Assembly: GCA_009838525.1 (NCBI GenBank)
Contig: VXRJ01000028.1
Span: forward strand, 1 to 64,000
Reading direction: 5' to 3'
DNA: 64,000 nt
Origin: Acidobacteriota bacterium
GTDB taxonomy: Bacteria > Acidobacteriota > Vicinamibacteria > Vicinamibacterales > UBA8438
Shown: piece after piece, positions 1-64,000 of the stretch
Layout: each line of letters begins with the position of its first letter
Position numbering within the stretch: the first letter of the stretch is position 1
Position numbers and translations under genes: made by a program
The notes under the pieces: generated by a model
The model's input: only the letters and a program-made list of their open reading frames with translations
Databases searched by the model: none
What the model was told of the DNA's origin: nothing

Positions 1-125
1 GCCCCGGACCCCCCGCACTTCCCGTCCCCGGCGGCGGCGGGGGCGCGCGCCGGCGCCCGGGGGGGGGGGGGGGGGGGCGCCCCCCGGCCCCCCCGCCCCC
101 GGCGGGGGGGGGGGGGCCCCCCGAC
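1..125. other. Low-complexity G/C homopolymer stretch, probable contig-end artefact
   Basis: The first 125 bases are almost purely G and C. They include a run of 19 G at 59-77, a run of 13 G at 104-116 and several C runs. Ordinary mixed sequence starts abruptly at about 122. No motif, promoter or credible protein is present, although the CYTH gene's frame happens to stay open through it. This looks like low-quality consensus at the end of an assembled contig rather than genomic DNA. Confidence 0.75.
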
Positions 126-316
126 TCGATTCGGACCCGCAGCGTCGATCGAGCCGTGCGCAGGCGGCCGTCCGCCGTGTCGAGGAGCCGGTCGTCCTGC
201 AGCCGCCGGGCGCGGCGCGGCACGGCGCCCAGTCCGGCCACGGCGGCGCGCGCGGCATCCGCCGATGCGAACGCCAGTTTGACTTCGCGTTCGACGTGGG
301 TGTCAGGCGTGCTCAT
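1..316 (-). CDS. CYTH-domain protein, N-terminal fragment (partial)
   Basis: Reading leftwards from an ATG at 316, the first 63 or so codons give the N terminus of a CYTH (triphosphate tunnel) protein. The family signature ExExK is present as E9-R-E11-V-K13. A DTADGRLR segment and an LRVR strand follow, as expected for the next tunnel strands. CYTH proteins are cytoplasmic, metal-dependent enzymes that bind triphosphates (class IV adenylate cyclase, thiamine triphosphatase, tripolyphosphatase); the substrate cannot be told from this fragment. The frame stays open to position 1, but below about 125 it reads only Gly/Pro/Arg from the G/C runs and should not be believed. It is the third gene of a co-directional htrA-midA-CYTH set. 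A TAAGAT hexamer at 337-342 could give it a short leader of its own. Confidence 0.7.
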
Positions 317-390
317 CGGCGGTAACCGGTTCCCTGATCTTAGCCGCCCGCCAGGAGCTCGTGGTGAGACCCTCGCCAGACCACGGGCTG

Positions 391-1548
391 TTAGGTTGCG
401 CGCAGTCGGTACGAGCAGCCGGCGACTGACGGGCGGCCGACCTCCACGCCGAAGATCAGGACCTTGTGCGTGCTGCCCAGGCCACCGGGAACGAGCAGCG
501 TCTTGAGGGCCAACCGGGCGCGGAGGGCGGCGACACTCCCGGTTGCCGCAACGTCCACCGCTTCCAGGGCGCCCAGGCCGAGCAGGAAGTAGGTCTGATC
601 GAGGACGCCGAGCGTCTCGGCGCCGGCCCGCTCGGCGGCGCCGCGGACCGCCGTCAGATCGACATGCGCCGTGATGTCGCACGCGCCCGGGTCGATCAGC
701 CAGGGCGCCGGGCCATCGTCGCCGGCCGCCCCCGCCCGGTGATCGCGGAACGTCGTCAGCGTTCCCGCGGCGTGCGTGGCGGAGTAGAGCTCGTGCGCCT
801 CGTGGCCATAGTCGATCAGCAACAGGAAGCCCTCGTCAATGGACGCAACGGCACGCGCCACCCAGTCGATGGCATCAGGGGTGACCTCGGCCCGCCATCC
901 GGGTTCGAGGGTGATTTGATGCCGGTCGACGTGTTGCCGCGCGCGAGCGGACACGGGGCCGAGGCGCTCGACGAAGCGGTCGCCGCCTGCCGCAGTGTCC
1001 ACATACACCTCGCGCAAGCCGCCCCCCGTCATGACGAGAACGTGCGGCGGCAGCGCATCGAGCAGCTCGTTCGCGAAGACGGCCCCGCGTATCCGCGGGG
1101 GCGGATCGGGGCCGGACGAAGCGAGGCGCGCGGCGTGCCGGCCGAGCGTCGCCGGCTGCGCGGCGCGCGCCGCCTCGCTCGGTTCCACCAGGTGGAGGTG
1201 GATCGCGTCGTAGAAAGGTGGATCGTCCCGCGCCGCGGCGTCCAGAATGTCGCGGGCCAACCGTCCGTTCCCGGCCGCCGCCTCCACCAGGTCGAACACG
1301 CCGGGTCCGGTACCTTCCGGCGACCCCGGAAGCAGGCGCCACATCTCCGCGAACTGGCGCGCGAGCAGGCGTCCGAACAGCGGACCGAGGTCGACGCTGG
1401 TGTAGAAGTCGCCGGCGCGGCCGGAGCGCTGCTCCGCGCGCGTGTAGTAGCCCAGGCCGGGGTGGTAGAGGGCCAGCGCGGCGAAGTCGGCGAACGGGAT
1501 CGGGCCGGCCCGCCCGATCCGATCCCGGATCACCTCCGGCAGGGTCAT
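391..1548 (-). CDS. MidA/NDUFAF7-family SAM-dependent protein arginine methyltransferase
   Basis: A 385-residue class I SAM-dependent methyltransferase of the MidA/NDUFAF7 (former DUF185) family. In mitochondria this family methylates a complex I subunit; the bacterial substrate is not established. Family hallmarks are visible: GYY at 33-35, the GDFYTS block at 47-52, and the SAM-binding strand [15 protein letters not shown] around 88-102. Length is normal for the family. I chose the ATG at 1548 because the 29 residues that would precede it (from 1635) are Arg/Ser-rich, unconserved in character and overlap the 3' end of htrA. It lies 49 bp downstream of htrA on the same strand and may be co-transcribed. 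No clear Shine-Dalgarno is seen. Alternative: a MidA-like enzyme acting on another protein. Confidence 0.85.
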
Positions 1549-1597
1549 CTCACGCCGGGTACGAGCCAAACGGCAGTTGCCGCGCTTCCGTGGCGCG

Positions 1598-3109
1598 CTA
1601 CTGCTTCTCCACCTGGAGGAAGACGCGGTTCTCACCGCGCTGCACGAGCATGAACGCCGTCCGTCCGGAGTCTATGGCGTCGAGCACGTCGATCGCCTGG
1701 CTCGCCGTCTCCACCTCCGTCCGATTGATCCGGAGGATGACGTCGCCCTGCCGCACGTCGCTCGCCTCGGCGGCGCCGCCGCCCGCGACGCCGCTGACGA
1801 CCGCGCCGGTCGTCCCTTCGGGCACGCCCAACTGCTGTGACAGGTTCGGTGTCAGGTTCTGCAGCGTGATGCCGAAGCCTTCGCTCGTCTCTTCGCCATT
1901 GTCGTTCGTCATCACCGCGGTCCGTTCCTCATCGAGGTTCAGCTCGCCGATGGTGACGTCGAGAGTCATCCTTTCGAGGTCGCGCACGATTTCGACGGGT
2001 ACGACGGTGCCGGGTGTGGTGGCGACGACGCGTCCCTGAAGGTCCTCGGTATTCATCACCGGTTCGCCGTTGTAGGCGACAATCACGTCGCCCGGCCGCA
2101 TCCCCGCGTCGTCGGCCGGACCGCCGTCATTGACGGCGCTGATGGCCACGCCGTTCGGCTCGTCCAGGCCGAGGACCTCGTAGCCTTCTCGTGGGACGTC
2201 GGCGATTCCGACGCCGATCACGCCGCGCGTCACCTTGCCGTCGTGCAACTGTTCCAGCAGGTCGCGCACCGTGTTGATGGGAACCGCGAAGCCGATCCCG
2301 ACGTTGCCCATCCGGTCGCTGATGATCGCCGTGTTCACTCCCACGACCTCGCCGCGGATGTTCAGGAGCGGCCCGCCGGAATTGCCCGGATTGATCGCCG
2401 CGTCGGTCTGCAGCATGTCGACGGGGCGGCCGCGGACCGGGCGGAGGCCCCGGCCCGTCGCGGAGATAATGCCGACCGTCAGGGTGTGACCGTAACCGAA
2501 CGGATTGCCGATGGCCATCACCCAGTCGCCGGGCGCCATCTGCGAGGAATCGCCGAACGTGGCGGACGTCAGCTCCCAGTCCGGCTTTTCGACCAGCTCG
2601 AGGAGCGCGCTGTCGGACAGCGGATCCCGCCCCAGCACGCGCGCCTCGTAGAAGTCGCGCTCGTCATCGCCGAAGAAATCGATCTCGATCTTGGTGGCGT
2701 TCTCGACCACGTGGCTGTTCGTCAGGATCAGGCCGCTCGGGTCGATGACGAACCCGCTGCCGGCCGAGCGCACGACCTCGTCACGAGGTTCCTGCTGCGG
2801 TGGCGGGTCGCCGAAGAACCGGCGGAAGAACTCGTTGCCGCCGCCGAAGAAGTCGTTCAGATCGGTCTGGGTCTGGCGCGCCGCGATCCGGATGTTGACC
2901 ACCATGCCGGTCTGCGTCTCGGCAATCTCACGGAACGTCGTGGCGGTCAACCCGCCGGTGATCGGCGCCGGATTCACCGGGGTCTGAATCCGCTGCGCCG
3001 ACGAAGCGGGGGTCAGGTTGAAGCGGGAGGCAACCACCATGCCAATCGCCATCGACGTCACGGCGATGAGCGCGGCAGTGGCGAACGTGGTGCGCGCGGT
3101 CGACTTCAT
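1598..3109 (-). CDS. HtrA/DegP-type periplasmic serine protease with two PDZ domains
   Basis: A 503-residue trypsin-like protease/chaperone of envelope quality control. An N-terminal membrane anchor or signal segment lies at about 8-28, then a protease domain with the catalytic triad His133 (NSHVV), Asp166 (LSDSALL) and Ser244 (PGNSGGPL). Two PDZ domains follow, at roughly 290-385 and 405-500; the first carries a GYEVLGL-type peptide-binding loop. A Gly/Phe-rich flexible loop (about 83-105) is typical of DegP/DegS-like LA loops. The start is the ATG at 3109, not the upstream TTG, because GGAGGAG lies 7-13 bases before it. Secretion places it in the periplasm. It heads the htrA-midA-CYTH run. 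A TAACGT hexamer at 3184-3189 is a candidate -10 with a leader of about 70 nt. DegP versus DegQ cannot be distinguished. Confidence 0.95.
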   Translation of the reverse strand: MKSTARTTFATAALIAVTSMAIGMVVASRFNLTPASSAQRIQTPVNPAPITGGLTATTFREIAETQTGMVVNIRIAARQTQTDLNDFFGGGNEFFRRFFGDPPPQQEPRDEVVRSAGSGFVIDPSGLILTNSHVVENATKIEIDFFGDDERDFYEARVLGRDPLSDSALLELVEKPDWELTSATFGDSSQMAPGDWVMAIGNPFGYGHTLTVGIISATGRGLRPVRGRPVDMLQTDAAINPGNSGGPLLNIRGEVVGVNTAIISDRMGNVGIGFAVPINTVRDLLEQLHDGKVTRGVIGVGIADVPREGYEVLGLDEPNGVAISAVNDGGPADDAGMRPGDVIVAYNGEPVMNTEDLQGRVVATTPGTVVPVEIVRDLERMTLDVTIGELNLDEERTAVMTNDNGEETSEGFGITLQNLTPNLSQQLGVPEGTTGAVVSGVAGGGAAEASDVRQGDVILRINRTEVETASQAIDVLDAIDSGRTAFMLVQRGENRVFLQVEKQ

Positions 3110-3183
3110 GACTATCTCCTCCAACGGTGCCGGCCGGCGCGGCCGACACGCATGCTCAGCGGGCGCGGTCCTCGCGCACCCTT

Positions 3184-3189
3184 ACGTTA
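3184..3189 (-). promoter_or_regulatory. Candidate -10 hexamer for htrA
   Basis: TAACGT on the minus strand, 74 bp upstream of the htrA ATG. It would give a normal leader of about 70 nt containing the GGAGGAG ribosome binding site. No good -35 lies 16-18 bp upstream and no sigma-E-like sequence is seen, so the call rests on the hexamer alone. Confidence 0.3.
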
Positions 3190-3242
3190 GCGCAACCGAC
3201 ACGGCCCCGCCACCCGGGCGGCGCCAGCGGCCGGCCTCCCAA

Positions 3243-3260
3243 CGCGCCCGCCAGGGCGCG
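3243..3260 (-). terminator. GC-rich hairpin after the M24 peptidase gene
   Basis: CGCGCCC (3243-3249) and GGGCGCG (3254-3260) pair perfectly across a 4-base loop, starting 13 bp past the M24 stop codon at 3274. There is no T tract, so if it terminates transcription it is a non-canonical hairpin of the kind usual in very GC-rich genomes. Confidence 0.35.
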
Positions 3261-3273
3261 CGGGCTCCAACCA

Positions 3274-4452
3274 TCACGCGAGCGGCACGACGGCAGCCTG
3301 CCTCGGGCCGGTCACCTCGGCCGACTCCCGGCCGACGTACATGTTGATTTCGGTGCGGACCCCAAAATCCTCCCGGTAGATGCCCGGCTCGATGGTGAAC
3401 CCGGTACCGGGCAGCAGCCGGCGTTCGTCGTGCGTTTCGTAGTCGTCCATGTGGACGCCGTTCCCATGCACCTCCTCGCCGAGACTGTGGCCGGTTCGAT
3501 GGATGAACGACGCGCCCCATCCTGCCGAGTCGATCACCTCGCGAGCGGCGCGGTCCACCTCCCAGCCCGCGAGCGGCGCCCCGGTGGCGGCCCGCTCGGT
3601 CACCAGGGCCACTGCGGCTTCGCGGGCGTCGCGCGCCGCCGCGAATCGCTCCGCGACGGCCGGCGGCACGCCTGCCGCGGTATAGCCCACCCAGGTGATG
3701 TCGGCATAGACCGCGCCCGGGCGGTCGAGCTTCCCCCACAGATCCAGCAGCACCACCATGTCGGCGCCGATGGGACGGTGCGACTCCGCCGTCGGCAGAT
3801 AGTGCGCGTTGCCGCTGCTCGCCTGGGCCGCGACGACCGGCGGGCAGTCGGTCACGAGGCCGGCTTCCGCAAACCAGCCGACCATTGCCTGCTGCACGCT
3901 GTACTCGTTCAGGCTGCCGTCGCGCGCGCCGTTCCGGACCATGTCGAAGGCGCGATCCTTGATCGCGTACAGGTGCTCGGATGCCGCGCGATGCGTCGCG
4001 AGCGCCGCGTCATCCCAGACCGCCTCGAAGCGCTGGGCCAGGTCTCCCGACGACACGACCTCCGCGCCGAGGGCGCGCACCCGATCGATGGTGCCGGCAT
4101 CAACGCGCGCGATGTACGGGATGGAGCCGTTCGGCGAGTACTCCATCGCGACCCGGCGAACGCCGCGCAACAGCGTGGCAAGGCCGGTCTCGAGTTCGGC
4201 GCGTCCGGCGTAGATCTGCCGGTCGCCGGGCAGATGCGCGAGGCTGTCCCGCTCGATTCCGTGGACCAGCGCGCGGGGTGCGCCGTCCGCCGGCACCAGG
4301 TAGTACCAACGGCGGGTGGTCAGTTTCGCCCCGCCGTCAAGGCCGGCTACCCGTCGGGCGATGGGATTGGAGCCGTGGAAGTCGTACAGGAGCCAACCGT
4401 CCAACTGCTCGTCCCGAAGCGCCGCCTGAATGGCCGATAGGTCGAATGCCAT
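3274..4452 (-). CDS. M24-family metallopeptidase (Xaa-Pro aminopeptidase-like)
   Basis: A 392-residue pita-bread-fold peptidase of family M24. The N-terminal creatinase-like domain spans about 1-150. The catalytic domain holds all five dinuclear metal ligands: Asp237 (LLDLWG), Asp251 (YADITW), His322 (RTGHSLG), Glu355 (TIEPGIY) and Glu368 (RTEIN). This supports an active aminopeptidase, probably acting on Xaa-Pro peptides, and cytoplasmic because no signal peptide is seen. It lies 99 bp downstream of the lipoprotein gene on the same strand. A near-perfect 32-bp palindrome (4461-4492) ends 8 bp before its ATG, where a ribosome binding site or -10 would be expected, and neither is recognisable. 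A GC hairpin follows the stop. Substrate specificity (Xaa-Pro versus general) is not resolved. Confidence 0.9.
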   Translation of the reverse strand: MAFDLSAIQAALRDEQLDGWLLYDFHGSNPIARRVAGLDGGAKLTTRRWYYLVPADGAPRALVHGIERDSLAHLPGDRQIYAGRAELETGLATLLRGVRRVAMEYSPNGSIPYIARVDAGTIDRVRALGAEVVSSGDLAQRFEAVWDDAALATHRAASEHLYAIKDRAFDMVRNGARDGSLNEYSVQQAMVGWFAEAGLVTDCPPVVAAQASSGNAHYLPTAESHRPIGADMVVLLDLWGKLDRPGAVYADITWVGYTAAGVPPAVAERFAAARDAREAAVALVTERAATGAPLAGWEVDRAAREVIDSAGWGASFIHRTGHSLGEEVHGNGVHMDDYETHDERRLLPGTGFTIEPGIYREDFGVRTEINMYVGRESAEVTGPRQAAVVPLA

Positions 4453-4460
4453 GCGTAGTT

Positions 4461-4492
4461 GCCCGCCGTCGTCACTTGTGACGACAGCGGGC
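4461..4492. repeat. 32-bp palindrome immediately upstream of the M24 peptidase start
   Basis: Two 15-bp arms (4461-4475 and 4478-4492) flank a TT centre, with one mismatch in DNA. In minus-strand RNA that position becomes a G-U pair, so the transcript could fold a continuous 15-bp stem 8 nt before the M24 ATG. It sits 60 bp past the lipoprotein stop. It could be a terminator or attenuator for the upstream gene, a translation-blocking hairpin, or a protein operator. Confidence 0.8.
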
Positions 4493-4551
4493 GGCGGATG
4501 GTCTGGAGCAACGGGGCGTGGGCCCGCCGGGTGGCGGCCGACGAACGGCGG

Positions 4552-5133
4552 CTAGGCCGACTCGTCCGCGTCCTCGCCCTCTTCTTCTTCGGGCTCGGGC
4601 GGAGCCTCTATCTCGTCCAGAAGCGTGGCTACGATGTCGCCGTTCTGGTGGGAGAATTCGTAGTTGCTGCGGTCCATCGTCGGCACGCGCGGCACGCGGA
4701 GCTCGATGTCCCGCACCTCACCCACCAGGATCGGCTGGCGGAAGCGGACCTGATCTCCAGTAACCGTGTTGCCTCCGGCGTCGAACCAGAACTCGTCCAC
4801 CGTGAAGCCGGCGATGGCGTTCTCCGACGTGTTCCGGATCCGGATCGACGTCACGATGAACTCCCCGTCTTCGCGGGCGATGGGCTGCGTATAGCCGATA
4901 TTGGCCGTCCCGCGTTGGGTCGGCACCAGCTCCACGCCGTCGCGGAGTCGCGCCGCCAGGCGATTGGCCGCCGCCACCGCCTGGGGATCGGGCGGGGCTG
5001 CCTCGACCACGGCGGCCGCTTCACCCTCACCCCCACCTTCAGCCATCTCTGCCTCGCCGCCGCCGCCGCAGGCGACAGCCACCATCGACAAGACGACGAC
5101 ACCGAACATCAGCAGGCGATTCAGACGGTCCAT
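4552..5133 (-). CDS. Secreted lipoprotein of unknown function
   Basis: A 193-residue lipoprotein. The signal peptide (MDRLNRLLMFGVVVLSMVAVAC) ends at lipobox Cys22, followed by a Gly/Glu/Ala-rich spacer. A beta-rich domain (about 55-175) resembles FxLYD/DUF4352-style domains only loosely (phrases such as IVTSIRIRNTSENAIAGF and VGEVRDIELRVPRV). A Glu/Asp-rich acidic tail ends the protein. I do not recognise a named family. The start is the ATG at 5133, chosen for the lipobox and for GGAGGAG 6-12 bases upstream. It has the best canonical promoter in the window (5179-5207). Lipidation probably places it at the periplasmic face of a membrane. A role in binding or assembly is possible, but nothing in the sequence proves it. 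Confidence 0.8.
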   Translation of the reverse strand: MDRLNRLLMFGVVVLSMVAVACGGGGEAEMAEGGGEGEAAAVVEAAPPDPQAVAAANRLAARLRDGVELVPTQRGTANIGYTQPIAREDGEFIVTSIRIRNTSENAIAGFTVDEFWFDAGGNTVTGDQVRFRQPILVGEVRDIELRVPRVPTMDRSNYEFSHQNGDIVATLLDEIEAPPEPEEEEGEDADESA

Positions 5134-5178
5134 AACCTCTCCTCCGAAGGCGCGCGCAACACGCGACGCGGAAACGGG

Positions 5179-5207
5179 ATTATAAGTCTCACCGGCAGAA
5201 AGCTCAA
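5179..5207 (-). promoter_or_regulatory. Canonical sigma-70-type promoter of the lipoprotein gene
   Basis: On the minus strand, TTGAGC (5202-5207) is separated by exactly 17 bp from a perfect TATAAT (5179-5184). The expected start near 5172 gives a leader of about 40 nt carrying the GGAGGAG ribosome binding site. It is the only promoter here with both consensus boxes plus a standard leader. Confidence 0.75.
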
Positions 5208-5251
5208 CCACTACACCGATGGGTTCGGCAACCCCTCGCCCTCCGGCCCGG

Positions 5252-5710
5252 CTACAGTTCTCCGTGCCAGTCTTCGGGTTCCGGCGTGGCGGAACGAAAC
5301 ACCTCCAGGTGCCACTTCCCGCCTCCCCACGGCTCGACGACCTCGGCCGCAATGACGTCGACGAGCAGCTCCGCGAAGGAGCGCCCCTCGGGGTCTCCTT
5401 CCAGAAAATACGCCGGCTCGTCCCACGCGAACGTGGGGTAGAGCACGAGGTTCAGAAACAGGTCGTAGCCGTCGTCGACGACGATCAACTGCCCGCACGG
5501 ACGCTTCTGCGTGGCGTGGTAGACGAGGTACTTCTCGGCGCTCTGGGCCCGGATGTAGCGCTTGATCGCGAACTCCTGGGCGACCACCTCTTCCACCGCC
5601 ATCTTCTTGGTCCAGCACGCCCGGCAGTACATGGCGGTGTCGCGCGGCTCCGAAACCTCGGCGGCGCCGCACAGCGCGCAGATGGCGGTGTCGGTCGAAC
5701 GGGGCGACAT
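5252..5710 (-). CDS. Zinc-ribbon protein of unknown function
   Basis: A 152-residue protein that opens with a four-cysteine zinc ribbon, C11xxC14 (CALCG) and C29xxC32 (YCRACW). A mixed alpha/beta domain follows with conserved-looking aromatic and acidic patches (LYPTFAWDEPAYFLEGDPEG and a Trp-rich end). No signal peptide is present, so it is probably cytoplasmic. I do not recognise the family. The start is the ATG at 5710, because a TAGCCT hexamer lies 7 bp upstream (leaderless geometry) and further upstream codons belong to the opposing VOC gene. It is divergent from the VOC gene across only 24 bp. The ribbon suggests nucleic-acid or protein binding, but function is unknown. Confidence 0.75.
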   Translation of the reverse strand: MSPRSTDTAICALCGAAEVSEPRDTAMYCRACWTKKMAVEEVVAQEFAIKRYIRAQSAEKYLVYHATQKRPCGQLIVVDDGYDLFLNLVLYPTFAWDEPAYFLEGDPEGRSFAELLVDVIAAEVVEPWGGGKWHLEVFRSATPEPEDWHGEL

Positions 5711-5717
5711 CACGTGT

Positions 5718-5727
5718 AGGCTACCAT
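5718..5727. promoter_or_regulatory. Overlapping divergent -10 hexamers between the zinc-ribbon and VOC genes
   Basis: Minus-strand TAGCCT (5718-5723) lies 7 bp before the ATG at 5710. Plus-strand TACCAT (5722-5727) lies 7 bp before the GTG at 5735. The hexamers share 2 bp, so polymerases could hardly occupy both at once. No Shine-Dalgarno is present on either side, consistent with leaderless transcripts. Confidence 0.5.
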
Positions 5728-5734
5728 GTTGCCC

Positions 5735-6142
5735 GTGCCGACGGATCGACCCCCGATTCGCCCCATCCACCGCGGTTTGCGGCACCTGGCGCTCCATGCC
5801 CGGGCGTACGCCGCCATGCGTGCTTTCTACACCGGCGTACTCGGATTCGACGTGGAATGGGAGCCCGATCCCGACAATGTCTATCTGACGTCGGGGGCCG
5901 ACAACCTCGCCTTGCACCGCTCGCCGGAGGGTCGTTCGGGCGGCGGCGCGCTCGACCACCTCGGCCTGATCGTCGCCACCGCGGAGGACGTCGATCGGTG
6001 GGCGGCCTGGCTCGAGTCGCAGGGCGTGGCGCTCGATGCCGCTCCCCGCACGCATCGCGACGGAGCGCGCTCGTGTTACTTCTCGGATCCGGACGGGAAC
6101 CGGATTCAGATCCTGCACCACCCGCCGATCAGCGGCGGCTGA
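5735..6142 (+). CDS. VOC/glyoxalase-fold protein
   Basis: A 135-residue single-module vicinal oxygen chelate protein with two beta-alpha-beta-beta-beta repeats. It begins at the HLALHAR strand with an MRAFYTGVLGF helix and strand; the second module starts LDHLGLIV and ends with the typical DPDGNRIQILHHP. Conserved His and Glu positions fit a metal site, but single-domain VOC proteins range from lyases to resistance proteins, so the substrate is open. I place the start at the GTG at 5735 because the TACCAT hexamer sits 7 bp before it and overlaps the alternative ATG at 5726. The three extra residues of the longer form carry no family features. Its 3' end converges on nadK with a 21-bp gap. Confidence 0.8.
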   Translation: MPTDRPPIRPIHRGLRHLALHARAYAAMRAFYTGVLGFDVEWEPDPDNVYLTSGADNLALHRSPEGRSGGGALDHLGLIVATAEDVDRWAAWLESQGVALDAAPRTHRDGARSCYFSDPDGNRIQILHHPPISGG

Positions 6143-6163
6143 TCCCGGGCGGGCAATCGGCCG

Positions 6164-7078
6164 TCAGCCGCCGCCCCACTGCAGTTTCTCGCGCAGCACG
6201 CCGAAGTAGTGGCGCGATTCCGAGCGGACTACGCGCAGCGGGTGCGGCGCCCGCTCGATCTGCACGGCGTCCCCTTCTTCGAGTTCGACGCTCATCTGGC
6301 CGTCGAACGTCGCAGCCGCCTCCCGGTGGCTGCCGCGCAGGTCGGGGCGGAGCGTGACCGGCGCGTCGTCCGGTATCACGACCGGCCGCTGCGTCAGGGA
6401 GTGCGGGGCGATCGGGGTGATGATCAGCGCGCCGACCGTCGGGTAGACAATCGGGCCGCCCGCCGCGAGGTTGTAGCCCGTCGACCCGGTGGGCGTGGCC
6501 ACCATCACGCCGTCGGCGCGCCAGCGGGTGACGAGGTGGCCACGGACGGTGATGGCCACGTCGATGATGCTCGATCGGGCGGAGCGTTGCACCACCAGGT
6601 CGTTCAGCACGGTCCTGTCGGCCAGCTCGCGATCGCCCCGGCGGATGAAGGCGCGCGCCATCGGCCGCAGGTCGATGAGGGCCCGCCCGTCGAGGGCGAG
6701 CTGCAGCGCTTCGGTCATCTCGGGACGCGTGATCTCGGTCAGGAAACCCAGGCTTCCGCAGTTGACGGCGAGGACCGGCGTGTCGGGCGCAACCGCGGCC
6801 ACGACATGGGCGACGCTCAGCAGCGTGCCGTCTCCACCCAGCACGAGCACCAGGTCGACCGCGGCGGGGAGCTCCTCGCGCGGGCAGCGCTCGCCGCCGT
6901 TGAGACCGGCGCCGCGCGCCGTCACCTCATCCACCACCACCCGGACGGGACGCTGGCCGAGCCAGGCGATCGCATCGCGCACGGCCGCCGCGGCCGGCTC
7001 CGAATGCGACTTGCCGGTGACGCCAATGCTCCTGACCGGACCGATCGGCGCGGCGGGCGGCGCTGCTGTAGCGGACAT
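6164..7078 (-). CDS. nadK: NAD kinase
   Basis: A 304-residue ATP-dependent NAD kinase that makes NADP in the cytoplasm. The nucleotide-binding GGDGT motif is at 81-85 (VLVLGGDGTLLS). The second conserved block, TPTGSTGYNLAAGGPIV, lies at about 195-211, and the NCGSLGFLTE strand is present. The length is normal and it starts at the ATG at 7078, 4 bp after the tlyA stop, as the last gene of the ymdB-xseA-xseB-ispA-tlyA-nadK operon. It probably relies on translational coupling, since no Shine-Dalgarno is evident. The tlyA-nadK adjacency is common in bacteria and supports the assignment. Its 3' end converges with the VOC gene. Confidence 0.95.
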   Translation of the reverse strand: MSATAAPPAAPIGPVRSIGVTGKSHSEPAAAAVRDAIAWLGQRPVRVVVDEVTARGAGLNGGERCPREELPAAVDLVLVLGGDGTLLSVAHVVAAVAPDTPVLAVNCGSLGFLTEITRPEMTEALQLALDGRALIDLRPMARAFIRRGDRELADRTVLNDLVVQRSARSSIIDVAITVRGHLVTRWRADGVMVATPTGSTGYNLAAGGPIVYPTVGALIITPIAPHSLTQRPVVIPDDAPVTLRPDLRGSHREAAATFDGQMSVELEEGDAVQIERAPHPLRVVRSESRHYFGVLREKLQWGGG

Positions 7079-7082
7079 GGCG

Positions 7083-7838
7083 TTACGGGACCTCGCGGAG
7101 GCGGAGGTGCAGGAAGATCTCCTGGTTCCCGCCGGCGCCTCGCAACGGCGACGGCGCCGCCGCCACCCGCGGCAATCCTACCGCATCGGCTGCCGCGGCA
7201 ACCTCGTCGACCACCCGCGCCCGTACCGCCGGGTCGCGGACGATGCCTCCCTTGCCGACCTCGGCGCGCGTCGCCTCGAACTGCGGCTTGACCAACGCCA
7301 CGACGTCGCCGGCGGGCGCGAGCAGCGCGGGAACGGCGGGAAGGACAAGGCGTAGCGAGATGAACGCGACATCGATGGTGACGATGTTCGCCGGCCGCGC
7401 TTCGGGCGGCAGCATTGCGGGCCTGACGCCCCGTGCGTTCACCCCGTCCAGGACGATGACACGCGGGTCGCTTCTCAACCGCCAGTCCAGTTGTCCCCGT
7501 CCCACATCGAGGGCGACCACCCGCGCGGCGCCGCGCTGCAGCAGGGCATCGGTGAAACCCCCGGTCGAGGCGCCGATGTCGATCGCGGTCCGCGCGGCCA
7601 CGTCAATGCCGAACCGATCGAGCGCCTCGGCCAGCTTGACGCCCCCGCGGCCGACGTAGGGATGGTCGGGGGTGACCAGCGCGATCTCGGCCTCCGGGGC
7701 GACAGCGGTTCCCGCCTTGGAGACGACGGCGTCGTTCACTCTCACCTGCCCGGCAAGGATCAGGGCGCGCGCGCGCGCCCGGGTGTCGGCGAGGCCCCGT
7801 TCGACCACGAGCGCGTCGAGACGCGCGCGGCGGGTCAC
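7083..7838 (-). CDS. tlyA: TlyA-family rRNA 2'-O-methyltransferase (S4 plus FtsJ domains)
   Basis: A 251-residue protein with an N-terminal S4 RNA-binding domain (about 4-65: RLDALVVERGLADTRARA, ending HPYVGRGG) and a C-terminal FtsJ-type SAM methyltransferase domain. The SAM motif is AIDIGASTGGFTDALL and the DVGRGQLDWRLR and VKPQFE motifs are present. Characterised TlyA enzymes 2'-O-methylate 16S and/or 23S rRNA; the older annotation 'hemolysin' is misleading. Its ATG overlaps the ispA stop in an ATGA arrangement (7835-7838), and nadK follows after 4 bp. A role in ribosome modification rather than lysis is inferred from the domain order. Confidence 0.92.
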   Translation of the reverse strand: MTRRARLDALVVERGLADTRARARALILAGQVRVNDAVVSKAGTAVAPEAEIALVTPDHPYVGRGGVKLAEALDRFGIDVAARTAIDIGASTGGFTDALLQRGAARVVALDVGRGQLDWRLRSDPRVIVLDGVNARGVRPAMLPPEARPANIVTIDVAFISLRLVLPAVPALLAPAGDVVALVKPQFEATRAEVGKGGIVRDPAVRARVVDEVAAAADAVGLPRVAAAPSPLRGAGGNQEIFLHLRLREVP

Positions 7839-8779
7839 CGGGTGCGGCTCAGGACGCGTTCGGCGATCGTGGCGAGATGGCCCTGGAGGCTGGCCGCGTC
7901 GAGGGCGGCGCAGGCGGCCTCGACGGAGCGGGCGGCGAGCCGGCGCGACTCGTCGATGCCGAACAGCGCCGGGTACGTTGGCTTGTCGGCGGCGGCGTCC
8001 TTGCCCTTTGTCTTGCCGAGGTGCTCGGAGACTCCCTCGACATCGAGGATGTCGTCGACGATCTGGAACGCGAGGCCCACGTGGGTGGCGTAGGCGTCCA
8101 CGGCGGCGACCGCGTCGTCGGCGCCGCCGCCGAGGGTGGCGCCTGCCACGGCGGCGGCACGGATCAATGCGCCGGTCTTCTTCGCATGCATGGTGCGGAG
8201 TCCGTCGGCATCCAGGGAGACGGCGCCTTTGCCGGTGGCCAGTAGATCGATCGCCTGTCCGCCCACCATTCCCTCCGCCCCAACCGCCTGCGCAATGCGG
8301 CCGATGGTTCGGAGCTTGCGGACGCGCAGGTCGTCGTCATGCGGTCCGTCGGCTGCCGGGTAGCGCGCCAGCACGCCGAACGCCTCGGTCAGCAGCGCGT
8401 CGCCGGCCAGCACGGCAATGCCTTCGCCGTAGACGACGTGCGCGGTTGGACGACCGCGCCGGAGCGTGTCGTCATCCATCGACGGCAGGTCGTCATGGAT
8501 GAGCGAGTAGGTGTGGATCATTTCGACGGCGCAGCTGGCCGGGAGCACGGTGGCGTCGTCCGGCGCCATGCCGGCCGGGCACACGCTGTCGGCGGCGGCG
8601 AGGGTCAATAAGGGACGGAGGCGCTTGCCGCCGGCAAAGATGCTGTAGCGGACGGCCTCGGCGATCAGCGGCGGGCAGGCGGGGGGTATGGGCAGCAGCC
8701 GGTCGAGTTCGGCGTCGATCGCCGCGCGCGCCGACTGCGCGTACGTCCCGAAATCCTCCCGTGCGGCTGCTCGCACCAT
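7835..8779 (-). CDS. ispA: Polyprenyl diphosphate synthase (farnesyl/geranylgeranyl type)
   Basis: A 314-residue all-helical trans-prenyltransferase that condenses isopentenyl diphosphate with allylic diphosphates. The first aspartate-rich motif is D96-D97-LPSM-D102 (IHDDLPSMDDD) and the second is D242-D243-IL-D246 (IVDDILDVEG). The FAGGKRLRP substrate-binding motif is at 49-57. The residues before the first motif and the short-chain synthase insertion suggest a C15 or C20 product. I start at the ATG at 8779, 7 bp after the xseB stop; the longer frame is a shadow of xseB. The stop overlaps tlyA. In many bacteria ispA is followed by dxs, which is absent here. Confidence 0.93.
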   Translation of the reverse strand: MVRAAAREDFGTYAQSARAAIDAELDRLLPIPPACPPLIAEAVRYSIFAGGKRLRPLLTLAAADSVCPAGMAPDDATVLPASCAVEMIHTYSLIHDDLPSMDDDTLRRGRPTAHVVYGEGIAVLAGDALLTEAFGVLARYPAADGPHDDDLRVRKLRTIGRIAQAVGAEGMVGGQAIDLLATGKGAVSLDADGLRTMHAKKTGALIRAAAVAGATLGGGADDAVAAVDAYATHVGLAFQIVDDILDVEGVSEHLGKTKGKDAAADKPTYPALFGIDESRRLAARSVEAACAALDAASLQGHLATIAERVLSRTR

Positions 8780-8786
8780 GGCTCGA

Positions 8787-9047
8787 TCAGTCGTCGTCGC
8801 CGGCCGCGACCGCGTCGGGTGCTTCGAGCCCTTCCGGCGCCGGCCGCAGCTCGCCTCGCTCGTTAAGCAGTTCGATGCGCTTCTCCGCCGCTTCGAGCCG
8901 CTCGTGACAGTAACGGGAGAGCGTGATGCCCCGCTCGAACCGTTCCAGTGACTGCTCCAGGGTGAGCTGGCCGTCCTCGAGCGTCTGCACGATGGTCTCC
9001 AGCTCGGCGAGCGCCGATTCGAAGTCCTTGATGGTCGGGTCATCCAT
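8787..9047 (-). CDS. xseB: Exodeoxyribonuclease VII small subunit
   Basis: An 86-residue protein with the two-helix XseB fold: FESALAELETIVQTLEDGQLTLEQ, then an LERFERGITLSRYCHERLEAAEKRIELL helix. It forms the multi-copy small subunit of exonuclease VII with XseA, degrading single-stranded DNA in the cytoplasm. The C terminus is extended and acidic. The ATG at 9047 overlaps the last 8 bp of xseA, which points to translational coupling and balanced subunit synthesis. ispA begins 7 bp downstream. Confidence 0.93.
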   Translation of the reverse strand: MDDPTIKDFESALAELETIVQTLEDGQLTLEQSLERFERGITLSRYCHERLEAAEKRIELLNERGELRPAPEGLEAPDAVAAGDDD

Positions 9048-10458
9048 GTTGCGCACCCTCGCTGATTTCCCGCACACCGCAGCGCAATTCTCCTTCGTGC
9101 AGCGTGACGCGGACGGTCTCGCCGGCGCGGACGTCGCGAGCGCGGCGCACGATCGCGGTCCGGTCGTCATTCCAGCAGACGGCATAGCCGCGCGCCAGCA
9201 CGGCGAGCGGACTGAGCGCGGCTAGCTGCGCCGCGACACGTTCGAGGCGGCGGCGGCCGCTCGCGGCCCGGCCTTCGGCGGCGCCGGCCAACCGTTCGGC
9301 CGCCAACGCCAGTGCGGCGCGGACCCGGGCGAGACGAACGCCGACATCGAGCTGGTCGAGCCGCTGGCGGAGTACCCGGGTCTGCCGGGCGCGCTCCGAG
9401 ATCAGGTCGCGCGCGCCGTCGCCCAGCCGGTCCGTCAGCTCCTCGACCTGCCGATGGCGAAGTGTGATCCGCGCCGGCCAGGACGCCATTCCGGGGCTGG
9501 TCCGGGCCCGCTCCACGAGGTCGCGGCGGCGTCGAGCGGCGTCGCGCGCGGCTTGGACGAGGCGATCGGCGCCGCGCGCCACGCGCCCGTCAAGGTCCAC
9601 CTTTCGTGCGACGACGATCTCCGCTGCGGCGGAGGGGGTGGGGGCCCGGATGTCCGCGACGAAGTCGGTGATCGTGAAGTCGGTTTCGTGGCCCACGGCC
9701 GAGATGACCGGCACCGGGCAGGCGGCGATGGCGCGCGCGAGCCTCTCGTCGTTGAACTCCCAGAGGTCTTCCGTCGAGCCGCCGCCCCGGCCGACGATGA
9801 CGACATCGAGCCGCGAAACGCGGGCCAGCCGGTTGAGCGCCCCCACCAGCTCGGCCGCCGCACCGTCGCCCTGCACGCGGGCCGGGCTAATCACGACCTG
9901 TGCGGTCGGGAAGCGGCGTCGGAGCACCGTCAGAATGTCGCGGAGGGCCGCGCCGTCGAGCGACGTGACAACGCCGATTCGCCGCGGCAGCATCGGCAGG
10001 GCCCGTTTCCGCTCCGCGGCGAACAGGCCTTCCCGTTCGAGCCGCTGGCGAAGCTGATCGAAGGCGAGCTGCCGCGCGCCGACCCCCGCCGGCTCGAAGT
10101 GCTCGGCGACGAGCTGGTACTCGCCCTTCGGCTCGTAGACGGTGACGCGCCCGCGCGCGACCACGTGCAACCCGTCCTCCGGCTCGAACCGGAGAGTGTG
10201 GACCGCCGAGCGGAACATCACGCCGCGGATCTGCGCGTTCCCGTCCTTCAGCGTGAAGTAAACGTGGCCGGTCCGCCAGGGTCGGACGTTCGACAGCTCG
10301 CCTTCGACCCAGACGGTCGGGTAGGCCGACTCCAGCTTCCGGCGGATCTGGGTTGTCAGTTGGCTGACGGTCAGCACTTGCCGGCGCGGGCGCGATGCCG
10401 CGGCCGGCGCGATGGAGGGTGCGGGCGCCGCGTCATCGAACGGCAGGCGTTCGGTCAT
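9040..10458 (-). CDS. xseA: Exodeoxyribonuclease VII large subunit
   Basis: A 472-residue catalytic subunit of exonuclease VII. An N-terminal OB-fold (about 27-120: VWVEGELSNVRPWRTGHVYFTLKD) is followed by the nuclease core (GVVTSLDGAALRDIL, then VGRGGGSTEDLWEFNDE and ISAVGHETDFTI). A long coiled-coil region spans roughly 280-400. A first-segment Ala/Pro extension of about 25 residues is nonstandard. The start ATG overlaps the ymdB stop by 4 bp (ATGA) and the end overlaps xseB by 8 bp. It is a cytoplasmic DNA repair and recombination nuclease. Confidence 0.95.
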   Translation of the reverse strand: MTERLPFDDAAPAPSIAPAAASRPRRQVLTVSQLTTQIRRKLESAYPTVWVEGELSNVRPWRTGHVYFTLKDGNAQIRGVMFRSAVHTLRFEPEDGLHVVARGRVTVYEPKGEYQLVAEHFEPAGVGARQLAFDQLRQRLEREGLFAAERKRALPMLPRRIGVVTSLDGAALRDILTVLRRRFPTAQVVISPARVQGDGAAAELVGALNRLARVSRLDVVIVGRGGGSTEDLWEFNDERLARAIAACPVPVISAVGHETDFTITDFVADIRAPTPSAAAEIVVARKVDLDGRVARGADRLVQAARDAARRRRDLVERARTSPGMASWPARITLRHRQVEELTDRLGDGARDLISERARQTRVLRQRLDQLDVGVRLARVRAALALAAERLAGAAEGRAASGRRRLERVAAQLAALSPLAVLARGYAVCWNDDRTAIVRRARDVRAGETVRVTLHEGELRCGVREISEGAQHG

Positions 10459-11279
10459 GACGGGGTGGTCTCCAGCGCGTCGACGTCGTCGGCCGACAGG
10501 TCGAGCCGTTCAATCGCCCGCGAGCGGCCCGTATCGTCGTCGGCGGTGACGAGTACGGCGTTCAACCTCGGATTCCCCCGCGCGGTCTCGAACTTCGCCG
10601 GCATACCGTCGAGAAAGCGCCTAATAGCCGGCCCCGGCTCGACGCCGATGATCGAGTCGTGCGGGCCGGTCATGCCGACGTCGGTCAGGTACGCCGTCCC
10701 CTTCGGCAGGATGCGTGCGTCGGCCGTCTGCACATGGGTGTGGGTTCCGACCACGGCGGTCACTTCGCCGTCGAGGTGCCACGCCAGGGCCTGCTTCTCC
10801 GATGTCGTCTCGGCGTGGAAGTCGACGAAGACGATCCGCGCCCCCTCGGCCCGGACGGCGGCGATCTCGTCGCGGACGACCCGAAACGGATTGTCGAGCG
10901 CGTTCATGAAGATGCGTCCCATGACGTTGACGACGCCTACCCGCACACCGGAGCCGGTGGTGGCGACGTAGCGCCCGCGCCCCGGGACGCCGTCCGGGTA
11001 GTTCGCGGGACGGAGCAGCCGGGGCTCGTCGTCGATGTAGTGAATCGCTTCCTTCTTGTCCCAGATGTGGTTGCCGCTCGTCATCACGTCGATGCCGTCG
11101 TCGCGGAGCGCCTCGGCGATCTCACGCGTGATCCCATTGCCACCGGCGGCATTCTCGACATTGGCGACCACCAGGTCGACGCCGTGGCGAACGACCAGCG
11201 GCGGTACCGCCTGACGGATGATCCGCCGTCCCGGCTTGCCGACGATATCGCCGATGAAGAGCAGGGTGGTCGACGCCAT
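10455..11279 (-). CDS. ymdB: YmdB-family metallophosphoesterase (2',3'-cyclic nucleotide phosphodiesterase)
   Basis: A 274-residue calcineurin-like phosphoesterase of the YmdB/TIGR00282 family. Dinuclear metal motifs are all in place: FIGDIVGKPGR (D11), NVENAAGG, SGNHIWDKKE, DFHAETTSEK and GTHTHVQTAD. Bacillus YmdB hydrolyses 2',3'-cyclic nucleotides and affects biofilm and motility decisions; the role here is inferred. I prefer the ATG at 11279, because the fold begins right after it, over the ATG at 11300 that adds seven residues. It is first in a six-gene overlapping operon (ymdB to nadK) and divergent from rpoZ across about 100 bp. No TANNNT hexamer was found at either start. Confidence 0.9.
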   Translation of the reverse strand: MASTTLLFIGDIVGKPGRRIIRQAVPPLVVRHGVDLVVANVENAAGGNGITREIAEALRDDGIDVMTSGNHIWDKKEAIHYIDDEPRLLRPANYPDGVPGRGRYVATTGSGVRVGVVNVMGRIFMNALDNPFRVVRDEIAAVRAEGARIVFVDFHAETTSEKQALAWHLDGEVTAVVGTHTHVQTADARILPKGTAYLTDVGMTGPHDSIIGVEPGPAIRRFLDGMPAKFETARGNPRLNAVLVTADDDTGRSRAIERLDLSADDVDALETTPS

Positions 11280-11371
11280 GCGCGCCACATGATCGCACAT
11301 CGGATCGCGGATCGCCCCTGGCGGACCGATGAAAGAGGGACGTTCGCTTCGCAGGCGGCGCCGGATTCGCG

Positions 11372-11377
11372 TATCCT
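11372..11377 (+). promoter_or_regulatory. -10 hexamer of rpoZ in leaderless position
   Basis: TATCCT, 7 bp before the rpoZ ATG at 11385, with no Shine-Dalgarno between. This predicts transcription starting at or within a base or two of the start codon. Confidence 0.5.
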
Positions 11378-11384
11378 AGAAAAC

Positions 11385-11786
11385 ATGGCGAAGGAGGCGG
11401 TATCCGTGGACGAGGCGGCGAAACTGCCGGAGGATGAGGCGGTCGCCCTGGAGCAACCGGCGGCGGACGACACAGCGGCGTCCGACGCGGCAGCGGCCGG
11501 GACCGGGGCGGCGGAGGACAACCCGGAGCTGGCGGCGGAGGCGGAGCCTGGCGAGACCGCCCCGATCGAGAGCCGGTTCCTCTACGTGGATGTCGCCGCG
11601 CAGCGGGCGAAGCAGTTGCGGCGAGGCGCGGTGCCGAGGCTGGCTGACGTGCCGGCGCCCGATCTCGACAACCCGCATTCGGCCGGGCAGCGGCTGAAAC
11701 TCGAGCGGGTCGCCATGCGCGAAGTGGACGCGGGGAAGATCGTTTATGAAGTGCCGACGGACGACGACACCGCGAAGGCGGACTGA
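11385..11786 (+). CDS. rpoZ: RNA polymerase omega subunit with an unusual acidic N-terminal extension
   Basis: A 133-residue omega-subunit homologue. The conserved omega core is ESRFLYVDVAAQRAKQLRRG (62-81, the usual DSRF-LV-AAKRARQL helix) and the later ERVAMREVDAGKIVYE (107-122), which bind and fold the beta-prime subunit. The first ~60 residues are an Ala/Glu/Asp-rich, probably disordered segment not seen in the ~70-100-residue omegas I know, and residues 86-104 between the core helices are Pro/Asp-rich. The start is the ATG at 11385, right after a TATCCT hexamer. A small membrane protein gene follows after 5 bp. The role is cytoplasmic transcription. The assignment is good; the meaning of the extension is unknown. 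Confidence 0.82.
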   Translation: MAKEAVSVDEAAKLPEDEAVALEQPAADDTAASDAAAAGTGAAEDNPELAAEAEPGETAPIESRFLYVDVAAQRAKQLRRGAVPRLADVPAPDLDNPHSAGQRLKLERVAMREVDAGKIVYEVPTDDDTAKAD

Positions 11787-11791
11787 ACATC

Positions 11792-12070
11792 ATGCCTGAC
11801 ACGAACGCCATCGCGGACGGCGCGATGCTGACGCTGATCGGCCTGGCGCTATCGACCGGGTTCCTGCTTGCTCTCTTCATCGGGTTCCTGGTGATTGCCG
11901 GCTTCACCAAGCTGCGGAAGATTGGTCCCAAGTCGCTTGTCGTGCGGAATCTCGTCGATCGAATGGAGGGCGAGCAGTTCCAGTACCTCGAGCCCGACGC
12001 GGTCACCGGCAATACGGATCAACTCCGCACTCCCGAGCTCCTCGAGCAACAGAACAAGCCGTCTTCGTAA
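11792..12070 (+). CDS. Small single-span membrane protein of unknown function
   Basis: A 92-residue protein with one strong hydrophobic helix at about 12-37 (TLIGLALSTGFLLALFIGFLVIAGF), a basic TKLRKIGPK patch just after it that suggests a cytoplasmic C terminus, and a polar tail of about 50 residues. No family is recognised. It follows rpoZ by 5 bp on the same strand and so is probably co-transcribed. Downstream, the 12072-12110 palindromic repeat separates it from the converging gatA. Confidence 0.65.
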   Translation: MPDTNAIADGAMLTLIGLALSTGFLLALFIGFLVIAGFTKLRKIGPKSLVVRNLVDRMEGEQFQYLEPDAVTGNTDQLRTPELLEQQNKPSS

Positions 12071-12071
12071 C

Positions 12072-12110
12072 GGTGCGCCGGCTTGGTGCGCCGGCGTTCA
12101 CGCCGGCGCG
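12072..12110. repeat. Intergenic palindromic repeat, copy 1
   Basis: The element reads GGTGCGCCGGC, then TTGGT, then a perfect inverted repeat: arms GCGCCGGCGT and ACGCCGGCGC around a 2-base centre (12088-12109). A closely similar element lies at 34295-34336 and a partial one begins at 24991. It fills the gap between the convergent 11792 gene and gatA, where its hairpin could end transcription from both sides. It resembles REP-type dispersed elements. Confidence 0.7.
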
Positions 12111-12137
12111 TAGACACCCGCCTCTCGGTCGGCGCGC

Positions 12138-13688
12138 TCATGCGTCAGGCGTGAGGATGGGTTCGCCCGGGCGGGTCTTCTCGTACACGTCGGCGAGCCG
12201 CAGCAACGTCGCCTCGTCGAACGCCGGTCCGGTCAACTGCAATCCCACCGGCAGCCGTGCCCGCGTCAGCCCCGCGGGCACGCTGATCGCGGGCAATCCC
12301 GCCAGGTTGGCGCTCACCGTGAAGATGTCGCCCAGGTACATCGCCAGGGGATCCTCGATCCTCTCGCCGAGGCGAAATGCCGGTGTCGGCGTTGTCGGCA
12401 TGGCGACCGCGTGCACGCCCGCTCCGGCGTCGCCGCCGTCGAATACCGTCTCGTAGTCCCCTCGAATCAGCCGCCGGACACGCTGCGCCCGCAGGTAGTA
12501 CGCATCGTAGTACCCCTGGCTCAGCGCATACGTCCCCAGCATGATCCGCCGCTTCACCTCGGCGCCGAATCCGGCGTCGCGGGTCCGGTCGTACATCCGG
12601 CTGAGGGGAGACGCGGTACGGTCTCCCAAGGCGCCGCCGGCGTCGGCCGCGGCGCGCGCGCCGTAGCGCACACCGTCGTAGCGGGCGAGGTTCGAGGAGG
12701 CTTCGGCCGGCGCCAGCAGGTAGTAGGCCGGCACGGCATACGCCGCATGCGGCAACTCGATATCGACCAGAACCGCACCCGCCGCCTCGATCGTCTCGAG
12801 TGCGCGGTCGAACGCGTCGAGCACGTCCGGATCGAGCCCGGTGTCGGCGTCCTCGAGGAGCCGCCGCGGCACGCCGACCCGCAGATCGTCCGCGCGTCCG
12901 GTGAGCGCCGCCGTGTAGCCCTCGGCAGGCCGATCGACGGAGGTCGCATCGTGCAGGTCGCGTCCCGCCAGGACGCCGAGCAGCAGGGCGGCGTCGGCGA
13001 CGGTCAGCGTGACCGGCCCGATCTGATCGAGGGAAGATGCATAGGCGAGCAGTCCGTAGCGCGACACCCGGCCGTAGGTCGGCTTCAGACCGACGACACC
13101 GCAGAACGCCGCCGGCTGGCGGATCGATCCGCCGGTATCGGATCCGATCGCGACGGGACCGCAACCCGCCGCCACCGCCGCCGCCGCGCCGCCGCTCGAT
13201 CCGCCCGGTGTCCGATCGGCGTCCCACGGGTTGCGCGTCGGCCCGTACGCTGAGTGCTCGGTCGACGATCCCATGGCGAACTCGTCGCAGTTGGTCGAGC
13301 CGACGATCACCGCGCCTGCTTTGCGCAGACGCCGGACGACCGTCGCTTCGTAAGGTGGCCGGAAGCCGTCGAGGATGCGGGACGCCGCCGTGGTCAACTT
13401 GCCCTGGACGCAGATCACGTCCTTGATGGAGATGGGCACGCCCAGAAGTGGACGGTCCAGACCCTCGCCGGCATCGCGTTCCCGGTCGATGGCGGCCGCC
13501 CGTGCGAGCGCATCGTCGCGAAAGACCGCAGTGAAGGCGTGCCATCGCTGGTCTTCCGCCTCGATCCGGTCGAGGCAGGCTCGACACACCTCCACCGCCG
13601 TGCGACGCCCGGAGCGGACGGCGTCGCGGATTTCAGCGGCGGTGCCGGCGGGGGACGGACCGTAACCCGCGTCCGGTCCGGCCGTCAT
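12138..13688 (-). CDS. gatA: Asp-tRNA(Asn)/Glu-tRNA(Gln) amidotransferase subunit A
   Basis: A 516-residue amidase-signature enzyme. It liberates ammonia from glutamine for the tRNA-dependent amidotransferase GatCAB. The Ser-cisSer-Lys triad is visible: Lys89 (ISIKDV), Ser164/165 (PGGSSGG) and Ser188 ([10 protein letters not shown]). The GatA-typical [30 protein letters not shown] block follows. The ATG overlaps the gatC stop in an ATGA junction (13685-13688). gatB is not adjacent on the downstream side, where a repeat and the end of the convergent 11792 gene lie, so the third subunit must be encoded elsewhere. Cytoplasmic. Confidence 0.96.
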
Positions 13689-14008
13689 GAACCGAGGACC
13701 CGCGGCACGCGGAAGAAGCCGCCGTCGTTCGACCGGCGATCGGCGACGCCGTCCGGCGCGTTGGCGAGCGTTGCATCACGGTCGAGCGAAGGACGCGGCT
13801 CATCGTCCCGTTGCGGGCAGGCGTCGCCGCCCGGATGCCACGTGGCGTCGCCCACGTCGGCACCCGGGTCCACTTCCGCCAGCCGCGCCGCGTACTCGAG
13901 GATGTCGGCAAGCTGGGGCGTGTATCGCTCGACTTCGTCCGGAGTCAGCTCCAGGTGGGCGAGCGCCGCGATCTTCTCCACCTCGTCACGTGTCAGGCGG
14001 TCCGGCAT
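13685..14008 (-). CDS. gatC: Asp/Glu-tRNA amidotransferase subunit C
   Basis: A 107-residue GatC, the small subunit that stabilises GatA-GatB. The hallmark N terminus [29 protein letters not shown] and the DIL-Y-x-LAEVD helix are clear. The family C-terminal motif is visible as [12 protein letters not shown], with an unusually long charged linker (about 52-90) between. The start is the ATG at 14008, supported by a TAGGGT hexamer 7 bp upstream; a GTG three codons earlier (14017) would overlap that hexamer. It is the first gene of gatCA. Adjacent palindromes at 14034-14059 overlap where a -35 region would lie. Confidence 0.93.
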
Positions 14009-14015
14009 GACGCGC

Positions 14016-14021
14016 ACCCTA
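14016..14021 (-). promoter_or_regulatory. -10 hexamer of gatC in leaderless position
   Basis: Minus-strand TAGGGT lies exactly 7 bp before the gatC ATG at 14008, with no Shine-Dalgarno in between. Confidence 0.5.
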
Positions 14022-14033
14022 CCACAGCCCCCT

Positions 14034-14059
14034 GGAGCCTACGGCTCCCAGCGCTGGGA
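14034..14059. repeat. Two adjoining palindromes upstream of gatC
   Basis: GGAGCC-TAC-GGCTCC (14034-14048) runs into the perfect 14-bp palindrome TCCCAGCGCTGGGA (14046-14059). They begin 12 bp upstream of the gatC -10 hexamer, over the expected -35 position, and lie in the divergent gap to the methyltransferase gene at 14128. The placement suggests an operator, or a hairpin in a transcript reading through the gap. Confidence 0.55.
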
Positions 14060-14127
14060 CGGCCCGCGACGTCAGCCGGCGACCTGGATGCCGGCGACGT
14101 GAGCCAACGACGTGAGAGGATCGCCGC

Positions 14128-15000
14128 GTGAGCAAGTCGCTCTTCGGGCGACCGCGCGCCGAGGTGGAGGCGGCGCTTCCGGACCGGGAGCCTGTCGTCT
14201 GCCCCTTGTGCCGATGCGAACCCAGCCCGTTCGCGGTCGACTTCCAGGGCTTTCACCTTGCCCGGTGCCCGTCATGCGGCCTCGAATGCCAGAATCCCCG
14301 CCCGGTCCTCGCGCAGCTCTCCGAGGCGGTGTACGGCGCTACTTACCACCCGACGGCTCATGCCGGGGACGATCCCTACCGGGAGCGGACTTTCGCCCGC
14401 CAGTTGGCGCGGATCGGCCGTCATGTCGCTGCGCGTCCGGCGAGCGTGCTGGATGTCGGCTGCGGCGCCGGGGCGTTCCTCCGCTACGCGCGCGGGCAAG
14501 GCTGGGACGCTTCCGGCGCCGACATCCACCTGACGGATGCCGCACGCGGCACCGGCGCGTCCCTATACGAAGGCGCGCTCACCGCGATCGACTTCGGCGG
14601 CGCAACGTTCGACGCCGTCCGCTTCAACCAGGTCCTGGAGCACACGCCGGACCCGCTGGCCGAGCTTCGCGCCGCGCGCCGGCTCACGCGCCCCGACGGC
14701 CTGCTCGTCGTTGGCGTTCCGAACCTCGCCGGCTGGAACATCCGTCTCAAGAGCGCGCAGAGCCGCCTCGGTTTGAAACGGCGTCCCTGGAAGCACTACG
14801 GCGCGCTTCACCATCTCTGGTTCTTCACGCCGGCGACCCTCGCGCGTCTGGCCGAAGCGGCCGGTTTCGAGGTGGTCGACTGGGAAACCCCGGCCGACGG
14901 TCGCCCGGAAGCGCCCGGGGTGTTGCGTGATCTCGTCGCCCGGCCCGTCGCGGCGCTCCGCGCCGGCGGCATTCTCGATCTCTATGCGGCCCCGTGCTAG
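14128..15000 (+). CDS. Class I SAM-dependent methyltransferase with N-terminal zinc ribbon
   Basis: A 290-residue methyltransferase. A four-cysteine ribbon (C25xxC28 and C47xxC50) precedes a class I Rossmann domain with SAM motif I VLDVGCGAGAFL (about 106-117), an FNQVLEHTPDP motif and post-motif III GLLVVGVPNLAGW. This ribbon-plus-methyltransferase order is common in enzymes acting on sugars or lipid-linked intermediates, but the substrate cannot be read from the sequence. The start is a GTG at 14128, 6 bp after GAGGAT, a weak match to the TANNNT leaderless promoter pattern. It is divergent from gatC across 119 bp and converges on the DUF1684 gene with a 3-bp gap. Confidence 0.85.
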   Translation: MSKSLFGRPRAEVEAALPDREPVVCPLCRCEPSPFAVDFQGFHLARCPSCGLECQNPRPVLAQLSEAVYGATYHPTAHAGDDPYRERTFARQLARIGRHVAARPASVLDVGCGAGAFLRYARGQGWDASGADIHLTDAARGTGASLYEGALTAIDFGGATFDAVRFNQVLEHTPDPLAELRAARRLTRPDGLLVVGVPNLAGWNIRLKSAQSRLGLKRRPWKHYGALHHLWFFTPATLARLAEAAGFEVVDWETPADGRPEAPGVLRDLVARPVAALRAGGILDLYAAPC

Positions 15001-15003
15001 CAG

Positions 15004-15894
15004 CTACGGCGCGTGATAGTCCAGCTCGCCCGCCTCGACCCGGACGGGCAGGCGGTTCTCGAGCGGGGGCAGCGGGCAGGTGGTGTGCGGGTTGAAGGCG
15101 CACGGGGGGTTGTAGGCGCGGTTGAAGTCGACCGTGGTCGTGCCGTTCGCGCCCGGCACGTCGGCGTAGAGGAAGCGCGCGGCGGGATAGGTCTCCGCAC
15201 CGCTTGTGAGGTCGCGGAAGATGAACCAGAGCCGGCCGCCCGAGTCGACCGCGGTCATCCGCACCTCCGCCCCGCCCACCGTCATCGCGACCGAGCCCGA
15301 CGTCCGGAACGTCTCGACATCGCCCAGGATGTTCGGGAGCTCCATCGCGCGGGGTTCGTCATGGGGGATGAACGTCCCCTCCACGCGGAACGTGTCGTCG
15401 ACCGGGTACCAGCGAAGGCCGGTGAACTCCTGGCGGATCGCGCTCTCCTGATCCCGCATCCGTATGGCGAGCCGGTCGCCGCTGTAGTGACCGAAGAGGC
15501 TGAGGGGGCCGAGCGCGATCGTCGGCCGGTCGTTGCCTTCGTACGGCCAGAGCCGCGCCTCCGTGACGTCGCGGCCGTCGACGTTGAGGGTCGTTCCCTC
15601 CGCCGCCCGCACCGTCACCACGTTGTTCCTCAGCGTGAATGTGCCCGCCTGTTCCGGACCCGTCCGGAGAAGAATGTCGTTCAAGGGTGACGAGCCGAAC
15701 GTCTGCGTTCCCTCGTTGAGGAAGAACAGCCCGGCGACCGTCAGCCAGCCGTCGTCGGCGGCGAGGCGGGCTTCGCGGTCGACGCGCCAGGCCTCGATCT
15801 CCGCCGCGTAGTCCTGTGCGCCGGCGCCCGCCGTCATCAGGAACGCCGCCGCCAGGCCGAGCGCAACGCTTCGCCCGAAGTGTCGGTGCAGCAT
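15004..15894 (-). CDS. Exported DUF1684-family protein
   Basis: A 296-residue protein with a signal peptide (about 1-26, cleavage after AGAGA). It matches the DUF1684 family through DDGWLTVAGLFFLNEG near the mature N terminus, an LWFIFRD-TSGAETYPAARFLY region, and the diagnostic FNRAYNPPCAFNPHTTCPLPP close to the C terminus. Its biochemical function is unknown as far as I know. The start is the ATG at 15894, supported by a TAGGCT hexamer 7 bp upstream, not the in-frame start nine codons earlier. Secretion to the periplasm is inferred. It stands alone between convergent and divergent neighbours. Confidence 0.85.
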   Translation of the reverse strand: MLHRHFGRSVALGLAAAFLMTAGAGAQDYAAEIEAWRVDREARLAADDGWLTVAGLFFLNEGTQTFGSSPLNDILLRTGPEQAGTFTLRNNVVTVRAAEGTTLNVDGRDVTEARLWPYEGNDRPTIALGPLSLFGHYSGDRLAIRMRDQESAIRQEFTGLRWYPVDDTFRVEGTFIPHDEPRAMELPNILGDVETFRTSGSVAMTVGGAEVRMTAVDSGGRLWFIFRDLTSGAETYPAARFLYADVPGANGTTTVDFNRAYNPPCAFNPHTTCPLPPLENRLPVRVEAGELDYHAP

Positions 15895-15901
15895 GGGAGC
15901 C

Positions 15902-15907
15902 AGCCTA
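15902..15907 (-). promoter_or_regulatory. -10 hexamer of the DUF1684 gene in leaderless position
   Basis: Minus-strand TAGGCT lies exactly 7 bp before the ATG at 15894, with no Shine-Dalgarno between. Confidence 0.5.
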
Positions 15908-16081
15908 TCACGCCGCAGCACGGCCGGAGCTTCGGTAGAGTAGAGCGACCGCCTCGAGGTAGTCGCGGCGCCGTCGGCGGACTAGCGGGGCCGGGCGCGG
16001 CTTGCGCCGCAGGCGCAGGCTGGACGATCATGAACGGTTCCGAGAAGAGGATAGTGCAGGTCCCGCGAGTGCTCGTTCCCC

Positions 16082-17572
16082 TTGCCTGACGTCGACGTCT
16101 ATCTCGTGCCGATCGGCCCCACGCTGTACGAGCTTTACTGCGAGTCGGTCGAGGCCGGTCAGACCGACGACTCCGCGGGCGCGGGGCGAGGCGGCTGGTA
16201 CGCGCGTTTCCGGCAGATGATGGCGGAGGCGCAGGAAGCGCGCCGGACCCGGCGCCTGTCGACGCTGCCGACCGACCCCTCGGAAAGAAGGTCCTGGCTC
16301 ATCCGCCTCCGCAACGTGATCATCGGCTGGATCGCCGAGGCGATCGTCGACTGGCGAATGCTGTGGCACCTGCGGAGCCAGAGCTCGGTCACCCTGGTCC
16401 ATCCCGACGACCTGCAGCCCGACGACGCCGTCGCGGTCGCCCGAGCCGGCCTTCAGCGCGATGCCGACCGCCACGTCCGGCGCCTTGTGGGATCGAGCAT
16501 CGCGGCGGCCATCCTCGGGCCGCTCCTCTTCTTCGTGCCGGGTCCCAACCTGATCGCCTACTACTTCGTCTTCCTCGCCGTCGGGCATCTGCTTGCCTGG
16601 CGCGGGGCGCGGCACGGGTTGACCGGCGTGAAGTGGCGGCCCGCGCCGAGTGCGCCGCTGACGGAGCTGCGCGGCATCCTGAAGGACGATCCGGAGCGCC
16701 GCGCGGCGCATCTGCGCGACGTAGCGGCGCGGCTGAAGCTGGACCACCTGGTGCCCTTCGTCGAGCGGATGCTGGGCCGTCTGCTGGTGGTCGCGCTGCT
16801 GATGCTGGCCAGCGCCGTTCCGGCGGCGGCACAGGCGGTGGGCGGGCCGCGCCCGGCCCAGACGAGCGATCCGCAGCTCGGCTTTCTGACGCGGTACCTC
16901 GCCCATGTCGAGGGCGCCCGCCTCCCGGGCAACGGCGCGGAGGACTTCTCGTGGGACACCGATGTCGGCGTCGACATGGATGTCTTCGATCTTTGGTACC
17001 TGCGAGGCAACGTCTTCCTCAATCTGGAAACGGTCGTGGGCGACGAGCGGCGGCCGATCGATCCGACGCAGACCGCCTACACGATTGACCTGTCGGTCTT
17101 TGCCCGGCTGGTGCGAGGGGAGGTGGGGCTTACGTTCCACCATGTCTCGCGTCACCGGACCGACCGGGAGAGCCCCGGTTCGCCGGCCTGGAACCACATT
17201 GGCCTCTCCTACGGCGACCGGATGCAGATGGGATCGTTCGACGTCGATCTCGGCATCCGCGCGATGACGCTGATCACCGGGTCCGAGGTGGACTACAAGC
17301 AGGAGGCGAACGTCTGGGTCCGCGTCATCCGCCCCGTCACCAGTCGCATCTCGCTCATCGGCGAGCTGGACGGTACCTTGCTCCGGAGCGATCCCGACTG
17401 GTTCGGCCGGCACGGCGACTATGGCGGCATCGCGCGGTTCGGGCTGCGGTTCCGCGGCGGGGTCGGGGCGGGCGAAGTGCTGATCGGCCGTGAGCGGCGG
17501 ATCGATCCCGGCCTGTACGTCCGCGAGCCGGCGCGCTGGACCCGTCTGGCGTTTCGCTTCGTGCTCGACTGA
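16082..17572 (+). CDS. Mit_KHE1-like membrane domain fused in frame to a signal-peptide-plus-beta-barrel module
   Basis: One uninterrupted 496-codon frame encodes two unlike modules. Residues 1-225 resemble the mitochondrial K+/H+-exchange-related (Mit_KHE1, PF10173) family: DVYLVPIG at the N terminus, a mid helix (RNVIIGWIAEAIVDWRML) and hydrophobic helices around 135-172 with FFVPGPNLIAYY. Residues 230-252 (MLGRLLVVALLMLASAVPAAAQA) look exactly like a fresh signal peptide. Beyond it come ~240 residues of alternating polar/aromatic strands ending in Phe-Val-Leu-Asp, like an outer-membrane barrel. The only possible start is a TTG at 16082, which sits right before the conserved VYLVP segment. 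Either this is a fusion cut by signal peptidase, or a barrel gene starts internally at the ATG at 16769. Function is unknown. Confidence 0.6.
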   Translation: MPDVDVYLVPIGPTLYELYCESVEAGQTDDSAGAGRGGWYARFRQMMAEAQEARRTRRLSTLPTDPSERRSWLIRLRNVIIGWIAEAIVDWRMLWHLRSQSSVTLVHPDDLQPDDAVAVARAGLQRDADRHVRRLVGSSIAAAILGPLLFFVPGPNLIAYYFVFLAVGHLLAWRGARHGLTGVKWRPAPSAPLTELRGILKDDPERRAAHLRDVAARLKLDHLVPFVERMLGRLLVVALLMLASAVPAAAQAVGGPRPAQTSDPQLGFLTRYLAHVEGARLPGNGAEDFSWDTDVGVDMDVFDLWYLRGNVFLNLETVVGDERRPIDPTQTAYTIDLSVFARLVRGEVGLTFHHVSRHRTDRESPGSPAWNHIGLSYGDRMQMGSFDVDLGIRAMTLITGSEVDYKQEANVWVRVIRPVTSRISLIGELDGTLLRSDPDWFGRHGDYGGIARFGLRFRGGVGAGEVLIGRERRIDPGLYVREPARWTRLAFRFVLD

Positions 17573-17614
17573 CCGCCCGGCTCCCCAACCGCCGGCGGCA
17601 CGGGATCACTGTGA

Positions 17615-17620
17615 GATAAT
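17615..17620 (+). promoter_or_regulatory. -10 hexamer of the M16 operon in leaderless position
   Basis: GATAAT ends 6 bp before the ATG at 17627. There is no recognisable -35 17 bp upstream and no Shine-Dalgarno. Confidence 0.45.
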
Positions 17621-17626
17621 CGGCCC

Positions 17627-19000
17627 ATGCGTTCCCGGCCGCGTTTCTGCCGTGCCGCTGCGTTCGCGGCAATCACCGCCGTCCTGGCGGGCGTTTTCGT
17701 CGTTGCGGGGGGCGCGCAGGTTCGGCCGACGAAGTTCGATTACCGACTCGAAACGCTCGACAATGGACTGAGGGTGATCCTCTCCGAGGACCGCTCCACC
17801 CCTATTGTCCACCTGCAGCTCTGGTACCACGTCGGATCGCGCGACGAGCCGCCGGGCCGCACCGGGTTCGCCCACCTGTTCGAGCACCTCATGTTCCAGG
17901 GGTCGCACAACCTTCAACGGGGCGACCACCTGGCCCTCATCACGCGCATCGGCGGCGAAGGCAACGCCTACACGACCGACGACTCCACCGTCTACCACGC
18001 AACGGTCCCGGGCGAGTACCTGCCGCTGGTGCTGTGGATGGAAGCGGATCGGATGGCGACCCTCCGGATCAACCAGGAGGGACTTGACGCCGAACGCGAA
18101 GTGGTGAAGGAAGAGCGCCGCCTCCGGTACGAGAACGAGCCGTTCGGCCTTCTGAACGAGATTCTGTACGAGCACGCCTTCACCACGCACCCCTACCGGC
18201 ATACAACGATCGGTTCGATGGAAGACATAGAGGCGGCGCGGATCGAGGACGTGCGGGAGTTCTTCGACACCTACTACGTCCCGGAGAACGCCACGCTGGC
18301 CCTGGTGGGCGACTTCGACACCGACTACGCGTTCCAGCTCGTGCAGCACTTCTTCGGGCGGGTCCCGAAGGCGGAACGCCCGGTGCCTCGCGACCTGCCG
18401 CGCGAGCCCGCGCCGGCGGGCCCGCGCAACGTGACCGTCGAAGCCGACAACTGGCCGTTGCCGGCGGTCATCGTGGCCCACCCCGTGACCTACGACGGGC
18501 ACCCCGACGCCTACCCGCTCCACATCCTCTCGAAGGTGCTGTCCGATGGGCAGAGCGCGCGGATCTACCGGCGGCTGGTGTACGAGCAGCAGGTCGCGGT
18601 CACCGCTTTCGGCCAGTCGGTGCTGATCGAGGATCCGAACCTCTTCTACGCGGTGGCGCTCGTGCCGCCGGGACGGTCGACGGACGAAGCGGCGGCGGCG
18701 CTGATCGCGGAGCTCGACCGGGCGAAGACCGATCCGCCGACCGACGCCGAGCTGCAGCGGGCCAAGAACCAGTTCGCTCGCGATTACGTCATCGGCCGGA
18801 TCACGATCGAGCAGAAGGCGATGCATCTCGCGCACGCGGTGGTGGCGCATGACGACGTGACCACCGCCGACGCCGAGTTCGACATCTTCATGAACGTGTC
18901 GAGCGACGACGTGCAGCGGGTGGCCCGGACCTACCTGCGCGACGAGAATCGCCTCGTGCTGACGATCCTGCCCCGGGGCAGCGGGGGGGGCGGACAGTGA
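17627..19000 (+). CDS. M16-family zinc metallopeptidase, catalytic partner
   Basis: A 457-residue exported peptidase of the M16 (pitrilysin/PqqL-like) family. A signal peptide (about 1-30) precedes the inverted zinc motif H83-L-F-E86-H87 (AHLFEHLMF), followed by the downstream glutamate-bearing helix (EREVVKEERRLRYE) that supplies the third ligand. An R/Y-type C-terminal half (GQSARIYRRLVYEQQ) completes the two-lobed clam fold. Its stop overlaps the GTG of the next gene (GTGA, 18997-19000), which encodes an M16 protein with a degenerate active site. The two probably form an active/inactive heterodimer in the periplasm, as in other M16B pairs. Substrate unknown. Confidence 0.92.
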   Translation: MRSRPRFCRAAAFAAITAVLAGVFVVAGGAQVRPTKFDYRLETLDNGLRVILSEDRSTPIVHLQLWYHVGSRDEPPGRTGFAHLFEHLMFQGSHNLQRGDHLALITRIGGEGNAYTTDDSTVYHATVPGEYLPLVLWMEADRMATLRINQEGLDAEREVVKEERRLRYENEPFGLLNEILYEHAFTTHPYRHTTIGSMEDIEAARIEDVREFFDTYYVPENATLALVGDFDTDYAFQLVQHFFGRVPKAERPVPRDLPREPAPAGPRNVTVEADNWPLPAVIVAHPVTYDGHPDAYPLHILSKVLSDGQSARIYRRLVYEQQVAVTAFGQSVLIEDPNLFYAVALVPPGRSTDEAAAALIAELDRAKTDPPTDAELQRAKNQFARDYVIGRITIEQKAMHLAHAVVAHDDVTTADAEFDIFMNVSSDDVQRVARTYLRDENRLVLTILPRGSGGGGQ

Positions 19001-20511
19001 GGGCGGCCCGTACCTGGAGGACGCCCGCGCCTGCCGCCGCCGCGGCGCTGGCATGCGCCGTCGCGACCCTGGCCATCGCCTCGTCCGCCTCCGCCCAGCG
19101 GGTCGACTGGCCGCGGGAACAGCCGCCGCCGCCGCTCGACCGGCGCGCCATGGTCTTCCCGCACTACGAGATCCGGTCGCTCGCGAACGGCCTGCAAGTG
19201 ATCTACGTCGGCCACCACGAGCAGCCGGCCGTGAGTGTCCGCATGATCCTGCGGGCCGGGACCGCGTCCGATCCAGCCGGCAAACCGGGCGTTGCCCAGT
19301 TCGTGGGCCGGCTGCTCGATCAGGGGACCACGACCCGCTCGGCGCAGGAGATCGCCACGACCATCGACAGCATCGGCGGCGCGCTCGGTGTCGGCGCGGC
19401 CCGCGAGCTGAGCTTCGTGGACGCGCTGGTCCTGAAGAACGACTTCGACCTCGCGCTCGATCTGCTGTCCGACGTGGCGCGGCGCCCGGCGTTCGATCCG
19501 GCCGAGATCGAACGGCAGCGCACGCAGGTCCTCAACAGCTTCCAGGTGAGCTACGAGGATCCTGGCTATCTCGCGGGAGTCGTCTTCAACCGCCTGGTGT
19601 ACGGCTTCCATCCGTACGGGATGCCCCAGGGGGGAACGCCCGAATCGGTTCGCGCGGTCACGCGCGAGGACCTCGTGGCGTTTCACCGAACCCACTATCT
19701 GCCGAACAACGCGTTGATCGCGGTGGTGGGCGACGTCACGGCCGACGAGGCGTTCGCCGGGGTGGAGCGGGTGCTGGGTGACTGGCCGGCGGGAGCCGTG
19801 GAGCCGCCCGCGGCGGGAGTCGAGACGATTCCGATGCCGACCCGCCGCCTCGTCGTGATCAACCGCCCGGGCGCCGTGCAGACCGTCATCCGGGCCGGCC
19901 ATGTCGCGCTGCCGCGCGACCACGACGATTTCCTGACGTTCGACCTGGCGATCAAGATCCTGGGGGGTGACGGAGGCAACCGGCTCGCTGGCGTGCTCCG
20001 GACCGACCGGCAACTCACGTACTCGGCGAGCGCCGATCTGGCGGGGCAGCTTCTGTCGGGCGACTTCCTCGCCCAGACCGACACGCGCACCGAGGCCACC
20101 GCCGAGGCCCTCCGGGTCATGGTGGACGAAATCGCCCGGCTCCGGCGGGACCGCGTCAGCCGCCGCGAGCTGCGCGGGGCGCAGGACTACCTGGCCGGGA
20201 GCTTTCCGATCACGCTAGAGACGCCCAACGCCATCGCCGCGCGTGTGCTCGAGGCGATGCTCTTCGGCCTCGACCTCGACACGATCGAGCAGTACCCGCA
20301 ACGGATCAACGCGGTGACGCCGCGCGAGATCCAGCGTGCGGCGGAGGCGCACCTCCATCCCGACAACCTGTCAATCGTGCTGGTGGGCGACGCGTCCACG
20401 TTCATCCGCGACCTGCCGGCCGTCGGGTTCGACCGGATCGAAGTCGTGCCGGTCGCCGAACTCGACCTGACCGCGCCCGACCTCCGCGGAGGCGGGCGAC
20501 GCGGGCAGTAG
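18997..20511 (+). CDS. M16-family peptidase-like subunit, catalytically degenerate
   Basis: A 504-residue M16 homologue with a signal peptide (about 1-33, ending ASA). Aligned on its partner, the zinc motif HLFEH is replaced by Q101-F-V-G104-R105, so it should not bind catalytic zinc. The R/Y-pair-like region is retained (GDGGNRLAGVLRTDRQLTYS). It starts at a GTG overlapping the stop of the active gene by 4 bp, indicating coupled synthesis, and ends 9 bp before lpxB. In characterised M16B pairs the inactive subunit shapes the chamber and supplies C-terminal domain residues; that role is inferred here. Periplasmic. Confidence 0.9.
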   Translation: MRAARTWRTPAPAAAAALACAVATLAIASSASAQRVDWPREQPPPPLDRRAMVFPHYEIRSLANGLQVIYVGHHEQPAVSVRMILRAGTASDPAGKPGVAQFVGRLLDQGTTTRSAQEIATTIDSIGGALGVGAARELSFVDALVLKNDFDLALDLLSDVARRPAFDPAEIERQRTQVLNSFQVSYEDPGYLAGVVFNRLVYGFHPYGMPQGGTPESVRAVTREDLVAFHRTHYLPNNALIAVVGDVTADEAFAGVERVLGDWPAGAVEPPAAGVETIPMPTRRLVVINRPGAVQTVIRAGHVALPRDHDDFLTFDLAIKILGGDGGNRLAGVLRTDRQLTYSASADLAGQLLSGDFLAQTDTRTEATAEALRVMVDEIARLRRDRVSRRELRGAQDYLAGSFPITLETPNAIAARVLEAMLFGLDLDTIEQYPQRINAVTPREIQRAAEAHLHPDNLSIVLVGDASTFIRDLPAVGFDRIEVVPVAELDLTAPDLRGGGRRGQ

Positions 20512-20520
20512 TCCACGCCA

Positions 20521-21672
20521 GTGATCCTCATCTCGTGCGGCGAACCCTCGGGTGACCTGTACGCCGGCGCCCTGACCCGCGCGTTGCGTGCGGTTGATCC
20601 CTCGGTGACGGTTTGCGGCCTCGGCGGCGACCACCTGCGCGATGCCGGCGCGGAGCTGGTGGGGCACTACCGGGGGCTGGCCGCGACCGGGTTGTCGGAA
20701 GCGCTCGCGGTAGTGCCCCGCTCGTTCGCGACCTACCGGCGCATGGTGGCGCGCGCCCGCGCGGAGAGGCCGGATGTCTTCGTAGCGATCGATTTCCCGG
20801 AGATCAACTTCCGCGTCGCCGCGGCGATGCGCCGCCTGGGCGTGCCCGTCGTCTACTACATCGGACCGCAGCTCTGGGCGTGGCGGCGGGGCCGGATCCG
20901 GACGATGGGGCAGGTCGTCGACCGGGTTCTCGTGATCTTTCCGTTCGAGACGGAGATCTATCGCCAGGCGGATATCCCGGTCGAGTTCGTGGGCCATCCG
21001 CTGCTGGAAGTGACGACGCCGTCGGTTGCGCGGGAGCCCTTCCTGCGTGAGCTGGGGCTCGATCCGGCCGCGCCGACCGTCGCCCTGCTGCCGGGGAGCC
21101 GGCCGAACGAGCTGCGCGCAATCCTGCCCGATGTGGCGCACGCGGCCAGGCGCATCCGCGAGCGCGTGCCGGGCGCGCAGTTTGTCGTCGCCCGGGCGCC
21201 GCAGCTTGACGAGGACCTCTTTGCGCCAATCGGACCGCTCGTGTCCGCAGGCGTGGCGGCGGTGGTGGAAGGGCGGACCGACGACGCCCTGGCGGCGTCC
21301 GACGCCGTAGTTACCGCGTCGGGCACGGCGACCGTGCAGGCCGCCATCCATCAGAAGCCGATGGTGATCGTCTACCGGTTGTCGGCCATCACCTTCTGCA
21401 TCGTGAAGGCGTTTTCTCACGTCCCGAACGCGGGGATGGTGAATCTGATCGCGGGAAGGCAGGTGGTGCCGGAACTCCTGCAGGATGCCTTCACGCCGGA
21501 CGCGGTGGCCGACGAAGTGGTCCGTTTCCTGACGGATACGGAACTCGCCGTCCGCACGCGCGCCGCGCTCGCGGACGTGCGCGACCGACTGGGCAGTCCG
21601 GGCGCCAGCCGTCGCGCCGCGGCGCGTATTCTGGAGTCCGCGCGACGGACGGGCCAGCCCAACCCCATATAA
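20521..21672 (+). CDS. lpxB: Lipid-A-disaccharide synthase
   Basis: A 383-residue GT-B glycosyltransferase (GT19) that joins UDP-2,3-diacylglucosamine to lipid X in lipid A synthesis at the inner membrane face. The N terminus ILISCGEPSGDLYAGAL, the IDFPEINFR segment, the IGPQLWAWRRGR block and the LLPGSRPNEL motif are diagnostic. The GTG start at 20521 lies 9 bp after the M16 subunit stop. The gene is not next to lpxA/lpxD/fabZ as in proteobacteria, but sits between exported peptidases and the Oar-like receptor. Its presence shows the organism makes lipid A. Confidence 0.95.
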   Translation: MILISCGEPSGDLYAGALTRALRAVDPSVTVCGLGGDHLRDAGAELVGHYRGLAATGLSEALAVVPRSFATYRRMVARARAERPDVFVAIDFPEINFRVAAAMRRLGVPVVYYIGPQLWAWRRGRIRTMGQVVDRVLVIFPFETEIYRQADIPVEFVGHPLLEVTTPSVAREPFLRELGLDPAAPTVALLPGSRPNELRAILPDVAHAARRIRERVPGAQFVVARAPQLDEDLFAPIGPLVSAGVAAVVEGRTDDALAASDAVVTASGTATVQAAIHQKPMVIVYRLSAITFCIVKAFSHVPNAGMVNLIAGRQVVPELLQDAFTPDAVADEVVRFLTDTELAVRTRAALADVRDRLGSPGASRRAAARILESARRTGQPNPI

Positions 21673-21673
21673 T
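21668..21673 (+). promoter_or_regulatory. -10 hexamer of the Oar-like receptor gene in leaderless position
   Basis: A perfect TATAAT spans the lpxB stop region and ends 8 bp before the receptor ATG at 21682. No -35 and no Shine-Dalgarno are evident. Confidence 0.55.
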
Positions 21674-21681
21674 CATCCGTC

Positions 21682-24600
21682 ATGCTGGTATCCGTCTGTC
21701 CCGCCGTAGGAGCGGTTCGTGCGGCCGCGCTGGTGGCCGTGCTGCTTCTCGGCAGCGCGGTTTCCGTGGCCGGCCAGGCGAATACCGGGACCCTGGAAGG
21801 GGTCGTTCGCGATGAATCGGGGGGTGTCCTGCCAGGTGCTACGGTGGTCGCGACCCATGCCGAGAGCGGCTTCTCGGTCGAACGGGTGACGGGCGCCGAC
21901 GGACGCTACTACATGGCGTCGCTGCCCATCGGGGAATGGACCATCAGCGCCGAAGTGCCCGGCTTCCGCCGGGTGGTCCAGACCGGCGTCTTCCTCGATC
22001 TGGGACGCACCCTGGATCTGGCGTTTCAGCTCGACCTGGGACAGATCACCGAAGAGGTGACGGTCACCGCGGCGGCGCCGCTGCTGCAGTCGACGACGGC
22101 GGAAATCAGCGACGTGATCGACACGCGCGAGGTGGAGCAGATCCCCCTGAACGGACGCCAGTTCCTGCAGCTCGCGCAACTGAGTGACGCGGTCGTGATC
22201 CCGCCGGGCGGGACGCGCGGCGCGGCGTTGCAGCAGGCGGGACCGCTGCCGAACGTCGGCGGCCAGCGCGCCGGCCACAACATCTACCTGCTCGACGGGG
22301 TGAAGGTGACCGACGAGCTGTTCAACAACCTGGTGATCAATCCGTCGGTCGATTCGATCCAGGAATTCAAGATCCAGAAATCGATGTATCCGCCGGAGTT
22401 CGGTGGCAAGGCGTCGGCGCTCATAAACGTCGCCACCAAGTCGGGTGGCAACCAGATTCATGGCAGCGCCTTCGCCTTCGTCCGCGACGAGCGGTTCGAC
22501 GCGCACAACTACTTCGACCCCCCCGACGAGCCGGTCCCGCCGCTCGATCAACGCCAGTTCGGCGGCAGTCTGGGCGGGCCGCTCGTCACCGACCGGACGT
22601 TCGCCTTCGTCAGCTTCGAAGGACAGCGGACCCAGCGGTCGCTCACGAAGACCTTCTCCGTGCCCTCGGTGCCGGTCCGCGGCGGCGACTTCGCCGGCCA
22701 GGCGCCGATCTGCGATCCGCTCACGCGCGATCCGGCGACGGGCGCCTGCGGTACGTTCTTTCCCGGCAACCGAATTCCGGCCGGCCGGATCGACCCGGTC
22801 GCCGCCGCGTTTCTCCAGGCGGTGCCAATGCCGAGTGGCAGCGGCGAGGTGCAGAACCTGACCTCGGTCGAGCAGTCGGAGTCGGACATCAATCAGTTCA
22901 GCGCCCGGATCGATCACCGCTTCGGGCAGGCGGATCAGTTCTTCGCGCGCTTCTCGACATTCGACGCCGAGGACCTCCAGCCGTTCGGGACCAGCATCCA
23001 GCAGGAGTCGCTCATCCCGGGCTTCGGCCGGACTCTCACCACGCGCACGCGCAACCTCGCGCTGAGCTGGGCGCGGCCCATCGGAACGACATTCCTGAGC
23101 GAGACGCGGTTCGGCTGGATGCGGGTGGAAGGCGGGCAGGCGAGCCTGAACCGGGGCGTCGACTTCGCCGGCCCGCTCGGCATCGCGGGAGTGACCCGCG
23201 ATCCGCGCGACGTCGGCTATCCCCAGATCGACACCGCCGGTCTGTACAGCGCCATGGGCGATCCGGCCAGCTTCGTCTACCGGAACAACGAGCACTTCGA
23301 GCTGTACCAGAACGTGCTGATCGACCGGGGCAACCACCACCTGAAATTCGGGGGTTACTGGTTCCACCTTCGGTTCCGGCCGGAGAATCCCGACACCCCC
23401 CGGGGTCGTTTCGCCTACACGGGGCGCTTCAGCGGCAATCCCTTCGCGGATTTCCTGCTGGGCTATCCGGTCTCCGCCCGCGCCGGCATCGGCGGCCGCG
23501 GCGACGAGAATGCCCGCACGAACTGGATGCACCTGTTCGCCCAGGACGACTGGCGCGTGCGCGACGGCCTGACTCTGAACTTCGGGCTGCGCTACGAGTT
23601 CAATCAGCACATGCGCGACGTGGACAACCGGCTGTCGACGATCGACCTGTCCGTTCCGGGGGGGCGTTATGTGATTGCGAGCGACGACGCGGGGAACATC
23701 TCGCCCGCGGCCGAGGCGTTGCTGCCGCTCATTCCGATTCCGTGGGTGACGTCGGCCGAGGCGGGATGGGACCGGAGCCTGCTGCGGCCGAGCAAGGTGC
23801 GGCTTGCGCCGCGCTTCGGCTTTGCGTGGCAGCCGGATGACGGCGGACGGACCGTGGTGCGGGGAGGCTACGGCGTCTTCCTGAACCAGTGGGCCTACAG
23901 CGTGCAGACCGCCTTCGCCCGCAATCTGCCGTTCTTCCTGCTGAAGCAGGTGGATGTGCCGGCGGGCCAGTTCGTGCCGCTGGCCGACACGCGGACGATT
24001 CTGGCGTCAGACCCGACGGGCAGCATCGGCGGCTCGATCATGGACTACGACTACTTCGTCGAGTACACGCAGACCTGGAGCGGCGGCCTGCAGACGGAGC
24101 TGGGGCCGAGCCAGATGCTCGAGCTCTTCTACATGGGGTCGTACACGATCGGCGCCGACAACTCGACCATCCACAACGTGCCGGTCCCCGGCCCCGGGCC
24201 GATCAGCGCGCGGCGCCCGGTGCCGCAGCTCGCCGGCATCCGCGCCATCCGCTTCGACGGCAAGTCGATCTATCACGCCGTCACTGTCAAGACGGTCCGC
24301 CGCATCCGCGACGGCCTGGCGTTCGACCTCGCCTACACGCTGTCGCGGTCGGAGGACGATGCGTCCAGCCCGGGGGCGACCGCCTTCGAGAGGAACGTGC
24401 CGCAGGACGTGCGCAACATCTTCCCGGGCGAGGTGGCGCTGTCGAGCTTCGATCACCGTCACCAGTTCGTGGGGAGCGCGACCTACGAGCTTCCGTTCGC
24501 GGCCGGCGCCGGCGGCGCGCGCGAGGCGCTGTTCGGCAACTGGCGGGTGAACGGCATCGTCTCCGCGCAGTCGGGTGCGCCGTTCACGGTGAACGTCACC

Positions 24601-24978
24601 GACGACATCGCCAATATCGGCGCCGGCCCGGCCCAGCGCCCCGACTTGACCGGCGACCCCAACCTGCCGCTGGGCCAGCGGACGCCGGAGCGCTGGTTCG
24701 ATACCGACGCGTTCAGCCTTCAGGATCCGTTCACGTACGGCAGCGCGCCGCGCAACCCGGTCTTCGCCCCCGGCTATTTCAACATCGACCTGTCGGTCGC
24801 CAAGAACTGGTTCCTCGACGACGGCAGCCGGCTGGAGTTCCGCTGGGAGATCTTCAACCTGCTCAACCGCGCCAACTTCGACCTCCCGAACCGCTTCTTC
24901 GGGTCTCCCAACTTCGGCCGTATCTTCAGCGCCCTCAACGCGCGGGAGATGCAGTTCGGCCTCCGCTGGGCGTTCTAG
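21682..24978 (+). CDS. Oar-like TonB-dependent receptor with N-terminal carboxypeptidase-regulatory domain
   Basis: A 1098-residue outer-membrane protein. A signal peptide (about 1-32) leads to a carboxypeptidase-regulatory-like beta domain (about 36-115: GTLEGVVRDESGGVLPGATVVAT), then a TonB plug (VTVTAAAPLLQSTTAEISDVID, with NGRQFLQLAQL and GGQRAGHNIYLLDGV), then a large barrel ending in Phe (RWAF), as outer-membrane barrels do. This architecture is greatly expanded in Acidobacteriota. The ligand is unknown; members probably import or bind oligosaccharides or other large nutrients. The start at 21682 follows TATAAT by 8 bp. It lies 9 bp after lpxB, and an exported amidohydrolase follows 86 bp downstream, which may or may not share the substrate. 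Confidence 0.92.
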   Translation: MLVSVCPAVGAVRAAALVAVLLLGSAVSVAGQANTGTLEGVVRDESGGVLPGATVVATHAESGFSVERVTGADGRYYMASLPIGEWTISAEVPGFRRVVQTGVFLDLGRTLDLAFQLDLGQITEEVTVTAAAPLLQSTTAEISDVIDTREVEQIPLNGRQFLQLAQLSDAVVIPPGGTRGAALQQAGPLPNVGGQRAGHNIYLLDGVKVTDELFNNLVINPSVDSIQEFKIQKSMYPPEFGGKASALINVATKSGGNQIHGSAFAFVRDERFDAHNYFDPPDEPVPPLDQRQFGGSLGGPLVTDRTFAFVSFEGQRTQRSLTKTFSVPSVPVRGGDFAGQAPICDPLTRDPATGACGTFFPGNRIPAGRIDPVAAAFLQAVPMPSGSGEVQNLTSVEQSESDINQFSARIDHRFGQADQFFARFSTFDAEDLQPFGTSIQQESLIPGFGRTLTTRTRNLALSWARPIGTTFLSETRFGWMRVEGGQASLNRGVDFAGPLGIAGVTRDPRDVGYPQIDTAGLYSAMGDPASFVYRNNEHFELYQNVLIDRGNHHLKFGGYWFHLRFRPENPDTPRGRFAYTGRFSGNPFADFLLGYPVSARAGIGGRGDENARTNWMHLFAQDDWRVRDGLTLNFGLRYEFNQHMRDVDNRLSTIDLSVPGGRYVIASDDAGNISPAAEALLPLIPIPWVTSAEAGWDRSLLRPSKVRLAPRFGFAWQPDDGGRTVVRGGYGVFLNQWAYSVQTAFARNLPFFLLKQVDVPAGQFVPLADTRTILASDPTGSIGGSIMDYDYFVEYTQTWSGGLQTELGPSQMLELFYMGSYTIGADNSTIHNVPVPGPGPISARRPVPQLAGIRAIRFDGKSIYHAVTVKTVRRIRDGLAFDLAYTLSRSEDDASSPGATAFERNVPQDVRNIFPGEVALSSFDHRHQFVGSATYELPFAAGAGGAREALFGNWRVNGIVSAQSGAPFTVNVTDDIANIGAGPAQRPDLTGDPNLPLGQRTPERWFDTDAFSLQDPFTYGSAPRNPVFAPGYFNIDLSVAKNWFLDDGSRLEFRWEIFNLLNRANFDLPNRFFGSPNFGRIFSALNAREMQFGLRWAF

Positions 24979-25064
24979 TATCGTTAACTCCGGTGCGCCG
25001 GCGCCGCCGCCGGCCGCATCCGGAAGGACGGACATCCGGGATTCGTTCGCACGGGAGACGTGCC

Positions 25065-26327
25065 ATGACACGGACGAGAGTCGTAGCCGGAGTCATCAGC
25101 GTTCTGTTCCTCGCCCTCGGGCTGCCCGTATCCGGGCTGCTCGCGCCGATCGATGCCCAGGCGCCGGACGGCGATAGCCGGGTCCTGATCCGGGCCGGCC
25201 TGTTACTCGACGGAACCGGCGGGATGCGCGAGAACGCACGCCTTACGGTTGACGGCAACCGGATCACGCGGGTCGACGGGTTGCGCGGGGCCGTCGACTA
25301 CGACCTGTCGGACCTGACCCTGATGCCCGGCTGGATCGACACGCACGTCCACCTCACCTCGCACTTCGACGCGAGCGGCAGGGTGCACGGCGCCCCCGGC
25401 GCTCGGGAAGAGAGCGAGGGAGAGCTGATGCTGCACGCCGTGGCGAACGCCTGGCGCAACCTGCAGGCGGGTGTCACCACGGTGCAGAGTCTCGGCAGCG
25501 AGATCGACGGACCGCTCCGCGATCGGATCGCCGCCGGCGACATTCCGGGCCCGCGGGTGCTGACGTCGCTTCGTCCGGTGACCGCCGCCACCGGCGACGT
25601 GGACGCGATCCGTGCGTTCGTCCGGCAACTCGAGGCGGACGGCGCCGATGTCATCAAGATCTTCGCTTCGGGCAGCATCCGCGACGGCGGCGAGCGGACG
25701 CTGAGCGACGAGCAGATCGAGGCGGCCTGCGACGAGGCGCGCGCCCAGGGGCTCCGCTCCGCCGTGCACGCCTACGGTGCGGAAGTGGTTAGCGCGGTGG
25801 CCCGGGCCGGTTGCAACCAGGTGGAGCATGCCAACCACTATGACGCCGACACCATCGCCCTGCTCGCCGAGCACGGTACGTTCGTCGGTTTCCACACCGG
25901 CCTGCTCTGGGACAACTACGCGCAGTTCCGCCCGCGGTTCATCGGCGTCGGGAACTACACCGAGATCGGCTTCGAGCGGATGCGTGAAGCGCGCCGCGTC
26001 GGCCTCGACACGTTGCGCGAAACACTTCGCCACGGCGACGTCCAGATCGTCTTCGGAACCGACGCCACGGCGGGCGCGCACGGACGAAACTTCGAGGAGT
26101 TAATCGTTCGCGTGGACGAAGCGGGCCAGAATCCGATGGACGCGATCATCTCCGCCACCTCGATGGCCGCGCGCGCGATCGGCATGGAGGACGACCTGGG
26201 TCAGATCGCTCCCGGGTTCATCGCCGACCTCGTCGCCGTCGAGGGCAACCCCGCCATCAACATCGAGGCGTTGCGCAACGTCCGGTTCGTCATGCGGGAC
26301 GGGATCGTCTACCGGAACGATCCGTAG
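25065..26327 (+). CDS. Exported amidohydrolase-family protein
   Basis: A 420-residue metal-dependent amidohydrolase with a signal peptide (about 1-29). TIM-barrel metal motifs are present: DTHVHL after LMPGWI, a likely carboxylated lysine in ADVIKIFASGS, histidines in SAVHAYG and VEHANHYD, and the final aspartate in FGTDATAGAHG. The small beta-sandwich forms from both ends (IRAGLLLDGTGGMRENA and PGFIADLVAVEGNP). Imidazolonepropionase-like and prolidase-like exported members of this group hydrolyse cyclic amides or peptides, but the substrate cannot be fixed. The start is the ATG at 25065 with GGGAG about 8 bp before it. It stands downstream of the Oar-like receptor and converges on the ABC exporter with a 19-bp gap. 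Confidence 0.88.
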   Translation: MTRTRVVAGVISVLFLALGLPVSGLLAPIDAQAPDGDSRVLIRAGLLLDGTGGMRENARLTVDGNRITRVDGLRGAVDYDLSDLTLMPGWIDTHVHLTSHFDASGRVHGAPGAREESEGELMLHAVANAWRNLQAGVTTVQSLGSEIDGPLRDRIAAGDIPGPRVLTSLRPVTAATGDVDAIRAFVRQLEADGADVIKIFASGSIRDGGERTLSDEQIEAACDEARAQGLRSAVHAYGAEVVSAVARAGCNQVEHANHYDADTIALLAEHGTFVGFHTGLLWDNYAQFRPRFIGVGNYTEIGFERMREARRVGLDTLRETLRHGDVQIVFGTDATAGAHGRNFEELIVRVDEAGQNPMDAIISATSMAARAIGMEDDLGQIAPGFIADLVAVEGNPAINIEALRNVRFVMRDGIVYRNDP

Positions 26328-26346
26328 GGAGCGGCATCGCCGACCG

Positions 26347-28188
26347 CTACCCGTGGCTCCTTGGGATAGCGACGGGCGCCGGATCGGGCGTGAAGTCCTC
26401 CCCCGGATTGATGAAGCGGTTCCGCTCAAGGCCGTACTGCCGGTCGTAGAGCTGCTTGTACCGCCCGTCGAGAGCCATGAGCTCATCGTGCGTCCCCTGC
26501 TCGACGACTTCGCCAGCTTCCAGCACGAGGATCTGATCCGCGCTGCGGATCGTCGACAGCCGGTGCGCGATGACGAAGCTGGTGCGTCCGGCGCGCAGGG
26601 CGCGCAGCCCGTCCTGAATCAGCGCCTCGCTCTCGCTGTCGAGGCTGGACGTCGCCTCGTCCAGAATCAGGATGCCGGGGTCGGCGAGGATGGCGCGTGC
26701 GATCGCGACGCGCTGCCGCTGACCGCCGGAGAGCTTGACGCCCCGCTCGCCCACGATCGTGTCGTAGCCGTCGGGGAACTGATTGATGAACTCGTCGCAG
26801 TGCGCCAAGCGACTCACCTCGCGGATTTCCTCGTCCGTCGCACGCGGGTTCGAGAACGCGAGGTTGGCGCGGATGGTGCCATCGAAGAGGAAGTTCTCCT
26901 GCAGCACGACGCCGAGACGGGCGCGGTAGTCCTTCAGGCTGATGTTCTGGAGGTCGCGTCCGTCGATCAGGACGCGGCCGGCCGTCGGACGGTTGAATGC
27001 CATCACCAGGCTGATCAGCGTGCTCTTGCCCGAGCCGCTCGATCCGACCAGCGCGGTGGTGGTGCCGGGAGCCGCCTCGAGTGAGACTCCCTTCAGGACC
27101 GGCACGTCCGGCTCGTACTCGAACCAGATGTCCTCCAGCCGGATTTCGCCGCGGCACGCACCCAGCCGGTCCCGCGTTTCGTCCTCCTGATCCTCGGTCG
27201 CCATCTCTCGGACCTCGCGGATCCGGTCGAGTCCCGCGAACGCCTCGGTGACCTGCGTCCCGATCTGAGAAATCTGAATAACCGGGGCGATGACGAGTCC
27301 GGTGAAGATGAGGTACTGCAGCAGCTCGCCGGTCGTCCACGACCCGGACATCAGCGCGTTGCCTCCGAGGACGATCATCATGGCGCCGATGAGCCCCATC
27401 ACGAACGTGGAGATGGACGTAACGGCGGAAACTCCGGTTACCGTCTTGGCGACGTTGCGGAACAGGCGATGGGCGCCGCGCGCAAAGACCAGTTGCTCGC
27501 GCTTCTCGACGCCGTAGGCCTTCACGATCCGGATGCCGCTGAGGGTCTCGCCGAGCCGCCCCGTGACTTCGGCGTTGATCTTCCCCCGCTCCCGGAAAAC
27601 GGGCCGGATCCGCGAGAAGGCGACGGCCATCGTGATCCCGAACAGACCGAGCACGAGCACCGTCAGCAGCGTCAGCCGCCAGTTGAGCCAGAAGAGCCAC
27701 ACGAGCGCGATCGACGCGGTGAGCAATCCCCCCGCCAGGTGAGCCAGCCCGGTGCCGACGAGGTTCCGGATCCCTTCGGCGTCGGTCATGACCCGGGATA
27801 TCAGAACGCCGGTCTGCGTCGAATCGAAGTAGCGGATCGGCAGGCGCGAGACGTGGGCCATCACCTGCTTCCGCATCTCGGTGATGGCGCGCTGGGCGGC
27901 GACGCCGAGCACCTGCGACAGGGCGAAGCCGGTCGCGGACTGCACGACCGCGGCGGCAAGGCCGACCCCGGCCAGCATGAACAGCTCGTCGGTCCGTTGC
28001 GCCGGAATCACCTCGTCGAGGATGTAGCGCGACATCGCCGGCAGCACCAGGCCGGCGAGGCGACTCACCAGGATCAGCACCAGACCGAGGGCCAGCCGGT
28101 AGCGGTAGCGCCACATCAGGCCACGCGCTTCCTCCCACGCCGTGGCGGTCAGCTTGCGTTTCCTGCGAGGCTGGGGCACGTCGGGCAT
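26347..28188 (-). CDS. MsbA-like ABC exporter (fused membrane and ATPase domains)
   Basis: A 613-residue half-transporter of the type IV exporter class. Six transmembrane helices occupy about 30-320, the nucleotide-binding domain about 350-590: Walker A GSSGSGKST, Q-loop LQENFLF, signature LSGGQRQR, Walker B ILILDEATSS and the H-loop in VIAHRLST. Such homodimers export lipids, lipid A core or drugs; MsbA is plausible in a lipid A-making cell, but substrate cannot be read from sequence. The ATG at 28188 lies 8 bp after a TACCAT hexamer. It is divergent from dinB over 27 bp. The end converges with the amidohydrolase. Confidence 0.9.
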   Translation of the reverse strand: MPDVPQPRRKRKLTATAWEEARGLMWRYRYRLALGLVLILVSRLAGLVLPAMSRYILDEVIPAQRTDELFMLAGVGLAAAVVQSATGFALSQVLGVAAQRAITEMRKQVMAHVSRLPIRYFDSTQTGVLISRVMTDAEGIRNLVGTGLAHLAGGLLTASIALVWLFWLNWRLTLLTVLVLGLFGITMAVAFSRIRPVFRERGKINAEVTGRLGETLSGIRIVKAYGVEKREQLVFARGAHRLFRNVAKTVTGVSAVTSISTFVMGLIGAMMIVLGGNALMSGSWTTGELLQYLIFTGLVIAPVIQISQIGTQVTEAFAGLDRIREVREMATEDQEDETRDRLGACRGEIRLEDIWFEYEPDVPVLKGVSLEAAPGTTTALVGSSGSGKSTLISLVMAFNRPTAGRVLIDGRDLQNISLKDYRARLGVVLQENFLFDGTIRANLAFSNPRATDEEIREVSRLAHCDEFINQFPDGYDTIVGERGVKLSGGQRQRVAIARAILADPGILILDEATSSLDSESEALIQDGLRALRAGRTSFVIAHRLSTIRSADQILVLEAGEVVEQGTHDELMALDGRYKQLYDRQYGLERNRFINPGEDFTPDPAPVAIPRSHG

Positions 28189-28196
28189 GCACCATC

Positions 28197-28209
28197 ATGG
28201 TAGTAGACT
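28197..28209. promoter_or_regulatory. Back-to-back divergent -10 hexamers between the ABC exporter and dinB
   Basis: Minus-strand TACCAT (28197-28202) is 8 bp before the exporter ATG at 28188. Plus-strand TAGACT (28204-28209) is 6 bp before the dinB GTG at 28216. The hexamers are one base apart in a 27-bp intergenic region with no Shine-Dalgarno on either side. Confidence 0.5.
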
Positions 28210-28215
28210 TCCGCC

Positions 28216-29340
28216 GTGACCGATCGGCGACGCCGTATCGTGCACATCGACATGGACGCGTTCTACGCGTCGGTGGAACAGCGTGATCGGCCGGAGCTGC
28301 GCGGCAGGCCGGTCGCCGTGGGTGGACGGCCGGAAGGGCGCGGCGTGGTCGCGGCGGCCAGCTACGAGGCGCGCGAGTTCGGCGTCCGGTCGGCGCTGTC
28401 GATGGCGCAGGCGGTCCGCCGTTGTCCCCAACTGGAAATTGTCCGCCCCGATTTCGCGAAGTATCGCGCGATCTCGCAGCAAGTGTTCGATCTGTTTCGC
28501 GCCGTAACCCCCAAGGTGGAGCCCCTCTCGCTCGACGAGGCGTACCTCGACGTGACGGAAAACGCCTGGGGCGAACCGTATGCGACACGCGTCGCGAAGC
28601 GGTTGAAGGCGCAGATTCGGGAAACGACCGGCCTGACCGCATCCGCCGGCGTCGCTCCGAACAAGTTCCTCGCCAAGATCGCGTCGGGATGGCAGAAGCC
28701 GGACGGACTGACCGTCGTGTCGCACGACCGCGTCGAGCCGTTCCTCCAGCAGTTGCCGGTGGGCGCGCTGTGGGGTGTCGGCCCGGTCACCGAGCGCCGG
28801 CTGCGAAAAGCGGGCATCGAGCGGCTGGTGGACGTGCGCGCCATCGACGACGCGGCGCTCCATCGCCTGGTGGGAAGCCATGCCGAGTCGCTCCGGCGTC
28901 TGGCGCACGGCATCGACGAGCGCCCGGTGGTCGCGCACCGCGAGCGAAAGTCCAAGAGTTCGGAGCAGACCTACGCGCTCGATCTCGTCGATATGGAGAC
29001 GATTCGGGCCGAGATCGATCGGATGGCGCGTGGCTCCGGCGACTGGCTGCGGCGCGCTGGCATCCGTGCGCGAACCGTCACCGTGAAGGTGCGCTATGAC
29101 GACTTCACGACAATAACGCGGAGTCACACGGCGCGGCCCGCTACGGACGATCCCGACGAAGTCGCGCGCCGCGCGCAGATGCTGATCGATCGCACCGACG
29201 CCGGCGCCCGCCCGGTACGCCTCCTCGGGGTCGGCGTCCATAGTCTCGCCGCCGATGGTGACGACGACGATCCCGGCGAAACCGGCCACGACTGGCCCCG
29301 TCTCTGGGATCTCCCGCCCGGCGAGCCGGCGCATCCATGA
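28216..29340 (+). CDS. dinB: DNA polymerase IV (Y-family translesion polymerase)
   Basis: A 374-residue Y-family polymerase. Catalytic acids are Asp12 and Asp14 (HIDMDAFYASVE) and Asp107-Glu108 (LSLDEAYLD). The steric-gate region, SAGVAPNKFLAKIASGWQKPDGLTVV, and the helix-hairpin LWGVGPVTERRLRKAGI are all typical, followed by the little-finger domain (KSKSSEQTYA). It performs low-fidelity translesion synthesis in the cytoplasm. It begins with GTG at 28216, 6 bp after a TAGACT hexamer. No LexA box of a kind I recognise is seen. rsgA starts 4 bp after its stop, an unusual pairing. No beta-clamp-binding tail is obvious at the C terminus. Confidence 0.95.
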   Translation: MTDRRRRIVHIDMDAFYASVEQRDRPELRGRPVAVGGRPEGRGVVAAASYEAREFGVRSALSMAQAVRRCPQLEIVRPDFAKYRAISQQVFDLFRAVTPKVEPLSLDEAYLDVTENAWGEPYATRVAKRLKAQIRETTGLTASAGVAPNKFLAKIASGWQKPDGLTVVSHDRVEPFLQQLPVGALWGVGPVTERRLRKAGIERLVDVRAIDDAALHRLVGSHAESLRRLAHGIDERPVVAHRERKSKSSEQTYALDLVDMETIRAEIDRMARGSGDWLRRAGIRARTVTVKVRYDDFTTITRSHTARPATDDPDEVARRAQMLIDRTDAGARPVRLLGVGVHSLAADGDDDDPGETGHDWPRLWDLPPGEPAHP

Positions 29341-29344
29341 TGCG

Positions 29345-30400
29345 ATGAGCGATCGCTCCGTGCCGCCCGGTCTGGCCGCACTTGGTTGGGACAAGACGTT
29401 CGCCGCCGCATTCGCGGCGCTGAACGACGCCGCGCTCGTTCCCGCGCGCGTCGGCATCGAGCACAACCACATCTACCGCGTCGTGACGGCGGACGGCGAA
29501 CGGATGGCGCAGGCGGCGGGACGGCTACGGCACGAGGCGGCGGGCCAGGACCAGCTTCCCGCAGTGGGCGACTGGGTGGCGGTCGCCCTGAACAAGACCG
29601 ACGACACCGCGACCATCCGCTTCGTCCTGCCGCGCCGCAGCAGCTTCGCCCGCAAGGCGGCGGGCGACCCGACGACGCGCCAGGTGGTGGCAGCGAACAT
29701 CGACGTCGTCCTCGTCGTGGCCGGACTCGACCGCGATTTCAACCCGCGCCGTATCGCGCGGTATCTGGTCGCGGTGGCCGAGAGCGGAGCCCGGCCGGCC
29801 GTCGTGCTGAACAAGTGTGACCTGTGCGACGACCTGGATGCGGCGATCGCCCAGGTGCGGGACGCCGCGCCCGGCGTTCCGATACACGCCACATGCGGCA
29901 AGACCGGCCAGGGCGTCGATCAGCTCCAGCCCTATCTGGCGCCCGGCCGCACCGCGGCGCTGCTCGGGTCGTCCGGCACCGGCAAGTCGACCCTGATCAA
30001 CCGCCTGCTCGGCGAGGAACGCCAGCGGACGCAGCCGGTCCGCGGCATCGATCAACGCGGCCGCCACACCACCATCCACCGCGAGCTCATCCTGGGCCCC
30101 GGCGGCGGCCTCATCATCGACACGCCGGGCCTGCGCGAGTTGCAGATCTGGGACAGCGCCCGTGCGCTGGAGGACGCCTTCGCCGACATCGACGAACTGG
30201 CCGCCGACTGCCGCTTCCGGGACTGCCAGCATGGCGCGGAACCGGGTTGCGCCGTCCGCGATGCGGTCGACGCGGGCCGCCTCGATCCCGCGCGGCTCGA
30301 CCAGTACCGCCACCTTGCCGAGGAGCGAGAATTGCTGGTGCGGCGGCGCGAAGAACTGGCCCGCCGCCAGGAGCGGGCCCAGACCCGCAGGAAACGGTAG
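29345..30400 (+). CDS. rsgA: Ribosome small-subunit-dependent GTPase A
   Basis: A 351-residue circularly permuted GTPase used in late 30S subunit assembly. An N-terminal OB-fold (about 45-100: AVGDWVAVALNKTDDTATI, with FARKAAG) is followed by the permuted G domain with G4 NKCDL before the G1 P-loop GSSGTGKSTLINRL and G3 DTPGLRELQ. A C-terminal zinc knuckle (CRFRDCQHGAEPGC) follows. The ATG at 29345 was chosen because earlier codons overlap the dinB end. It lies 4 bp after dinB, probably in the same transcript. The C terminus is Arg-rich, suiting rRNA contact. Confidence 0.95.
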   Translation: MSDRSVPPGLAALGWDKTFAAAFAALNDAALVPARVGIEHNHIYRVVTADGERMAQAAGRLRHEAAGQDQLPAVGDWVAVALNKTDDTATIRFVLPRRSSFARKAAGDPTTRQVVAANIDVVLVVAGLDRDFNPRRIARYLVAVAESGARPAVVLNKCDLCDDLDAAIAQVRDAAPGVPIHATCGKTGQGVDQLQPYLAPGRTAALLGSSGTGKSTLINRLLGEERQRTQPVRGIDQRGRHTTIHRELILGPGGGLIIDTPGLRELQIWDSARALEDAFADIDELAADCRFRDCQHGAEPGCAVRDAVDAGRLDPARLDQYRHLAEERELLVRRREELARRQERAQTRRKR

Positions 30401-30494
30401 GGACGGCGAGACGGTCGGCGCGGTCGCGCCGGTCGGCGTGGGCGCCCCTGTGGGAGAATGGCGCAAACGACGACCGGCCCCAGGGGAGAACGCC

Positions 30495-30833
30495 ATGCCA
30501 TTGACCCGCGCTCTCATCGCGCTGTTGTTTGCCGCCCTTCTGATTCCCTCTGCCGCCACCGCCCAACCGGCGTGGCAGCTCCCCGACACCGTCGAGCACA
30601 AGCCGGTCGACATCTGGAGCGAGGGCACCCGCATGCGGACCGACAAGGCCCCCAACCTGAACGGCTGGGCCCATCTCGACAAGGTGCTGGAGTACCGCCC
30701 GGTCAACGACGCCCACCGCATCACGATCCCGCTTCTCGTCATCGACGCGGAGCACGAAGAGCTGTTCGACCGCCACCAGGCGGGCGAGCTGGTTCAACGA
30801 CTGCCTGAAATAGCGACTGCCGCACGATGCTGA
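30495..30833 (+). pseudogene. Internally deleted, truncated exported alpha/beta-hydrolase remnant
   Basis: A 112-codon frame with a clear signal peptide (MPLTRALIALLFAALLIPSA, cleaved near ATA-QP) and a ribosome binding site (AGGGGAG before the ATG at 30495). The body joins an N-terminal strand region (VDIWSEGTRMR, typical of the start of exported alpha/beta hydrolases) directly to a late strand (ITIPLLVIDAEHEELFDRHQAG) that normally carries the catalytic Asp/Glu region. The nucleophile elbow, most of the fold and the catalytic His end are missing, and the last ~15 codons run into queG by 7 bp. This pattern fits a gene that lost its middle and 3' end. It could still make a small secreted protein. 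Confidence 0.6.
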
Positions 30834-31873
30834 AGGCGTCCGAGGTGAAGCGGATGGCCCGGGAGGCCGGGTTCGATCTGTGCGGCATCGCCCCCGCGGA
30901 AGCGTTCCCGGAACTGAAGTACTTCGACACGTGGCTGGCCGCGGGCCATGCCGGCGAGATGCGGTATCTGTCGCGGTCCGCGGCGCGACGGGCCGACGTG
31001 CGGAACGTGGTGCCGGCGGCGCGGTCCGTCGTTGCTCTGGGCGTCATCTACAACACCGACCGGCCGTACTCGACCGAGGTGGGCGACCCCGACGCGGCGC
31101 TCATCTCACGCTACGCCTGGGGCGAGGACTACCACGACGTGCTCGGCCGGCGCGCGGACGCTCTGCTGGCGGAAATGCGCGAGGCATGCGACGAGCCGTT
31201 CGAGGCGCGTTGGTACGTCGACACCGGACCCGTCCAGGAACGCGTCTACGCGCAGTACGCCGGCCTGGGCTGGATTGGGAAGAACACCTGTCTCATCCAC
31301 CCCGAACAGGGGTCGTGGATCTTCCTCGGCGAGATCATCACCAGCCTTGCACTCGAGCCCGACGCGCCGCAGCTCGATCAGTGCGGCACGTGCACGCTCT
31401 GCATCGAGGCATGCCCGACCGACGCGCTGCGCGAGCCGTGGGTGCTCGATTCGACGCGATGCCTGTCGTACCTGACCATCGAGCTGCGCGGTCCGATCCC
31501 CGAGACCTGGCGCGACGCCATCGGCACGCACGTCTACGGTTGCGACATCTGCCAGGATGTCTGCCCCTACAACCATCCCGCGGCTCGCTCGGGCGACGCC
31601 GCGTGGCGGCCGCGGCCCGCTCTCGACCAACCGACGCTGATCGACCTGTGGCGCCGATCGGACGCGGATACTCAGGCGTTGCTCGCCGACAGCGCGATGT
31701 CGCGTGCGAAGCTGAACGGATTCCGGCGAAACGTGGCGGTCGCCTTGGGCAACAGGGGGACGGCCGCGGCCCGTGCGGCGCTCGACGCATCGGGCGGCGC
31801 GGAGCGCGCGTCGACACGGGATCCGGTCGTCGCGGAACATGTGGCGTGGGCGCGCCGGCGAGACGAACCGTGA
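30827..31873 (+). CDS. queG: Epoxyqueuosine reductase
   Basis: A 348-residue cobalamin-dependent iron-sulfur enzyme for the last step of queuosine synthesis in tRNA. The N-terminal cobalamin-binding domain includes YVDTGPVQERVYAQYAGLGWIGKNT. Two 4Fe-4S clusters are bound by CGTCTLCIEACP and CDICQDVCPYN, and a HEAT-like C-terminal region recognises tRNA. The length is normal for the short form. The start ATG at 30827 overlaps the hydrolase remnant by 7 bp, suggesting queG now depends on that leader for translation. It is followed by a YqgE gene 26 bp later. Cytoplasmic. Confidence 0.95.
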   Translation: MLKASEVKRMAREAGFDLCGIAPAEAFPELKYFDTWLAAGHAGEMRYLSRSAARRADVRNVVPAARSVVALGVIYNTDRPYSTEVGDPDAALISRYAWGEDYHDVLGRRADALLAEMREACDEPFEARWYVDTGPVQERVYAQYAGLGWIGKNTCLIHPEQGSWIFLGEIITSLALEPDAPQLDQCGTCTLCIEACPTDALREPWVLDSTRCLSYLTIELRGPIPETWRDAIGTHVYGCDICQDVCPYNHPAARSGDAAWRPRPALDQPTLIDLWRRSDADTQALLADSAMSRAKLNGFRRNVAVALGNRGTAAARAALDASGGAERASTRDPVVAEHVAWARRRDEP

Positions 31874-31899
31874 CACAATGACTGCGTGGCAGGCACCCC

Positions 31900-32478
31900 A
31901 TGACTGACTCGGAACCTCCGAAGAAGGGCATCGCATCGCTCGCTCCGTCGCTGCTGATCTCGATGCCGCAGATGGTCGATCCCAACTTCCATCAGACGGT
32001 CATTCTGCTGTGCGAGCACGGCGAGGATGGCGCGTTCGGACTGGTGCTGAACCGGCGAACGGAGACGCCCGCAGCGGAGGTCGTCGGGATGTCGCCGCCG
32101 GTGTCGGGCCAGAGCGACCTGGAGCTCTGGATCGGCGGGCCGGTTTCGCCGGAACGGGGCTGGATTCTGCTGGGCAACGAGCCGAGCGAAGCGGATTCCG
32201 TCCGGGTCTGCGACGGGGTCTTCCTGTCCACGTCGCAGACGCTGCTGCGCCGCCTGCTCGAGTCGCCGCCGCCGCCGCGGACTCGCCTGCTGACCGGCTA
32301 CGCCGGCTGGGGCCCCGGCCAACTCGACGCCGAGCTGTCCCTGTCGTCGTGGCTCAATGCCGACATCGACCTGGACATCGTCTTCGACACCGAGCCCGAC
32401 CGGATGTGGGATGCGGTGATCCGGCGTCTGGGCGTCGATCCCGCCCTTCTGCAGACCGGCGGCACCTCCGTCAACTGA
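31900..32478 (+). CDS. YqgE/AlgH-family protein
   Basis: A 192-residue protein of the YqgE/AlgH (DUF179) family. Hallmarks: SLLISMPQMVDPNFHQTVILLCEHGEDGAFGLVLNR at the N terminus, then LWIGGPVSPERGWILL and TGYAGWGPGQLDAEL. The biochemical role is not established; in pseudomonads AlgH has been linked to alginate regulation. The fold has no catalytic motif I can name. It probably continues the queG transcript (26 bp spacing). Its end faces ettA across a 110-bp convergent gap in which I see no strong hairpin. Confidence 0.92.
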   Translation: MTDSEPPKKGIASLAPSLLISMPQMVDPNFHQTVILLCEHGEDGAFGLVLNRRTETPAAEVVGMSPPVSGQSDLELWIGGPVSPERGWILLGNEPSEADSVRVCDGVFLSTSQTLLRRLLESPPPPRTRLLTGYAGWGPGQLDAELSLSSWLNADIDLDIVFDTEPDRMWDAVIRRLGVDPALLQTGGTSVN

Positions 32479-32588
32479 CGAGGGCGCGCTCGGCTCAGCC
32501 CGTTCCGCATGCAACCAGGTAGGTGCCAAACGAAGCCGACGAACTCGAGCAGCGCACCGGGCCGCCGCCAAATTCGCGGTTGGCACCG

Positions 32589-34268
32589 TCACGCCCGCGT
32601 CAGCTTGCGGAACTTGATCCGCTGCGGATGGTCCGCCTTCCAGCCGAGGCGCCGCTTCCGGTCGGCTTCGTAGTCGCTGTAGTTCCCAGCGAACCAGACG
32701 ACTTCGCTGTTCCCCTCGAACGCGATGATGTGCGTGGCGATCCGGTCGAGGAACCACCGGTCGTGGCTGACCACGACGGCGCAGCCGGCGAAGGCGAGGA
32801 GGGCATCTTCGAGCGCCCGCAGCGTGTCGACGTCGAGGTCGTTGGTCGGCTCGTCCAGCAGCAGCAGGTTGGCGCCGTTGCGCAGCAGCCGGGCCAGGTG
32901 AACGCGGTTGCGCTCGCCGCCGGACAGCGTTCCCACCTTCCGTTGCTGATCGGAGCCGCGGAAGTTGAACCACGAGACGTAGGCGCGTGAGGCGACGGTC
33001 CGCTTCCCGAGGGTGACGTCGTCCTGCCGGTCGGAGATCGCCTCCCAGACCGTTGCGTCCGGGTCGAGATCGCGATCCTGATCGACGTAGCCAACCTGGA
33101 CGGTCTCGCCCAGGCGGATGGTCCCCGCGTCGGGCTCTTCCTCGCCGGTGATGAGCCGGAGCAGCGTCGTCTTGCCGGCGCCGTTGGCTCCGACGACGCC
33201 GACGATTCCGGCGGGCGGAAGGGCGAACGACAGTCCGCCGATCAGGGCCCGCTCGCCGTAGCCCTGGATCACATTGTCCGCTTCCACCACCACGTCACCG
33301 AGGCGCGGCCCGGGCGGGATGTAGATCTCGACCGTCTCGATCGCCTTGGCGGACTCTTCCGACAGCAGGCGCTCGTAGGCGTTCAGGCGCGCCTTCCCCT
33401 TGGCCTGCCGGGCGCGGGGCGACATGTTGATCCACTCCAGCTCGCGCTCCAGCGTCCGCCGCCGCTTCGCCTCTTGCTGCGCCTCGATGCTGAGGCGTTG
33501 CTGCTTCTGGGCCAGCCACGACGAGTAGTTGCCTTCCCACGGGATGCCGGCGCCGCGGTCCAGTTCGAGGATCCAGCCGGCGACGTTATCGAGGAAGTAC
33601 CGGTCGTGGGTTACGGCCACAACCGTGCCGGGGTAGTCGGCGAGGAACCGTTCCAGCCAGGCGACCGACTCGGCGTCGAGGTGGTTCGTCGGCTCGTCCA
33701 GCAGGAGGAGGTCGGGCGACTGCAGCAGCAGCCGGCAAAGGGCGACGCGGCGCCGTTCGCCTCCTGACAGGGTCGTGACGTCGGCATGTCCGGGAGGCAG
33801 GCGGAGTGACTCCATCGCCATTCGGATACGCGAATCGAGGTCCCACGCCCCCATGGCGTCGATCTTCGTCTGCAGCTCGCCCTGCTCATCGAGAGCCTCC
33901 TCCATTTCGAGCGAGCCGGGTCCGCTCTGCGCCACGTCGGCGGTGATCTGGTCGTAGCGGCGGAGGAGGGCCCGCAGGTCCGCCACGCCCTCGTTGACGT
34001 TGCCGGCGACGTCCTTGTTGGGGTCGAGCTGCGGCTCCTGCGCCAGGTACCCGACTGACACGCCGGCGGCGGGGAACGCCTCGCCGTCGAACTCGGTGAT
34101 CTCGCCCGCCATGATCCGGAGCAGCGTGCTCTTGCCCGCGCCGTTCAAACCGAGGACGCCGATCTTCGCTCCCGGCAGGAACGACAGCCAGATGTCCTTG
34201 AGCACGACGCGGTCCGGGGGGTACCGCTTGCCGAGCCCCTTCATCGTGTAGACGTACTGTGGCGCCAT
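32589..34268 (-). CDS. ettA: Energy-dependent translational throttle ABC-F protein
   Basis: A 559-residue ABC-F ATPase that binds the ribosomal E site and gates elongation according to ATP/ADP. There are no membrane helices, only two nucleotide-binding domains: Walker A GLNGAGKST and GANGAGKTT, signatures LSGGERRR and LSGGERNR, Walker B LLLLDEPTNHLDAES and LLLLDEPTNDLD. The linker includes the EttA-type arm (ELEWINMSPRARQAKGKARLNAYE). The start is the ATG at 34268, 8 bp after a TACAAT hexamer; upstream frame is a shadow of the cupredoxin gene. The C terminus has the EttA tail (RRLGWKADHPQRIKFRKL). Cytoplasmic, translation control. Confidence 0.95.
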   Translation of the reverse strand: MAPQYVYTMKGLGKRYPPDRVVLKDIWLSFLPGAKIGVLGLNGAGKSTLLRIMAGEITEFDGEAFPAAGVSVGYLAQEPQLDPNKDVAGNVNEGVADLRALLRRYDQITADVAQSGPGSLEMEEALDEQGELQTKIDAMGAWDLDSRIRMAMESLRLPPGHADVTTLSGGERRRVALCRLLLQSPDLLLLDEPTNHLDAESVAWLERFLADYPGTVVAVTHDRYFLDNVAGWILELDRGAGIPWEGNYSSWLAQKQQRLSIEAQQEAKRRRTLERELEWINMSPRARQAKGKARLNAYERLLSEESAKAIETVEIYIPPGPRLGDVVVEADNVIQGYGERALIGGLSFALPPAGIVGVVGANGAGKTTLLRLITGEEEPDAGTIRLGETVQVGYVDQDRDLDPDATVWEAISDRQDDVTLGKRTVASRAYVSWFNFRGSDQQRKVGTLSGGERNRVHLARLLRNGANLLLLDEPTNDLDVDTLRALEDALLAFAGCAVVVSHDRWFLDRIATHIIAFEGNSEVVWFAGNYSDYEADRKRRLGWKADHPQRIKFRKLTRA

Positions 34269-34276
34269 AGGCGGGG

Positions 34277-34282
34277 ATTGTA
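34277..34282 (-). promoter_or_regulatory. -10 hexamer of ettA in leaderless position
   Basis: Minus-strand TACAAT lies 8 bp before the ettA ATG at 34268, with no Shine-Dalgarno between. Confidence 0.5.
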
Positions 34283-34294
34283 TGCCGTGCCAGC

Positions 34295-34336
34295 GGTGCG
34301 CCGGTGTCCTTGGTGCGCCGGCGTCCACGCCGGCAC
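34295..34336. repeat. Intergenic palindromic repeat, copy 2
   Basis: The element is GGTGCGCCGG, a short variable spacer, TTGGT, then GCGCCGGCGT and ACGCCGGCAC arms around a 2-base centre. It matches the 12072-12110 copy except for one arm base, one centre base and a longer spacer. It lies between the end of the cupredoxin gene (34349) and the ettA promoter, where its hairpin could end the cupredoxin transcript. Confidence 0.7.
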
Positions 34337-34348
34337 GGACAACCGCTG

Positions 34349-35071
34349 TTACTCGAGCGCGAGCGTGAAGTCCGCTTCCGCCGTTCCGCCCGCCGTGACC
34401 TGGATCGCGCGCGTCATCCCGGCCGTGCGTTCGTGCCAGACGGTGAGCGTGTAATCCCCCGGCGGTATGCCGGTCAGCTCGTAACGCCCGTCCGAGCCGG
34501 TCACGGTCCCGAGGTCGTCGGAGACGTAGACCCAGCCGCGCATCCAGCCGTGCGAGTCGCACTCGATACGCACCGGGCCGGGCCGGCGCATCGGTCGCTG
34601 CACTTCCATGCCGGGGATCGGGATTGCGATGTTGAACAATGTCCGCTGCCGGTCGTCGTAGGCGTGCGTCGTGTGGAGCGTGTCGTCCTCGCTCCGCACC
34701 GTCACCACCGTCCGGGTCGGCACCACCTGCACGCGCGGCACGAAGTAGCAGCCGGAGTTGTTGATCTCCGGATCCATCGGGGTGGCATCGCCCCACGGCG
34801 CTCCGGCGACGATCACGACCGCGTTGGCGAGGCCGCCCGAGTCGTCGACGACCACCGCGCGATCCTCGACCTCGTTCCCACAGACCGCCTGATCCGCGGT
34901 CACCTCCAGCATGCGCGGCTCGACGGTCCCGTCGAGGGTGATGCGGCCGCTGATGGCGCCGCCTGCCTGCTCCGCCCCGACTGCCCCGGAGGTGCCTGAC
35001 AGCGCAGCGACGACTGCCGCCAGCACGTAGATGGCCAGCAACGTCCTGCAGGCGCGCGCCGGTAGCCTCAT
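34349..35071 (-). CDS. Exported cupredoxin-like protein with a C-terminal carboxypeptidase-regulatory domain
   Basis: A 240-residue exported protein (signal peptide about 1-33). Residues 80-185 resemble a cupredoxin: a His-bearing strand (TLHTTHAYD, His133/His136) and the copper loop C171-D-S-H174-G-W-M177, with a strand PRVQVVPTRTVVTVRSED before them. A short beta domain of the carboxypeptidase-regulatory type follows (VTGSDGRYELTGIPPGDYTLTVWH). Such hybrids are seen with methylamine-utilisation-like proteins, but no dehydrogenase genes are nearby. Copper binding and an electron-transfer role are inference. The ATG at 35071 is 8 bp after a TAGGAT hexamer. It is divergent from the 35113 gene over 41 bp. 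Confidence 0.75.
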   Translation of the reverse strand: MRLPARACRTLLAIYVLAAVVAALSGTSGAVGAEQAGGAISGRITLDGTVEPRMLEVTADQAVCGNEVEDRAVVVDDSGGLANAVVIVAGAPWGDATPMDPEINNSGCYFVPRVQVVPTRTVVTVRSEDDTLHTTHAYDDRQRTLFNIAIPIPGMEVQRPMRRPGPVRIECDSHGWMRGWVYVSDDLGTVTGSDGRYELTGIPPGDYTLTVWHERTAGMTRAIQVTAGGTAEADFTLALE

Positions 35072-35079
35072 TACGGTTG

Positions 35080-35085
35080 ATCCTA
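35080..35085 (-). promoter_or_regulatory. -10 hexamer of the cupredoxin-like gene in leaderless position
   Basis: Minus-strand TAGGAT lies 8 bp before the ATG at 35071. The adjoining plus-strand TATACG (35084-35089) overlaps it and may serve the 35113 gene, which has a normal leader with GGAGG. Confidence 0.45.
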
Positions 35086-35112
35086 TACGGTGGGCTGAAC
35101 GGAGGGGATGAG

Positions 35113-36195
35113 ATGCGCACGATCCGGATGCTCGTAGTCGGCCTACCGCTCGCGTTGGCCGCGACCGCCCTGGCGCTGGGGCAGGGGCCGGCGGACGGGA
35201 CGCTGGACATCTACGTGATCGACGTCGAGGGCGGCGAGGCGACGCTCTTCGTCGGCCCCTCGGGGGATTCCCTACTGGTCGACACCGGCTGGCCGGGCTT
35301 CGACGGGCGCGATGCCGACCGGATCGCGGCGGCGGCGCGTGACGCCGGCGTGACCGAGCTCGACTACGTCATCGTGACCCACTTCCACACCGACCACATG
35401 GGTGGCTCGGTGCAGCTCGCGGAGCGCATCCCGGTGCGGACCTGGCTGGACCATGGCACGACGGTCGACGAGGGGGAACGGCGGCTGGCCGCGTTCGGGA
35501 TCTACACCGACCTGCGTAGCACCGGCGAGCACCGCGTCGTAGCGCCGGGCGACACCGTGGAGATGGAGGGTCTCGAGGTCACCATCATCGCGTCGCACGG
35601 CGAAGTGCTGGCGGACCCGCTACCCGGCGCGGGCGGGCCGAACCCGCGGTGCGGCGACTTCGTCTTTCACGGCGAGGACATCACCAGCCGCTATGGCGAC
35701 GCCGAGGATGCGCGTTCCATCAGCGCGTTCATCCGCTTCGGCGAGTTCCGCACCGTGATCATGGGGGACCTGACGTGGAACAAGGAGCACCCTCTGGTCT
35801 GCCCCGACAACAAGCTGGGGACGGTCGACCTCTACCTCGTGTCGCACCACGGCTCGGACACGTCCGGCGCGCCGGCCTTCGTTCACGCGCTGGCGCCGCG
35901 CGTCGGTGTCATGAACAACGGGCCCCGGAAGGGTGGGGCGGTGCTGACGTTCCAGATCCTCGAGGAGAGTGCCACCCTCGAGGACCTCTGGCAGAACCAC
36001 TACTCGCTGCCGGGAGGCGACCGCTACAACGCGCCGGGACAGTACATCGCGAACGTCACGGAGGGCACCGCGCTACCCGACGGGCGCACCGTCCATATGG
36101 GCGCCGCGCACTGGATCCACGTCTCGGCCAGCTCCGACGGCTCGTTCGAGGTGACGAACAGCCGGAACGGGTTCAGCCGCCGCTACGAGCCGTAG
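35113..36195 (+). CDS. Exported metallo-beta-lactamase-fold hydrolase
   Basis: A 360-residue exported protein (signal peptide about 1-24, ending ALG). The metal site is H90-F-H92-T-D94-H95 (IVTHFHTDHMGG), with later ligands in GDLTWN and VSHHGSDTSG. The LDIYVIDVEGGEATLF start and SHHGSD motif match the ComEC/Rec2-type branch of the superfamily, although no membrane domain is attached. The substrate is unknown; nucleic acid or ester hydrolysis are both possible. The start is the ATG at 35113, because GGAGG lies 8-12 bases before it and the upstream in-frame start would lie before that site. It is followed by the convergent cytochrome gene with a 34-bp gap. Confidence 0.85.
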   Translation: MRTIRMLVVGLPLALAATALALGQGPADGTLDIYVIDVEGGEATLFVGPSGDSLLVDTGWPGFDGRDADRIAAAARDAGVTELDYVIVTHFHTDHMGGSVQLAERIPVRTWLDHGTTVDEGERRLAAFGIYTDLRSTGEHRVVAPGDTVEMEGLEVTIIASHGEVLADPLPGAGGPNPRCGDFVFHGEDITSRYGDAEDARSISAFIRFGEFRTVIMGDLTWNKEHPLVCPDNKLGTVDLYLVSHHGSDTSGAPAFVHALAPRVGVMNNGPRKGGAVLTFQILEESATLEDLWQNHYSLPGGDRYNAPGQYIANVTEGTALPDGRTVHMGAAHWIHVSASSDGSFEVTNSRNGFSRRYEP

Positions 36196-36229
36196 CTAAC
36201 GCCAGGACGGCAGGGTTTGCCGCGGGCTG

Positions 36230-37072
36230 CTAGGAACAACTGGACCCGGTTCGCTCCCCGCGAACCCACCCGGCCAGCATCTGCCACTCCGGGTCGTCAC
36301 GGCTCTGCCAGCGTCGCGGACCGTTGTGCGTGTAAGCGCCGCCGCCGTCGGGATGAAGGGGCTTCAGCAGAAGCCGACTCTGCTCCGGGTTGCCCGGCGT
36401 GATCACGCGGGTGATCAGCTGATAGGCGCGCTGGGCCTCTTCGTCGCTCCACTCGTCGCCACGTCCGGGAGCCGGCGCGAAGCCGATGAGCCCCGTGGAA
36501 TGGCAGTTGCTGCAGCGGAGCTGCCCTTCGCGCGGATTCGCGAAGACGGGCTGCACGCACGCGCGGAAGAAATTGAAGTCGATCTCGGGCTCCGGCGGAG
36601 GGACGAAGGCGTCATCCGGCATGCTTCGAATCCAATCGAGCAGCGCCACGTACTCTGGGTCGTCAGCGGAGGTCCAGTAGGTCCCCCCAGTGTGAGTCAG
36701 TCCGCCCGCATCGGGTGACAGGGGCTTCAAGAGCAGCCGGCTGCTCTCGGGGTCGGCCGTGTTGATGAGCTGGCTCACCACCTCGAAGTTGCGCATCGAC
36801 TGCTCGCTGCTCCAGCCGGCATTGGAGTTCGGGGTCTCCAGACTGAAGCGCACGCTCGTCTGCCACGTGTGACACATCACGCACGACGCATAGCCTCCAA
36901 TCGTGCCCCCGCGGTCTTCCATGAAGACGCTCTCGACGGTGCCGCGATACGTCTCCAACTCCTCAGTGCTCAGGGTCTGGGCGGCGACCGGCGCGACAAT
37001 GCCTGGCGGTAGCGCCACGGCCGCCACCGCAGCCAGACAGCAGACCAGCCCCAGGCCGACTCTCGTCATCAT
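36230..37072 (-). CDS. Exported diheme cytochrome-like protein with internal duplication
   Basis: A 280-residue exported protein (signal peptide about 1-31, ending VAA-QT). Two c-type heme sites are present: C64-V-M-C67-H68 and C187-S-N-C190-H191. The halves are duplicated: each heme motif is followed about 45 residues later by SRLLLKPL, an acidic PD-GG turn, a TH-G motif and a W-S/W-Q-DDPE block. That second conserved histidine region could contribute axial ligation or the fold. The start is the first of two ATGs at 37072, 5 bp after the propeller gene stop, so the pair is an operon. A periplasmic electron carrier is likely, with the partner unknown. Confidence 0.8.
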   Translation of the reverse strand: MMTRVGLGLVCCLAAVAAVALPPGIVAPVAAQTLSTEELETYRGTVESVFMEDRGGTIGGYASCVMCHTWQTSVRFSLETPNSNAGWSSEQSMRNFEVVSQLINTADPESSRLLLKPLSPDAGGLTHTGGTYWTSADDPEYVALLDWIRSMPDDAFVPPPEPEIDFNFFRACVQPVFANPREGQLRCSNCHSTGLIGFAPAPGRGDEWSDEEAQRAYQLITRVITPGNPEQSRLLLKPLHPDGGGAYTHNGPRRWQSRDDPEWQMLAGWVRGERTGSSCS

Positions 37073-37077
37073 GACGC

Positions 37078-38277
37078 CTACTCTTCCTCCGACGACCGCA
37101 TGTTGGTGCCCTTGGGATTCACGCGGTCGGGGGGCAGGATGACGGTGCTGATGCGGGCCGGCCGCGAGCCGGTCGTGATGGTGGCGACCACCTCGAGCTT
37201 CTCCAGATCGACCGCCAGCGTCTGGTCGGTCCCGGACACCGCGACATACATGTATTTGCTGTCGGGTGTCGACGTCATCCAATTGGCGCTCGGGCCCACC
37301 TTGACGCCGCCGATGAACTCGAGGTCGGGCAGACTCCAGCCGTAGATGCGGCTGTCGAGCCGGCTCGAAGCCCACACGGCGGAGCGATCCGGCAGCACCT
37401 CGAGACCGTGCATATCGCCGGTCTGTATCCCGTCGGCGTTCTTTTCCCACAAGGGCAGCTCGGGCGGCCACAGCATGTCGACGACCTCGCGGCTCTCCCA
37501 GTCGATTACCCACACGGCGTTGATCCCGGTCGCCTGCGCGAAGATCCGTTTGGTCGACCCGTCATCGTTTGCCTCGAAGGCCATCGGTCGCACCGTGTGG
37601 TGCGTGCGGCCGTATTGCTCGTATCCGCTCAGCCCGAGCGACCAGGCCACGGTGTCGGTCTCGGGGTCAATCACCTGGATCGTCGGATCATCCGGCCCGG
37701 CCTGGCCGCGGAGACCGAGCACGATCCACCGTTCGTCAGGGGTCACGAAGACGTTGTGCACCGGATAGTGCACCTCGATGCTCCTGACGGTCTCGTGCGT
37801 ATCGATGTCGATGACATCGACGAGGGCCGGCGCCGACCGGTTCGGATCGACCTCGACCCCGGGGCCGACCGGATTCGTCGACCGCCGCGTGATCCCTGCA
37901 TAGATCTTCCGGTACTTCTTGCTGACCGCGACCTTGTTCGGTCGTTGCGACAGCTTGATCTGCTCGACCAGATCGAGCGTCTTCGTGTCGAACACGTCGA
38001 CCGTATGGTCCTGCTCGTTCGCGCAGTAGTAGTAGCGCGCGTCGGGATGCATCGTCAGGTTGTGCGGATGCGGACAACCTCTGATCAGCCCTACGACCTC
38101 GTTCAGCTCGGGGTCGATGACGTGCTGGATGGTGCCCGCGTTGTTGCTCTGCAGGATCCGCACGACCACCCCGTCGTAGGAATCGAGCTGGGGCACCGCC
38201 TGTGCCGCCGCGGACGAGGCGAGAAGCAGACTGGCAACGACGACCAGGAGTGCGCGGCCGAAGAGTGAACGTGTCAT
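37078..38277 (-). CDS. Exported YVTN/YncE-type beta-propeller protein
   Basis: A 399-residue exported protein with a signal peptide (about 1-27, ending AAAQA). Repeated propeller blades are apparent, for example HNLTMHPDARYYYCANEQDHTVDVFDTKTLDLVEQIKL, then KVAVSKKYRKIYAG, and a final YMYVAVSGTDQTLAVDLEKLEVVATI. The pattern matches YVTN/YncE-like seven-bladed propellers of the cell surface or periplasm. Histidines early in the chain (GCPHPHN) could bind metal. The start is the ATG at 38277 with GGAGG 6-10 bases upstream, not the start eight codons earlier. It is co-transcribed with the downstream diheme gene. The pair may form an exported redox or sensing module; function unproven. Confidence 0.82.
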   Translation of the reverse strand: MTRSLFGRALLVVVASLLLASSAAAQAVPQLDSYDGVVVRILQSNNAGTIQHVIDPELNEVVGLIRGCPHPHNLTMHPDARYYYCANEQDHTVDVFDTKTLDLVEQIKLSQRPNKVAVSKKYRKIYAGITRRSTNPVGPGVEVDPNRSAPALVDVIDIDTHETVRSIEVHYPVHNVFVTPDERWIVLGLRGQAGPDDPTIQVIDPETDTVAWSLGLSGYEQYGRTHHTVRPMAFEANDDGSTKRIFAQATGINAVWVIDWESREVVDMLWPPELPLWEKNADGIQTGDMHGLEVLPDRSAVWASSRLDSRIYGWSLPDLEFIGGVKVGPSANWMTSTPDSKYMYVAVSGTDQTLAVDLEKLEVVATITTGSRPARISTVILPPDRVNPKGTNMRSSEEE

Positions 38278-38355
38278 CTGAACCTCCGTGTCATGGCCCA
38301 TGGCGTAACGGACTGCTGCGCCGCACCACCGGCCTAGGTCCCGTCCGGACAGCCT

Positions 38356-38361
38356 ATGATA
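38356..38361 (-). promoter_or_regulatory. Candidate -10 hexamer of the beta-propeller/diheme operon
   Basis: Minus-strand TATCAT, giving a leader of about 70 nt that contains the GGAGG ribosome binding site of the 38277 gene. No convincing -35 is visible. Confidence 0.35.
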
Positions 38362-38415
38362 GCGGAGACGGACGTCCGCGTCCTGCCCACACGAAATCCT
38401 GAAGCGGCCTTTGCG

Positions 38416-38841
38416 CTACAGCGGCCAGTCCTCCAGGATCCGCTCGGTTTCCTCGACGTGGCTGCTCTCGGCCCGTATGAAGTCCTCGAGCTGAACGACG
38501 AGGCCCTTGTCGCCGTACTCCTCGGCGTCCTTGGCTCGCTGGACGTACGCCTCGGTGGCGCGTTTCTCGGCCGCGACCACTTCCTCCAGCATGGCGCGGT
38601 CGCCGTCCGGGAGCGGCACGTGGCGCGGCGTGGTCGTGGGAGTGCCGCCGAGCGCGGCGATCTTGTTCGCCAGGTACTGCGCGTGCGCCTGTTCGTCGGC
38701 CACTTCCGCGAGGAAGAACTGAGCCAGTTGCGGGCGATAGGGGCCGGTCGCGCGGGCCGCGTAGATGATGTACTGGATGATGGCGCCGAGTTCGTCGGCC
38801 AGGTCGTGGTTCAGTTTCTCGATCAGTTCGTCTTTGGTCAC
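38416..38841 (-). CDS. Ferritin-like diiron domain protein (bacterioferritin/Dps-like)
   Basis: A 141-residue four-helix protein. Diiron ligands are placed as in ferritin-like proteins: Glu17 on helix A, E50-x-x-H53 (ADEQAHAQ) on helix B, a glutamate in LEEVVAAEKRA on helix C and E125-x-x-H128 (RAESSHVEETE) on helix D. It is shorter than heme bacterioferritins and lacks an obvious heme methionine. A role in iron storage or peroxide detoxification is inferred. It starts with GTG at 38841, preceded by GGAGG at about 11 bp. No partner genes for iron uptake are adjacent; its neighbours are the serine hydrolase upstream and the beta-propeller gene. Confidence 0.88.
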   Translation of the reverse strand: MTKDELIEKLNHDLADELGAIIQYIIYAARATGPYRPQLAQFFLAEVADEQAHAQYLANKIAALGGTPTTTPRHVPLPDGDRAMLEEVVAAEKRATEAYVQRAKDAEEYGDKGLVVQLEDFIRAESSHVEETERILEDWPL

Positions 38842-38908
38842 GGTCGTTGGTCCCTCCGCCGTCGTTTGCAGGGCCGGCCAGCCGCCGGGTCGGCCGGCCC
38901 GCTCCGGA

Positions 38909-40207
38909 TCAGTCGATGATCGCCTGGTAGACCAGCGTCCGGAGCTTCTGCTGATCGTCCAGGTTGATGGCCGGGATGATCTGCGTCAGGTAGACCACCA
39001 CCATCTCTTCCTTCGGGTCGGCCCAGTACGTCGAGTGATACGCGCCGCCCCAACCAAACTCGCCGGCCGAACCGGGCAGCCCGGCGGCCGCCGGGTCGTG
39101 CATGATGGAGAAGCCGAGGCCGAACCCCTGGCCCGGCCGGAACGGGATGTCGCCGAGGTGGTCCGAGAGTATCGACTCGACCGTCTTGCGTGACAGGATC
39201 CGCGTTCCGTTGAATTCGCCGCCGTTCAGCAGCATCTGCAGGAACGTGGCGTAGTCGGTCGCCGTCGACAGCGAGCCCGCGCCGGCGGAGAAGGCCTTGC
39301 GGGGACCGTTCACGTAGTGACCCTGACTCACCATCGTGCCCGTGTCCGGCGCCCGCTCGAAGCCGCTGCCCCCGTCGACGGAGGAGTAGACCGTCGCCAG
39401 CCGGCCCACCTTGTCCTGCGGCAGGAAGAAGTGGGTGTCGGTCATGCCGAGCGGATCGAACAGCCGCTCCTTCAGGAACGCCTCGAGCGTCTGGCCGCTG
39501 ATCTTCTCGATCATCGCGCCCAGAATGTCGGTGTTGTAGCCGTAAATCCAGCTCTCTCCCGGGTGCGCGTCCATCGGCAGGTCCGCGAGCCGCGCCATCG
39601 TTTCGCCGACTGTCTCGTCACGATCGGCGAGGTACCAGCCGGTGATTCCTGCTTCTTCCCACGCATCGGCGGCCGGCCCGCGACTGCCGAGCAGGCCCAT
39701 GCCGTAGCTGATGCCGGCGGTATGCGTCAGCAGGTCCCGGATGTTGATCGGCCGGCGCGCCGCCACTATCTCGTGGCCGCCACTGTCGTCTGTCTCCAGC
39801 ACCCTGGTTTCGGCGAATGCCGGCAGGTACTTGCCGACGGGGTCGGTGATCAGCAGCTTGCCCTCTTCCTGCAGCATCATCACCCCGATGCTGGCCAGCG
39901 CCTTGGTCTGCGACGCGATGCGGAAGATGGCGTCGGCCGGCATCGGCGCCTGCGCGTCGACATCGCGGTGCCCGATCGCCTCGAGGTAGGCAATCTTCCC
40001 GCGCCGCACGACGATGGCGACGGCGCCGGCGAGACGGCCTTCGTCGACGTACTCCTCGATCGCGAGGCTGAGGCGGTCGAGCCGCTCCGAGGACATGCCG
40101 ACCTCTTCCGGAGCGACGCGCTCCAGTCCCTGCGCGACCAACGCCTGGGGGACGAGCAGCAGCGCGAATGCGACAACGAACGCCGTCAGGCGCATGCGTG
40201 ATTTCAT
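38909..40207 (-). CDS. Exported serine hydrolase, beta-lactamase/class C family
   Basis: A 432-residue exported protein (signal peptide about 1-26) of the penicillin-binding, beta-lactamase-like (PF00144) family. The SxxK motif is S99-Q-T-K102 (RIASQTKAL), the YxN-type motif is GYN in IYGYNTDILG, and the third motif region is FGWGGAYHSTYW in place of KTG. Family members include class C beta-lactamases, esterases and D-aminopeptidases. No beta-lactamase activity can be claimed. The start is the ATG at 40207 with GAGGTG before it. The TRAP permease gene ends 41 bp upstream on the same strand and could be co-transcribed. Confidence 0.85.
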   Translation of the reverse strand: MKSRMRLTAFVVAFALLLVPQALVAQGLERVAPEEVGMSSERLDRLSLAIEEYVDEGRLAGAVAIVVRRGKIAYLEAIGHRDVDAQAPMPADAIFRIASQTKALASIGVMMLQEEGKLLITDPVGKYLPAFAETRVLETDDSGGHEIVAARRPINIRDLLTHTAGISYGMGLLGSRGPAADAWEEAGITGWYLADRDETVGETMARLADLPMDAHPGESWIYGYNTDILGAMIEKISGQTLEAFLKERLFDPLGMTDTHFFLPQDKVGRLATVYSSVDGGSGFERAPDTGTMVSQGHYVNGPRKAFSAGAGSLSTATDYATFLQMLLNGGEFNGTRILSRKTVESILSDHLGDIPFRPGQGFGLGFSIMHDPAAAGLPGSAGEFGWGGAYHSTYWADPKEEMVVVYLTQIIPAINLDDQQKLRTLVYQAIID

Positions 40208-40247
40208 GACGGTCACCTCAATACTCCAACCAGTGCTTCCGTTTCCG

Positions 40248-42233
40248 TTACCGGGTCCGAACCAGGTGCAGCACGACGGCCGCACCGAAGATGACTAATC
40301 CCATGATATCCGTGGTCGTGGTCGCGTAAAAGAGGAGCAGGCCGCCGGTGACGGCGAGCGCCCGTTCCGGCATCGACGCCGCCCGGCGGAGCCAGCCGCC
40401 CAGCCCCATCGCCAGCGCACTGACGCCGATGGCGGCGGTGCCGACGGTCCGGATGATGTCGCCGGCGGGCGCCTGCAGCAGGACTCCCGCGCCCTCCGGG
40501 CTCACCGTGAAAGCGAACGGCACGAGGAATGCCGGCAGCGTGTACTTCCACGTGAGCATCATCGTCTGGAAGGGGTTGCCTCCCGTGATTGCCGCCGCCG
40601 CGAAGGGTGACAGCGCCGTCGGCGGCGACACCTCCGACAGCACCGCGTAGTAGAAGATGAACATGTGCGCGGCGAAGTCCGGTACCCCCACCAGGGTGAG
40701 GGCCGGCGCGATCATCACCGCCGCGATGATGTAGGACGCGGTGACCGGCACCGCGAGGCCGAGCATCCAGACCGCGACCGCGGCGTAGACGACGGTCAGA
40801 AAGATGTTGCCCCCCGCCAGGTCGACGATGATGCCGGAGATCTTCAGGCCGAGGCCGGTGAGGGTCACCACGCCGACGATGATCCCGGCCGTTGCCGTCG
40901 TCGCCGCGACCGGAAGCACGCCCCGGCCGCCCGCTTCGAGGGCCGCCACCAGGCGACGCGGCACGAGCGCGTTCTCCCGCCGGAGGAAGCTGAGGGCGAT
41001 CGCGAGCAGCGTCGACAGGAAGACCGCGCGGAACGGGGTCATGCCGCTGACCAGCAGTACGACGATGGCGATTAGCGGGAGGAACTGGTAGCCGAAGCGG
41101 CGGGTCAACTCGCCGACGGACGGGAGGTTGACGTCGACCGCGTGCGTCCCGAGGCGGCGGGCGTCGGCTTCGATCATCAGGACGATCGAGAAGTAGTAGA
41201 GGACGGCGGGCACGATGGCCATCACGATCACCTGCAGATAGGTGATCTGCAGGAACTCGGCGATCAGGAACGCCGCCGCGCCCATCGTCGGCGGGGCCAT
41301 GATCGCGCCGATTCCGCTAGCCGACAGGATCCCGCCGCCGATTTCGGCCGAGAAACCGGCGCGGCGGAGGAGCGGCCAGGCCACGGCGCCGAGGGTGACG
41401 GTGGTCGCGACGCCGCTCCCGGAGACGGTTCCGAGCAGGAAGCCGGAGAGGGTCACCGTCCGTCCCGGCCCGGCGCCGCTGTGGGACCGGCCGAATGCCG
41501 ACATCGTCCACTGTATGAAGAATTGCCCGGCGCCCGAGTGGGCCAGGATGGCCCCGAAGATGGTGAACAGGATGATGAACGTCGAGGTGACGTTCAGCGG
41601 GACGCCGAAGATCCCCTCCAGCGTCATGTAGAGCGTGCCTACGAGGCGGGCGACGTCGTAACCCCGGTGCGCGAAGAGATCGAGGCCGATCAGCTCGAGA
41701 TACGGCCCGTAGTAGCCGTACAGCAGGAACGCGACCGCGGTGACGGGCAGGATCGGGCCGACGGTCCGCCGCGTCGCCTCCAGCACGACCAGCGTCGTTA
41801 CCGTTCCCAGCAGCAGGTCGGTGGTGGACGGCGTCGCGGCGCGGTAGACGAACTGATCGAAGTCGATGATCGGCCAGGCGAGCGCCACCAGCGAGATCGC
41901 TCCCAGTATCCAGTCGAGCGGAGTGACACGTGGGCGCCAGCGGGCGTGCATCGGGAAGACGAGGAACGTCAGGATGAGCGTGATCGCCAGGAAGCTGACG
42001 CGGTAGATCTGCGGCTGGACGATGAACACCACCCAGTAGAGGGCGTAGAGCGACAGCCCGGCGGCGAGAGTGGTGGCGATGCGGCCGGTCGTCCCGCTCA
42101 GCGTGCGGGTCGGGACGTCCGGCTCGGTGTCGTCGAGCGGCGCCGCGACCGGCGTGATCGGTTCCGTGCGGTCTGCCCCGGATCCGTCGGCCGGCTCCGT
42201 CGATCCCGTTGGCGGCGTGTCCGATGCGGTCAG
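40248..42233 (-). CDS. TRAP transporter fused 4TM/12TM permease (TAXI type)
   Basis: A 661-residue inner-membrane permease if started at 42233. About 16 hydrophobic helices include the DctM signature region (SGSGVATTVTLGAVAWPLLRRAGFSAEIGGGILSASG, then MAPPTMGAAAFLIAEF). It powers solute uptake with an ion gradient together with the TAXI-type binding protein encoded directly upstream. In this frame no ATG, GTG or TTG occurs between the upstream in-frame stop (42290) and a GTG at 42032, yet a GTG start would remove most of the first helix (LSLYALYWVVFIVQP). The CTG at 42233 overlaps the TAXI stop as CTGA, mimicking the ATGA coupling used elsewhere here. I therefore extend the gene to it. Substrate unknown. 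Confidence 0.8.
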   Translation of the reverse strand: MTASDTPPTGSTEPADGSGADRTEPITPVAAPLDDTEPDVPTRTLSGTTGRIATTLAAGLSLYALYWVVFIVQPQIYRVSFLAITLILTFLVFPMHARWRPRVTPLDWILGAISLVALAWPIIDFDQFVYRAATPSTTDLLLGTVTTLVVLEATRRTVGPILPVTAVAFLLYGYYGPYLELIGLDLFAHRGYDVARLVGTLYMTLEGIFGVPLNVTSTFIILFTIFGAILAHSGAGQFFIQWTMSAFGRSHSGAGPGRTVTLSGFLLGTVSGSGVATTVTLGAVAWPLLRRAGFSAEIGGGILSASGIGAIMAPPTMGAAAFLIAEFLQITYLQVIVMAIVPAVLYYFSIVLMIEADARRLGTHAVDVNLPSVGELTRRFGYQFLPLIAIVVLLVSGMTPFRAVFLSTLLAIALSFLRRENALVPRRLVAALEAGGRGVLPVAATTATAGIIVGVVTLTGLGLKISGIIVDLAGGNIFLTVVYAAVAVWMLGLAVPVTASYIIAAVMIAPALTLVGVPDFAAHMFIFYYAVLSEVSPPTALSPFAAAAITGGNPFQTMMLTWKYTLPAFLVPFAFTVSPEGAGVLLQAPAGDIIRTVGTAAIGVSALAMGLGGWLRRAASMPERALAVTGGLLLFYATTTTDIMGLVIFGAAVVLHLVRTR

Positions 42234-43261
42234 TTTGATCCCCCGTCCGTCCAGGCGCCCGCTTCGCGATAGTAGCGGATGGCGCCGTCATGGAACGGGA
42301 TGGGGGAGCCGACGGTGGCGCTGTCGAGGGTCAGGACCGCCGCCATCGGATGGACCGCGGCCAGCTCGGTGTGGTGGGCGAACAGCACGCGCGTCAGGTC
42401 GTAGGCGAGTTGCTCGTCCATGTCGGCATGCACGACCAGCACGTTCGAGACCGCCACGACGGTTACCGTCTCTTCCATGCCGGGGTAAGTGGAGGGCGGG
42501 ATGGGGGAGTTGTGATAGACGAGCGAGCCGAACTCCGCCTGAAGCGTGTCCAGCGTGTCGCCGTTCGGCACGACCTTGATGGTCCGCCCCGGCGTCGACG
42601 CGAGGTCGAGAATGGCGCCGGTTGGCAGGCCTCCGCTGAAGAAGAAGGCGTCGATCTTGTCGTCCTTGATGGCGTCGACCGACGCTGCCGCGCTCAGGCT
42701 CTGCCGGGTGATGTCGGCATTCGGATCGACGCCCGAGGCTTCGAGAATCCGGAACGCGCTGATCTCCGTGCCGCTCCCGGGCGCGCCGGTCGAGACGATG
42801 CGCCCCTTCAGATCGGCGACCGTCTCGACACCCGTGCTCGTGACCGAGATGAGGTGGTTGTAGTTGTCGTAGAGCACGGCGAGGGCGCGCATCGGCACCG
42901 CGCCGAAGTCGGCGAAGGGACCGCGCTGGTTGGCCGCGTCATCCAGCGAGTCGGCCAGCGCGAAGGCGATGTCGGCCGACCGGTTCCCGATGAACTTCAG
43001 GTTGTCGACGGTTCCCGCCGTCACCTCGGCGGTGGCTTCGACGCCGTCGACGTTGTCGCTGATCACCTTGGCGATGCCGCCGCCGTAGGGGTAGTAGACG
43101 CCCCCGGTCCCGCCCGTAGCGATGGACAGCCGCACAGTGAGTCCCGTGCCGCCGCCCGGCCCGCCGCATGCCACGGCGGCTGCCAGCGCAATCGCCACCG
43201 CCGCCACCAGGGCCACGCGCCGCCTCGGCTCAAAAGACCGTCCAGAGTGTCGTGCCGTCAT
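42230..43261 (-). CDS. TAXI-family TRAP solute-binding lipoprotein
   Basis: A 343-residue periplasmic receptor for a TRAP transporter. The signal peptide ends in lipobox AVAC with Cys32. The TAXI-family core is clear: IATGGTGGVYYPYGGGIAKVISD, then VDNLKFIGNRSADIAFALADS and GAPGSGTEISAFRILEASG. It binds the solute and delivers it to the downstream fused permease. The start is the ATG at 43261, with an AGGGGG stretch 7 bases or so upstream as a weak ribosome binding site. The TGA stop overlaps the permease start. The ligand cannot be predicted; TAXI systems often take glutamate or other organic acids. Confidence 0.92.
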   Translation of the reverse strand: MTARHSGRSFEPRRRVALVAAVAIALAAAVACGGPGGGTGLTVRLSIATGGTGGVYYPYGGGIAKVISDNVDGVEATAEVTAGTVDNLKFIGNRSADIAFALADSLDDAANQRGPFADFGAVPMRALAVLYDNYNHLISVTSTGVETVADLKGRIVSTGAPGSGTEISAFRILEASGVDPNADITRQSLSAAASVDAIKDDKIDAFFFSGGLPTGAILDLASTPGRTIKVVPNGDTLDTLQAEFGSLVYHNSPIPPSTYPGMEETVTVVAVSNVLVVHADMDEQLAYDLTRVLFAHHTELAAVHPMAAVLTLDSATVGSPIPFHDGAIRYYREAGAWTDGGSN

Positions 43262-43339
43262 TCCGCGCCCCCTGTCGGATGCCTCTCGTCGTGCCGTGCA
43301 TTATGCCCGATCGCGTGTCCGTCAGGGCGCGCCTGCGGC

Positions 43340-43345
43340 TATGCT
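43340..43345 (+). promoter_or_regulatory. -10 hexamer of the gamma-glutamyltransferase gene in leaderless position
   Basis: TATGCT lies 6 bp before the ATG at 43352, with no Shine-Dalgarno between. Confidence 0.5.
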
Positions 43346-43351
43346 GAATGC

Positions 43352-45073
43352 ATGACTTCGAGCCGGGGACAGAACCGCTCGCTGGAACCTGTGCGCCGGG
43401 CCGTAGCGGCGGCCGTCGTCGCGGTCCTGGCGGTGGCGCACGTCGCGGGGCAGTCGGCGCCGGTGCGGAGCCGGGCCGGGATGGTCGTGGCGTCCGATCG
43501 GATCGCGGCGGAGGTGGGGCGCGACGTTCTGCGCGATGGCGGATCAGCGGCAGACGCGACGGTGGCGACGGCGTTCGCCCTGGCCGTTACCTTCCCGAGC
43601 GCGGGCAACATCGGTGGCGGCGGATTCCTCATCTACCGGGGCGCGGACGGCGAAGCGGTGGCCTACGACTTCCGCGAGACCGCGCCGGCCGCCGCGTCGG
43701 CCGAGATGTTTCTCGCGGGCGGCGAATACGACGCGGCGCGCCATCACGACAGTCACGTCGCAGTCGGCGTCCCCGGCTCGGTGGCGGGGCTGCATCGCGT
43801 CTGGGTCGATCACGGGCGGTTGCCGTGGCGCCGCCTGGTCGAGCCGGCCGTCGCGCTGGCCGGTGACGGGTTCGAGCTGACCGTGGATCGGGCGGCGGCG
43901 TTTGCGGGCGTGCTGCCGCGGATGGCTCGCTATCCGGCGTCGGTCGCGGCCTTTTCGAAGGACGGAACGCCATACTCGGCGGGGGAGCGGTTCCGCCAGC
44001 CGGAGCTCGCGGCCACCCTGGAGCGGATTGCCGAGGGCGGGCCCGACGGCTTCTACCGGGGCCGGACGGCTGAGTTGATCGCGCGGGAGATGGCGGCGAA
44101 CGGCGGACTCATCACCGAGGCGGATCTGGCGGCGTACGAAGCCCACGCGCGCGAGCCGATCCGCGGGACCTACCGCGGCCACGAGGTGATTTCGATGCCC
44201 CCGCCCAGCTCCGGCGGGGTGACGCTGGTGCAGATGCTGAACGTCCTCGAGGGGTACGACCTGGCGGAGGCGGGACATGGTTCCGCCCTGAACGTGCACC
44301 GGATGATCGAGGCGATGCGCCGCGGCTTCGCCGATCGTGCGCGGCACCTGGGCGATCCCGATTTCAACCCGCGGATGCCGGTGGCCGAACTGACGTCCAA
44401 GGCGTACGCGGGCCGGCAGCGCGCGACGATCGATCCGGCGCGGGCGTCCGCGTCGGGGCCGGAGCGTTTCGAGTGGCCGCCGGTCGGCGACGAGACGACG
44501 CACGTCTCGGTCGTCGACGCCGACCGGAACGCGGTGTCGCTCACGACCACGCTGGAGCAGAGCTACGGCTCGAAGATCGTCGTGCCGGGGGGCGGGTTCC
44601 TGCTGAACAACGAGATGGGCGACTTCAACGCGGGACCCGGTTTGACGACGGAGAACGGACTGATCGGCACCGAACCGAACCTTGCCGCGCCGGGCAAGCG
44701 GATGCTGTCGAGCATGACGCCGACCATCGTGACGCGCGACGGGCGGCTGGCGCTGGTGACCGGCAGCCCGGGGGGGCGGACGATCATCAACACGGTGCTG
44801 CACACGATCGTGAACGTGATCGACTTCGGCATGAACGTTCAGGAGGCGATCGACGCCCCGCGTTTTCACCATCAGTGGTTGCCCGACGTGGTGCGCTACG
44901 AGCGGCGGGGACTGTCGCCGGACACCCTGGCCCTGCTGGAGACGCGCGGTCACCGGCTGCAGGCGATACGCGCGCAGGGCGCGGCGCATGCCATCGCCTT
45001 CGATCCCGATTCGGACCTGCTGGAGGGCGCGCCGGATCGACGGCGCCCGGATGCCGCCGCCGCGGGCTATTAG
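43352..45073 (+). CDS. ggt: Exported gamma-glutamyltransferase
   Basis: A 573-residue Ntn-hydrolase precursor with a signal peptide (about 1-33). The proenzyme splits itself before the nucleophile Thr382 in ETTHVSVVD to give large and small subunits. Other hallmarks are NIGGGGFLIYR in the large subunit, and NNEMGDFN, PGKRMLSSMTPT and TGSPGGRTI in the small one. It hydrolyses or transfers the gamma-glutamyl group of glutathione and related peptides in the periplasm. The start ATG at 43352 follows TATGCT by 6 bp. The stop overlaps the stop of the converging lytic transglycosylase gene (45070-45073). Confidence 0.95.
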   Translation: MTSSRGQNRSLEPVRRAVAAAVVAVLAVAHVAGQSAPVRSRAGMVVASDRIAAEVGRDVLRDGGSAADATVATAFALAVTFPSAGNIGGGGFLIYRGADGEAVAYDFRETAPAAASAEMFLAGGEYDAARHHDSHVAVGVPGSVAGLHRVWVDHGRLPWRRLVEPAVALAGDGFELTVDRAAAFAGVLPRMARYPASVAAFSKDGTPYSAGERFRQPELAATLERIAEGGPDGFYRGRTAELIAREMAANGGLITEADLAAYEAHAREPIRGTYRGHEVISMPPPSSGGVTLVQMLNVLEGYDLAEAGHGSALNVHRMIEAMRRGFADRARHLGDPDFNPRMPVAELTSKAYAGRQRATIDPARASASGPERFEWPPVGDETTHVSVVDADRNAVSLTTTLEQSYGSKIVVPGGGFLLNNEMGDFNAGPGLTTENGLIGTEPNLAAPGKRMLSSMTPTIVTRDGRLALVTGSPGGRTIINTVLHTIVNVIDFGMNVQEAIDAPRFHHQWLPDVVRYERRGLSPDTLALLETRGHRLQAIRAQGAAHAIAFDPDSDLLEGAPDRRRPDAAAAGY

Positions 45074-47316
45074 CGCCCGCCGTAAATCCGCTGGTAGTTC
45101 GCGTAGTTCGCGACCACTTCCTTCACGAAGTTCCGCGTTTCCGTGTACGGGATGCCGTCGATGAAGAAGTCGCGGCGCAGCTGGCGGGCGGCGTTCCACC
45201 AGTCGCCGGCGTGGTCCTCACCGGCGTTGTAGGAGACCATTACGGGCAGGTGCTCGCCGTCGAATAGCGCCAGCAGGTCGGCGTTGAGGCGGGCGGCGAT
45301 CGCGACGTTGACGCGGGGATCGGCGAGGATCGCCTCGTCCACGCCCGCGGGGGTGACGACCTCGGCGACCCCCGCCCGCTCCGCCAGCGCCTCGGCCGTG
45401 TACGGCATCACCTGCAGCAGACCGACCGCCCCGACCGCCGAGCGCGCGTCCGGATCGAACCGCGACTCCCGGCGCATGAGCGAAACCAGCAGGACCGGAT
45501 CGGAGCCGTGAGCGTCGGCCGCGCCGACGACGGTCGGCCAGAACGGCCGCGGGTAGGCGATTGTCCAGAAGTCGTCTGGCAGGCCGGTCGCGGCCTGCGA
45601 GAAGAACCCGCCGAACGAAGCGAACAGCACGCGCGCGGCGCTCGCATGGTCGCGGGCTGCCGACGAGGCGCGGGCGGCCAGGAGGGCGAGGCCCCGGTCG
45701 CCGCCGTGACGGCCCAGCAGCCGCCGGAGGTACCACGCCGCATCGCCCGTCAGGCCGGCGCGGGCCAGCGTCATCGCGGCGCGGTACTCGGCCCGGGCGC
45801 GCGCGCCGCGGCCGACGGAGAGGCGCGGGAAGGCGATCCGCTCGAGTTGCACGGCCGCTTCGTCTGCTGCGCCGCCGGCATCGAGTTCGGCCAGGCGTTC
45901 GCGCGCCGTCAGCCCGTAGTAGTGGTAGGGGTAGCGAGCCGCCAGCGGCCGGAAACGGCGGATGGCGGCGTCGGTCTCGCCGTTCTGTTCGTGGGCCACG
46001 CCGAGCCAGTACTGCGCCGCCAGGGCCAGGTTGCCGCCGGGGCCGCGGTCGATCAGCGCGTGCAGATTCGTGAAGGCGCGCTCGTAGTCGCCGTCGCGGA
46101 CGGCGGCGACGCCGGCGCGCCAGAGCATGGCCCGCGCGTCGTCGGGTGTCGGCGCCGCCTCGAACAGGCCAGGGTAGAGGGCGAGGCCACCCGGGACATC
46201 GCCCCGCCCGACAAGAACCGCGGCCAGGAGGACTGCCGCGTCGCCGCGTTGCTGCGCGTTGGCTCCGGCGACCCGGCCCTCCCAGAGATCGAGCCCGAGA
46301 GGTCGGGCCCGGTCGAGATCGCGCATGCGGATCGCGAGGCGGAAATCGATCAGGCGAATGCCGGGTGTCCGCGCGCTGGAAGGGAATCGCCTGTAGAACG
46401 CGGCGCACGCATCGACCGCGGCCTGGTTGTCGCGCTGGGCGTAGAGGGTCGCGATGCGCTCCGACGCGACCCGCTCCTGGGTCGGCTCGGCGGGGTACGC
46501 GGCGGCCCAGGCGTCGAGCGCGGCGAGCGCCGGCGGAAAACGCGACGCGTTCCGCAGGCGCTGAACGATGAGGGCGTACTCGTTCTCGGCGAATGGCGGC
46601 AGCACCGCGCCGCGGGAGCGCGCCAGGCGGGCGGCTTCCCGGGATGCGGTCTCGTACGCGTTCCCCGTCCGAAAGCGGAGCTGCGCCAGCCGCAGCGTCT
46701 CGAGCGCCGCGGCCGTGTCGCCCGCTGCCTCCTGCGCGGCGGCGAGACCGAGACGGGCGGCATCGGTGTCGGCATTCCGGCCTCCGCCCGCCAGCACCCG
46801 CCGGTAGAGCGCCGCCGCCAGGTTGGGAGCGCCCGCGTCGAGATGGGCCTCGGCGACGCGCAACACCAGGTCGCGGTGGCGAACCGCGTCGCCGGCGACC
46901 AGCGTGTCGAGGTACGGCGCCGCCTCGTCCGGCAACCCGCGGTCGGCGAGGCTCGTGACGATCGCGCGCCGGGCGAACGTCCGCATGTAGACGGCGCCGT
47001 CGATCACCGTCCGCCATGCGGCTTCCGCGTCGGCACGACGGCCCGCCTGGGTCAGAAGGGTTGCCCGGAGAACCGTTGCTTCAAGCGGTGCTTCGTCGTC
47101 GCCGAGCGCCCGGTCGAGAATCGCCAGCGCCGCTTCCGGATCGCTGGCGCGCATCGCGGCGACGGCGGCCGGCCAGTCCGGAGGGGGAAGCTGAATCGCC
47201 GCGTTCGGGTCGGCCTCCTGCCCGAGCAGGAGAGCCCGTTCGGCCTGGGCGGCGAGGAGAAGGAGCGTGGCGGCGAGGACGTGCGCGGCGGGGCAACGTA
47301 ACAGGTACGCAACCAT
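45070..47316 (-). CDS. Soluble lytic murein transglycosylase (TPR-rich, SLT domain)
   Basis: A 748-residue exported enzyme (signal peptide about 1-26). The long middle region (about 50-560) is a helical TPR-like superhelix (for example ALAILDRALGDDEAPLEATVLRATLL). The C-terminal SLT domain holds catalytic Glu617 (LMRRESRFDP), then AVGLLQVMP and the YNAG block. It cleaves the glycan strands of peptidoglycan to form anhydro-MurNAc ends. The plan matches Slt70-type enzymes. The ATG at 47316 has only a CAGCAT sequence 7 bp before it. A perfect 15-bp inverted repeat lies in its divergent region with the 47431 gene. It shares its 4-bp 3' end with ggt. Confidence 0.93.
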   Translation of the reverse strand: MVAYLLRCPAAHVLAATLLLLAAQAERALLLGQEADPNAAIQLPPPDWPAAVAAMRASDPEAALAILDRALGDDEAPLEATVLRATLLTQAGRRADAEAAWRTVIDGAVYMRTFARRAIVTSLADRGLPDEAAPYLDTLVAGDAVRHRDLVLRVAEAHLDAGAPNLAAALYRRVLAGGGRNADTDAARLGLAAAQEAAGDTAAALETLRLAQLRFRTGNAYETASREAARLARSRGAVLPPFAENEYALIVQRLRNASRFPPALAALDAWAAAYPAEPTQERVASERIATLYAQRDNQAAVDACAAFYRRFPSSARTPGIRLIDFRLAIRMRDLDRARPLGLDLWEGRVAGANAQQRGDAAVLLAAVLVGRGDVPGGLALYPGLFEAAPTPDDARAMLWRAGVAAVRDGDYERAFTNLHALIDRGPGGNLALAAQYWLGVAHEQNGETDAAIRRFRPLAARYPYHYYGLTARERLAELDAGGAADEAAVQLERIAFPRLSVGRGARARAEYRAAMTLARAGLTGDAAWYLRRLLGRHGGDRGLALLAARASSAARDHASAARVLFASFGGFFSQAATGLPDDFWTIAYPRPFWPTVVGAADAHGSDPVLLVSLMRRESRFDPDARSAVGAVGLLQVMPYTAEALAERAGVAEVVTPAGVDEAILADPRVNVAIAARLNADLLALFDGEHLPVMVSYNAGEDHAGDWWNAARQLRRDFFIDGIPYTETRNFVKEVVANYANYQRIYGGR

Positions 47317-47362
47317 GGTCCGGATGCTGAGAGCCTACACGAAGCACGGAACGTCGCGAGCG

Positions 47363-47413
47363 GGCCGTCGTGAAACCCTGCATAGCACCGAGGGCGGCGG
47401 TTTCACGACGGCC
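47363..47413. repeat. Perfect 15-bp inverted repeat between divergent genes
   Basis: The arms GGCCGTCGTGAAACC (47363-47377) and GGTTTCACGACGGCC (47399-47413) are exact complements around a 21-bp spacer. The right arm ends 3 bp before the TAGTAT hexamer (47417-47422) of the 47431 gene and covers its -35 zone. The left arm is 46 bp upstream of the transglycosylase start. Sequences like the right arm with its following GGCCTGCTAG recur loosely near 372-397 and 61955-61977. It may be an operator for a dimeric regulator, a hairpin, or the ends of a small degraded repeat. Confidence 0.75.
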
Positions 47414-47416
47414 TGC

Positions 47417-47422
47417 TAGTAT
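47417..47422 (+). promoter_or_regulatory. -10 hexamer of the 47431 gene in leaderless position
   Basis: TAGTAT lies 8 bp before the GTG at 47431, directly after the 15-bp inverted repeat, with no Shine-Dalgarno. Confidence 0.5.
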
Positions 47423-47430
47423 CCCGCCCC

Positions 47431-47694
47431 GTGGCGTACCACTACCGGCCGATGGTGCTGGAGGCGCTCGCGACGCACGGTGTCCGGCCGACGCTGGAAA
47501 CCCGTCCCGCCCTCGTGCACGAGTTCGTGAGCGACCTGTACCGCTTCGAGTTGCGGCGCCTGCGGGCCCGCCAGGTGCGGGGTGAGATTCCGAAGGAAGA
47601 CTACTCGCGCCACGTCATCGCGCTCCGCAAGCGGTACCTGCTGGTGTCGCTGCCGCTACCGCACTGGACGACGGACGAGCCGGTGGAGCAGTGA
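47431..47694 (+). CDS. Small conserved-looking cytoplasmic protein of unknown function
   Basis: An 87-residue basic, helical protein (MVLEALATHGVRPTLETRPALVHEFVSDLYRFELRRLRARQ, then KEDYSRHVIALRKRYLLVSLPL). No cysteines, signal peptide or membrane helix are seen. The regular Arg/Leu pattern suggests helix packing or nucleic-acid contact, but I do not recognise the family. The GTG start is supported by a TAGTAT hexamer 8 bp upstream. It converges with the 47696 gene with a 1-bp gap. The pair is not arranged like a toxin-antitoxin operon. Confidence 0.6.
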   Translation: MAYHYRPMVLEALATHGVRPTLETRPALVHEFVSDLYRFELRRLRARQVRGEIPKEDYSRHVIALRKRYLLVSLPLPHWTTDEPVEQ

Positions 47695-47695
47695 G

Positions 47696-48091
47696 CTACG
47701 GCCGGCGCCAGTTCCCGAGGAGGTTGCCCATCGTGATCGCGCGCGGACGCCATTCCTTCGGCGTCATCACCTCGAACATCTCGGTGTGAGTCGGGGAGCC
47801 GTACGCGGCGGGCGCGGTGTCGAGGACGATGAAGTTCTGAAAGAACTCGATATCCGGCGCGCGCCCATAGACGTTGACGCGGTAGCTGAGCCGGAGCGGC
47901 GCGCGGGTCTCGTCCAGCTCGGGCAGCGCCGCCATCCGGTCCTTGATCCGGCTGACCGACACGGGTAGTTCCAGCACCTCCAGCGCCGTGGACGAGCCGG
48001 CCGCAGCTGCATCCTGCGCCACGGCCGTGGCTGGCGCGACCAGCCCGACCGCGAGGGCGCCGATCGAGACGATAGACCAGATGAACCGCAT
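47696..48091 (-). CDS. Small exported protein of unknown function
   Basis: A 131-residue protein with a signal peptide (about 1-25, cleavage near AVA-QD). The mature part (about 40-131) looks like a compact beta-rich domain (LELPVSVSRIKDRMAALP, then LRLSYRVNVYGRAPDIEFFQNFIVLD). I cannot name a family. The ATG at 48091 has no close TANNNT or GGAGG motif. It lies between the 1-bp convergent end with the 47431 gene and the divergent PAS-GAF gene. Periplasmic location is inferred from the signal peptide. Confidence 0.6.
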   Translation of the reverse strand: MRFIWSIVSIGALAVGLVAPATAVAQDAAAAGSSTALEVLELPVSVSRIKDRMAALPELDETRAPLRLSYRVNVYGRAPDIEFFQNFIVLDTAPAAYGSPTHTEMFEVMTPKEWRPRAITMGNLLGNWRRP

Positions 48092-48157
48092 TGGATGCTG
48101 GCCCGCTTGAAGCCCTGTACACGCTACGGGGCCGGCGCCGACCTGTCAAGGTGCCGG

Positions 48158-48163
48158 TAAGAT
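48158..48163 (+). promoter_or_regulatory. -10 hexamer of the PAS-GAF gene in leaderless position
   Basis: TAAGAT lies 6 bp before the GTG at 48170, with no Shine-Dalgarno between. Confidence 0.5.
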
Positions 48164-48169
48164 GACGGC

Positions 48170-49252
48170 GTGGTTCTGGTCGGTCTCCTGGGCGGCGTCA
48201 TCGTACTTCTCGTTGCGCTGCTGGGGCTGTTCGCCTGGCGCCTGCACGGGGCGCGCGACGGCGAGGCGGTGGCGCGCGGGCGGATGGCGGCGCTTCTCGC
48301 CAACGATGCCTCCGGCCTCGCGGTGTGGGACGCCGGCGGGCGCCTCGTTGCCTGCAACGAGCGCTTCCGTGAGTTCTATCCGTCGGTGACGCTGAAGCGC
48401 GGACTCGAGTACGAGGATCTGGTCCGCTACACGGCGACCCGGGCCGTCCTCCTCATCCCGGAGCAGGAGATAGGCGCCTGGATCGAGGCGCACCTGGGCC
48501 ACCTGACCCAGGCGACAACGGAAGAACATCGCACGCCGGATGCCCGCTGGATCGAGATCCGGACCCGCCCCACGGATCAGGGCGAAACGCTTCTCATCTA
48601 TACCGACGTGACGGCGGCGCACGAGGCGGCCGCGGCGGCGGCAGACGTGATTGCCGGGGGGGAGGAGGCGCCGGCCGACGGGATCGCGAGTGCGGCGACC
48701 GCGCACGCCGCCGACCTCCGCATGCTCCGGGACGCGGTGACGATCGGCCGTGAGGCGGTGTCGTTCCACGCCGCAGCGCGCGACCTGTTGCGGGTCGTCG
48801 CCGAATGGGGCGGCTGGGACGCCGGCACCGCGTATCTGGCCGCCGCCGAGGGAGACGAGCCGTTGATCTCGACCGGTGTATGGCATGTCGGTGAAAGGCG
48901 GTCGCTCTCGGTCACGGCGCGCGGCGCGATCGACGCGTGCTGCGGCGACATGGACGACCACGTGCTGCACCGCGCCGCCGCATCCGCGGAACCGACCTGG
49001 GTTGCGGCCATCGCCGTCGATCCGCGGTTCTCCGACGCGCGCCGCCTCGCGTTGCGGGATCTCCGTTCGCTCTGCGCCATCCCGGTGAGCGTGGCGGGGC
49101 AGGTCGTGGCGGTTGTGGAGCTGTTCTCCCGCGACGGCGTGCCGCCGGATGTGATGCGGCAGCGGCTGCTTGCTGAAGCGGCGGATCAGTTGGCGCGGGT
49201 CTTCGAACGCGAACGCGCCGCGCTCGTCGCCGGCGCCGACGCACGCACCTGA
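48170..49252 (+). CDS. Membrane-anchored PAS-GAF sensory protein lacking an output domain
   Basis: A 360-residue protein. A single N-terminal helix (about 3-25: VLVGLLGGVIVLLVALLGLFAW) is followed by a PAS domain (about 40-150: LLANDASGLAVWDAGGRLVACNERFREFYP, ending TLLIYTDVTAAHEAA), an Ala/Glu-rich linker and a GAF domain (about 190-345: FHAAARDLLRVVAEWGGWDAGTAYL, with SLCAIPVSVAGQVVAVVELFS). No histidine kinase, cyclase or phosphodiesterase domain follows, so signal output must be by partner contact. The GTG start is 6 bp after TAAGAT. Its final 67 bp overlap the 3' end of the opposite uridine-kinase-like gene, an unusually long overlap. A cytoplasmic face for the sensory domains is inferred. 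Confidence 0.75.
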   Translation: MVLVGLLGGVIVLLVALLGLFAWRLHGARDGEAVARGRMAALLANDASGLAVWDAGGRLVACNERFREFYPSVTLKRGLEYEDLVRYTATRAVLLIPEQEIGAWIEAHLGHLTQATTEEHRTPDARWIEIRTRPTDQGETLLIYTDVTAAHEAAAAAADVIAGGEEAPADGIASAATAHAADLRMLRDAVTIGREAVSFHAAARDLLRVVAEWGGWDAGTAYLAAAEGDEPLISTGVWHVGERRSLSVTARGAIDACCGDMDDHVLHRAAASAEPTWVAAIAVDPRFSDARRLALRDLRSLCAIPVSVAGQVVAVVELFSRDGVPPDVMRQRLLAEAADQLARVFERERAALVAGADART

Positions 49253-49845
49253 TCGATCGCCGCGGCGACGCAGGCCTCGAGGGGGGCCGCGCCGTCCACC
49301 GTCATGTGAGCGAAGCGCGCGCTCGGCGCAATCCACCGCAGGTAGCCCGGCCAGACGGTGGCGCGCCACTGTCGGTGAACGGACGCCTCGTCGCGGCCCC
49401 GCTCGCGCCTGTCGCGGGCGATGCGGCGGGCAAGCGCCGTCGCCTGGTCTATCTCGATATAGACGCGGGTGTCGGCCATCCCGCGGATCGCCGGCCAGTG
49501 CAGGACCAGCAGGCCCTCGAGCAGGAGGAACGGCAGCGGCCGCAGGCTGATGGTTGCTTCGGTGCGGCGGTGGGTTCTGAAGTCGTAGACGGGACGTTCG
49601 GCGGGACGGCCGGCGCGCAGCAGGTCGAGCTGCCGGCGCAGCAGCGTCACGTCAATCGAATCCGGCGAGTCGTAGTTGGCCGCGGCGCGCTTCGCCAGGT
49701 CGTATTCCGGATGGTCCCGGTAGTAGGCGTCCATCGGAATGACCGCGGCGGGTCCCACCTCGAGGGCGTCGGCCAGATGGTGCGCCAGCGTCGTCTTGCC
49801 GGCGCCGGACGCCCCCGCGATCGCTATGAGGTGCGGCCGTCTCAT
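49186..49845 (-). CDS. Uridine-kinase-like P-loop phosphotransferase
   Basis: A 219-residue P-loop kinase. The nucleotide-binding GASGAGKTT is at 11-19, and the following MDAYYRD, AANYDSPDSID and PVYDFRTHRRTEAT motifs match the uridine kinase/phosphoribulokinase family. The LLLEGLLVLHWPAIRGMADTRVYIEID block is also typical, with an Arg-rich RRIARDRRERGRDE lid. A uridine/cytidine kinase is likely, though the substrate could differ. The start at 49845 lies 9 bp after TATACT. It is divergent from the HemQ-like gene over 26 bp, and its 3' 67 bp overlap the PAS-GAF gene. Cytoplasmic. Confidence 0.85.
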   Translation of the reverse strand: MRRPHLIAIAGASGAGKTTLAHHLADALEVGPAAVIPMDAYYRDHPEYDLAKRAAANYDSPDSIDVTLLRRQLDLLRAGRPAERPVYDFRTHRRTEATISLRPLPFLLLEGLLVLHWPAIRGMADTRVYIEIDQATALARRIARDRRERGRDEASVHRQWRATVWPGYLRWIAPSARFAHMTVDGAAPLEACVAAAIDQVRASAPATSAARSRSKTRAN

Positions 49846-49854
49846 CGGAGCGTC

Positions 49855-49864
49855 AGTATAGGAT
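49855..49864. promoter_or_regulatory. Overlapping divergent -10 hexamers between the uridine-kinase-like and HemQ-like genes
   Basis: Minus-strand TATACT (49855-49860) is 9 bp before the ATG at 49845. Plus-strand TAGGAT (49859-49864) is 7 bp before the GTG at 49872. They share 2 bp in a 26-bp intergenic region with no Shine-Dalgarno on either side. Confidence 0.5.
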
Positions 49865-49871
49865 CGTCGCC

Positions 49872-50666
49872 GTGACCGAACCCACGGCGCACGTCGCCGC
49901 CCCCGGCCATGCACCGCCCGCCGTCGGGCGCCACGCGCCGCCCACATCCGAGGGGCCGCCCGATCTGCGCGAGCACGGCGCGCCCGTCCGGGGCGCCCCG
50001 CAGACGTCGACGCGCCGCCTCTTTGTGCAACTGCAGGTGCTGACCGGCTGTCTCGAGGCCGCGCCGGTCATCGAGGCGGTGCGCGCCAGCGGCCTCGACG
50101 CCGTGGTCTACGCCGACGTGAACGACCCGCGCGGCGTTGGCGTGCTCCTGATGAGCGAGGATCCCGCCTGTTTCGCGGAGGCGGGACGGGCGCTGCTGAC
50201 TGGCGAGCCGTTCCGCGACCTCGTTCCGCGAGCCGGACTGACGATGATTGGGCGCACCTACTCCTCCGGCCGCGAGCCGGATCTGGAGGACTTCCTGCTG
50301 CGAAAGGTCCCCCGCAACGTGCTCGATCCCGCGCATCCGTGGGCGGTCTGGTACCCGCTGCGGCGCATAGGCGCGTTCAACCAGTTGCCGCGCGCCGAGC
50401 AGGGGAAGATCCTGATGGAACACGGCATGCTGGGCCGGCGGTACGGCGAGGCGGGCTATGCCGTCGACGTCCGGCTGGAATGCCATGGCCTGGACCAGGA
50501 CGACAACGAATTCGTCATCGGCCTGATCGGCCCGGAGCTCTACCCGCTGTCGCGACTCGTGAAGGACATGCGGTCGACGCGGCAGACGTCGGAGTTCATT
50601 CAGCAGATGGGCCCGTTCTTCGTCGGCCGGACGCTCTTCCAGTCGCCGCTGCCGGCCGCCGGCTGA
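49872..50666 (+). CDS. HemQ-like chlorite-dismutase-family protein
   Basis: A 264-residue protein of the chlorite dismutase/HemQ superfamily. The C-terminal half matches coproheme decarboxylases well: ILMEHGMLGRRYGEAG holds the probable proximal heme ligand His184, followed by GLDQDDNEFVIGL and RSTRQTSEFIQQMGPFFVGR. The usual YNWYMLP segment with HemQ's catalytic tyrosine appears here as RIGAFNQLPRAEQ (about 165-177), without a tyrosine. Family members have ~230-280 residues, so length is normal, but a Pro/Ala-rich leader of about 45 residues precedes the fold. A heme-binding function is likely; true coproheme decarboxylation is doubtful. The GTG start follows TAGGAT by 7 bp. An NRAMP-like transporter gene lies 85 bp downstream. 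Confidence 0.75.
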   Translation: MTEPTAHVAAPGHAPPAVGRHAPPTSEGPPDLREHGAPVRGAPQTSTRRLFVQLQVLTGCLEAAPVIEAVRASGLDAVVYADVNDPRGVGVLLMSEDPACFAEAGRALLTGEPFRDLVPRAGLTMIGRTYSSGREPDLEDFLLRKVPRNVLDPAHPWAVWYPLRRIGAFNQLPRAEQGKILMEHGMLGRRYGEAGYAVDVRLECHGLDQDDNEFVIGLIGPELYPLSRLVKDMRSTRQTSEFIQQMGPFFVGRTLFQSPLPAAG

Positions 50667-50738
50667 GCTCCCGCCGCGTTCGGCGGGAACGCGCGGCGTC
50701 CGCCGGGAGGACCGCGGCCGCCGGGCTGGGCCGTCTGC

Positions 50739-50744
50739 TAGAAT
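50739..50744 (+). promoter_or_regulatory. -10 hexamer of the NRAMP-like gene in leaderless position
   Basis: TAGAAT lies 7 bp before the ATG at 50752, with no Shine-Dalgarno between. Confidence 0.5.
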
Positions 50745-50751
50745 CGGCGCG

Positions 50752-52248
50752 ATGCCGAGCGACCGGAAGCCGCAGGCCGACGAGTCGCTCAGCCAGTTGC
50801 CCCTTCCCGATACGAACCCGCGCGGTCTGCTGCGCCACTTCGGCCCCGGGCTGATCCTGATGATGACCGGCATCGGGACCTCGCACCTGGTGACCGCGCC
50901 GGCGGCGGGAGGGCGCTTCGAGTACGCGCTCCTCTGGTGCATTCCGGTCGCCTACATCTTCAAGTACTACGGCTTCGAGATGGCGTTCCGCTTCACCAAC
51001 GCCACGGGCCGCAGCATGCTCGATGCCTATACCACGGCGCCGGGGAAATGGCCGGTCTGGTACGTCCTGATCACCACGATCATTCAGTGCGCCCTCGGGC
51101 AGGCGGGGCGCCTCGCCGCCGCCGCCGCGGTCCTCTTCTACGTCTTTTCGGAATACCTGGCGCTCGGTTTGCCGAGTTGGGTGTACGGGCTGGGCCTCGG
51201 CGTGCTCTCGGTGGGGATCATCCTCTATGGACGCTATAGCGCTGTCGAGCTGACGACGAAGGTGTTCGCGGGACTGCTGTTCGTCTCCACCATCGGCGTT
51301 TACCTGTTCGAGCCGGCGCCGATCTCGGCGATGGGGCGTTTCTTCGTCGTCGAAACTCCGGCCGGATCGTGGCTGCTGATCGCCGCGTTCCTCGGCCTCC
51401 TGCCAACTGGTATCGACGTGTCGCTACAGGCGTCGGAATGGGGCAAGGCGAAGCGGGTCGGGATGGGGCGCATCCGCGAGCAGCTCGAGCGCACGGGCAT
51501 CGCACGCCGCTTCGACCCGTTCGGTTCGACCAAGGAAGACCTCGCCGTCGACGTCTCGCAGTTGCCTGATCAGGCGCAGGAGTACTGTCGCCGCTGGTTC
51601 CGGATCGGGCTGTGGGATTTCACCCTGGGGCACATCGTCTCGTTCGTGCTGGCGATAATCTTCCTGCTGCTCGCGGCGGTCTGGCTCTACCCGAGCGAGG
51701 TGTCGGGCAACGCGGTGATCGGGGAGATCGCGCGGATCTTCACCGACAGCATCGGCCCCGGCATGATGCTGATCTTCCTGCTGGGCGCCTTCGCCGCGAC
51801 GTTCTCCACCGCCTTCAACTACTTCGATGGCTGGCCGCGCGTCGTGGCGGCCTGCTGCCGCAACCTGTTCCGCCCGACCGCGGCGCTTCCGGGCATCGCC
51901 GCCGAACAGCTCACGGACAACCACCGCCGGACGCTCGTCTCCGAATACAACATCTATCGCCTGACGATGTTCTACTCGCTGATCGCCGCGGTGCTGATCA
52001 TCGCCGGGCTGCCCCGGCCGGTCTACCTCGTGCTCGTCTCGTCCGCGCTCGCCTTCTTCATTGCGCCGGTCATCTACTTTCTCAACGTCTACTACTGCGT
52101 CACCGTGATCCCGAAGGACAACGCCGCGTTCTACCCGTCGGCGCCGGTTCGGGCGTTCGCCTGGTTCAGCCTGGTGGTCTTCACCGGACTGACGGCCCTC
52201 GTGATCCTGGATCGGGTCTTCGGGGTGGCGCTGTTCGGGGGTTCGTAA
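50752..52248 (+). CDS. NRAMP-like inner-membrane transporter lacking the metal-site motifs
   Basis: A 498-residue polytopic membrane protein with about 11-12 helices and the overall NRAMP layout. In true NRAMP transporters helix 1 carries DPGN and helix 6 an MPH motif that bind Mn2+/Fe2+. The corresponding places here read GTSHLVTAP (helix 1) and TGIDVSLQASEW (helix 6), so both metal-ligand sets are lost. It may carry another solute, as Mg2+ or non-metal members do, or be a divergent family. A soluble 65-residue loop lies around 225-290. The ATG at 50752 follows TAGAAT by 7 bp. Its stop overlaps the M23 peptidase ATG by 1 bp (TAATG), so the two are co-translated. Confidence 0.7.
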   Translation: MPSDRKPQADESLSQLPLPDTNPRGLLRHFGPGLILMMTGIGTSHLVTAPAAGGRFEYALLWCIPVAYIFKYYGFEMAFRFTNATGRSMLDAYTTAPGKWPVWYVLITTIIQCALGQAGRLAAAAAVLFYVFSEYLALGLPSWVYGLGLGVLSVGIILYGRYSAVELTTKVFAGLLFVSTIGVYLFEPAPISAMGRFFVVETPAGSWLLIAAFLGLLPTGIDVSLQASEWGKAKRVGMGRIREQLERTGIARRFDPFGSTKEDLAVDVSQLPDQAQEYCRRWFRIGLWDFTLGHIVSFVLAIIFLLLAAVWLYPSEVSGNAVIGEIARIFTDSIGPGMMLIFLLGAFAATFSTAFNYFDGWPRVVAACCRNLFRPTAALPGIAAEQLTDNHRRTLVSEYNIYRLTMFYSLIAAVLIIAGLPRPVYLVLVSSALAFFIAPVIYFLNVYYCVTVIPKDNAAFYPSAPVRAFAWFSLVVFTGLTALVILDRVFGVALFGGS

Positions 52249-53177
52249 TGATGGTCATCCGCCGCTGCCGGTATTGCCCGCGGTTGCGCTACGGGCTCGT
52301 GTGCGTGGCACTCGTCGTGCTTCTCGCCGCGCCGGCCGCCGCCCAGAACGGGGACGGCGAGTTGATTCAGTCGATCTCGCACCGGGCGCGCGCGCTGCAC
52401 CCCGGGGAAGTGGTGGTGCTGAACGTCCGGATCGACGGGCCTACCCGTTCGCTCACCGGCTCCGCGTTCGGGAAGGACCTCCATTTCTTCCCGGCCGGAC
52501 CGGCAAATGTCTCCTCCGCCCTGATCGGCGTCGATCTGACGGTCGACGCCGGCGCGCATCCCGTAACGGTGCGGGCGGAGGGAGCCGGCGGCAACGTCGA
52601 CGAACGGACCTACACCCTCGAAGTTGAACCGAAGCAGTTTCCGACGCGCGAGCTGACCGTCAACCCGAGCTTTGTCGATCCGCCCGCGGAAGTGATCGAG
52701 CGGATCCAGCGCGAGGCGCGCCAACTCGCCGCCATCTTCCCGGTGGCGAGCCCCGAGCGGCTGTGGAGCGGCGGTTTCCTCCGGCCGGTGCCGGGCGCGG
52801 CGACCAGTGCTTTCGGGCGCCGCAGCGTCTTCAACGGCCAGCCGCGCAGCCCCCATAGCGGCGCCGACTTCCGCGCGGCGGAAGGGACGCCGATCCGGGC
52901 GCCGAACGACGGCGTCGTGGTGCTGGCGGCCGACCTCTACTTCTCGGGCAACGTCGTGATCCTCGACCACGGCTGGGGGCTTTATTCCTACTTCGCCCAC
53001 CTCTCGGCCATCGACGTGGCGGAGGGAGACAGTGTCAGCCAGGGCGAGACCGTCGGGAAGGTCGGCGCTACCGGCCGGGTCACGGGACCGCACCTGCACT
53101 GGACGGTCCGCCTGAACGACGCGCGCGTCGATCCGGTCGCGCTGATGGAGCTCTTTCCGGCCGCTGGCGCACGGTAG
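52248..53177 (+). CDS. Exported M23-family peptidase (LytM/peptidoglycan hydrolase type)
   Basis: A 309-residue exported protein (signal peptide about 1-32). An N-terminal beta domain (about 40-130: ALHPGEVVVLNVRIDGPTRSLTGSAFG) precedes the LytM/M23 domain with zinc ligands His203 and Asp207 (SPHSGADFRA), His282 and His284 (GPHLHW) and the YFAHLS strand. All active-site residues are present, so it should cleave peptidoglycan cross-links. The ATG at 52248 overlaps the NRAMP-like stop. A second ATG follows immediately. It converges with the barrel gene over 60 bp, where an imperfect hairpin is possible. Periplasmic. Confidence 0.9.
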   Translation: MMVIRRCRYCPRLRYGLVCVALVVLLAAPAAAQNGDGELIQSISHRARALHPGEVVVLNVRIDGPTRSLTGSAFGKDLHFFPAGPANVSSALIGVDLTVDAGAHPVTVRAEGAGGNVDERTYTLEVEPKQFPTRELTVNPSFVDPPAEVIERIQREARQLAAIFPVASPERLWSGGFLRPVPGAATSAFGRRSVFNGQPRSPHSGADFRAAEGTPIRAPNDGVVVLAADLYFSGNVVILDHGWGLYSYFAHLSAIDVAEGDSVSQGETVGKVGATGRVTGPHLHWTVRLNDARVDPVALMELFPAAGAR

Positions 53178-53237
53178 CTAGCTGCCACAGGCTGGCCGGG
53201 GGCGCACCTGCTCCGGCGCCAGACTCCCGGCACCCCG

Positions 53238-54197
53238 TCAGAAGCGCAGGCGCAGGCCACCCGCGAGATTCGGGCCGCCCAGTGCGAAGGGCACCGGTGT
53301 CCTGGGGATGTCGTGCGACGTGATGCTGGCCCTGGAGTAGCGGACGCCGCCGCCCAGGCCGACGCGGTCGTTGAGCAGCCAGGTGACGTCCGCGCCGATG
53401 TTGTAGCCCAACTTGGTCGCCCTGGCGACGGCAACGCGGTGGCCCGTCAGGAATGCCTGGTCGAAGGAGGGCATGACGTCGCCGGTGCCTATGTGAGTAA
53501 CGGCATCCTGCCGCGCAATGAAGATGGTGGGGCCGGCGAAACCGCGGAGAAGCAGCCGGTCGGTGAGCGCGCGCCAATACTGGCCCTGAACGTCTATGCC
53601 CATCTCCCGTCGCGTCAAGCCCGTGATGAAGGTCTCGAACTCGCGGGGGAACGAGAGGATGTAGGGATGGGGTACGCGCGCGTCGAGTTGAACCGTCATC
53701 GGCTTGTCGATCCTGGAGAATCCGAGGCCGAGACCGAAATATCCGCCCAGCCTGCGACGACCAAGGCGCCAGGCGAGGCTCGCGTTCAATGCGAGCGCCC
53801 TTTCCGCGTCGTAGTACGTCCTGAAATCACCCGACTCGTCATGTAACAGGAAGAGGTGGATCGTATTGAACTGAACGCCAATCAACCGGCGGCCGAAGTC
53901 GAGGGCGAACAGCCGCGTCGGGACCTCGGACATCCGGACGCCCGCCGGCGCCTGGGCGTCCGTCGATGCCCGTGCGTCGGCCGACGCCTGTGCGCCGGTT
54001 GACGGTTGCCCATCGGCTGACGTCGGGGCAACGGTTGATGCCTGGGCCCCGGCCGGGGCCGGGCGCATGATCACGGCGGTGGCGAGCAGAGCCAATACCA
54101 CGGCGGCGGCACGGGCGGCGGGAGGTCGTAAGGTCATGCCGGTGAGAAGCGCGCGGGCGTCAATCCAGCGGGTCGCAACATTCGTCGGTTCCGTCAT
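53238..54197 (-). CDS. Small outer-membrane barrel-like protein with a repetitive linker
   Basis: A 319-residue exported protein. The signal peptide spans about 21-52 if started at 54197. A low-complexity Ala/Ser/Thr/Asp/Gln segment (about 53-87) carries degenerate 6-residue repeats of the kind A-S-T/A-D-A-Q. The rest alternates polar and aromatic residues in barrel-like strands and ends GLRLRF, with a terminal Phe as in outer-membrane proteins. No family is recognised. The ATG at 54197 overlaps the AbgT stop as ATGA, which is why I prefer it to the ATG at 54137. Coupling suggests this is an outer-membrane partner for the AbgT transporter, an inference from arrangement only. Confidence 0.7.
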
Positions 54198-55732
54198 TGT
54201 GGAAGGTATAGTCCAGCCCCTGGCCCGACCGGCAGTCCCAGCAGCATCCAGATGACCAGCATCACCGACCAGCACGCGAGAAAGACGACGGTGTACGGCA
54301 GCATGGTCGCCACGACGGTGCCAATGCCCGACGTCTTGTCGTACCGTTCGAAGAACGCGACGATCAGCGCGAAGTAGGACATCATCGGCGCGATGACGTT
54401 CGACGTGCTGTCGCCGATTCGATAGGCGGTCTGGGTCAGCTCGGGGGAGTAGCCCAACAGCATGAACATCGGCACGAAGACGGGCGCCATCACCGCCCAC
54501 TTCGCCGAAGCACTCCCCATGATCAGGTTCAGCACCGACGACAGCAGCACGAACGCCAGCATCAGGGGGATGCCGCCCAGCCCGGAGGCGCGGAGCGTTT
54601 CCGCACCCTTCACCGCCACGATCAGCCCGAGATTCGTCCAGTTGAAGTAGGCGACGAACTGCGCGGCGAAGAAGACGAGCACCAGGTAGGTGCCGAGGGT
54701 GCCGATCGTCTTCCCCATGCCGTTCATCACGTCGGTGTCGTTCTTGAACTTGCGCGCGCCGGCGCCGTAGGCAATCCCGATCCAGGTCCCTCCCAGGAAG
54801 ATGAACGCCACGATGCCGGAGAGGAAGGGCGAGCGGAGCAGGCTGCCGGTCTCGGGGTTCCGGAGGAAGCCGCCGGCCGGCGCCGTGCCCCAGAGAAGCA
54901 GCGCGCCGAACAGGGCCGCTGCCACTCCCGCGAAGCGGAGGCCGCGCTTCTCGTCGTCCGACAGGCGATCGATCGCGGTCGACTGTGCCGTGCCCTTGTA
55001 CGGCCCGAGTCGCGGAATGACGATCGACTCGGTCACCCACGTGCCGGCGGCGGAGACGACGAACGTCGAAACGACCATGAAGAAGTAATTCGCGGCCGGG
55101 TTGACGGCGTAGCCTGGCTGGACGATCTGCGCCGCCTCCTCGGAGAGGCCCGCCAACAGCGGATCGATGGTGCCGAGCAGAAGGTTGGCGCTGTAACCGC
55201 CGGACACGCCGGCGAAGGCGGCGGCCAATCCCGCGATGGGATGGCGCCCCGCGCCGAGGAAGATGATTCCCCCGAGCGGCACCAGCAGGACGTAGCCGAT
55301 CTCGCTCGCCGTGTTCGACAGGACGCCGGAAAGGACAATGACGAACGTCAACAGCCGCTTGGGCGCGGACAGCACGAGCAGGCGGAGAACGGCGCCGATC
55401 AGTCCGCTCGCCTCCATCACGCCGATCCCGAGCATCGAGACCAGCACCGTGCCGAGCGGGGCGAAGTTCGTGAAGTTGGTCACCATCTCCACCAGGATCC
55501 GGTGCAGGCCGGCGACCGTCAGCAAACTGATTGGCGTAATGGTCTCGCCGGTTCCGGGGTGGACGGCCTCTAGTCCGGTCCGGGCCGCAACCGCCGACAG
55601 GAGGATGACAACCCCGGCGAGAATCGCGAACAGCGTGGCGGGGTGCGGCAGAGCGTTCCCGCCCCGTTCCACCGCGGTGAGGAATACCGATGTCCAGTCG
55701 TTGAGGAACGAGAAACGGGGGCGTCTGGCCAT
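54194..55732 (-). CDS. AbgT-family transporter (p-aminobenzoyl-glutamate or sulfonamide type)
   Basis: A 512-residue inner-membrane protein with about 11-13 hydrophobic helices and family motifs [63 protein letters not shown] and [40 protein letters not shown]. Characterised AbgT proteins import p-aminobenzoyl-glutamate in E. coli or export sulfonamides in others. The direction here is unknown. A TACCCT hexamer lies only 4 bp before the ATG at 55732, too close for the leaderless pattern, and no Shine-Dalgarno is evident. Its stop overlaps the start of the barrel gene (ATGA). Confidence 0.9.
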
Positions 55733-55801
55733 GCCGAGGGTACCGATTCAGCGCTGTCTGCGACCATCGGCGCGCCATCCGGGACGCTGCCGGTCGCGTG
55801 C

Positions 55802-55807
55802 TATCCT
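55802..55807 (+). promoter_or_regulatory. -10 hexamer of the [2Fe-2S] protein gene in leaderless position
   Basis: TATCCT lies 7 bp before the TTG at 55815, with no Shine-Dalgarno. This geometry is the main reason for choosing the TTG. Confidence 0.45.
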
Positions 55808-55814
55808 ACGGCAA

Positions 55815-56240
55815 TTGGAGCCCTTCCGCCCCGACGTCCCGGGAACACGCCGGTCCGCGGCCGAGACGGACAGCCGGGAGAGCCAGCGCCGCGCGGCCAC
55901 CGCGGTCGGCGTGGATGTCGCCCGCCGCCACATCTTCCTCTGCTGCGATCAGACCATTCCCAAGTGCTGCGACAAGGCGCGGGGGCTTGAGGCCTGGGCT
56001 TATCTGAAGCGCCGCCTGAACGAGCTGGGCCTGTCGGAAAAGGGCGGCGTGCTGCGCACCAAAGCCAACTGCCTTCGCGTCTGCGAGCGTGGACCGATCG
56101 CGGTCGTCTACCCGGAGGGGACCTGGTATGGCGGATGCGATCCCGACGTGCTGGAGCGCGTCATTCGCGAGCATGTCGTCGGCGGCCAGCCGGTGGCGGA
56201 TTACGTCATCACCCGGAACCCGCTGGACCGCTCAAGCTGA
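55815..56240 (+). CDS. Thioredoxin-like [2Fe-2S] ferredoxin-domain protein
   Basis: A 141-residue protein of the thioredoxin-like [2Fe-2S] ferredoxin family (COG3411-like). The hallmark [16 protein letters not shown] (C43, C44, C51, C52), later [13 protein letters not shown] (C86, C90) and YGGCDPD (C108) supply the likely cluster cysteines. The RNPLDRSS C terminus is typical. Members are redox proteins of unknown partner. The first ~35 residues are polar and unconserved. A TTG start at 55815 follows TATCCT by 7 bp; a GTG at 55911 (residue 33) is the alternative. Cytoplasmic. No partner gene is obvious next to it. Confidence 0.85.
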
Positions 56241-56296
56241 ACCGGGCGGCCCGGCGATGCAGACTCGGGCAGGGCCCGGAACGGGCCGGGAAACGC

Positions 56297-56302
56297 TAGA
56301 AT
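56297..56302 (+). promoter_or_regulatory. Candidate -10 hexamer of the DUF5916 gene
   Basis: TAGAAT lies 25 bp before the ATG at 56328, so the transcript would carry a leader of about 20 nt rather than be leaderless. No -35 and no Shine-Dalgarno are clear. Confidence 0.35.
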
Positions 56303-56327
56303 TAGATTCCCTGTCTCTACGAATACG

Positions 56328-58697
56328 ATGACCGTACGAATCAGCCGTCTTGCAGTTGCCGTAGTGTGCGCTTTGTCGGTCGCCGGGTTGCCGTCCTACG
56401 CGGCGGCGCAGCAGTCGGCCGACGACGCGGAACTGACCGCGCCGGAAGCGCGCGACTTGACCGCTGATGGGTTTCCGCTGGCCAGCGCCCGGCAGGTTTC
56501 CGCTCCCCCCATCGTCGATGGCGACGTGCTGGGCGACGGGTCGTATGCGGATGCGCCTTTCGCAACAGGCTTCGTGCAGAGCCGGCCGTTCGAAGGGCAG
56601 CCCGCCTCCGAACGGACGGAGGTGCGCGTCGTCTACACCGAGGACACGCTCTACTTCGGCATCGTCTGCTTCACGGAGGATCCGGCGACGATCATCGTCG
56701 CCGACAGCCGGCGCGACTCCGACCTCACCGAAACCGACAGCTTCCAGATCATCCTGGATACGTATCACGACGGACTGAACGGGTTCGTTTTCGGCACCAA
56801 TCCGGCTGGCGTCGAATACGACGGTCAGGTGACGAACGAGGGGCAGGGGAGCGGCCGGTTCGGTGGCGGCGGTTCCGGGCGCCCTAGCAACAGCCGGCAG
56901 CAGCGTGGCTCCGGTGGCGGCCTCAACGTGAACTGGGACGGCGTGTGGCAGGTCGTGACCAGCGTGACGGACGTCGGCTGGAGCGCGGAGATCGCCATAC
57001 CGTTCCGGACGCTGCGCTATCCCCCGGGAGAAGTCCAGACGTGGGGGATGAACTTCCAGCGCAACATCCGGGTCCGCAACGAGCAGTCCTTCTGGTCGCC
57101 GATGCCGCGCCAGTTCAACCTCAACCGCCTCTCCCTCGCCGGCGAGCTCCAGGGACTCCGCGTGCCGGCGCAGCGCAATCTGCAGATAACCCCGTACTTC
57201 CTGGGCGACACGACGCGCGCGGCGAGCGGCGCCACTTCGCGCGACGGCCAGTGGGGCGCCGACTTGAAGTACAGCATCACGCCGAGCGTGACGCTCGACG
57301 CGACCTACAACACCGACTTCGCACAGGTCGAGGTGGACGACGAGCAGATCAACCTGGACCGGTTCACCCTGTTCTATCCGGAGAAGCGCCCGTTCTTTCT
57401 GGAGAACGCCGGCCTCTTCTCGGTAGGGCAGTCGGGGGCCGTCGATGTCTTCTTCAGCCGTCGCATCGGCCTGAGCGCCGATCGCGGCCAGGTACCCATC
57501 ATCGGCGGTGGACGCCTCTCGGGAAAGGTGGGCAACAACACCAACGTCGGCTTCCTCAACATGCAGACGGCGCAGGTCGCCAACCCGCTGGACGAGACGA
57601 TCGGAACGCCGCAGCAGAACTTCACCGTCGCCCGCGTCCGGCAGGACATGGCGAACCGCTCGAATGTCGGCGTAATGGTCGTCAACCGGCAGGCGAGGGG
57701 CCGGTATGCGCAGGGGCAGGATTACAACCGGACCGCGGCATTCGACGGGCGTTGGGGCATCGGCGAGGGCGGAACCGTCACAGGGTTCTTCGCGCGGACC
57801 TACTCGCCGGCCGACACCGGGCTGCCGGCGGACAACACGCACGCCTACGGATTGAGCGCGCAGCACCAGTCCGAAGTGGCGCGTCTCAGTCTCGGCTACA
57901 CGGAGGTCGCGCCGAACTTCAATCCGGAAGTCGGATTCCTGGCGCGCCGGAGCTACCGGCGGATGAACGGCAGCATTTTCACGACCCTCCGCCCGGACAA
58001 CCTGTGGGGGCTCCACGAGTGGCGGCCGCACATCAACCACTTCACGGTGTTCGACTACCACACGGGTCGGCACCAGTCCCAGTTCACGCATATCGATCAA
58101 CACCTCGAATGGCGGAACGGCTACCAGGTGAACACCGGCGTGAACATCACGCGGGAAGGAGTGTTCGAGCCGTTCCAGATTCACGACAGCCCGGACAATC
58201 CCGTTTGGGTTCCGCCCGGCGTGTACGACCACAGCGAGGCGCAGATCGCCGGCAACACGAACCTGGGCGCGCCCGTCAGCTTGAATGTGAACAGCATCAT
58301 CGGCGGCCTGTTCGGCGGCAAGCGGATCACGGTGACGCCGTCCCTCGCCGCGCGCGCCGGCGAGACGTTCAACGCGATACTCGAGTGGAGCTACAACGAC
58401 CTGCGGCTGCCGGGCGGGCATTTCACGACGAACCTGGCGCGGCTGCGCGTTTCCTATTCGTTCAGCACCCGGATGTTCCTGCAGGCGCTCGTGCAGTACA
58501 ACGACAGTGCGGAGATTTGGTCGTCCAACCTTCGCTTCGGCCTGCTGCGGGACGCGAACAGCGGACTGTTCGTCGTCTACAACGACATCGACTACCTGGG
58601 CAGCATGCTCTACCGGGAGCGCTACGAGCAGGCGCTGCAGAGCACCGGCCGCACCTTGACCATCAAGTACAGCCACCTGTTCAACGTCTTGCGCTGA
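56328..58697 (+). CDS. Exported DUF5916/CBM9-like outer-membrane protein
   Basis: A 789-residue exported protein (signal peptide about 1-28, ending AAAQ). An N-terminal carbohydrate-binding family 9-like domain (about 55-235: PIVDGDVLGDGSYADAPF, then TDSFQIILDTYHDGLNGFVFGTNPAG and WSAEIAIPFRTLRYP) is followed by the DUF5916 region (about 240-789) with NRLSLAGELQGL, YPEKRPFFLENAGLF, a long series of amphipathic strands and an aromatic-rich end, consistent with an outer-membrane barrel. Family function is unknown, though sugar or polymer interaction is plausible. The start ATG at 56328 follows TAGAAT by 25 bp. A DapA-like aldolase gene lies 25 bp downstream, perhaps in the same transcript. Confidence 0.85.
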   Translation: MTVRISRLAVAVVCALSVAGLPSYAAAQQSADDAELTAPEARDLTADGFPLASARQVSAPPIVDGDVLGDGSYADAPFATGFVQSRPFEGQPASERTEVRVVYTEDTLYFGIVCFTEDPATIIVADSRRDSDLTETDSFQIILDTYHDGLNGFVFGTNPAGVEYDGQVTNEGQGSGRFGGGGSGRPSNSRQQRGSGGGLNVNWDGVWQVVTSVTDVGWSAEIAIPFRTLRYPPGEVQTWGMNFQRNIRVRNEQSFWSPMPRQFNLNRLSLAGELQGLRVPAQRNLQITPYFLGDTTRAASGATSRDGQWGADLKYSITPSVTLDATYNTDFAQVEVDDEQINLDRFTLFYPEKRPFFLENAGLFSVGQSGAVDVFFSRRIGLSADRGQVPIIGGGRLSGKVGNNTNVGFLNMQTAQVANPLDETIGTPQQNFTVARVRQDMANRSNVGVMVVNRQARGRYAQGQDYNRTAAFDGRWGIGEGGTVTGFFARTYSPADTGLPADNTHAYGLSAQHQSEVARLSLGYTEVAPNFNPEVGFLARRSYRRMNGSIFTTLRPDNLWGLHEWRPHINHFTVFDYHTGRHQSQFTHIDQHLEWRNGYQVNTGVNITREGVFEPFQIHDSPDNPVWVPPGVYDHSEAQIAGNTNLGAPVSLNVNSIIGGLFGGKRITVTPSLAARAGETFNAILEWSYNDLRLPGGHFTTNLARLRVSYSFSTRMFLQALVQYNDSAEIWSSNLRFGLLRDANSGLFVVYNDIDYLGSMLYRERYEQALQSTGRTLTIKYSHLFNVLR

Positions 58698-58722
58698 TAT
58701 TCCGGTTTCATTGCTGACCAGC

Positions 58723-59613
58723 ATGCGCCTCGACGGAGTGCTCCCGCCCATTCCTACGCCGTTCGACGACGGCGGCCGCGTAGATGCCGCCGCGATGTCG
58801 GCGAACGTGGCGCGCTGGATGGCCACGCGCATCCGCGGCGTCGTCGTGCTCGGCTCGAATGGGGAGGCGCCTCTCCTCGACGAGGCGGAATCGGACGCCG
58901 CCATCGCGGCGGCGCGCGAGCAGGTGCCGCCCGACCGGCTCTGCATCGCCGGGACGGGGCGCGAGTCGACGCCCGCGGCGATCGGCGCGGCCCGGCGGGC
59001 GGCGGATCTGGGCGCTGACGCCGTGCTGGTCCGGACGCCGTCGTACTTCAAGCCGCTGCTCACCCCGGAGGCGTTCGTCGCGCACTACACGGCGGTGGCG
59101 GATGCGTCGCCGGCGCCGGTCGTCCTCTACAACTTCACCGCGCTGACCGGCGTGACGCTGGCCGTCGACGTCGTCGCGCGCCTGGCCGAGCATCCGAACG
59201 TCGTCGGCATGAAGGAATCGGGGAGCGACCTGACCTACCTGTCGGCGTTGATCGACGCCACGCCGGATGACTTCGCGGTCATGGCGGGTTCGGCGCCGGT
59301 CTTCTGTCCCGCCCTCGTCATGGGGGCGGCCGGCGGCGTGCTGGCCGTGGCGTCGGTGGCGACGGATCTTTGCACCGACCTGTACGACGCCGTCCGCGCC
59401 GGCCGTCTGGATGAGGCGCGCGTGCTGCAGCGCCGGCTGACGCCGATCGCGCGGCTCGTCACCTCGGCGCATGGCATTCCCGGGTTGAAGGCGGCGGTGA
59501 CGATGCTCGGCTTCACGGCGGGCGACCCGCGGCCACCGCTCCGTCCCGCCGGTCCCGCGGCGATCGAACAGCTTCGCACCGCCCTCGAGTCGTTGCGGGC
59601 GCCGGTGGCATAG
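58723..59613 (+). CDS. DapA/NanA-family aldolase (dihydrodipicolinate synthase-like)
   Basis: A 296-residue TIM-barrel aldolase of the class I Schiff-base type. Lys164 (GMKESG) is the imine lysine and Tyr136 (VVLYNFTA) the catalytic tyrosine. The pyruvate-binding GSNGEAPLL loop, with its GxxGE pattern, is close to the DapA family, and the N terminus GVLPPIPTPFDDGG is diagnostic. Known members include DHDPS, N-acetylneuraminate lyase, 4-hydroxy-2-oxoglutarate aldolase and KDG aldolases; the substrate here is uncertain. I use the ATG at 58723; a TTG four codons earlier is possible. It is followed by an M48 peptidase after 9 bp. Cytoplasmic. Confidence 0.85.
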   Translation: MRLDGVLPPIPTPFDDGGRVDAAAMSANVARWMATRIRGVVVLGSNGEAPLLDEAESDAAIAAAREQVPPDRLCIAGTGRESTPAAIGAARRAADLGADAVLVRTPSYFKPLLTPEAFVAHYTAVADASPAPVVLYNFTALTGVTLAVDVVARLAEHPNVVGMKESGSDLTYLSALIDATPDDFAVMAGSAPVFCPALVMGAAGGVLAVASVATDLCTDLYDAVRAGRLDEARVLQRRLTPIARLVTSAHGIPGLKAAVTMLGFTAGDPRPPLRPAGPAAIEQLRTALESLRAPVA

Positions 59614-59622
59614 GGACCCGCC

Positions 59623-61143
59623 GTGAAACCCTCACCACGGGCGACCGCGCATGCCTCCGCCCGATCGCGCGCCACCTGGCCGCTCGTCTGCCTGCTCTTG
59701 CTTGTTGCCGCCGCGGCGATGGCGGCGTGCGCGACGAATCCGGTCAGCGGCAGCCGCGAGCTGGTTTTCATGAGCGAACGGCAGGAGATCGAAACGGGTC
59801 GCGAAGCGGACGCCATCATCCGGACCGAGATGGGCGTCTACGACGATCCGGCTCTGCAGCAGTACGTCGAGGAAGTGGCTCATTCCCTCGCCGGCGTGTC
59901 CCACCGGCCGGAGTTGCCCTGGACGTTCACGGTGGTCGACTCGCCGGTCGTCAACGCGTTCGCGCTCCCGGGCGGTTTCATCTACCTCACCCGCGGGCTG
60001 ATGGCCTACCTGAACGACGAGGCGGAGCTTGCCGGCGTCCTCGGCCACGAGATCGGCCATGTGACCGCGCGCCACGCCGTGCAGGCCTACAGCCGCGCCG
60101 CCGGCGCGCAGGTGGGGCTGATTCTGGGCCAGATCTTCGTTCCGGGAATGCGTCCCCAGTACGGCCGGCCCGACATGACCGGCGCCGCGGCGCAGGGCCT
60201 CGGCGTGTTGTTCCTGAGGTTCGGCCGGGACGACGAGCGGCAGGCGGATCGGCTGGGGGCCGAGTACGCGGCGGCCTCGGGCTGGCATCCGCGCGGGGTC
60301 GCGGGGATGCTGACGACGCTGGGACGAATCGCGGATACGACCGACCGGCGCGGTACGCCGAACTGGCTCGCCACCCACCCCGACCCGCTGGACCGCGTGG
60401 CCGGCGTGACCGGTACGGTCGACAGCCTTCTCGCCGACACACCCGACCCGGCCGCGCTGCGCGTGGCGCGTGAGGATTACCTGCGGCGCATCGACGGACT
60501 GATGTTCGGCGACAACCCGGAGCAGGGGATCGTCCGGGGCAGCGAGTTCCTTCACCCGGAGATGCGTTTCGCGTTCTCCTTTCCCCCGGGCTGGGAGGTG
60601 CAGAACAGCCCCGAGGTGGTGGTGGCGCGGGAACCGGGCCAGGACCGCTACATGCTGCTGCAACTGGCGGATGACACCGGACGCGGACTGCCCGAAATCG
60701 CCGACGCGGAGATGACGTCGGCCGGATTTCGCCAGGTGCAGGGCGGGCGCACCGACATCAACGGACTCGATGCCTATCTGGGCACCTGGACGCAAAACAT
60801 CCGGGGCATGGGGGAAACCGTGGCGCGGGTCGCCTGCGTCCGGTCAGGCGGGTTGATCTACCTGTTCGGCGCGTTCGTGCCCGTGAGCGATTTCGACCGG
60901 GTGGAGCGTGAGGTTCACGCCAGCATCCGGTCGTTCCGGGAACTGACGGTGGCCGAGGCAGACGCGATCCGCCCGAACCGAATCGCCATCCATACCGTGC
61001 GCGAAGGCGAGACCTGGCAGAGCATCGCGCAACGCGTCGGCGAGGAAATCGTCACGGCGCCCACCCTGGCCATCATGAACGGTTTCCCGGTGAACGAGCA
61101 GCCGCTGCCGGGCGACATCATCAAGATCGTGACGCCGGGCTAG
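59623..61143 (+). CDS. M48-family periplasmic metalloprotease lipoprotein with LysM-like tail
   Basis: A 506-residue lipoprotein. The signal peptide ends at lipobox Cys36 (MAAC). The catalytic H142-E143-x-x-H146 (GHEIGHVTARHA) and a downstream DDERQADRLG helix (third ligand) belong to the M48/BepA-like group, which degrades stalled outer-membrane proteins. A central domain of unclear role (about 300-450) is followed by a LysM-like segment (about 450-505: HTVREGETWQSIAQRVGEE, ending LPGDIIKIV). The GTG start at 59623 lies 9 bp after the aldolase gene. A periplasmic role in barrel-assembly quality control is suggested by homology and its many envelope neighbours. Confidence 0.88.
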   Translation: MKPSPRATAHASARSRATWPLVCLLLLVAAAAMAACATNPVSGSRELVFMSERQEIETGREADAIIRTEMGVYDDPALQQYVEEVAHSLAGVSHRPELPWTFTVVDSPVVNAFALPGGFIYLTRGLMAYLNDEAELAGVLGHEIGHVTARHAVQAYSRAAGAQVGLILGQIFVPGMRPQYGRPDMTGAAAQGLGVLFLRFGRDDERQADRLGAEYAAASGWHPRGVAGMLTTLGRIADTTDRRGTPNWLATHPDPLDRVAGVTGTVDSLLADTPDPAALRVAREDYLRRIDGLMFGDNPEQGIVRGSEFLHPEMRFAFSFPPGWEVQNSPEVVVAREPGQDRYMLLQLADDTGRGLPEIADAEMTSAGFRQVQGGRTDINGLDAYLGTWTQNIRGMGETVARVACVRSGGLIYLFGAFVPVSDFDRVEREVHASIRSFRELTVAEADAIRPNRIAIHTVREGETWQSIAQRVGEEIVTAPTLAIMNGFPVNEQPLPGDIIKIVTPG

Positions 61144-61186
61144 AGGGCCGGGCCCCTGGCGCACCCCGACGGATCGCACGGCCTCC

Positions 61187-61708
61187 TCAGGAGCCGGCGG
61201 CGTAGCGGCGCACCCCGAGGAAGTGCTGGCTCCAGTAGCGCGTGTCGAGCGCGTCGATGCGGACGGCGCTTCGCTGGTTCGGGGCATGGACGAACTGCCC
61301 GTCGCCGATCGCCAGACCGACGTGAGACGCCCCCCCTCCGGTCGTCGCGAAGAAGACGAGGTCGCCCGGCTGCAGATCATCCCGAGCGATCGCCTGTCCC
61401 TCGCGGTACTGTTCGGCGGCGGTCCGTGGCAGGGTCACGCCATGCCGTCCGAAGACATAGCGGGTAAAGCCACTGCAGTCGAAGCCCCCCGGCGCCGCGC
61501 CTCCCGCGACATAGCGCGAGCCTTGCAGGGCAAGCGCCGTCGTGATGATCCGGCCCGCGTTGCCGGGATCCGTCACAACCGGCGCCGGCGCCCAGCTCGG
61601 CGGCATCCCAGGACGGGGGAACGGAGCGGGAGCAGGACCCCGGCCCGAGGCGCAGGCCGCGCCCAGCAGCATCAGGCAGACTGCTCCCGCGCTGGCGTAT
61701 CCCCGCAT
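61187..61708 (-). CDS. NlpC/P60 peptidase lipoprotein
   Basis: A 173-residue lipoprotein with lipobox Cys19 (GAAC). The NlpC/P60 cysteine peptidase domain (about 50-170) shows nucleophile Cys78 (GGFDCSGFTRYV), His129 (ASHVGLAIG) and His141 (FVHAP) as the third residue, with the PGDLVFF strand between. It likely hydrolyses gamma-D-Glu-DAP bonds in peptidoglycan. A GATACT hexamer lies 7 bp before the ATG at 61708, a near match to the leaderless pattern. It converges on the M48 gene with 43 bp between. It is one of three peptidoglycan enzymes in the window. Confidence 0.9.
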   Translation of the reverse strand: MRGYASAGAVCLMLLGAACASGRGPAPAPFPRPGMPPSWAPAPVVTDPGNAGRIITTALALQGSRYVAGGAAPGGFDCSGFTRYVFGRHGVTLPRTAAEQYREGQAIARDDLQPGDLVFFATTGGGASHVGLAIGDGQFVHAPNQRSAVRIDALDTRYWSQHFLGVRRYAAGS

Positions 61709-61715
61709 CGTCCGG

Positions 61716-61721
61716 AGTATC
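61716..61721 (-). promoter_or_regulatory. -10 hexamer of the NlpC/P60 gene in leaderless position
   Basis: Minus-strand GATACT lies 7 bp before the ATG at 61708, with no Shine-Dalgarno between. Confidence 0.4.
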
Positions 61722-61855
61722 GGACCGGTCGGCGACGGACTGCAGTCGCGCCCGGGCGGGCGCGCTGGAAGTTCCGCTGGCGCGAGACTTCTCCGCGCAT
61801 GCTCCTGGGGGGACAGCTAACTCACGCGCGTGCAATGTGTTACACAGCCGAAATG

Positions 61856-61885
61856 TTGACACCGCGGCGCTGCGTCGTTCAGAAT
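61856..61885 (+). promoter_or_regulatory. Candidate promoter of the HNH nuclease gene
   Basis: TTGACA (61856-61861), a perfect -35, is followed after 18 bp by CAGAAT (61880-61885), a weak -10. Transcription from about 61892 would give a leader of roughly 130 nt before the GTG at 62025, which has its own GAGG ribosome binding site. Confidence 0.4.
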
Positions 61886-62024
61886 CGGCGGTTAAGTACC
61901 TGCCCGAGGAGCAACGCCGTTCAGGCGGGATGCGTCGCCGCTCGAATGCAGCGGGGTTTCACCACAGGCTGTTGGTTCTGCAGGTAGCGATCGGACGGGG
62001 CTGAACGGGCGAACGAGGCAGACG

Positions 62025-62558
62025 GTGGAACAGACGCTGCTGTTGAACGCGACGTACGAACCGCTGAAGGTGGTCGACTGGCGGAAGGCGATCACCATGC
62101 TCTGTCAGGGCAAGGTGGAGGTGGTCTCCGAGTACGACCGGGAGATCCGCTCGGTCTCGGTTACCTTCCGACTCCCGTCGGTCATCCGTCTGCTGCGCTA
62201 CATCACGATGAAGCGGCGGCTCGATGAAGTGCCGTTCTCACGGGCGAACATCTACGCGCGCGACGATCACGCCTGCCAGTACTGCGGGAAGGAGTTCCCG
62301 GTCGGAGACCTGACCTTCGACCATGTGGTGCCGGTCTCCCAGGGAGGCCGCAAGAGCTGGGAGAACATCGTTACCTCCTGCATCCGATGCAACCGGAGGA
62401 AGGGCGGCCGGACGCCCGCCCAGGCCGGGATGCGCGTGATCCGCACACCCAAGCGGCCGACCCGGTCGCCGACTGTGCGGCTGACGTTCGGCCTCCGCGA
62501 CGCACCCGAGAGCTGGCGCGACTATCTCTACTGGAACGTCGAGCTCGACGAGACCTGA
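62025..62558 (+). CDS. HNH endonuclease-domain protein
   Basis: A 177-residue protein. The N-terminal domain (about 1-75: LLLNATYEPLKVVDWRKAITMLCQGKVEVV) is typical of a widely conserved family of small HNH proteins. The HNH module has zinc cysteines C84xxC87 and C119xxC122 and the catalytic DH motif D99-H100 (FDHVVPVSQGG) with WENIVTSC carrying the central Asn. The nuclease is probably metal-dependent, but its biological target is unknown; many such genes are stand-alone and not linked to mobile elements. It starts with GTG at 62025, with GAGG 6-9 bases before it. Cytoplasmic. The sugar dehydrogenase gene follows after 64 bp. Confidence 0.88.
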   Translation: MEQTLLLNATYEPLKVVDWRKAITMLCQGKVEVVSEYDREIRSVSVTFRLPSVIRLLRYITMKRRLDEVPFSRANIYARDDHACQYCGKEFPVGDLTFDHVVPVSQGGRKSWENIVTSCIRCNRRKGGRTPAQAGMRVIRTPKRPTRSPTVRLTFGLRDAPESWRDYLYWNVELDET

Positions 62559-62610
62559 TTCAGCGTTCCCCTTGGCCGCCCCACGTCCATCGAGCAGAGG
62601 GGGCATCCGG

Positions 62611-62616
62611 TATAGT
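62611..62616 (+). promoter_or_regulatory. -10 hexamer of the sugar dehydrogenase gene in leaderless position
   Basis: TATAGT lies 6 bp before the GTG at 62623, with no Shine-Dalgarno between. Confidence 0.5.
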
Positions 62617-62622
62617 TGCGCC

Positions 62623-64000
62623 GTGTCCGTCATCAGCGTGCGTCTCGGCGCCGCGGCGGTGGCGTTGCTGACGGCGGCGGCGGCCACCGGCCAGACCACC
62701 AACGATCCGTTCCGGGACCCGATTCCTGCCACCGACGGCGTCATCACGATCGGCGTCGAGGAGTTCGCCTCGTTGCCGTTCGTCGACGGCGAGGCGGCGC
62801 GGATGATGCGGCTGGTGGACGAACCGGCGACGGGGCGCCTGTTCGTGAACGACATGCGCGGCCTCGTCTACACCGTCAGCTACGACGGCGGGACGGTGAC
62901 GCGGTATCTCGATCTGACGGATCCGCGTTGGGGGCTCGCCGTCGAGGCGTCCCGCCGGGAGCGCGGGTTCCAGAGCTTCGCGCTCCATCCGCAGTTCGGC
63001 GTGTCCGGCGCGCCGGGGTACGGAAGGCTCTACACTTACACCGATACGAGCAACACGGCGCCGCCGGCGGATTTCGTGCCGAACGGGGGCTCCGACGCCC
63101 AGGACACGATCCTGCTGGAGTGGACCGCCACTGATCCCGCGGCGGCGGTCTACGATGGCGGCCCGCCCCGCGAGTTGCTGCGGATGGAGCAGCCGTTCCG
63201 CAATCACAACGGCGGGCAGCTCGGTTTCAATCCGCTCGCGGCGCCCGGCGACCCGGACTTCGGCCTTCTCTACGTCGGATCGGCGGACGGCGGCAGCGGC
63301 GGCGATCCTCTCGACGTCGCGCAGGACCTCGGCTCGATCCTCGGCAAGATCCTGCGCATCGACCCGTTGGGAACGAACAGCACGAACGGGCAGTACGGGA
63401 TCCCCGCCGACAATCCGTTCGCGAGCGACGGCGACCCCGCCACCCTCGCCGAGATCTACGCCTACGGCGTGCGCAATCCGCAACGCTTCGCCTGGGACGA
63501 GCGGAACGGCAATCTGTTCATGGCCGACATCGGCCAGAACATCGTCGAGGAGGTCAGTCTCGTGCCGCGGGGCGGAAACCTGGGCTGGAACGACTGGGAG
63601 GGGAGCTTCCGGTTCATCAGCCGCCAGGAGGTCAGCCTCGTCGATCCACGGGGCGAGGCCGGCCTGTCGTACCCGGTAGTGGAGTACGGCCAGCTCGATC
63701 CGCTTTTTCAGCGCAGCTCGATGGCCACCGGCCTCGTCGTCTACCGGGACGACGCCCTGCCGCAGCTTGCAAACCTCGTACTCTTCGGAGACGGTCCGAG
63801 CGGCGAGGTCTTCTACTTTTCAGCGGACCATCTGCCCGAGGGTGGCCAGGACGCGATGCGCCGCGTCCTGCTCCGTCACGGGTCCGGGACGAAGACGCTG
63901 CTGCAGGTGATTCAGGAGAAGAACGTCAGTCAGGGCCGGGATCCGGCAGCCCGGGCCGACGTGCGCATCGACCCCGGACCGGACGGACAGGTTTTCCTGT
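62623..64000 (+). CDS. Exported PQQ-type sugar dehydrogenase-like protein (partial, 3' end off the window)
   Basis: At least 459 codons with no stop before the window ends. A signal peptide (about 1-23, ending ATG-QT) is followed by a soluble glucose/sorbosone dehydrogenase-type beta-propeller (GSDH/YliI): VDEPATGRLFVNDMRGLVYTV, then GFQSFALHPQFG, HNGGQLGFNPLA, the GKILRIDPLG motif and IYAYGVRNPQRFAWD, with FMADIGQNIVEEV and NLGWNDWEG. These match PQQ-dependent aldose dehydrogenases, which oxidise sugars in the periplasm; whether this one binds PQQ is inferred. The GTG start follows TATAGT by 6 bp. Confidence 0.88.
   Translation, partial: MSVISVRLGAAAVALLTAAAATGQTTNDPFRDPIPATDGVITIGVEEFASLPFVDGEAARMMRLVDEPATGRLFVNDMRGLVYTVSYDGGTVTRYLDLTDPRWGLAVEASRRERGFQSFALHPQFGVSGAPGYGRLYTYTDTSNTAPPADFVPNGGSDAQDTILLEWTATDPAAAVYDGGPPRELLRMEQPFRNHNGGQLGFNPLAAPGDPDFGLLYVGSADGGSGGDPLDVAQDLGSILGKILRIDPLGTNSTNGQYGIPADNPFASDGDPATLAEIYAYGVRNPQRFAWDERNGNLFMADIGQNIVEEVSLVPRGGNLGWNDWEGSFRFISRQEVSLVDPRGEAGLSYPVVEYGQLDPLFQRSSMATGLVVYRDDALPQLANLVLFGDGPSGEVFYFSADHLPEGGQDAMRRVLLRHGSGTKTLLQVIQEKNVSQGRDPAARADVRIDPGPDGQVFL

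Follow-up and report, generated by a model that had tools for sequence, protein, structure and literature searches.

Within the window (the whole 64,000-nucleotide stretch that was analysed, from an uncultured acidobacterium assigned to Vicinamibacterales by its named relatives), positions 16082–17572 of the forward strand form one open frame that encodes a KHE domain, a signal peptide and an outer-membrane barrel. Judging from the sequence and its relatives, we consider it probable (roughly 0.6) that this frame arose by a recent in-frame gene fusion, and that its product is a precursor which signal peptidase I would split into the KHE protein and the barrel. The parts of the fused gene are the following:

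16082–16771, + strand: Mit_KHE1-like domain, residues 1–230 (PF10173 match, relatives, hydropathy, AlphaFold2 model)
16769–16771, + strand: ATG that encodes the last conserved KHE residue (the Met of FVERM) and is also the first signal-peptide codon; possible internal start
16769–16831, + strand: internal signal peptide MLGRLLVVALLMLASAVPAAA, residues 230–250 (sequence, family conservation, hydropathy)
16832–17572, + strand: outer-membrane barrel with 12 strands, family unnamed, stop codon included (AlphaFold2, family alignment, fold search)

A Single Open Frame

Upon translation, positions 16082–17569 (+) give 496 residues without a stop, followed by a TGA at 17570–17572. This bears out a sequence-only reading of the same DNA, which had described a stop-free run from the KHE module into a signal peptide and a barrel. 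The same reading had remarked on a TTG start with no in-frame alternative, and indeed TTG 16082 is the sole usual start of the fused frame; a TTG occupies this position in three of the four nearest relatives as well. The frame is open for 27 nt directly upstream of the TTG, back to a TAG. The third-position GC content of the fused gene is high and continuous over the junction (0.92 before, 0.87 after).

An open frame by itself is weak evidence of fusion in GC-rich DNA. The case for fusion rests on the fact that both halves are homologous to their relatives and read in one frame all the way to the shared ATG. When the genome was searched, no second copy of either half was found elsewhere in it.

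A short frame, MNGSEKRIVQVPRVLVPLA, occupies positions 16030–16089, its TGA (16087–16089) lying just past the TTG of the fused gene. It could be a leader peptide or a chance occurrence.

The KHE Half

An HMM search of each half had been proposed as a check along with the sequence-only reading. Residues 99–178 match PF10173 (Mit_KHE1) with E = 4.8e-7, scoring 30.6 bits where the cut-off is 22.5, so that the call of a Mit_KHE1-like domain holds; all 30 relatives of the KHE half match the same model. Every family-invariant residue is retained.

This half consists of a beta hairpin, helices, a two-helix membrane hairpin and a conserved C-terminal helix ending in FVERM. The membrane hairpin (about residues 137–176) carries the motif FFVPGPN and, by hydropathy and charge, is one hydrophobic hairpin with positive charge on both sides, which would place both ends of the KHE half in the cytoplasm. 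Beyond FVER the tail is short and variable among relatives, and a C-terminal extension is therefore plausibly tolerated. One relative (locus L059, genome G021) has an in-frame TAG within the last KHE residues (LATLI-stop-R), ahead of the usual FVER end.

We know of no bacterial PF10173 member with a demonstrated transport function. The domain is shared, above the Pfam cut-off, with YDL183C, a mitochondrial K+/H+ exchange-related protein; this yeast protein is itself only said to be possibly involved in K+ transport (PMC9105532). Among the viral contigs searched, none carried a relative of the KHE half.

The Internal Signal Peptide

The segment MLGRLLVVALLMLASAVPAAA has the basic start, the hydrophobic core and the A-x-A site of a Sec/signal peptidase I signal peptide, with a hydropathy peak of 2.46 at residues 234–250. 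The complete signal peptide that had been placed at residues 230–252 is thus recovered intact at residues 230–250, ending AAA|Q. The cut by signal peptidase I is predicted after A250, before Q251. Among the aligned barrel relatives that cover this position, Q is found at +1 in all 31, and A at −1 in 29 of the 31.

The Barrel Half

When the barrel was modeled with AlphaFold2 together with 49 relatives, a 12-strand barrel was obtained (mean pLDDT 84.6, pTM 0.79), in agreement with the barrel-like domain of about 240 residues that had been suggested from the sequence. In the AlphaFold2 model of the full chain (pTM 0.54) the halves are separate domains; a merging of both parts into one domain, which had been put forward as an observation that would speak against a fusion, was not seen. 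The link (residues 236–253) has a pLDDT below 50, and this low confidence in the signal-peptide region fits a linker but proves nothing.

As in the KHE half, every family-invariant residue is retained. The last 267 residues have no match in Pfam or NCBIfam, and the barrel family is nameless in both. Sequence searches of the PDB with the KHE and barrel profiles yielded nothing of use. In a fold search against solved structures, the best match on a second look was OMPLA (1qd6_C), whose residues 30–266 aligned with residues 41–265 of the model at Z = 18.3 and an rmsd of 2.8 Å over 203 residues. The copper protein PcoB (7pge) ties with OMPLA at Z = 18.3, and other 12-strand porins score Z = 15–16. 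LpxR was rejected as the identity of the barrel, given its lower fold score (Z = 12.7). PagL was considered as a candidate on account of its HxS motif.

A Candidate Active Site

The residues at issue are these:

17141–17149, + strand: HVS, closing strand 5; its His (barrel residue 125) and its Ser (127) are both invariant (49 sequences, AlphaFold2 strand limits)
17189–17194, + strand: W141-N142 at the start of strand 6, N142 being invariant and the proposed third member of a triad (alignment, AlphaFold2)

H125, S127 and N142 are invariant in the barrel family (49 sequences), whose motif is HVSRH, with H, S, R and H invariant. The catalytic triad of OMPLA, His142-Ser144-Asn156, lies on the outside of the barrel, and the catalytic motif is HxSNG (PMC5043575). 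The likeness to OMPLA (PldA, PF02253) would comprise a 12-strand barrel with a lipid-facing His-x-Ser ending strand 5 and an Asn opening strand 6. By strand count on the E. coli sequence, without residue-level superposition, H125, S127 and N142 stand at the same strand ends as the OMPLA triad, given what we take to be the strand limits of OMPLA. By alternation along the strand, H125 and S127 share a face with V119, L121 and F123 and so should face lipid. A Ser/Thr-Asp pair four to five residues past the Ser, and a Trp before the Asn, are likewise common to the barrel family and E. coli OMPLA.

On the other hand, the barrel family shows HVSRH where OMPLA has HxSNG, and its Ser and Asn are spaced three residues further apart. 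These two differences, the absence of any PF02253 match among 29 barrel members at E up to 1, and an hhalign comparison with an OMPLA alignment that lent no support (probability 0.4%) led us to reject the identification of the barrel as PldA. A search of the fusion genome found no PF02253 protein. The barrel, as modeled, may function like OMPLA, yet it should not be filed as PldA.

Downstream of the fused gene lie the following:

17627–19000 and 18997–20511, + strand: two M16 peptidase genes
20521–21672, + strand: lpxB, lipid-A-disaccharide synthase (PF02684, E = 1e-78)

The presence of lpxB downstream here, and of lpxD upstream of the barrel gene in relatives (see below), suggests a role of the barrel in outer-leaflet lipid. 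From the fold, the positions of His, Ser and Asn, and the lpxD and lpxB neighbours, we infer that the barrel may be an acyl hydrolase of the OMPLA type, with lipid of the outer leaflet as its substrate.

Separate Genes in Relatives

We examined 162 Vicinamibacterales genomes, of which 152 match one or both halves, and read as DNA the 50 distinct related loci in which both halves lie on one contig. When genome contigs were scanned, the barrel profile gave matches and the whole fused protein gave none. The genus of the fusion genome is represented by that genome alone.

Whether homologues are fused or split had been posed as a check on the fusion, and they are split: in all 50 loci a stop closes the KHE frame ahead of the barrel gene. 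A stop between the halves in close relatives, combined with a sequencing error here, had also been named as grounds for discarding the fusion. The stop is indeed present in relatives, but the junction in the fusion genome is changed and has not merely lost a stop, and a sequencing error is unlikely.

The commonest gene order in Vicinamibacterales loci is KHE-lpxD-barrel. The gene between KHE and barrel is lpxD by its sequence, and PF04613 is found between the halves in genomes G009, G012, G019, G028, G029, G033 and G072. When lpxD is not in this position, it usually occurs once elsewhere in the genome; in the fusion genome it is on another contig. Several lineages have lpxD outside the conserved KHE-lpxD-barrel cluster, which is exemplified by loci L056, L058 and L070. 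Beyond Vicinamibacterales the barrel is nearly absent: the genomes sampled there yielded it once, in a member of the same class.

Two contigs from Vicinamibacterales with separate genes, CATQHX010000021.1 and JAGWAH010000008.1, have the same proteins in the same order and on the same strand, with the same signal peptide and A|Q site. Such genomes have a stop between the halves, whereas the fusion genome has one frame.

In the nearest genus (G001, G010, G017 and G023; 61–65% identical), the locus has no lpxD, and the KHE and barrel genes abut or overlap. The KHE protein ends there in FVERM-AVRRR-stop; the TTG of the barrel gene overlaps the KHE stop in G017 (TTGA), and KHE and barrel overlap through TGATG in G001 and G023. 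In the fused gene the KHE stop is gone, and FVERM passes directly into LGRLLVVALL. By base count, the shared ATG lies a net 14 nt closer to the cleavage site than the corresponding codon does in G017, and the frame is changed as a result. From these comparisons, the fusion is apparently one short step away from overlapping genes.

A listing of open frames had suggested fusions in G006, G014, genus g32 and G150 as well, but in their DNA the halves are separated by one or two stops in frame. KHE and barrel lie in the same frame and are separated by a single stop in loci L099, L097 (genus g7), L109, L111, L129 (genus g32) and L124 (G150). Pairs with exactly one such stop would be fused by a single stop loss.

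Probable Origin and Processing of the Fused Chain

According to the reading that we prefer, the starting state would have been KHE-lpxD-barrel; lpxD would then have gone from the locus, leaving KHE and barrel to abut or overlap, and the short junction would have been lost next, making one frame out of two while the barrel signal peptide stayed intact. The fused frame would be translated as a single precursor. Its KHE hairpin would insert in the inner membrane, leaving both termini in the cytoplasm, so that the internal signal peptide would enter Sec in the usual direction. Signal peptidase I would cut after A250 (AAA250). The barrel would then reach the outer membrane by way of the periplasm, and the KHE part would keep the signal peptide, giving it a third membrane helix. 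The fusion is known from one genome, with transcription, translation, topology, cleavage and export all predicted from its sequence.

The sequence-only reading had seen two ways to reconcile an inner-membrane protein with an attached barrel, namely cleavage by signal peptidase or separate translation of the barrel from ATG 16769. Cleavage is the better supported of the two, the A-x-A|Q site being kept as in the barrel relatives; judged by eye, ten other signal peptides of the window (see the last section) share the Q after the cut. The second may operate, but we think it unlikely that the barrel is mostly translated from this ATG, with read-through from KHE giving a minor fused product. In favour of this chief alternative, the signal peptide that the ATG opens is complete, and in the nearest relatives the barrel has a start of its own at overlapping codons. 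However, it lacks a well-spaced Shine-Dalgarno sequence (the best duplex, −5.2 kcal/mol, is 14 nt off), and the GGCGGUU found 8 nt upstream of the relatives' TTG is missing. Stop-restart coupling is impossible at this ATG, because no stop is nearby. An internal start would also leave KHE without an end of its own; lacking a stop, KHE can be made only with the barrel attached, whatever happens at ATG 16769.

It is improbable, though the fusion rests on one metagenome-type genome, that a base was lost or gained at the junction through an assembly or sequencing error and that the genes really overlap as in the nearest genus. The KHE frame, shifted by one base, does reach a TGA after nine codons, overlapping an ATG, but the resulting tail (WAVCWWSRC) resembles no relative's tail. 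Moreover, the two halves keep one frame as far as a common codon, which would confine any error to a few bases around ATGCTGG, where runs do not exceed three. The adjoining genes are full length: an amidase (445/445 positions), an outer-membrane barrel (838/838), the two M16 peptidases and LpxB. Very little likelihood attaches to a chain that stays uncleaved and tethers both domains across the envelope. The continuous frame would favour it, but the cleavage site is intact, and only about 20 residues (251–270) separate the signal from the first strand. This spacer is too short for the periplasm, and a barrel left attached would hardly get as far as the outer membrane. Slighter still is the chance of a dead-end mutation with one half heading for loss; some members of the order do lack the barrel, and lpxD has been moved or replaced in some, but both halves keep their invariant residues and have diverged to a similar degree. 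With pN/pS values against the nearest genus of 0.44–0.52 in both halves (near saturation, hence a rough guide), neither half appears to be decaying.

The cleaved precursor can be combined with the putative enzyme function into a broader proposal, in which an outer-membrane enzyme would derive from a precursor that begins with an entire inner-membrane protein and continues through an internal signal, so that signal peptidase I would release the two proteins in a fixed 1:1 ratio; the barrel would represent a new OMPLA-like hydrolase family linked to lipid A genes. We advance this tentatively, at rather less than even odds.

Precedent and Implications

FbcH of Bradyrhizobium japonicum is a cytochrome b/c1 precursor that is cut at an internal signal sequence, and its cleavage has been demonstrated. 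The fused gene resembles it in that a multi-span inner-membrane protein, an internal signal peptide and a domain destined for export are encoded, in this order, by one gene. However, both products of FbcH stay in one inner-membrane complex, whereas here cleavage is a prediction and the second product is a predicted outer-membrane barrel. To our knowledge, no outer-membrane barrel has been described before that follows an entire inner-membrane domain.

The fusion seems to have been caught one step past overlapping adjacent genes, with intermediate arrangements surviving in relatives. It offers a clean test of whether cells can produce an outer-membrane barrel whose cleavable signal lies inside the chain, after a full inner-membrane domain. 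The barrel family is common in Vicinamibacterales, and its OMPLA-like active-site pattern and steady link with lpxD make the presumed enzyme function testable.

Signal Peptides Elsewhere in the Window

A Q following the signal-peptide cut has been described as specific to Bacteroidetes (PMC5837995); Acidobacteria are not named in the main text of that study. The window was scanned roughly, and ten signal peptides were judged convincing by eye, those of genes near 1600, 15006, 17614, 18852, 21672, 34953, 37080, 38911, 45072 and 56240. All ten ended in A or G and were followed by Q.
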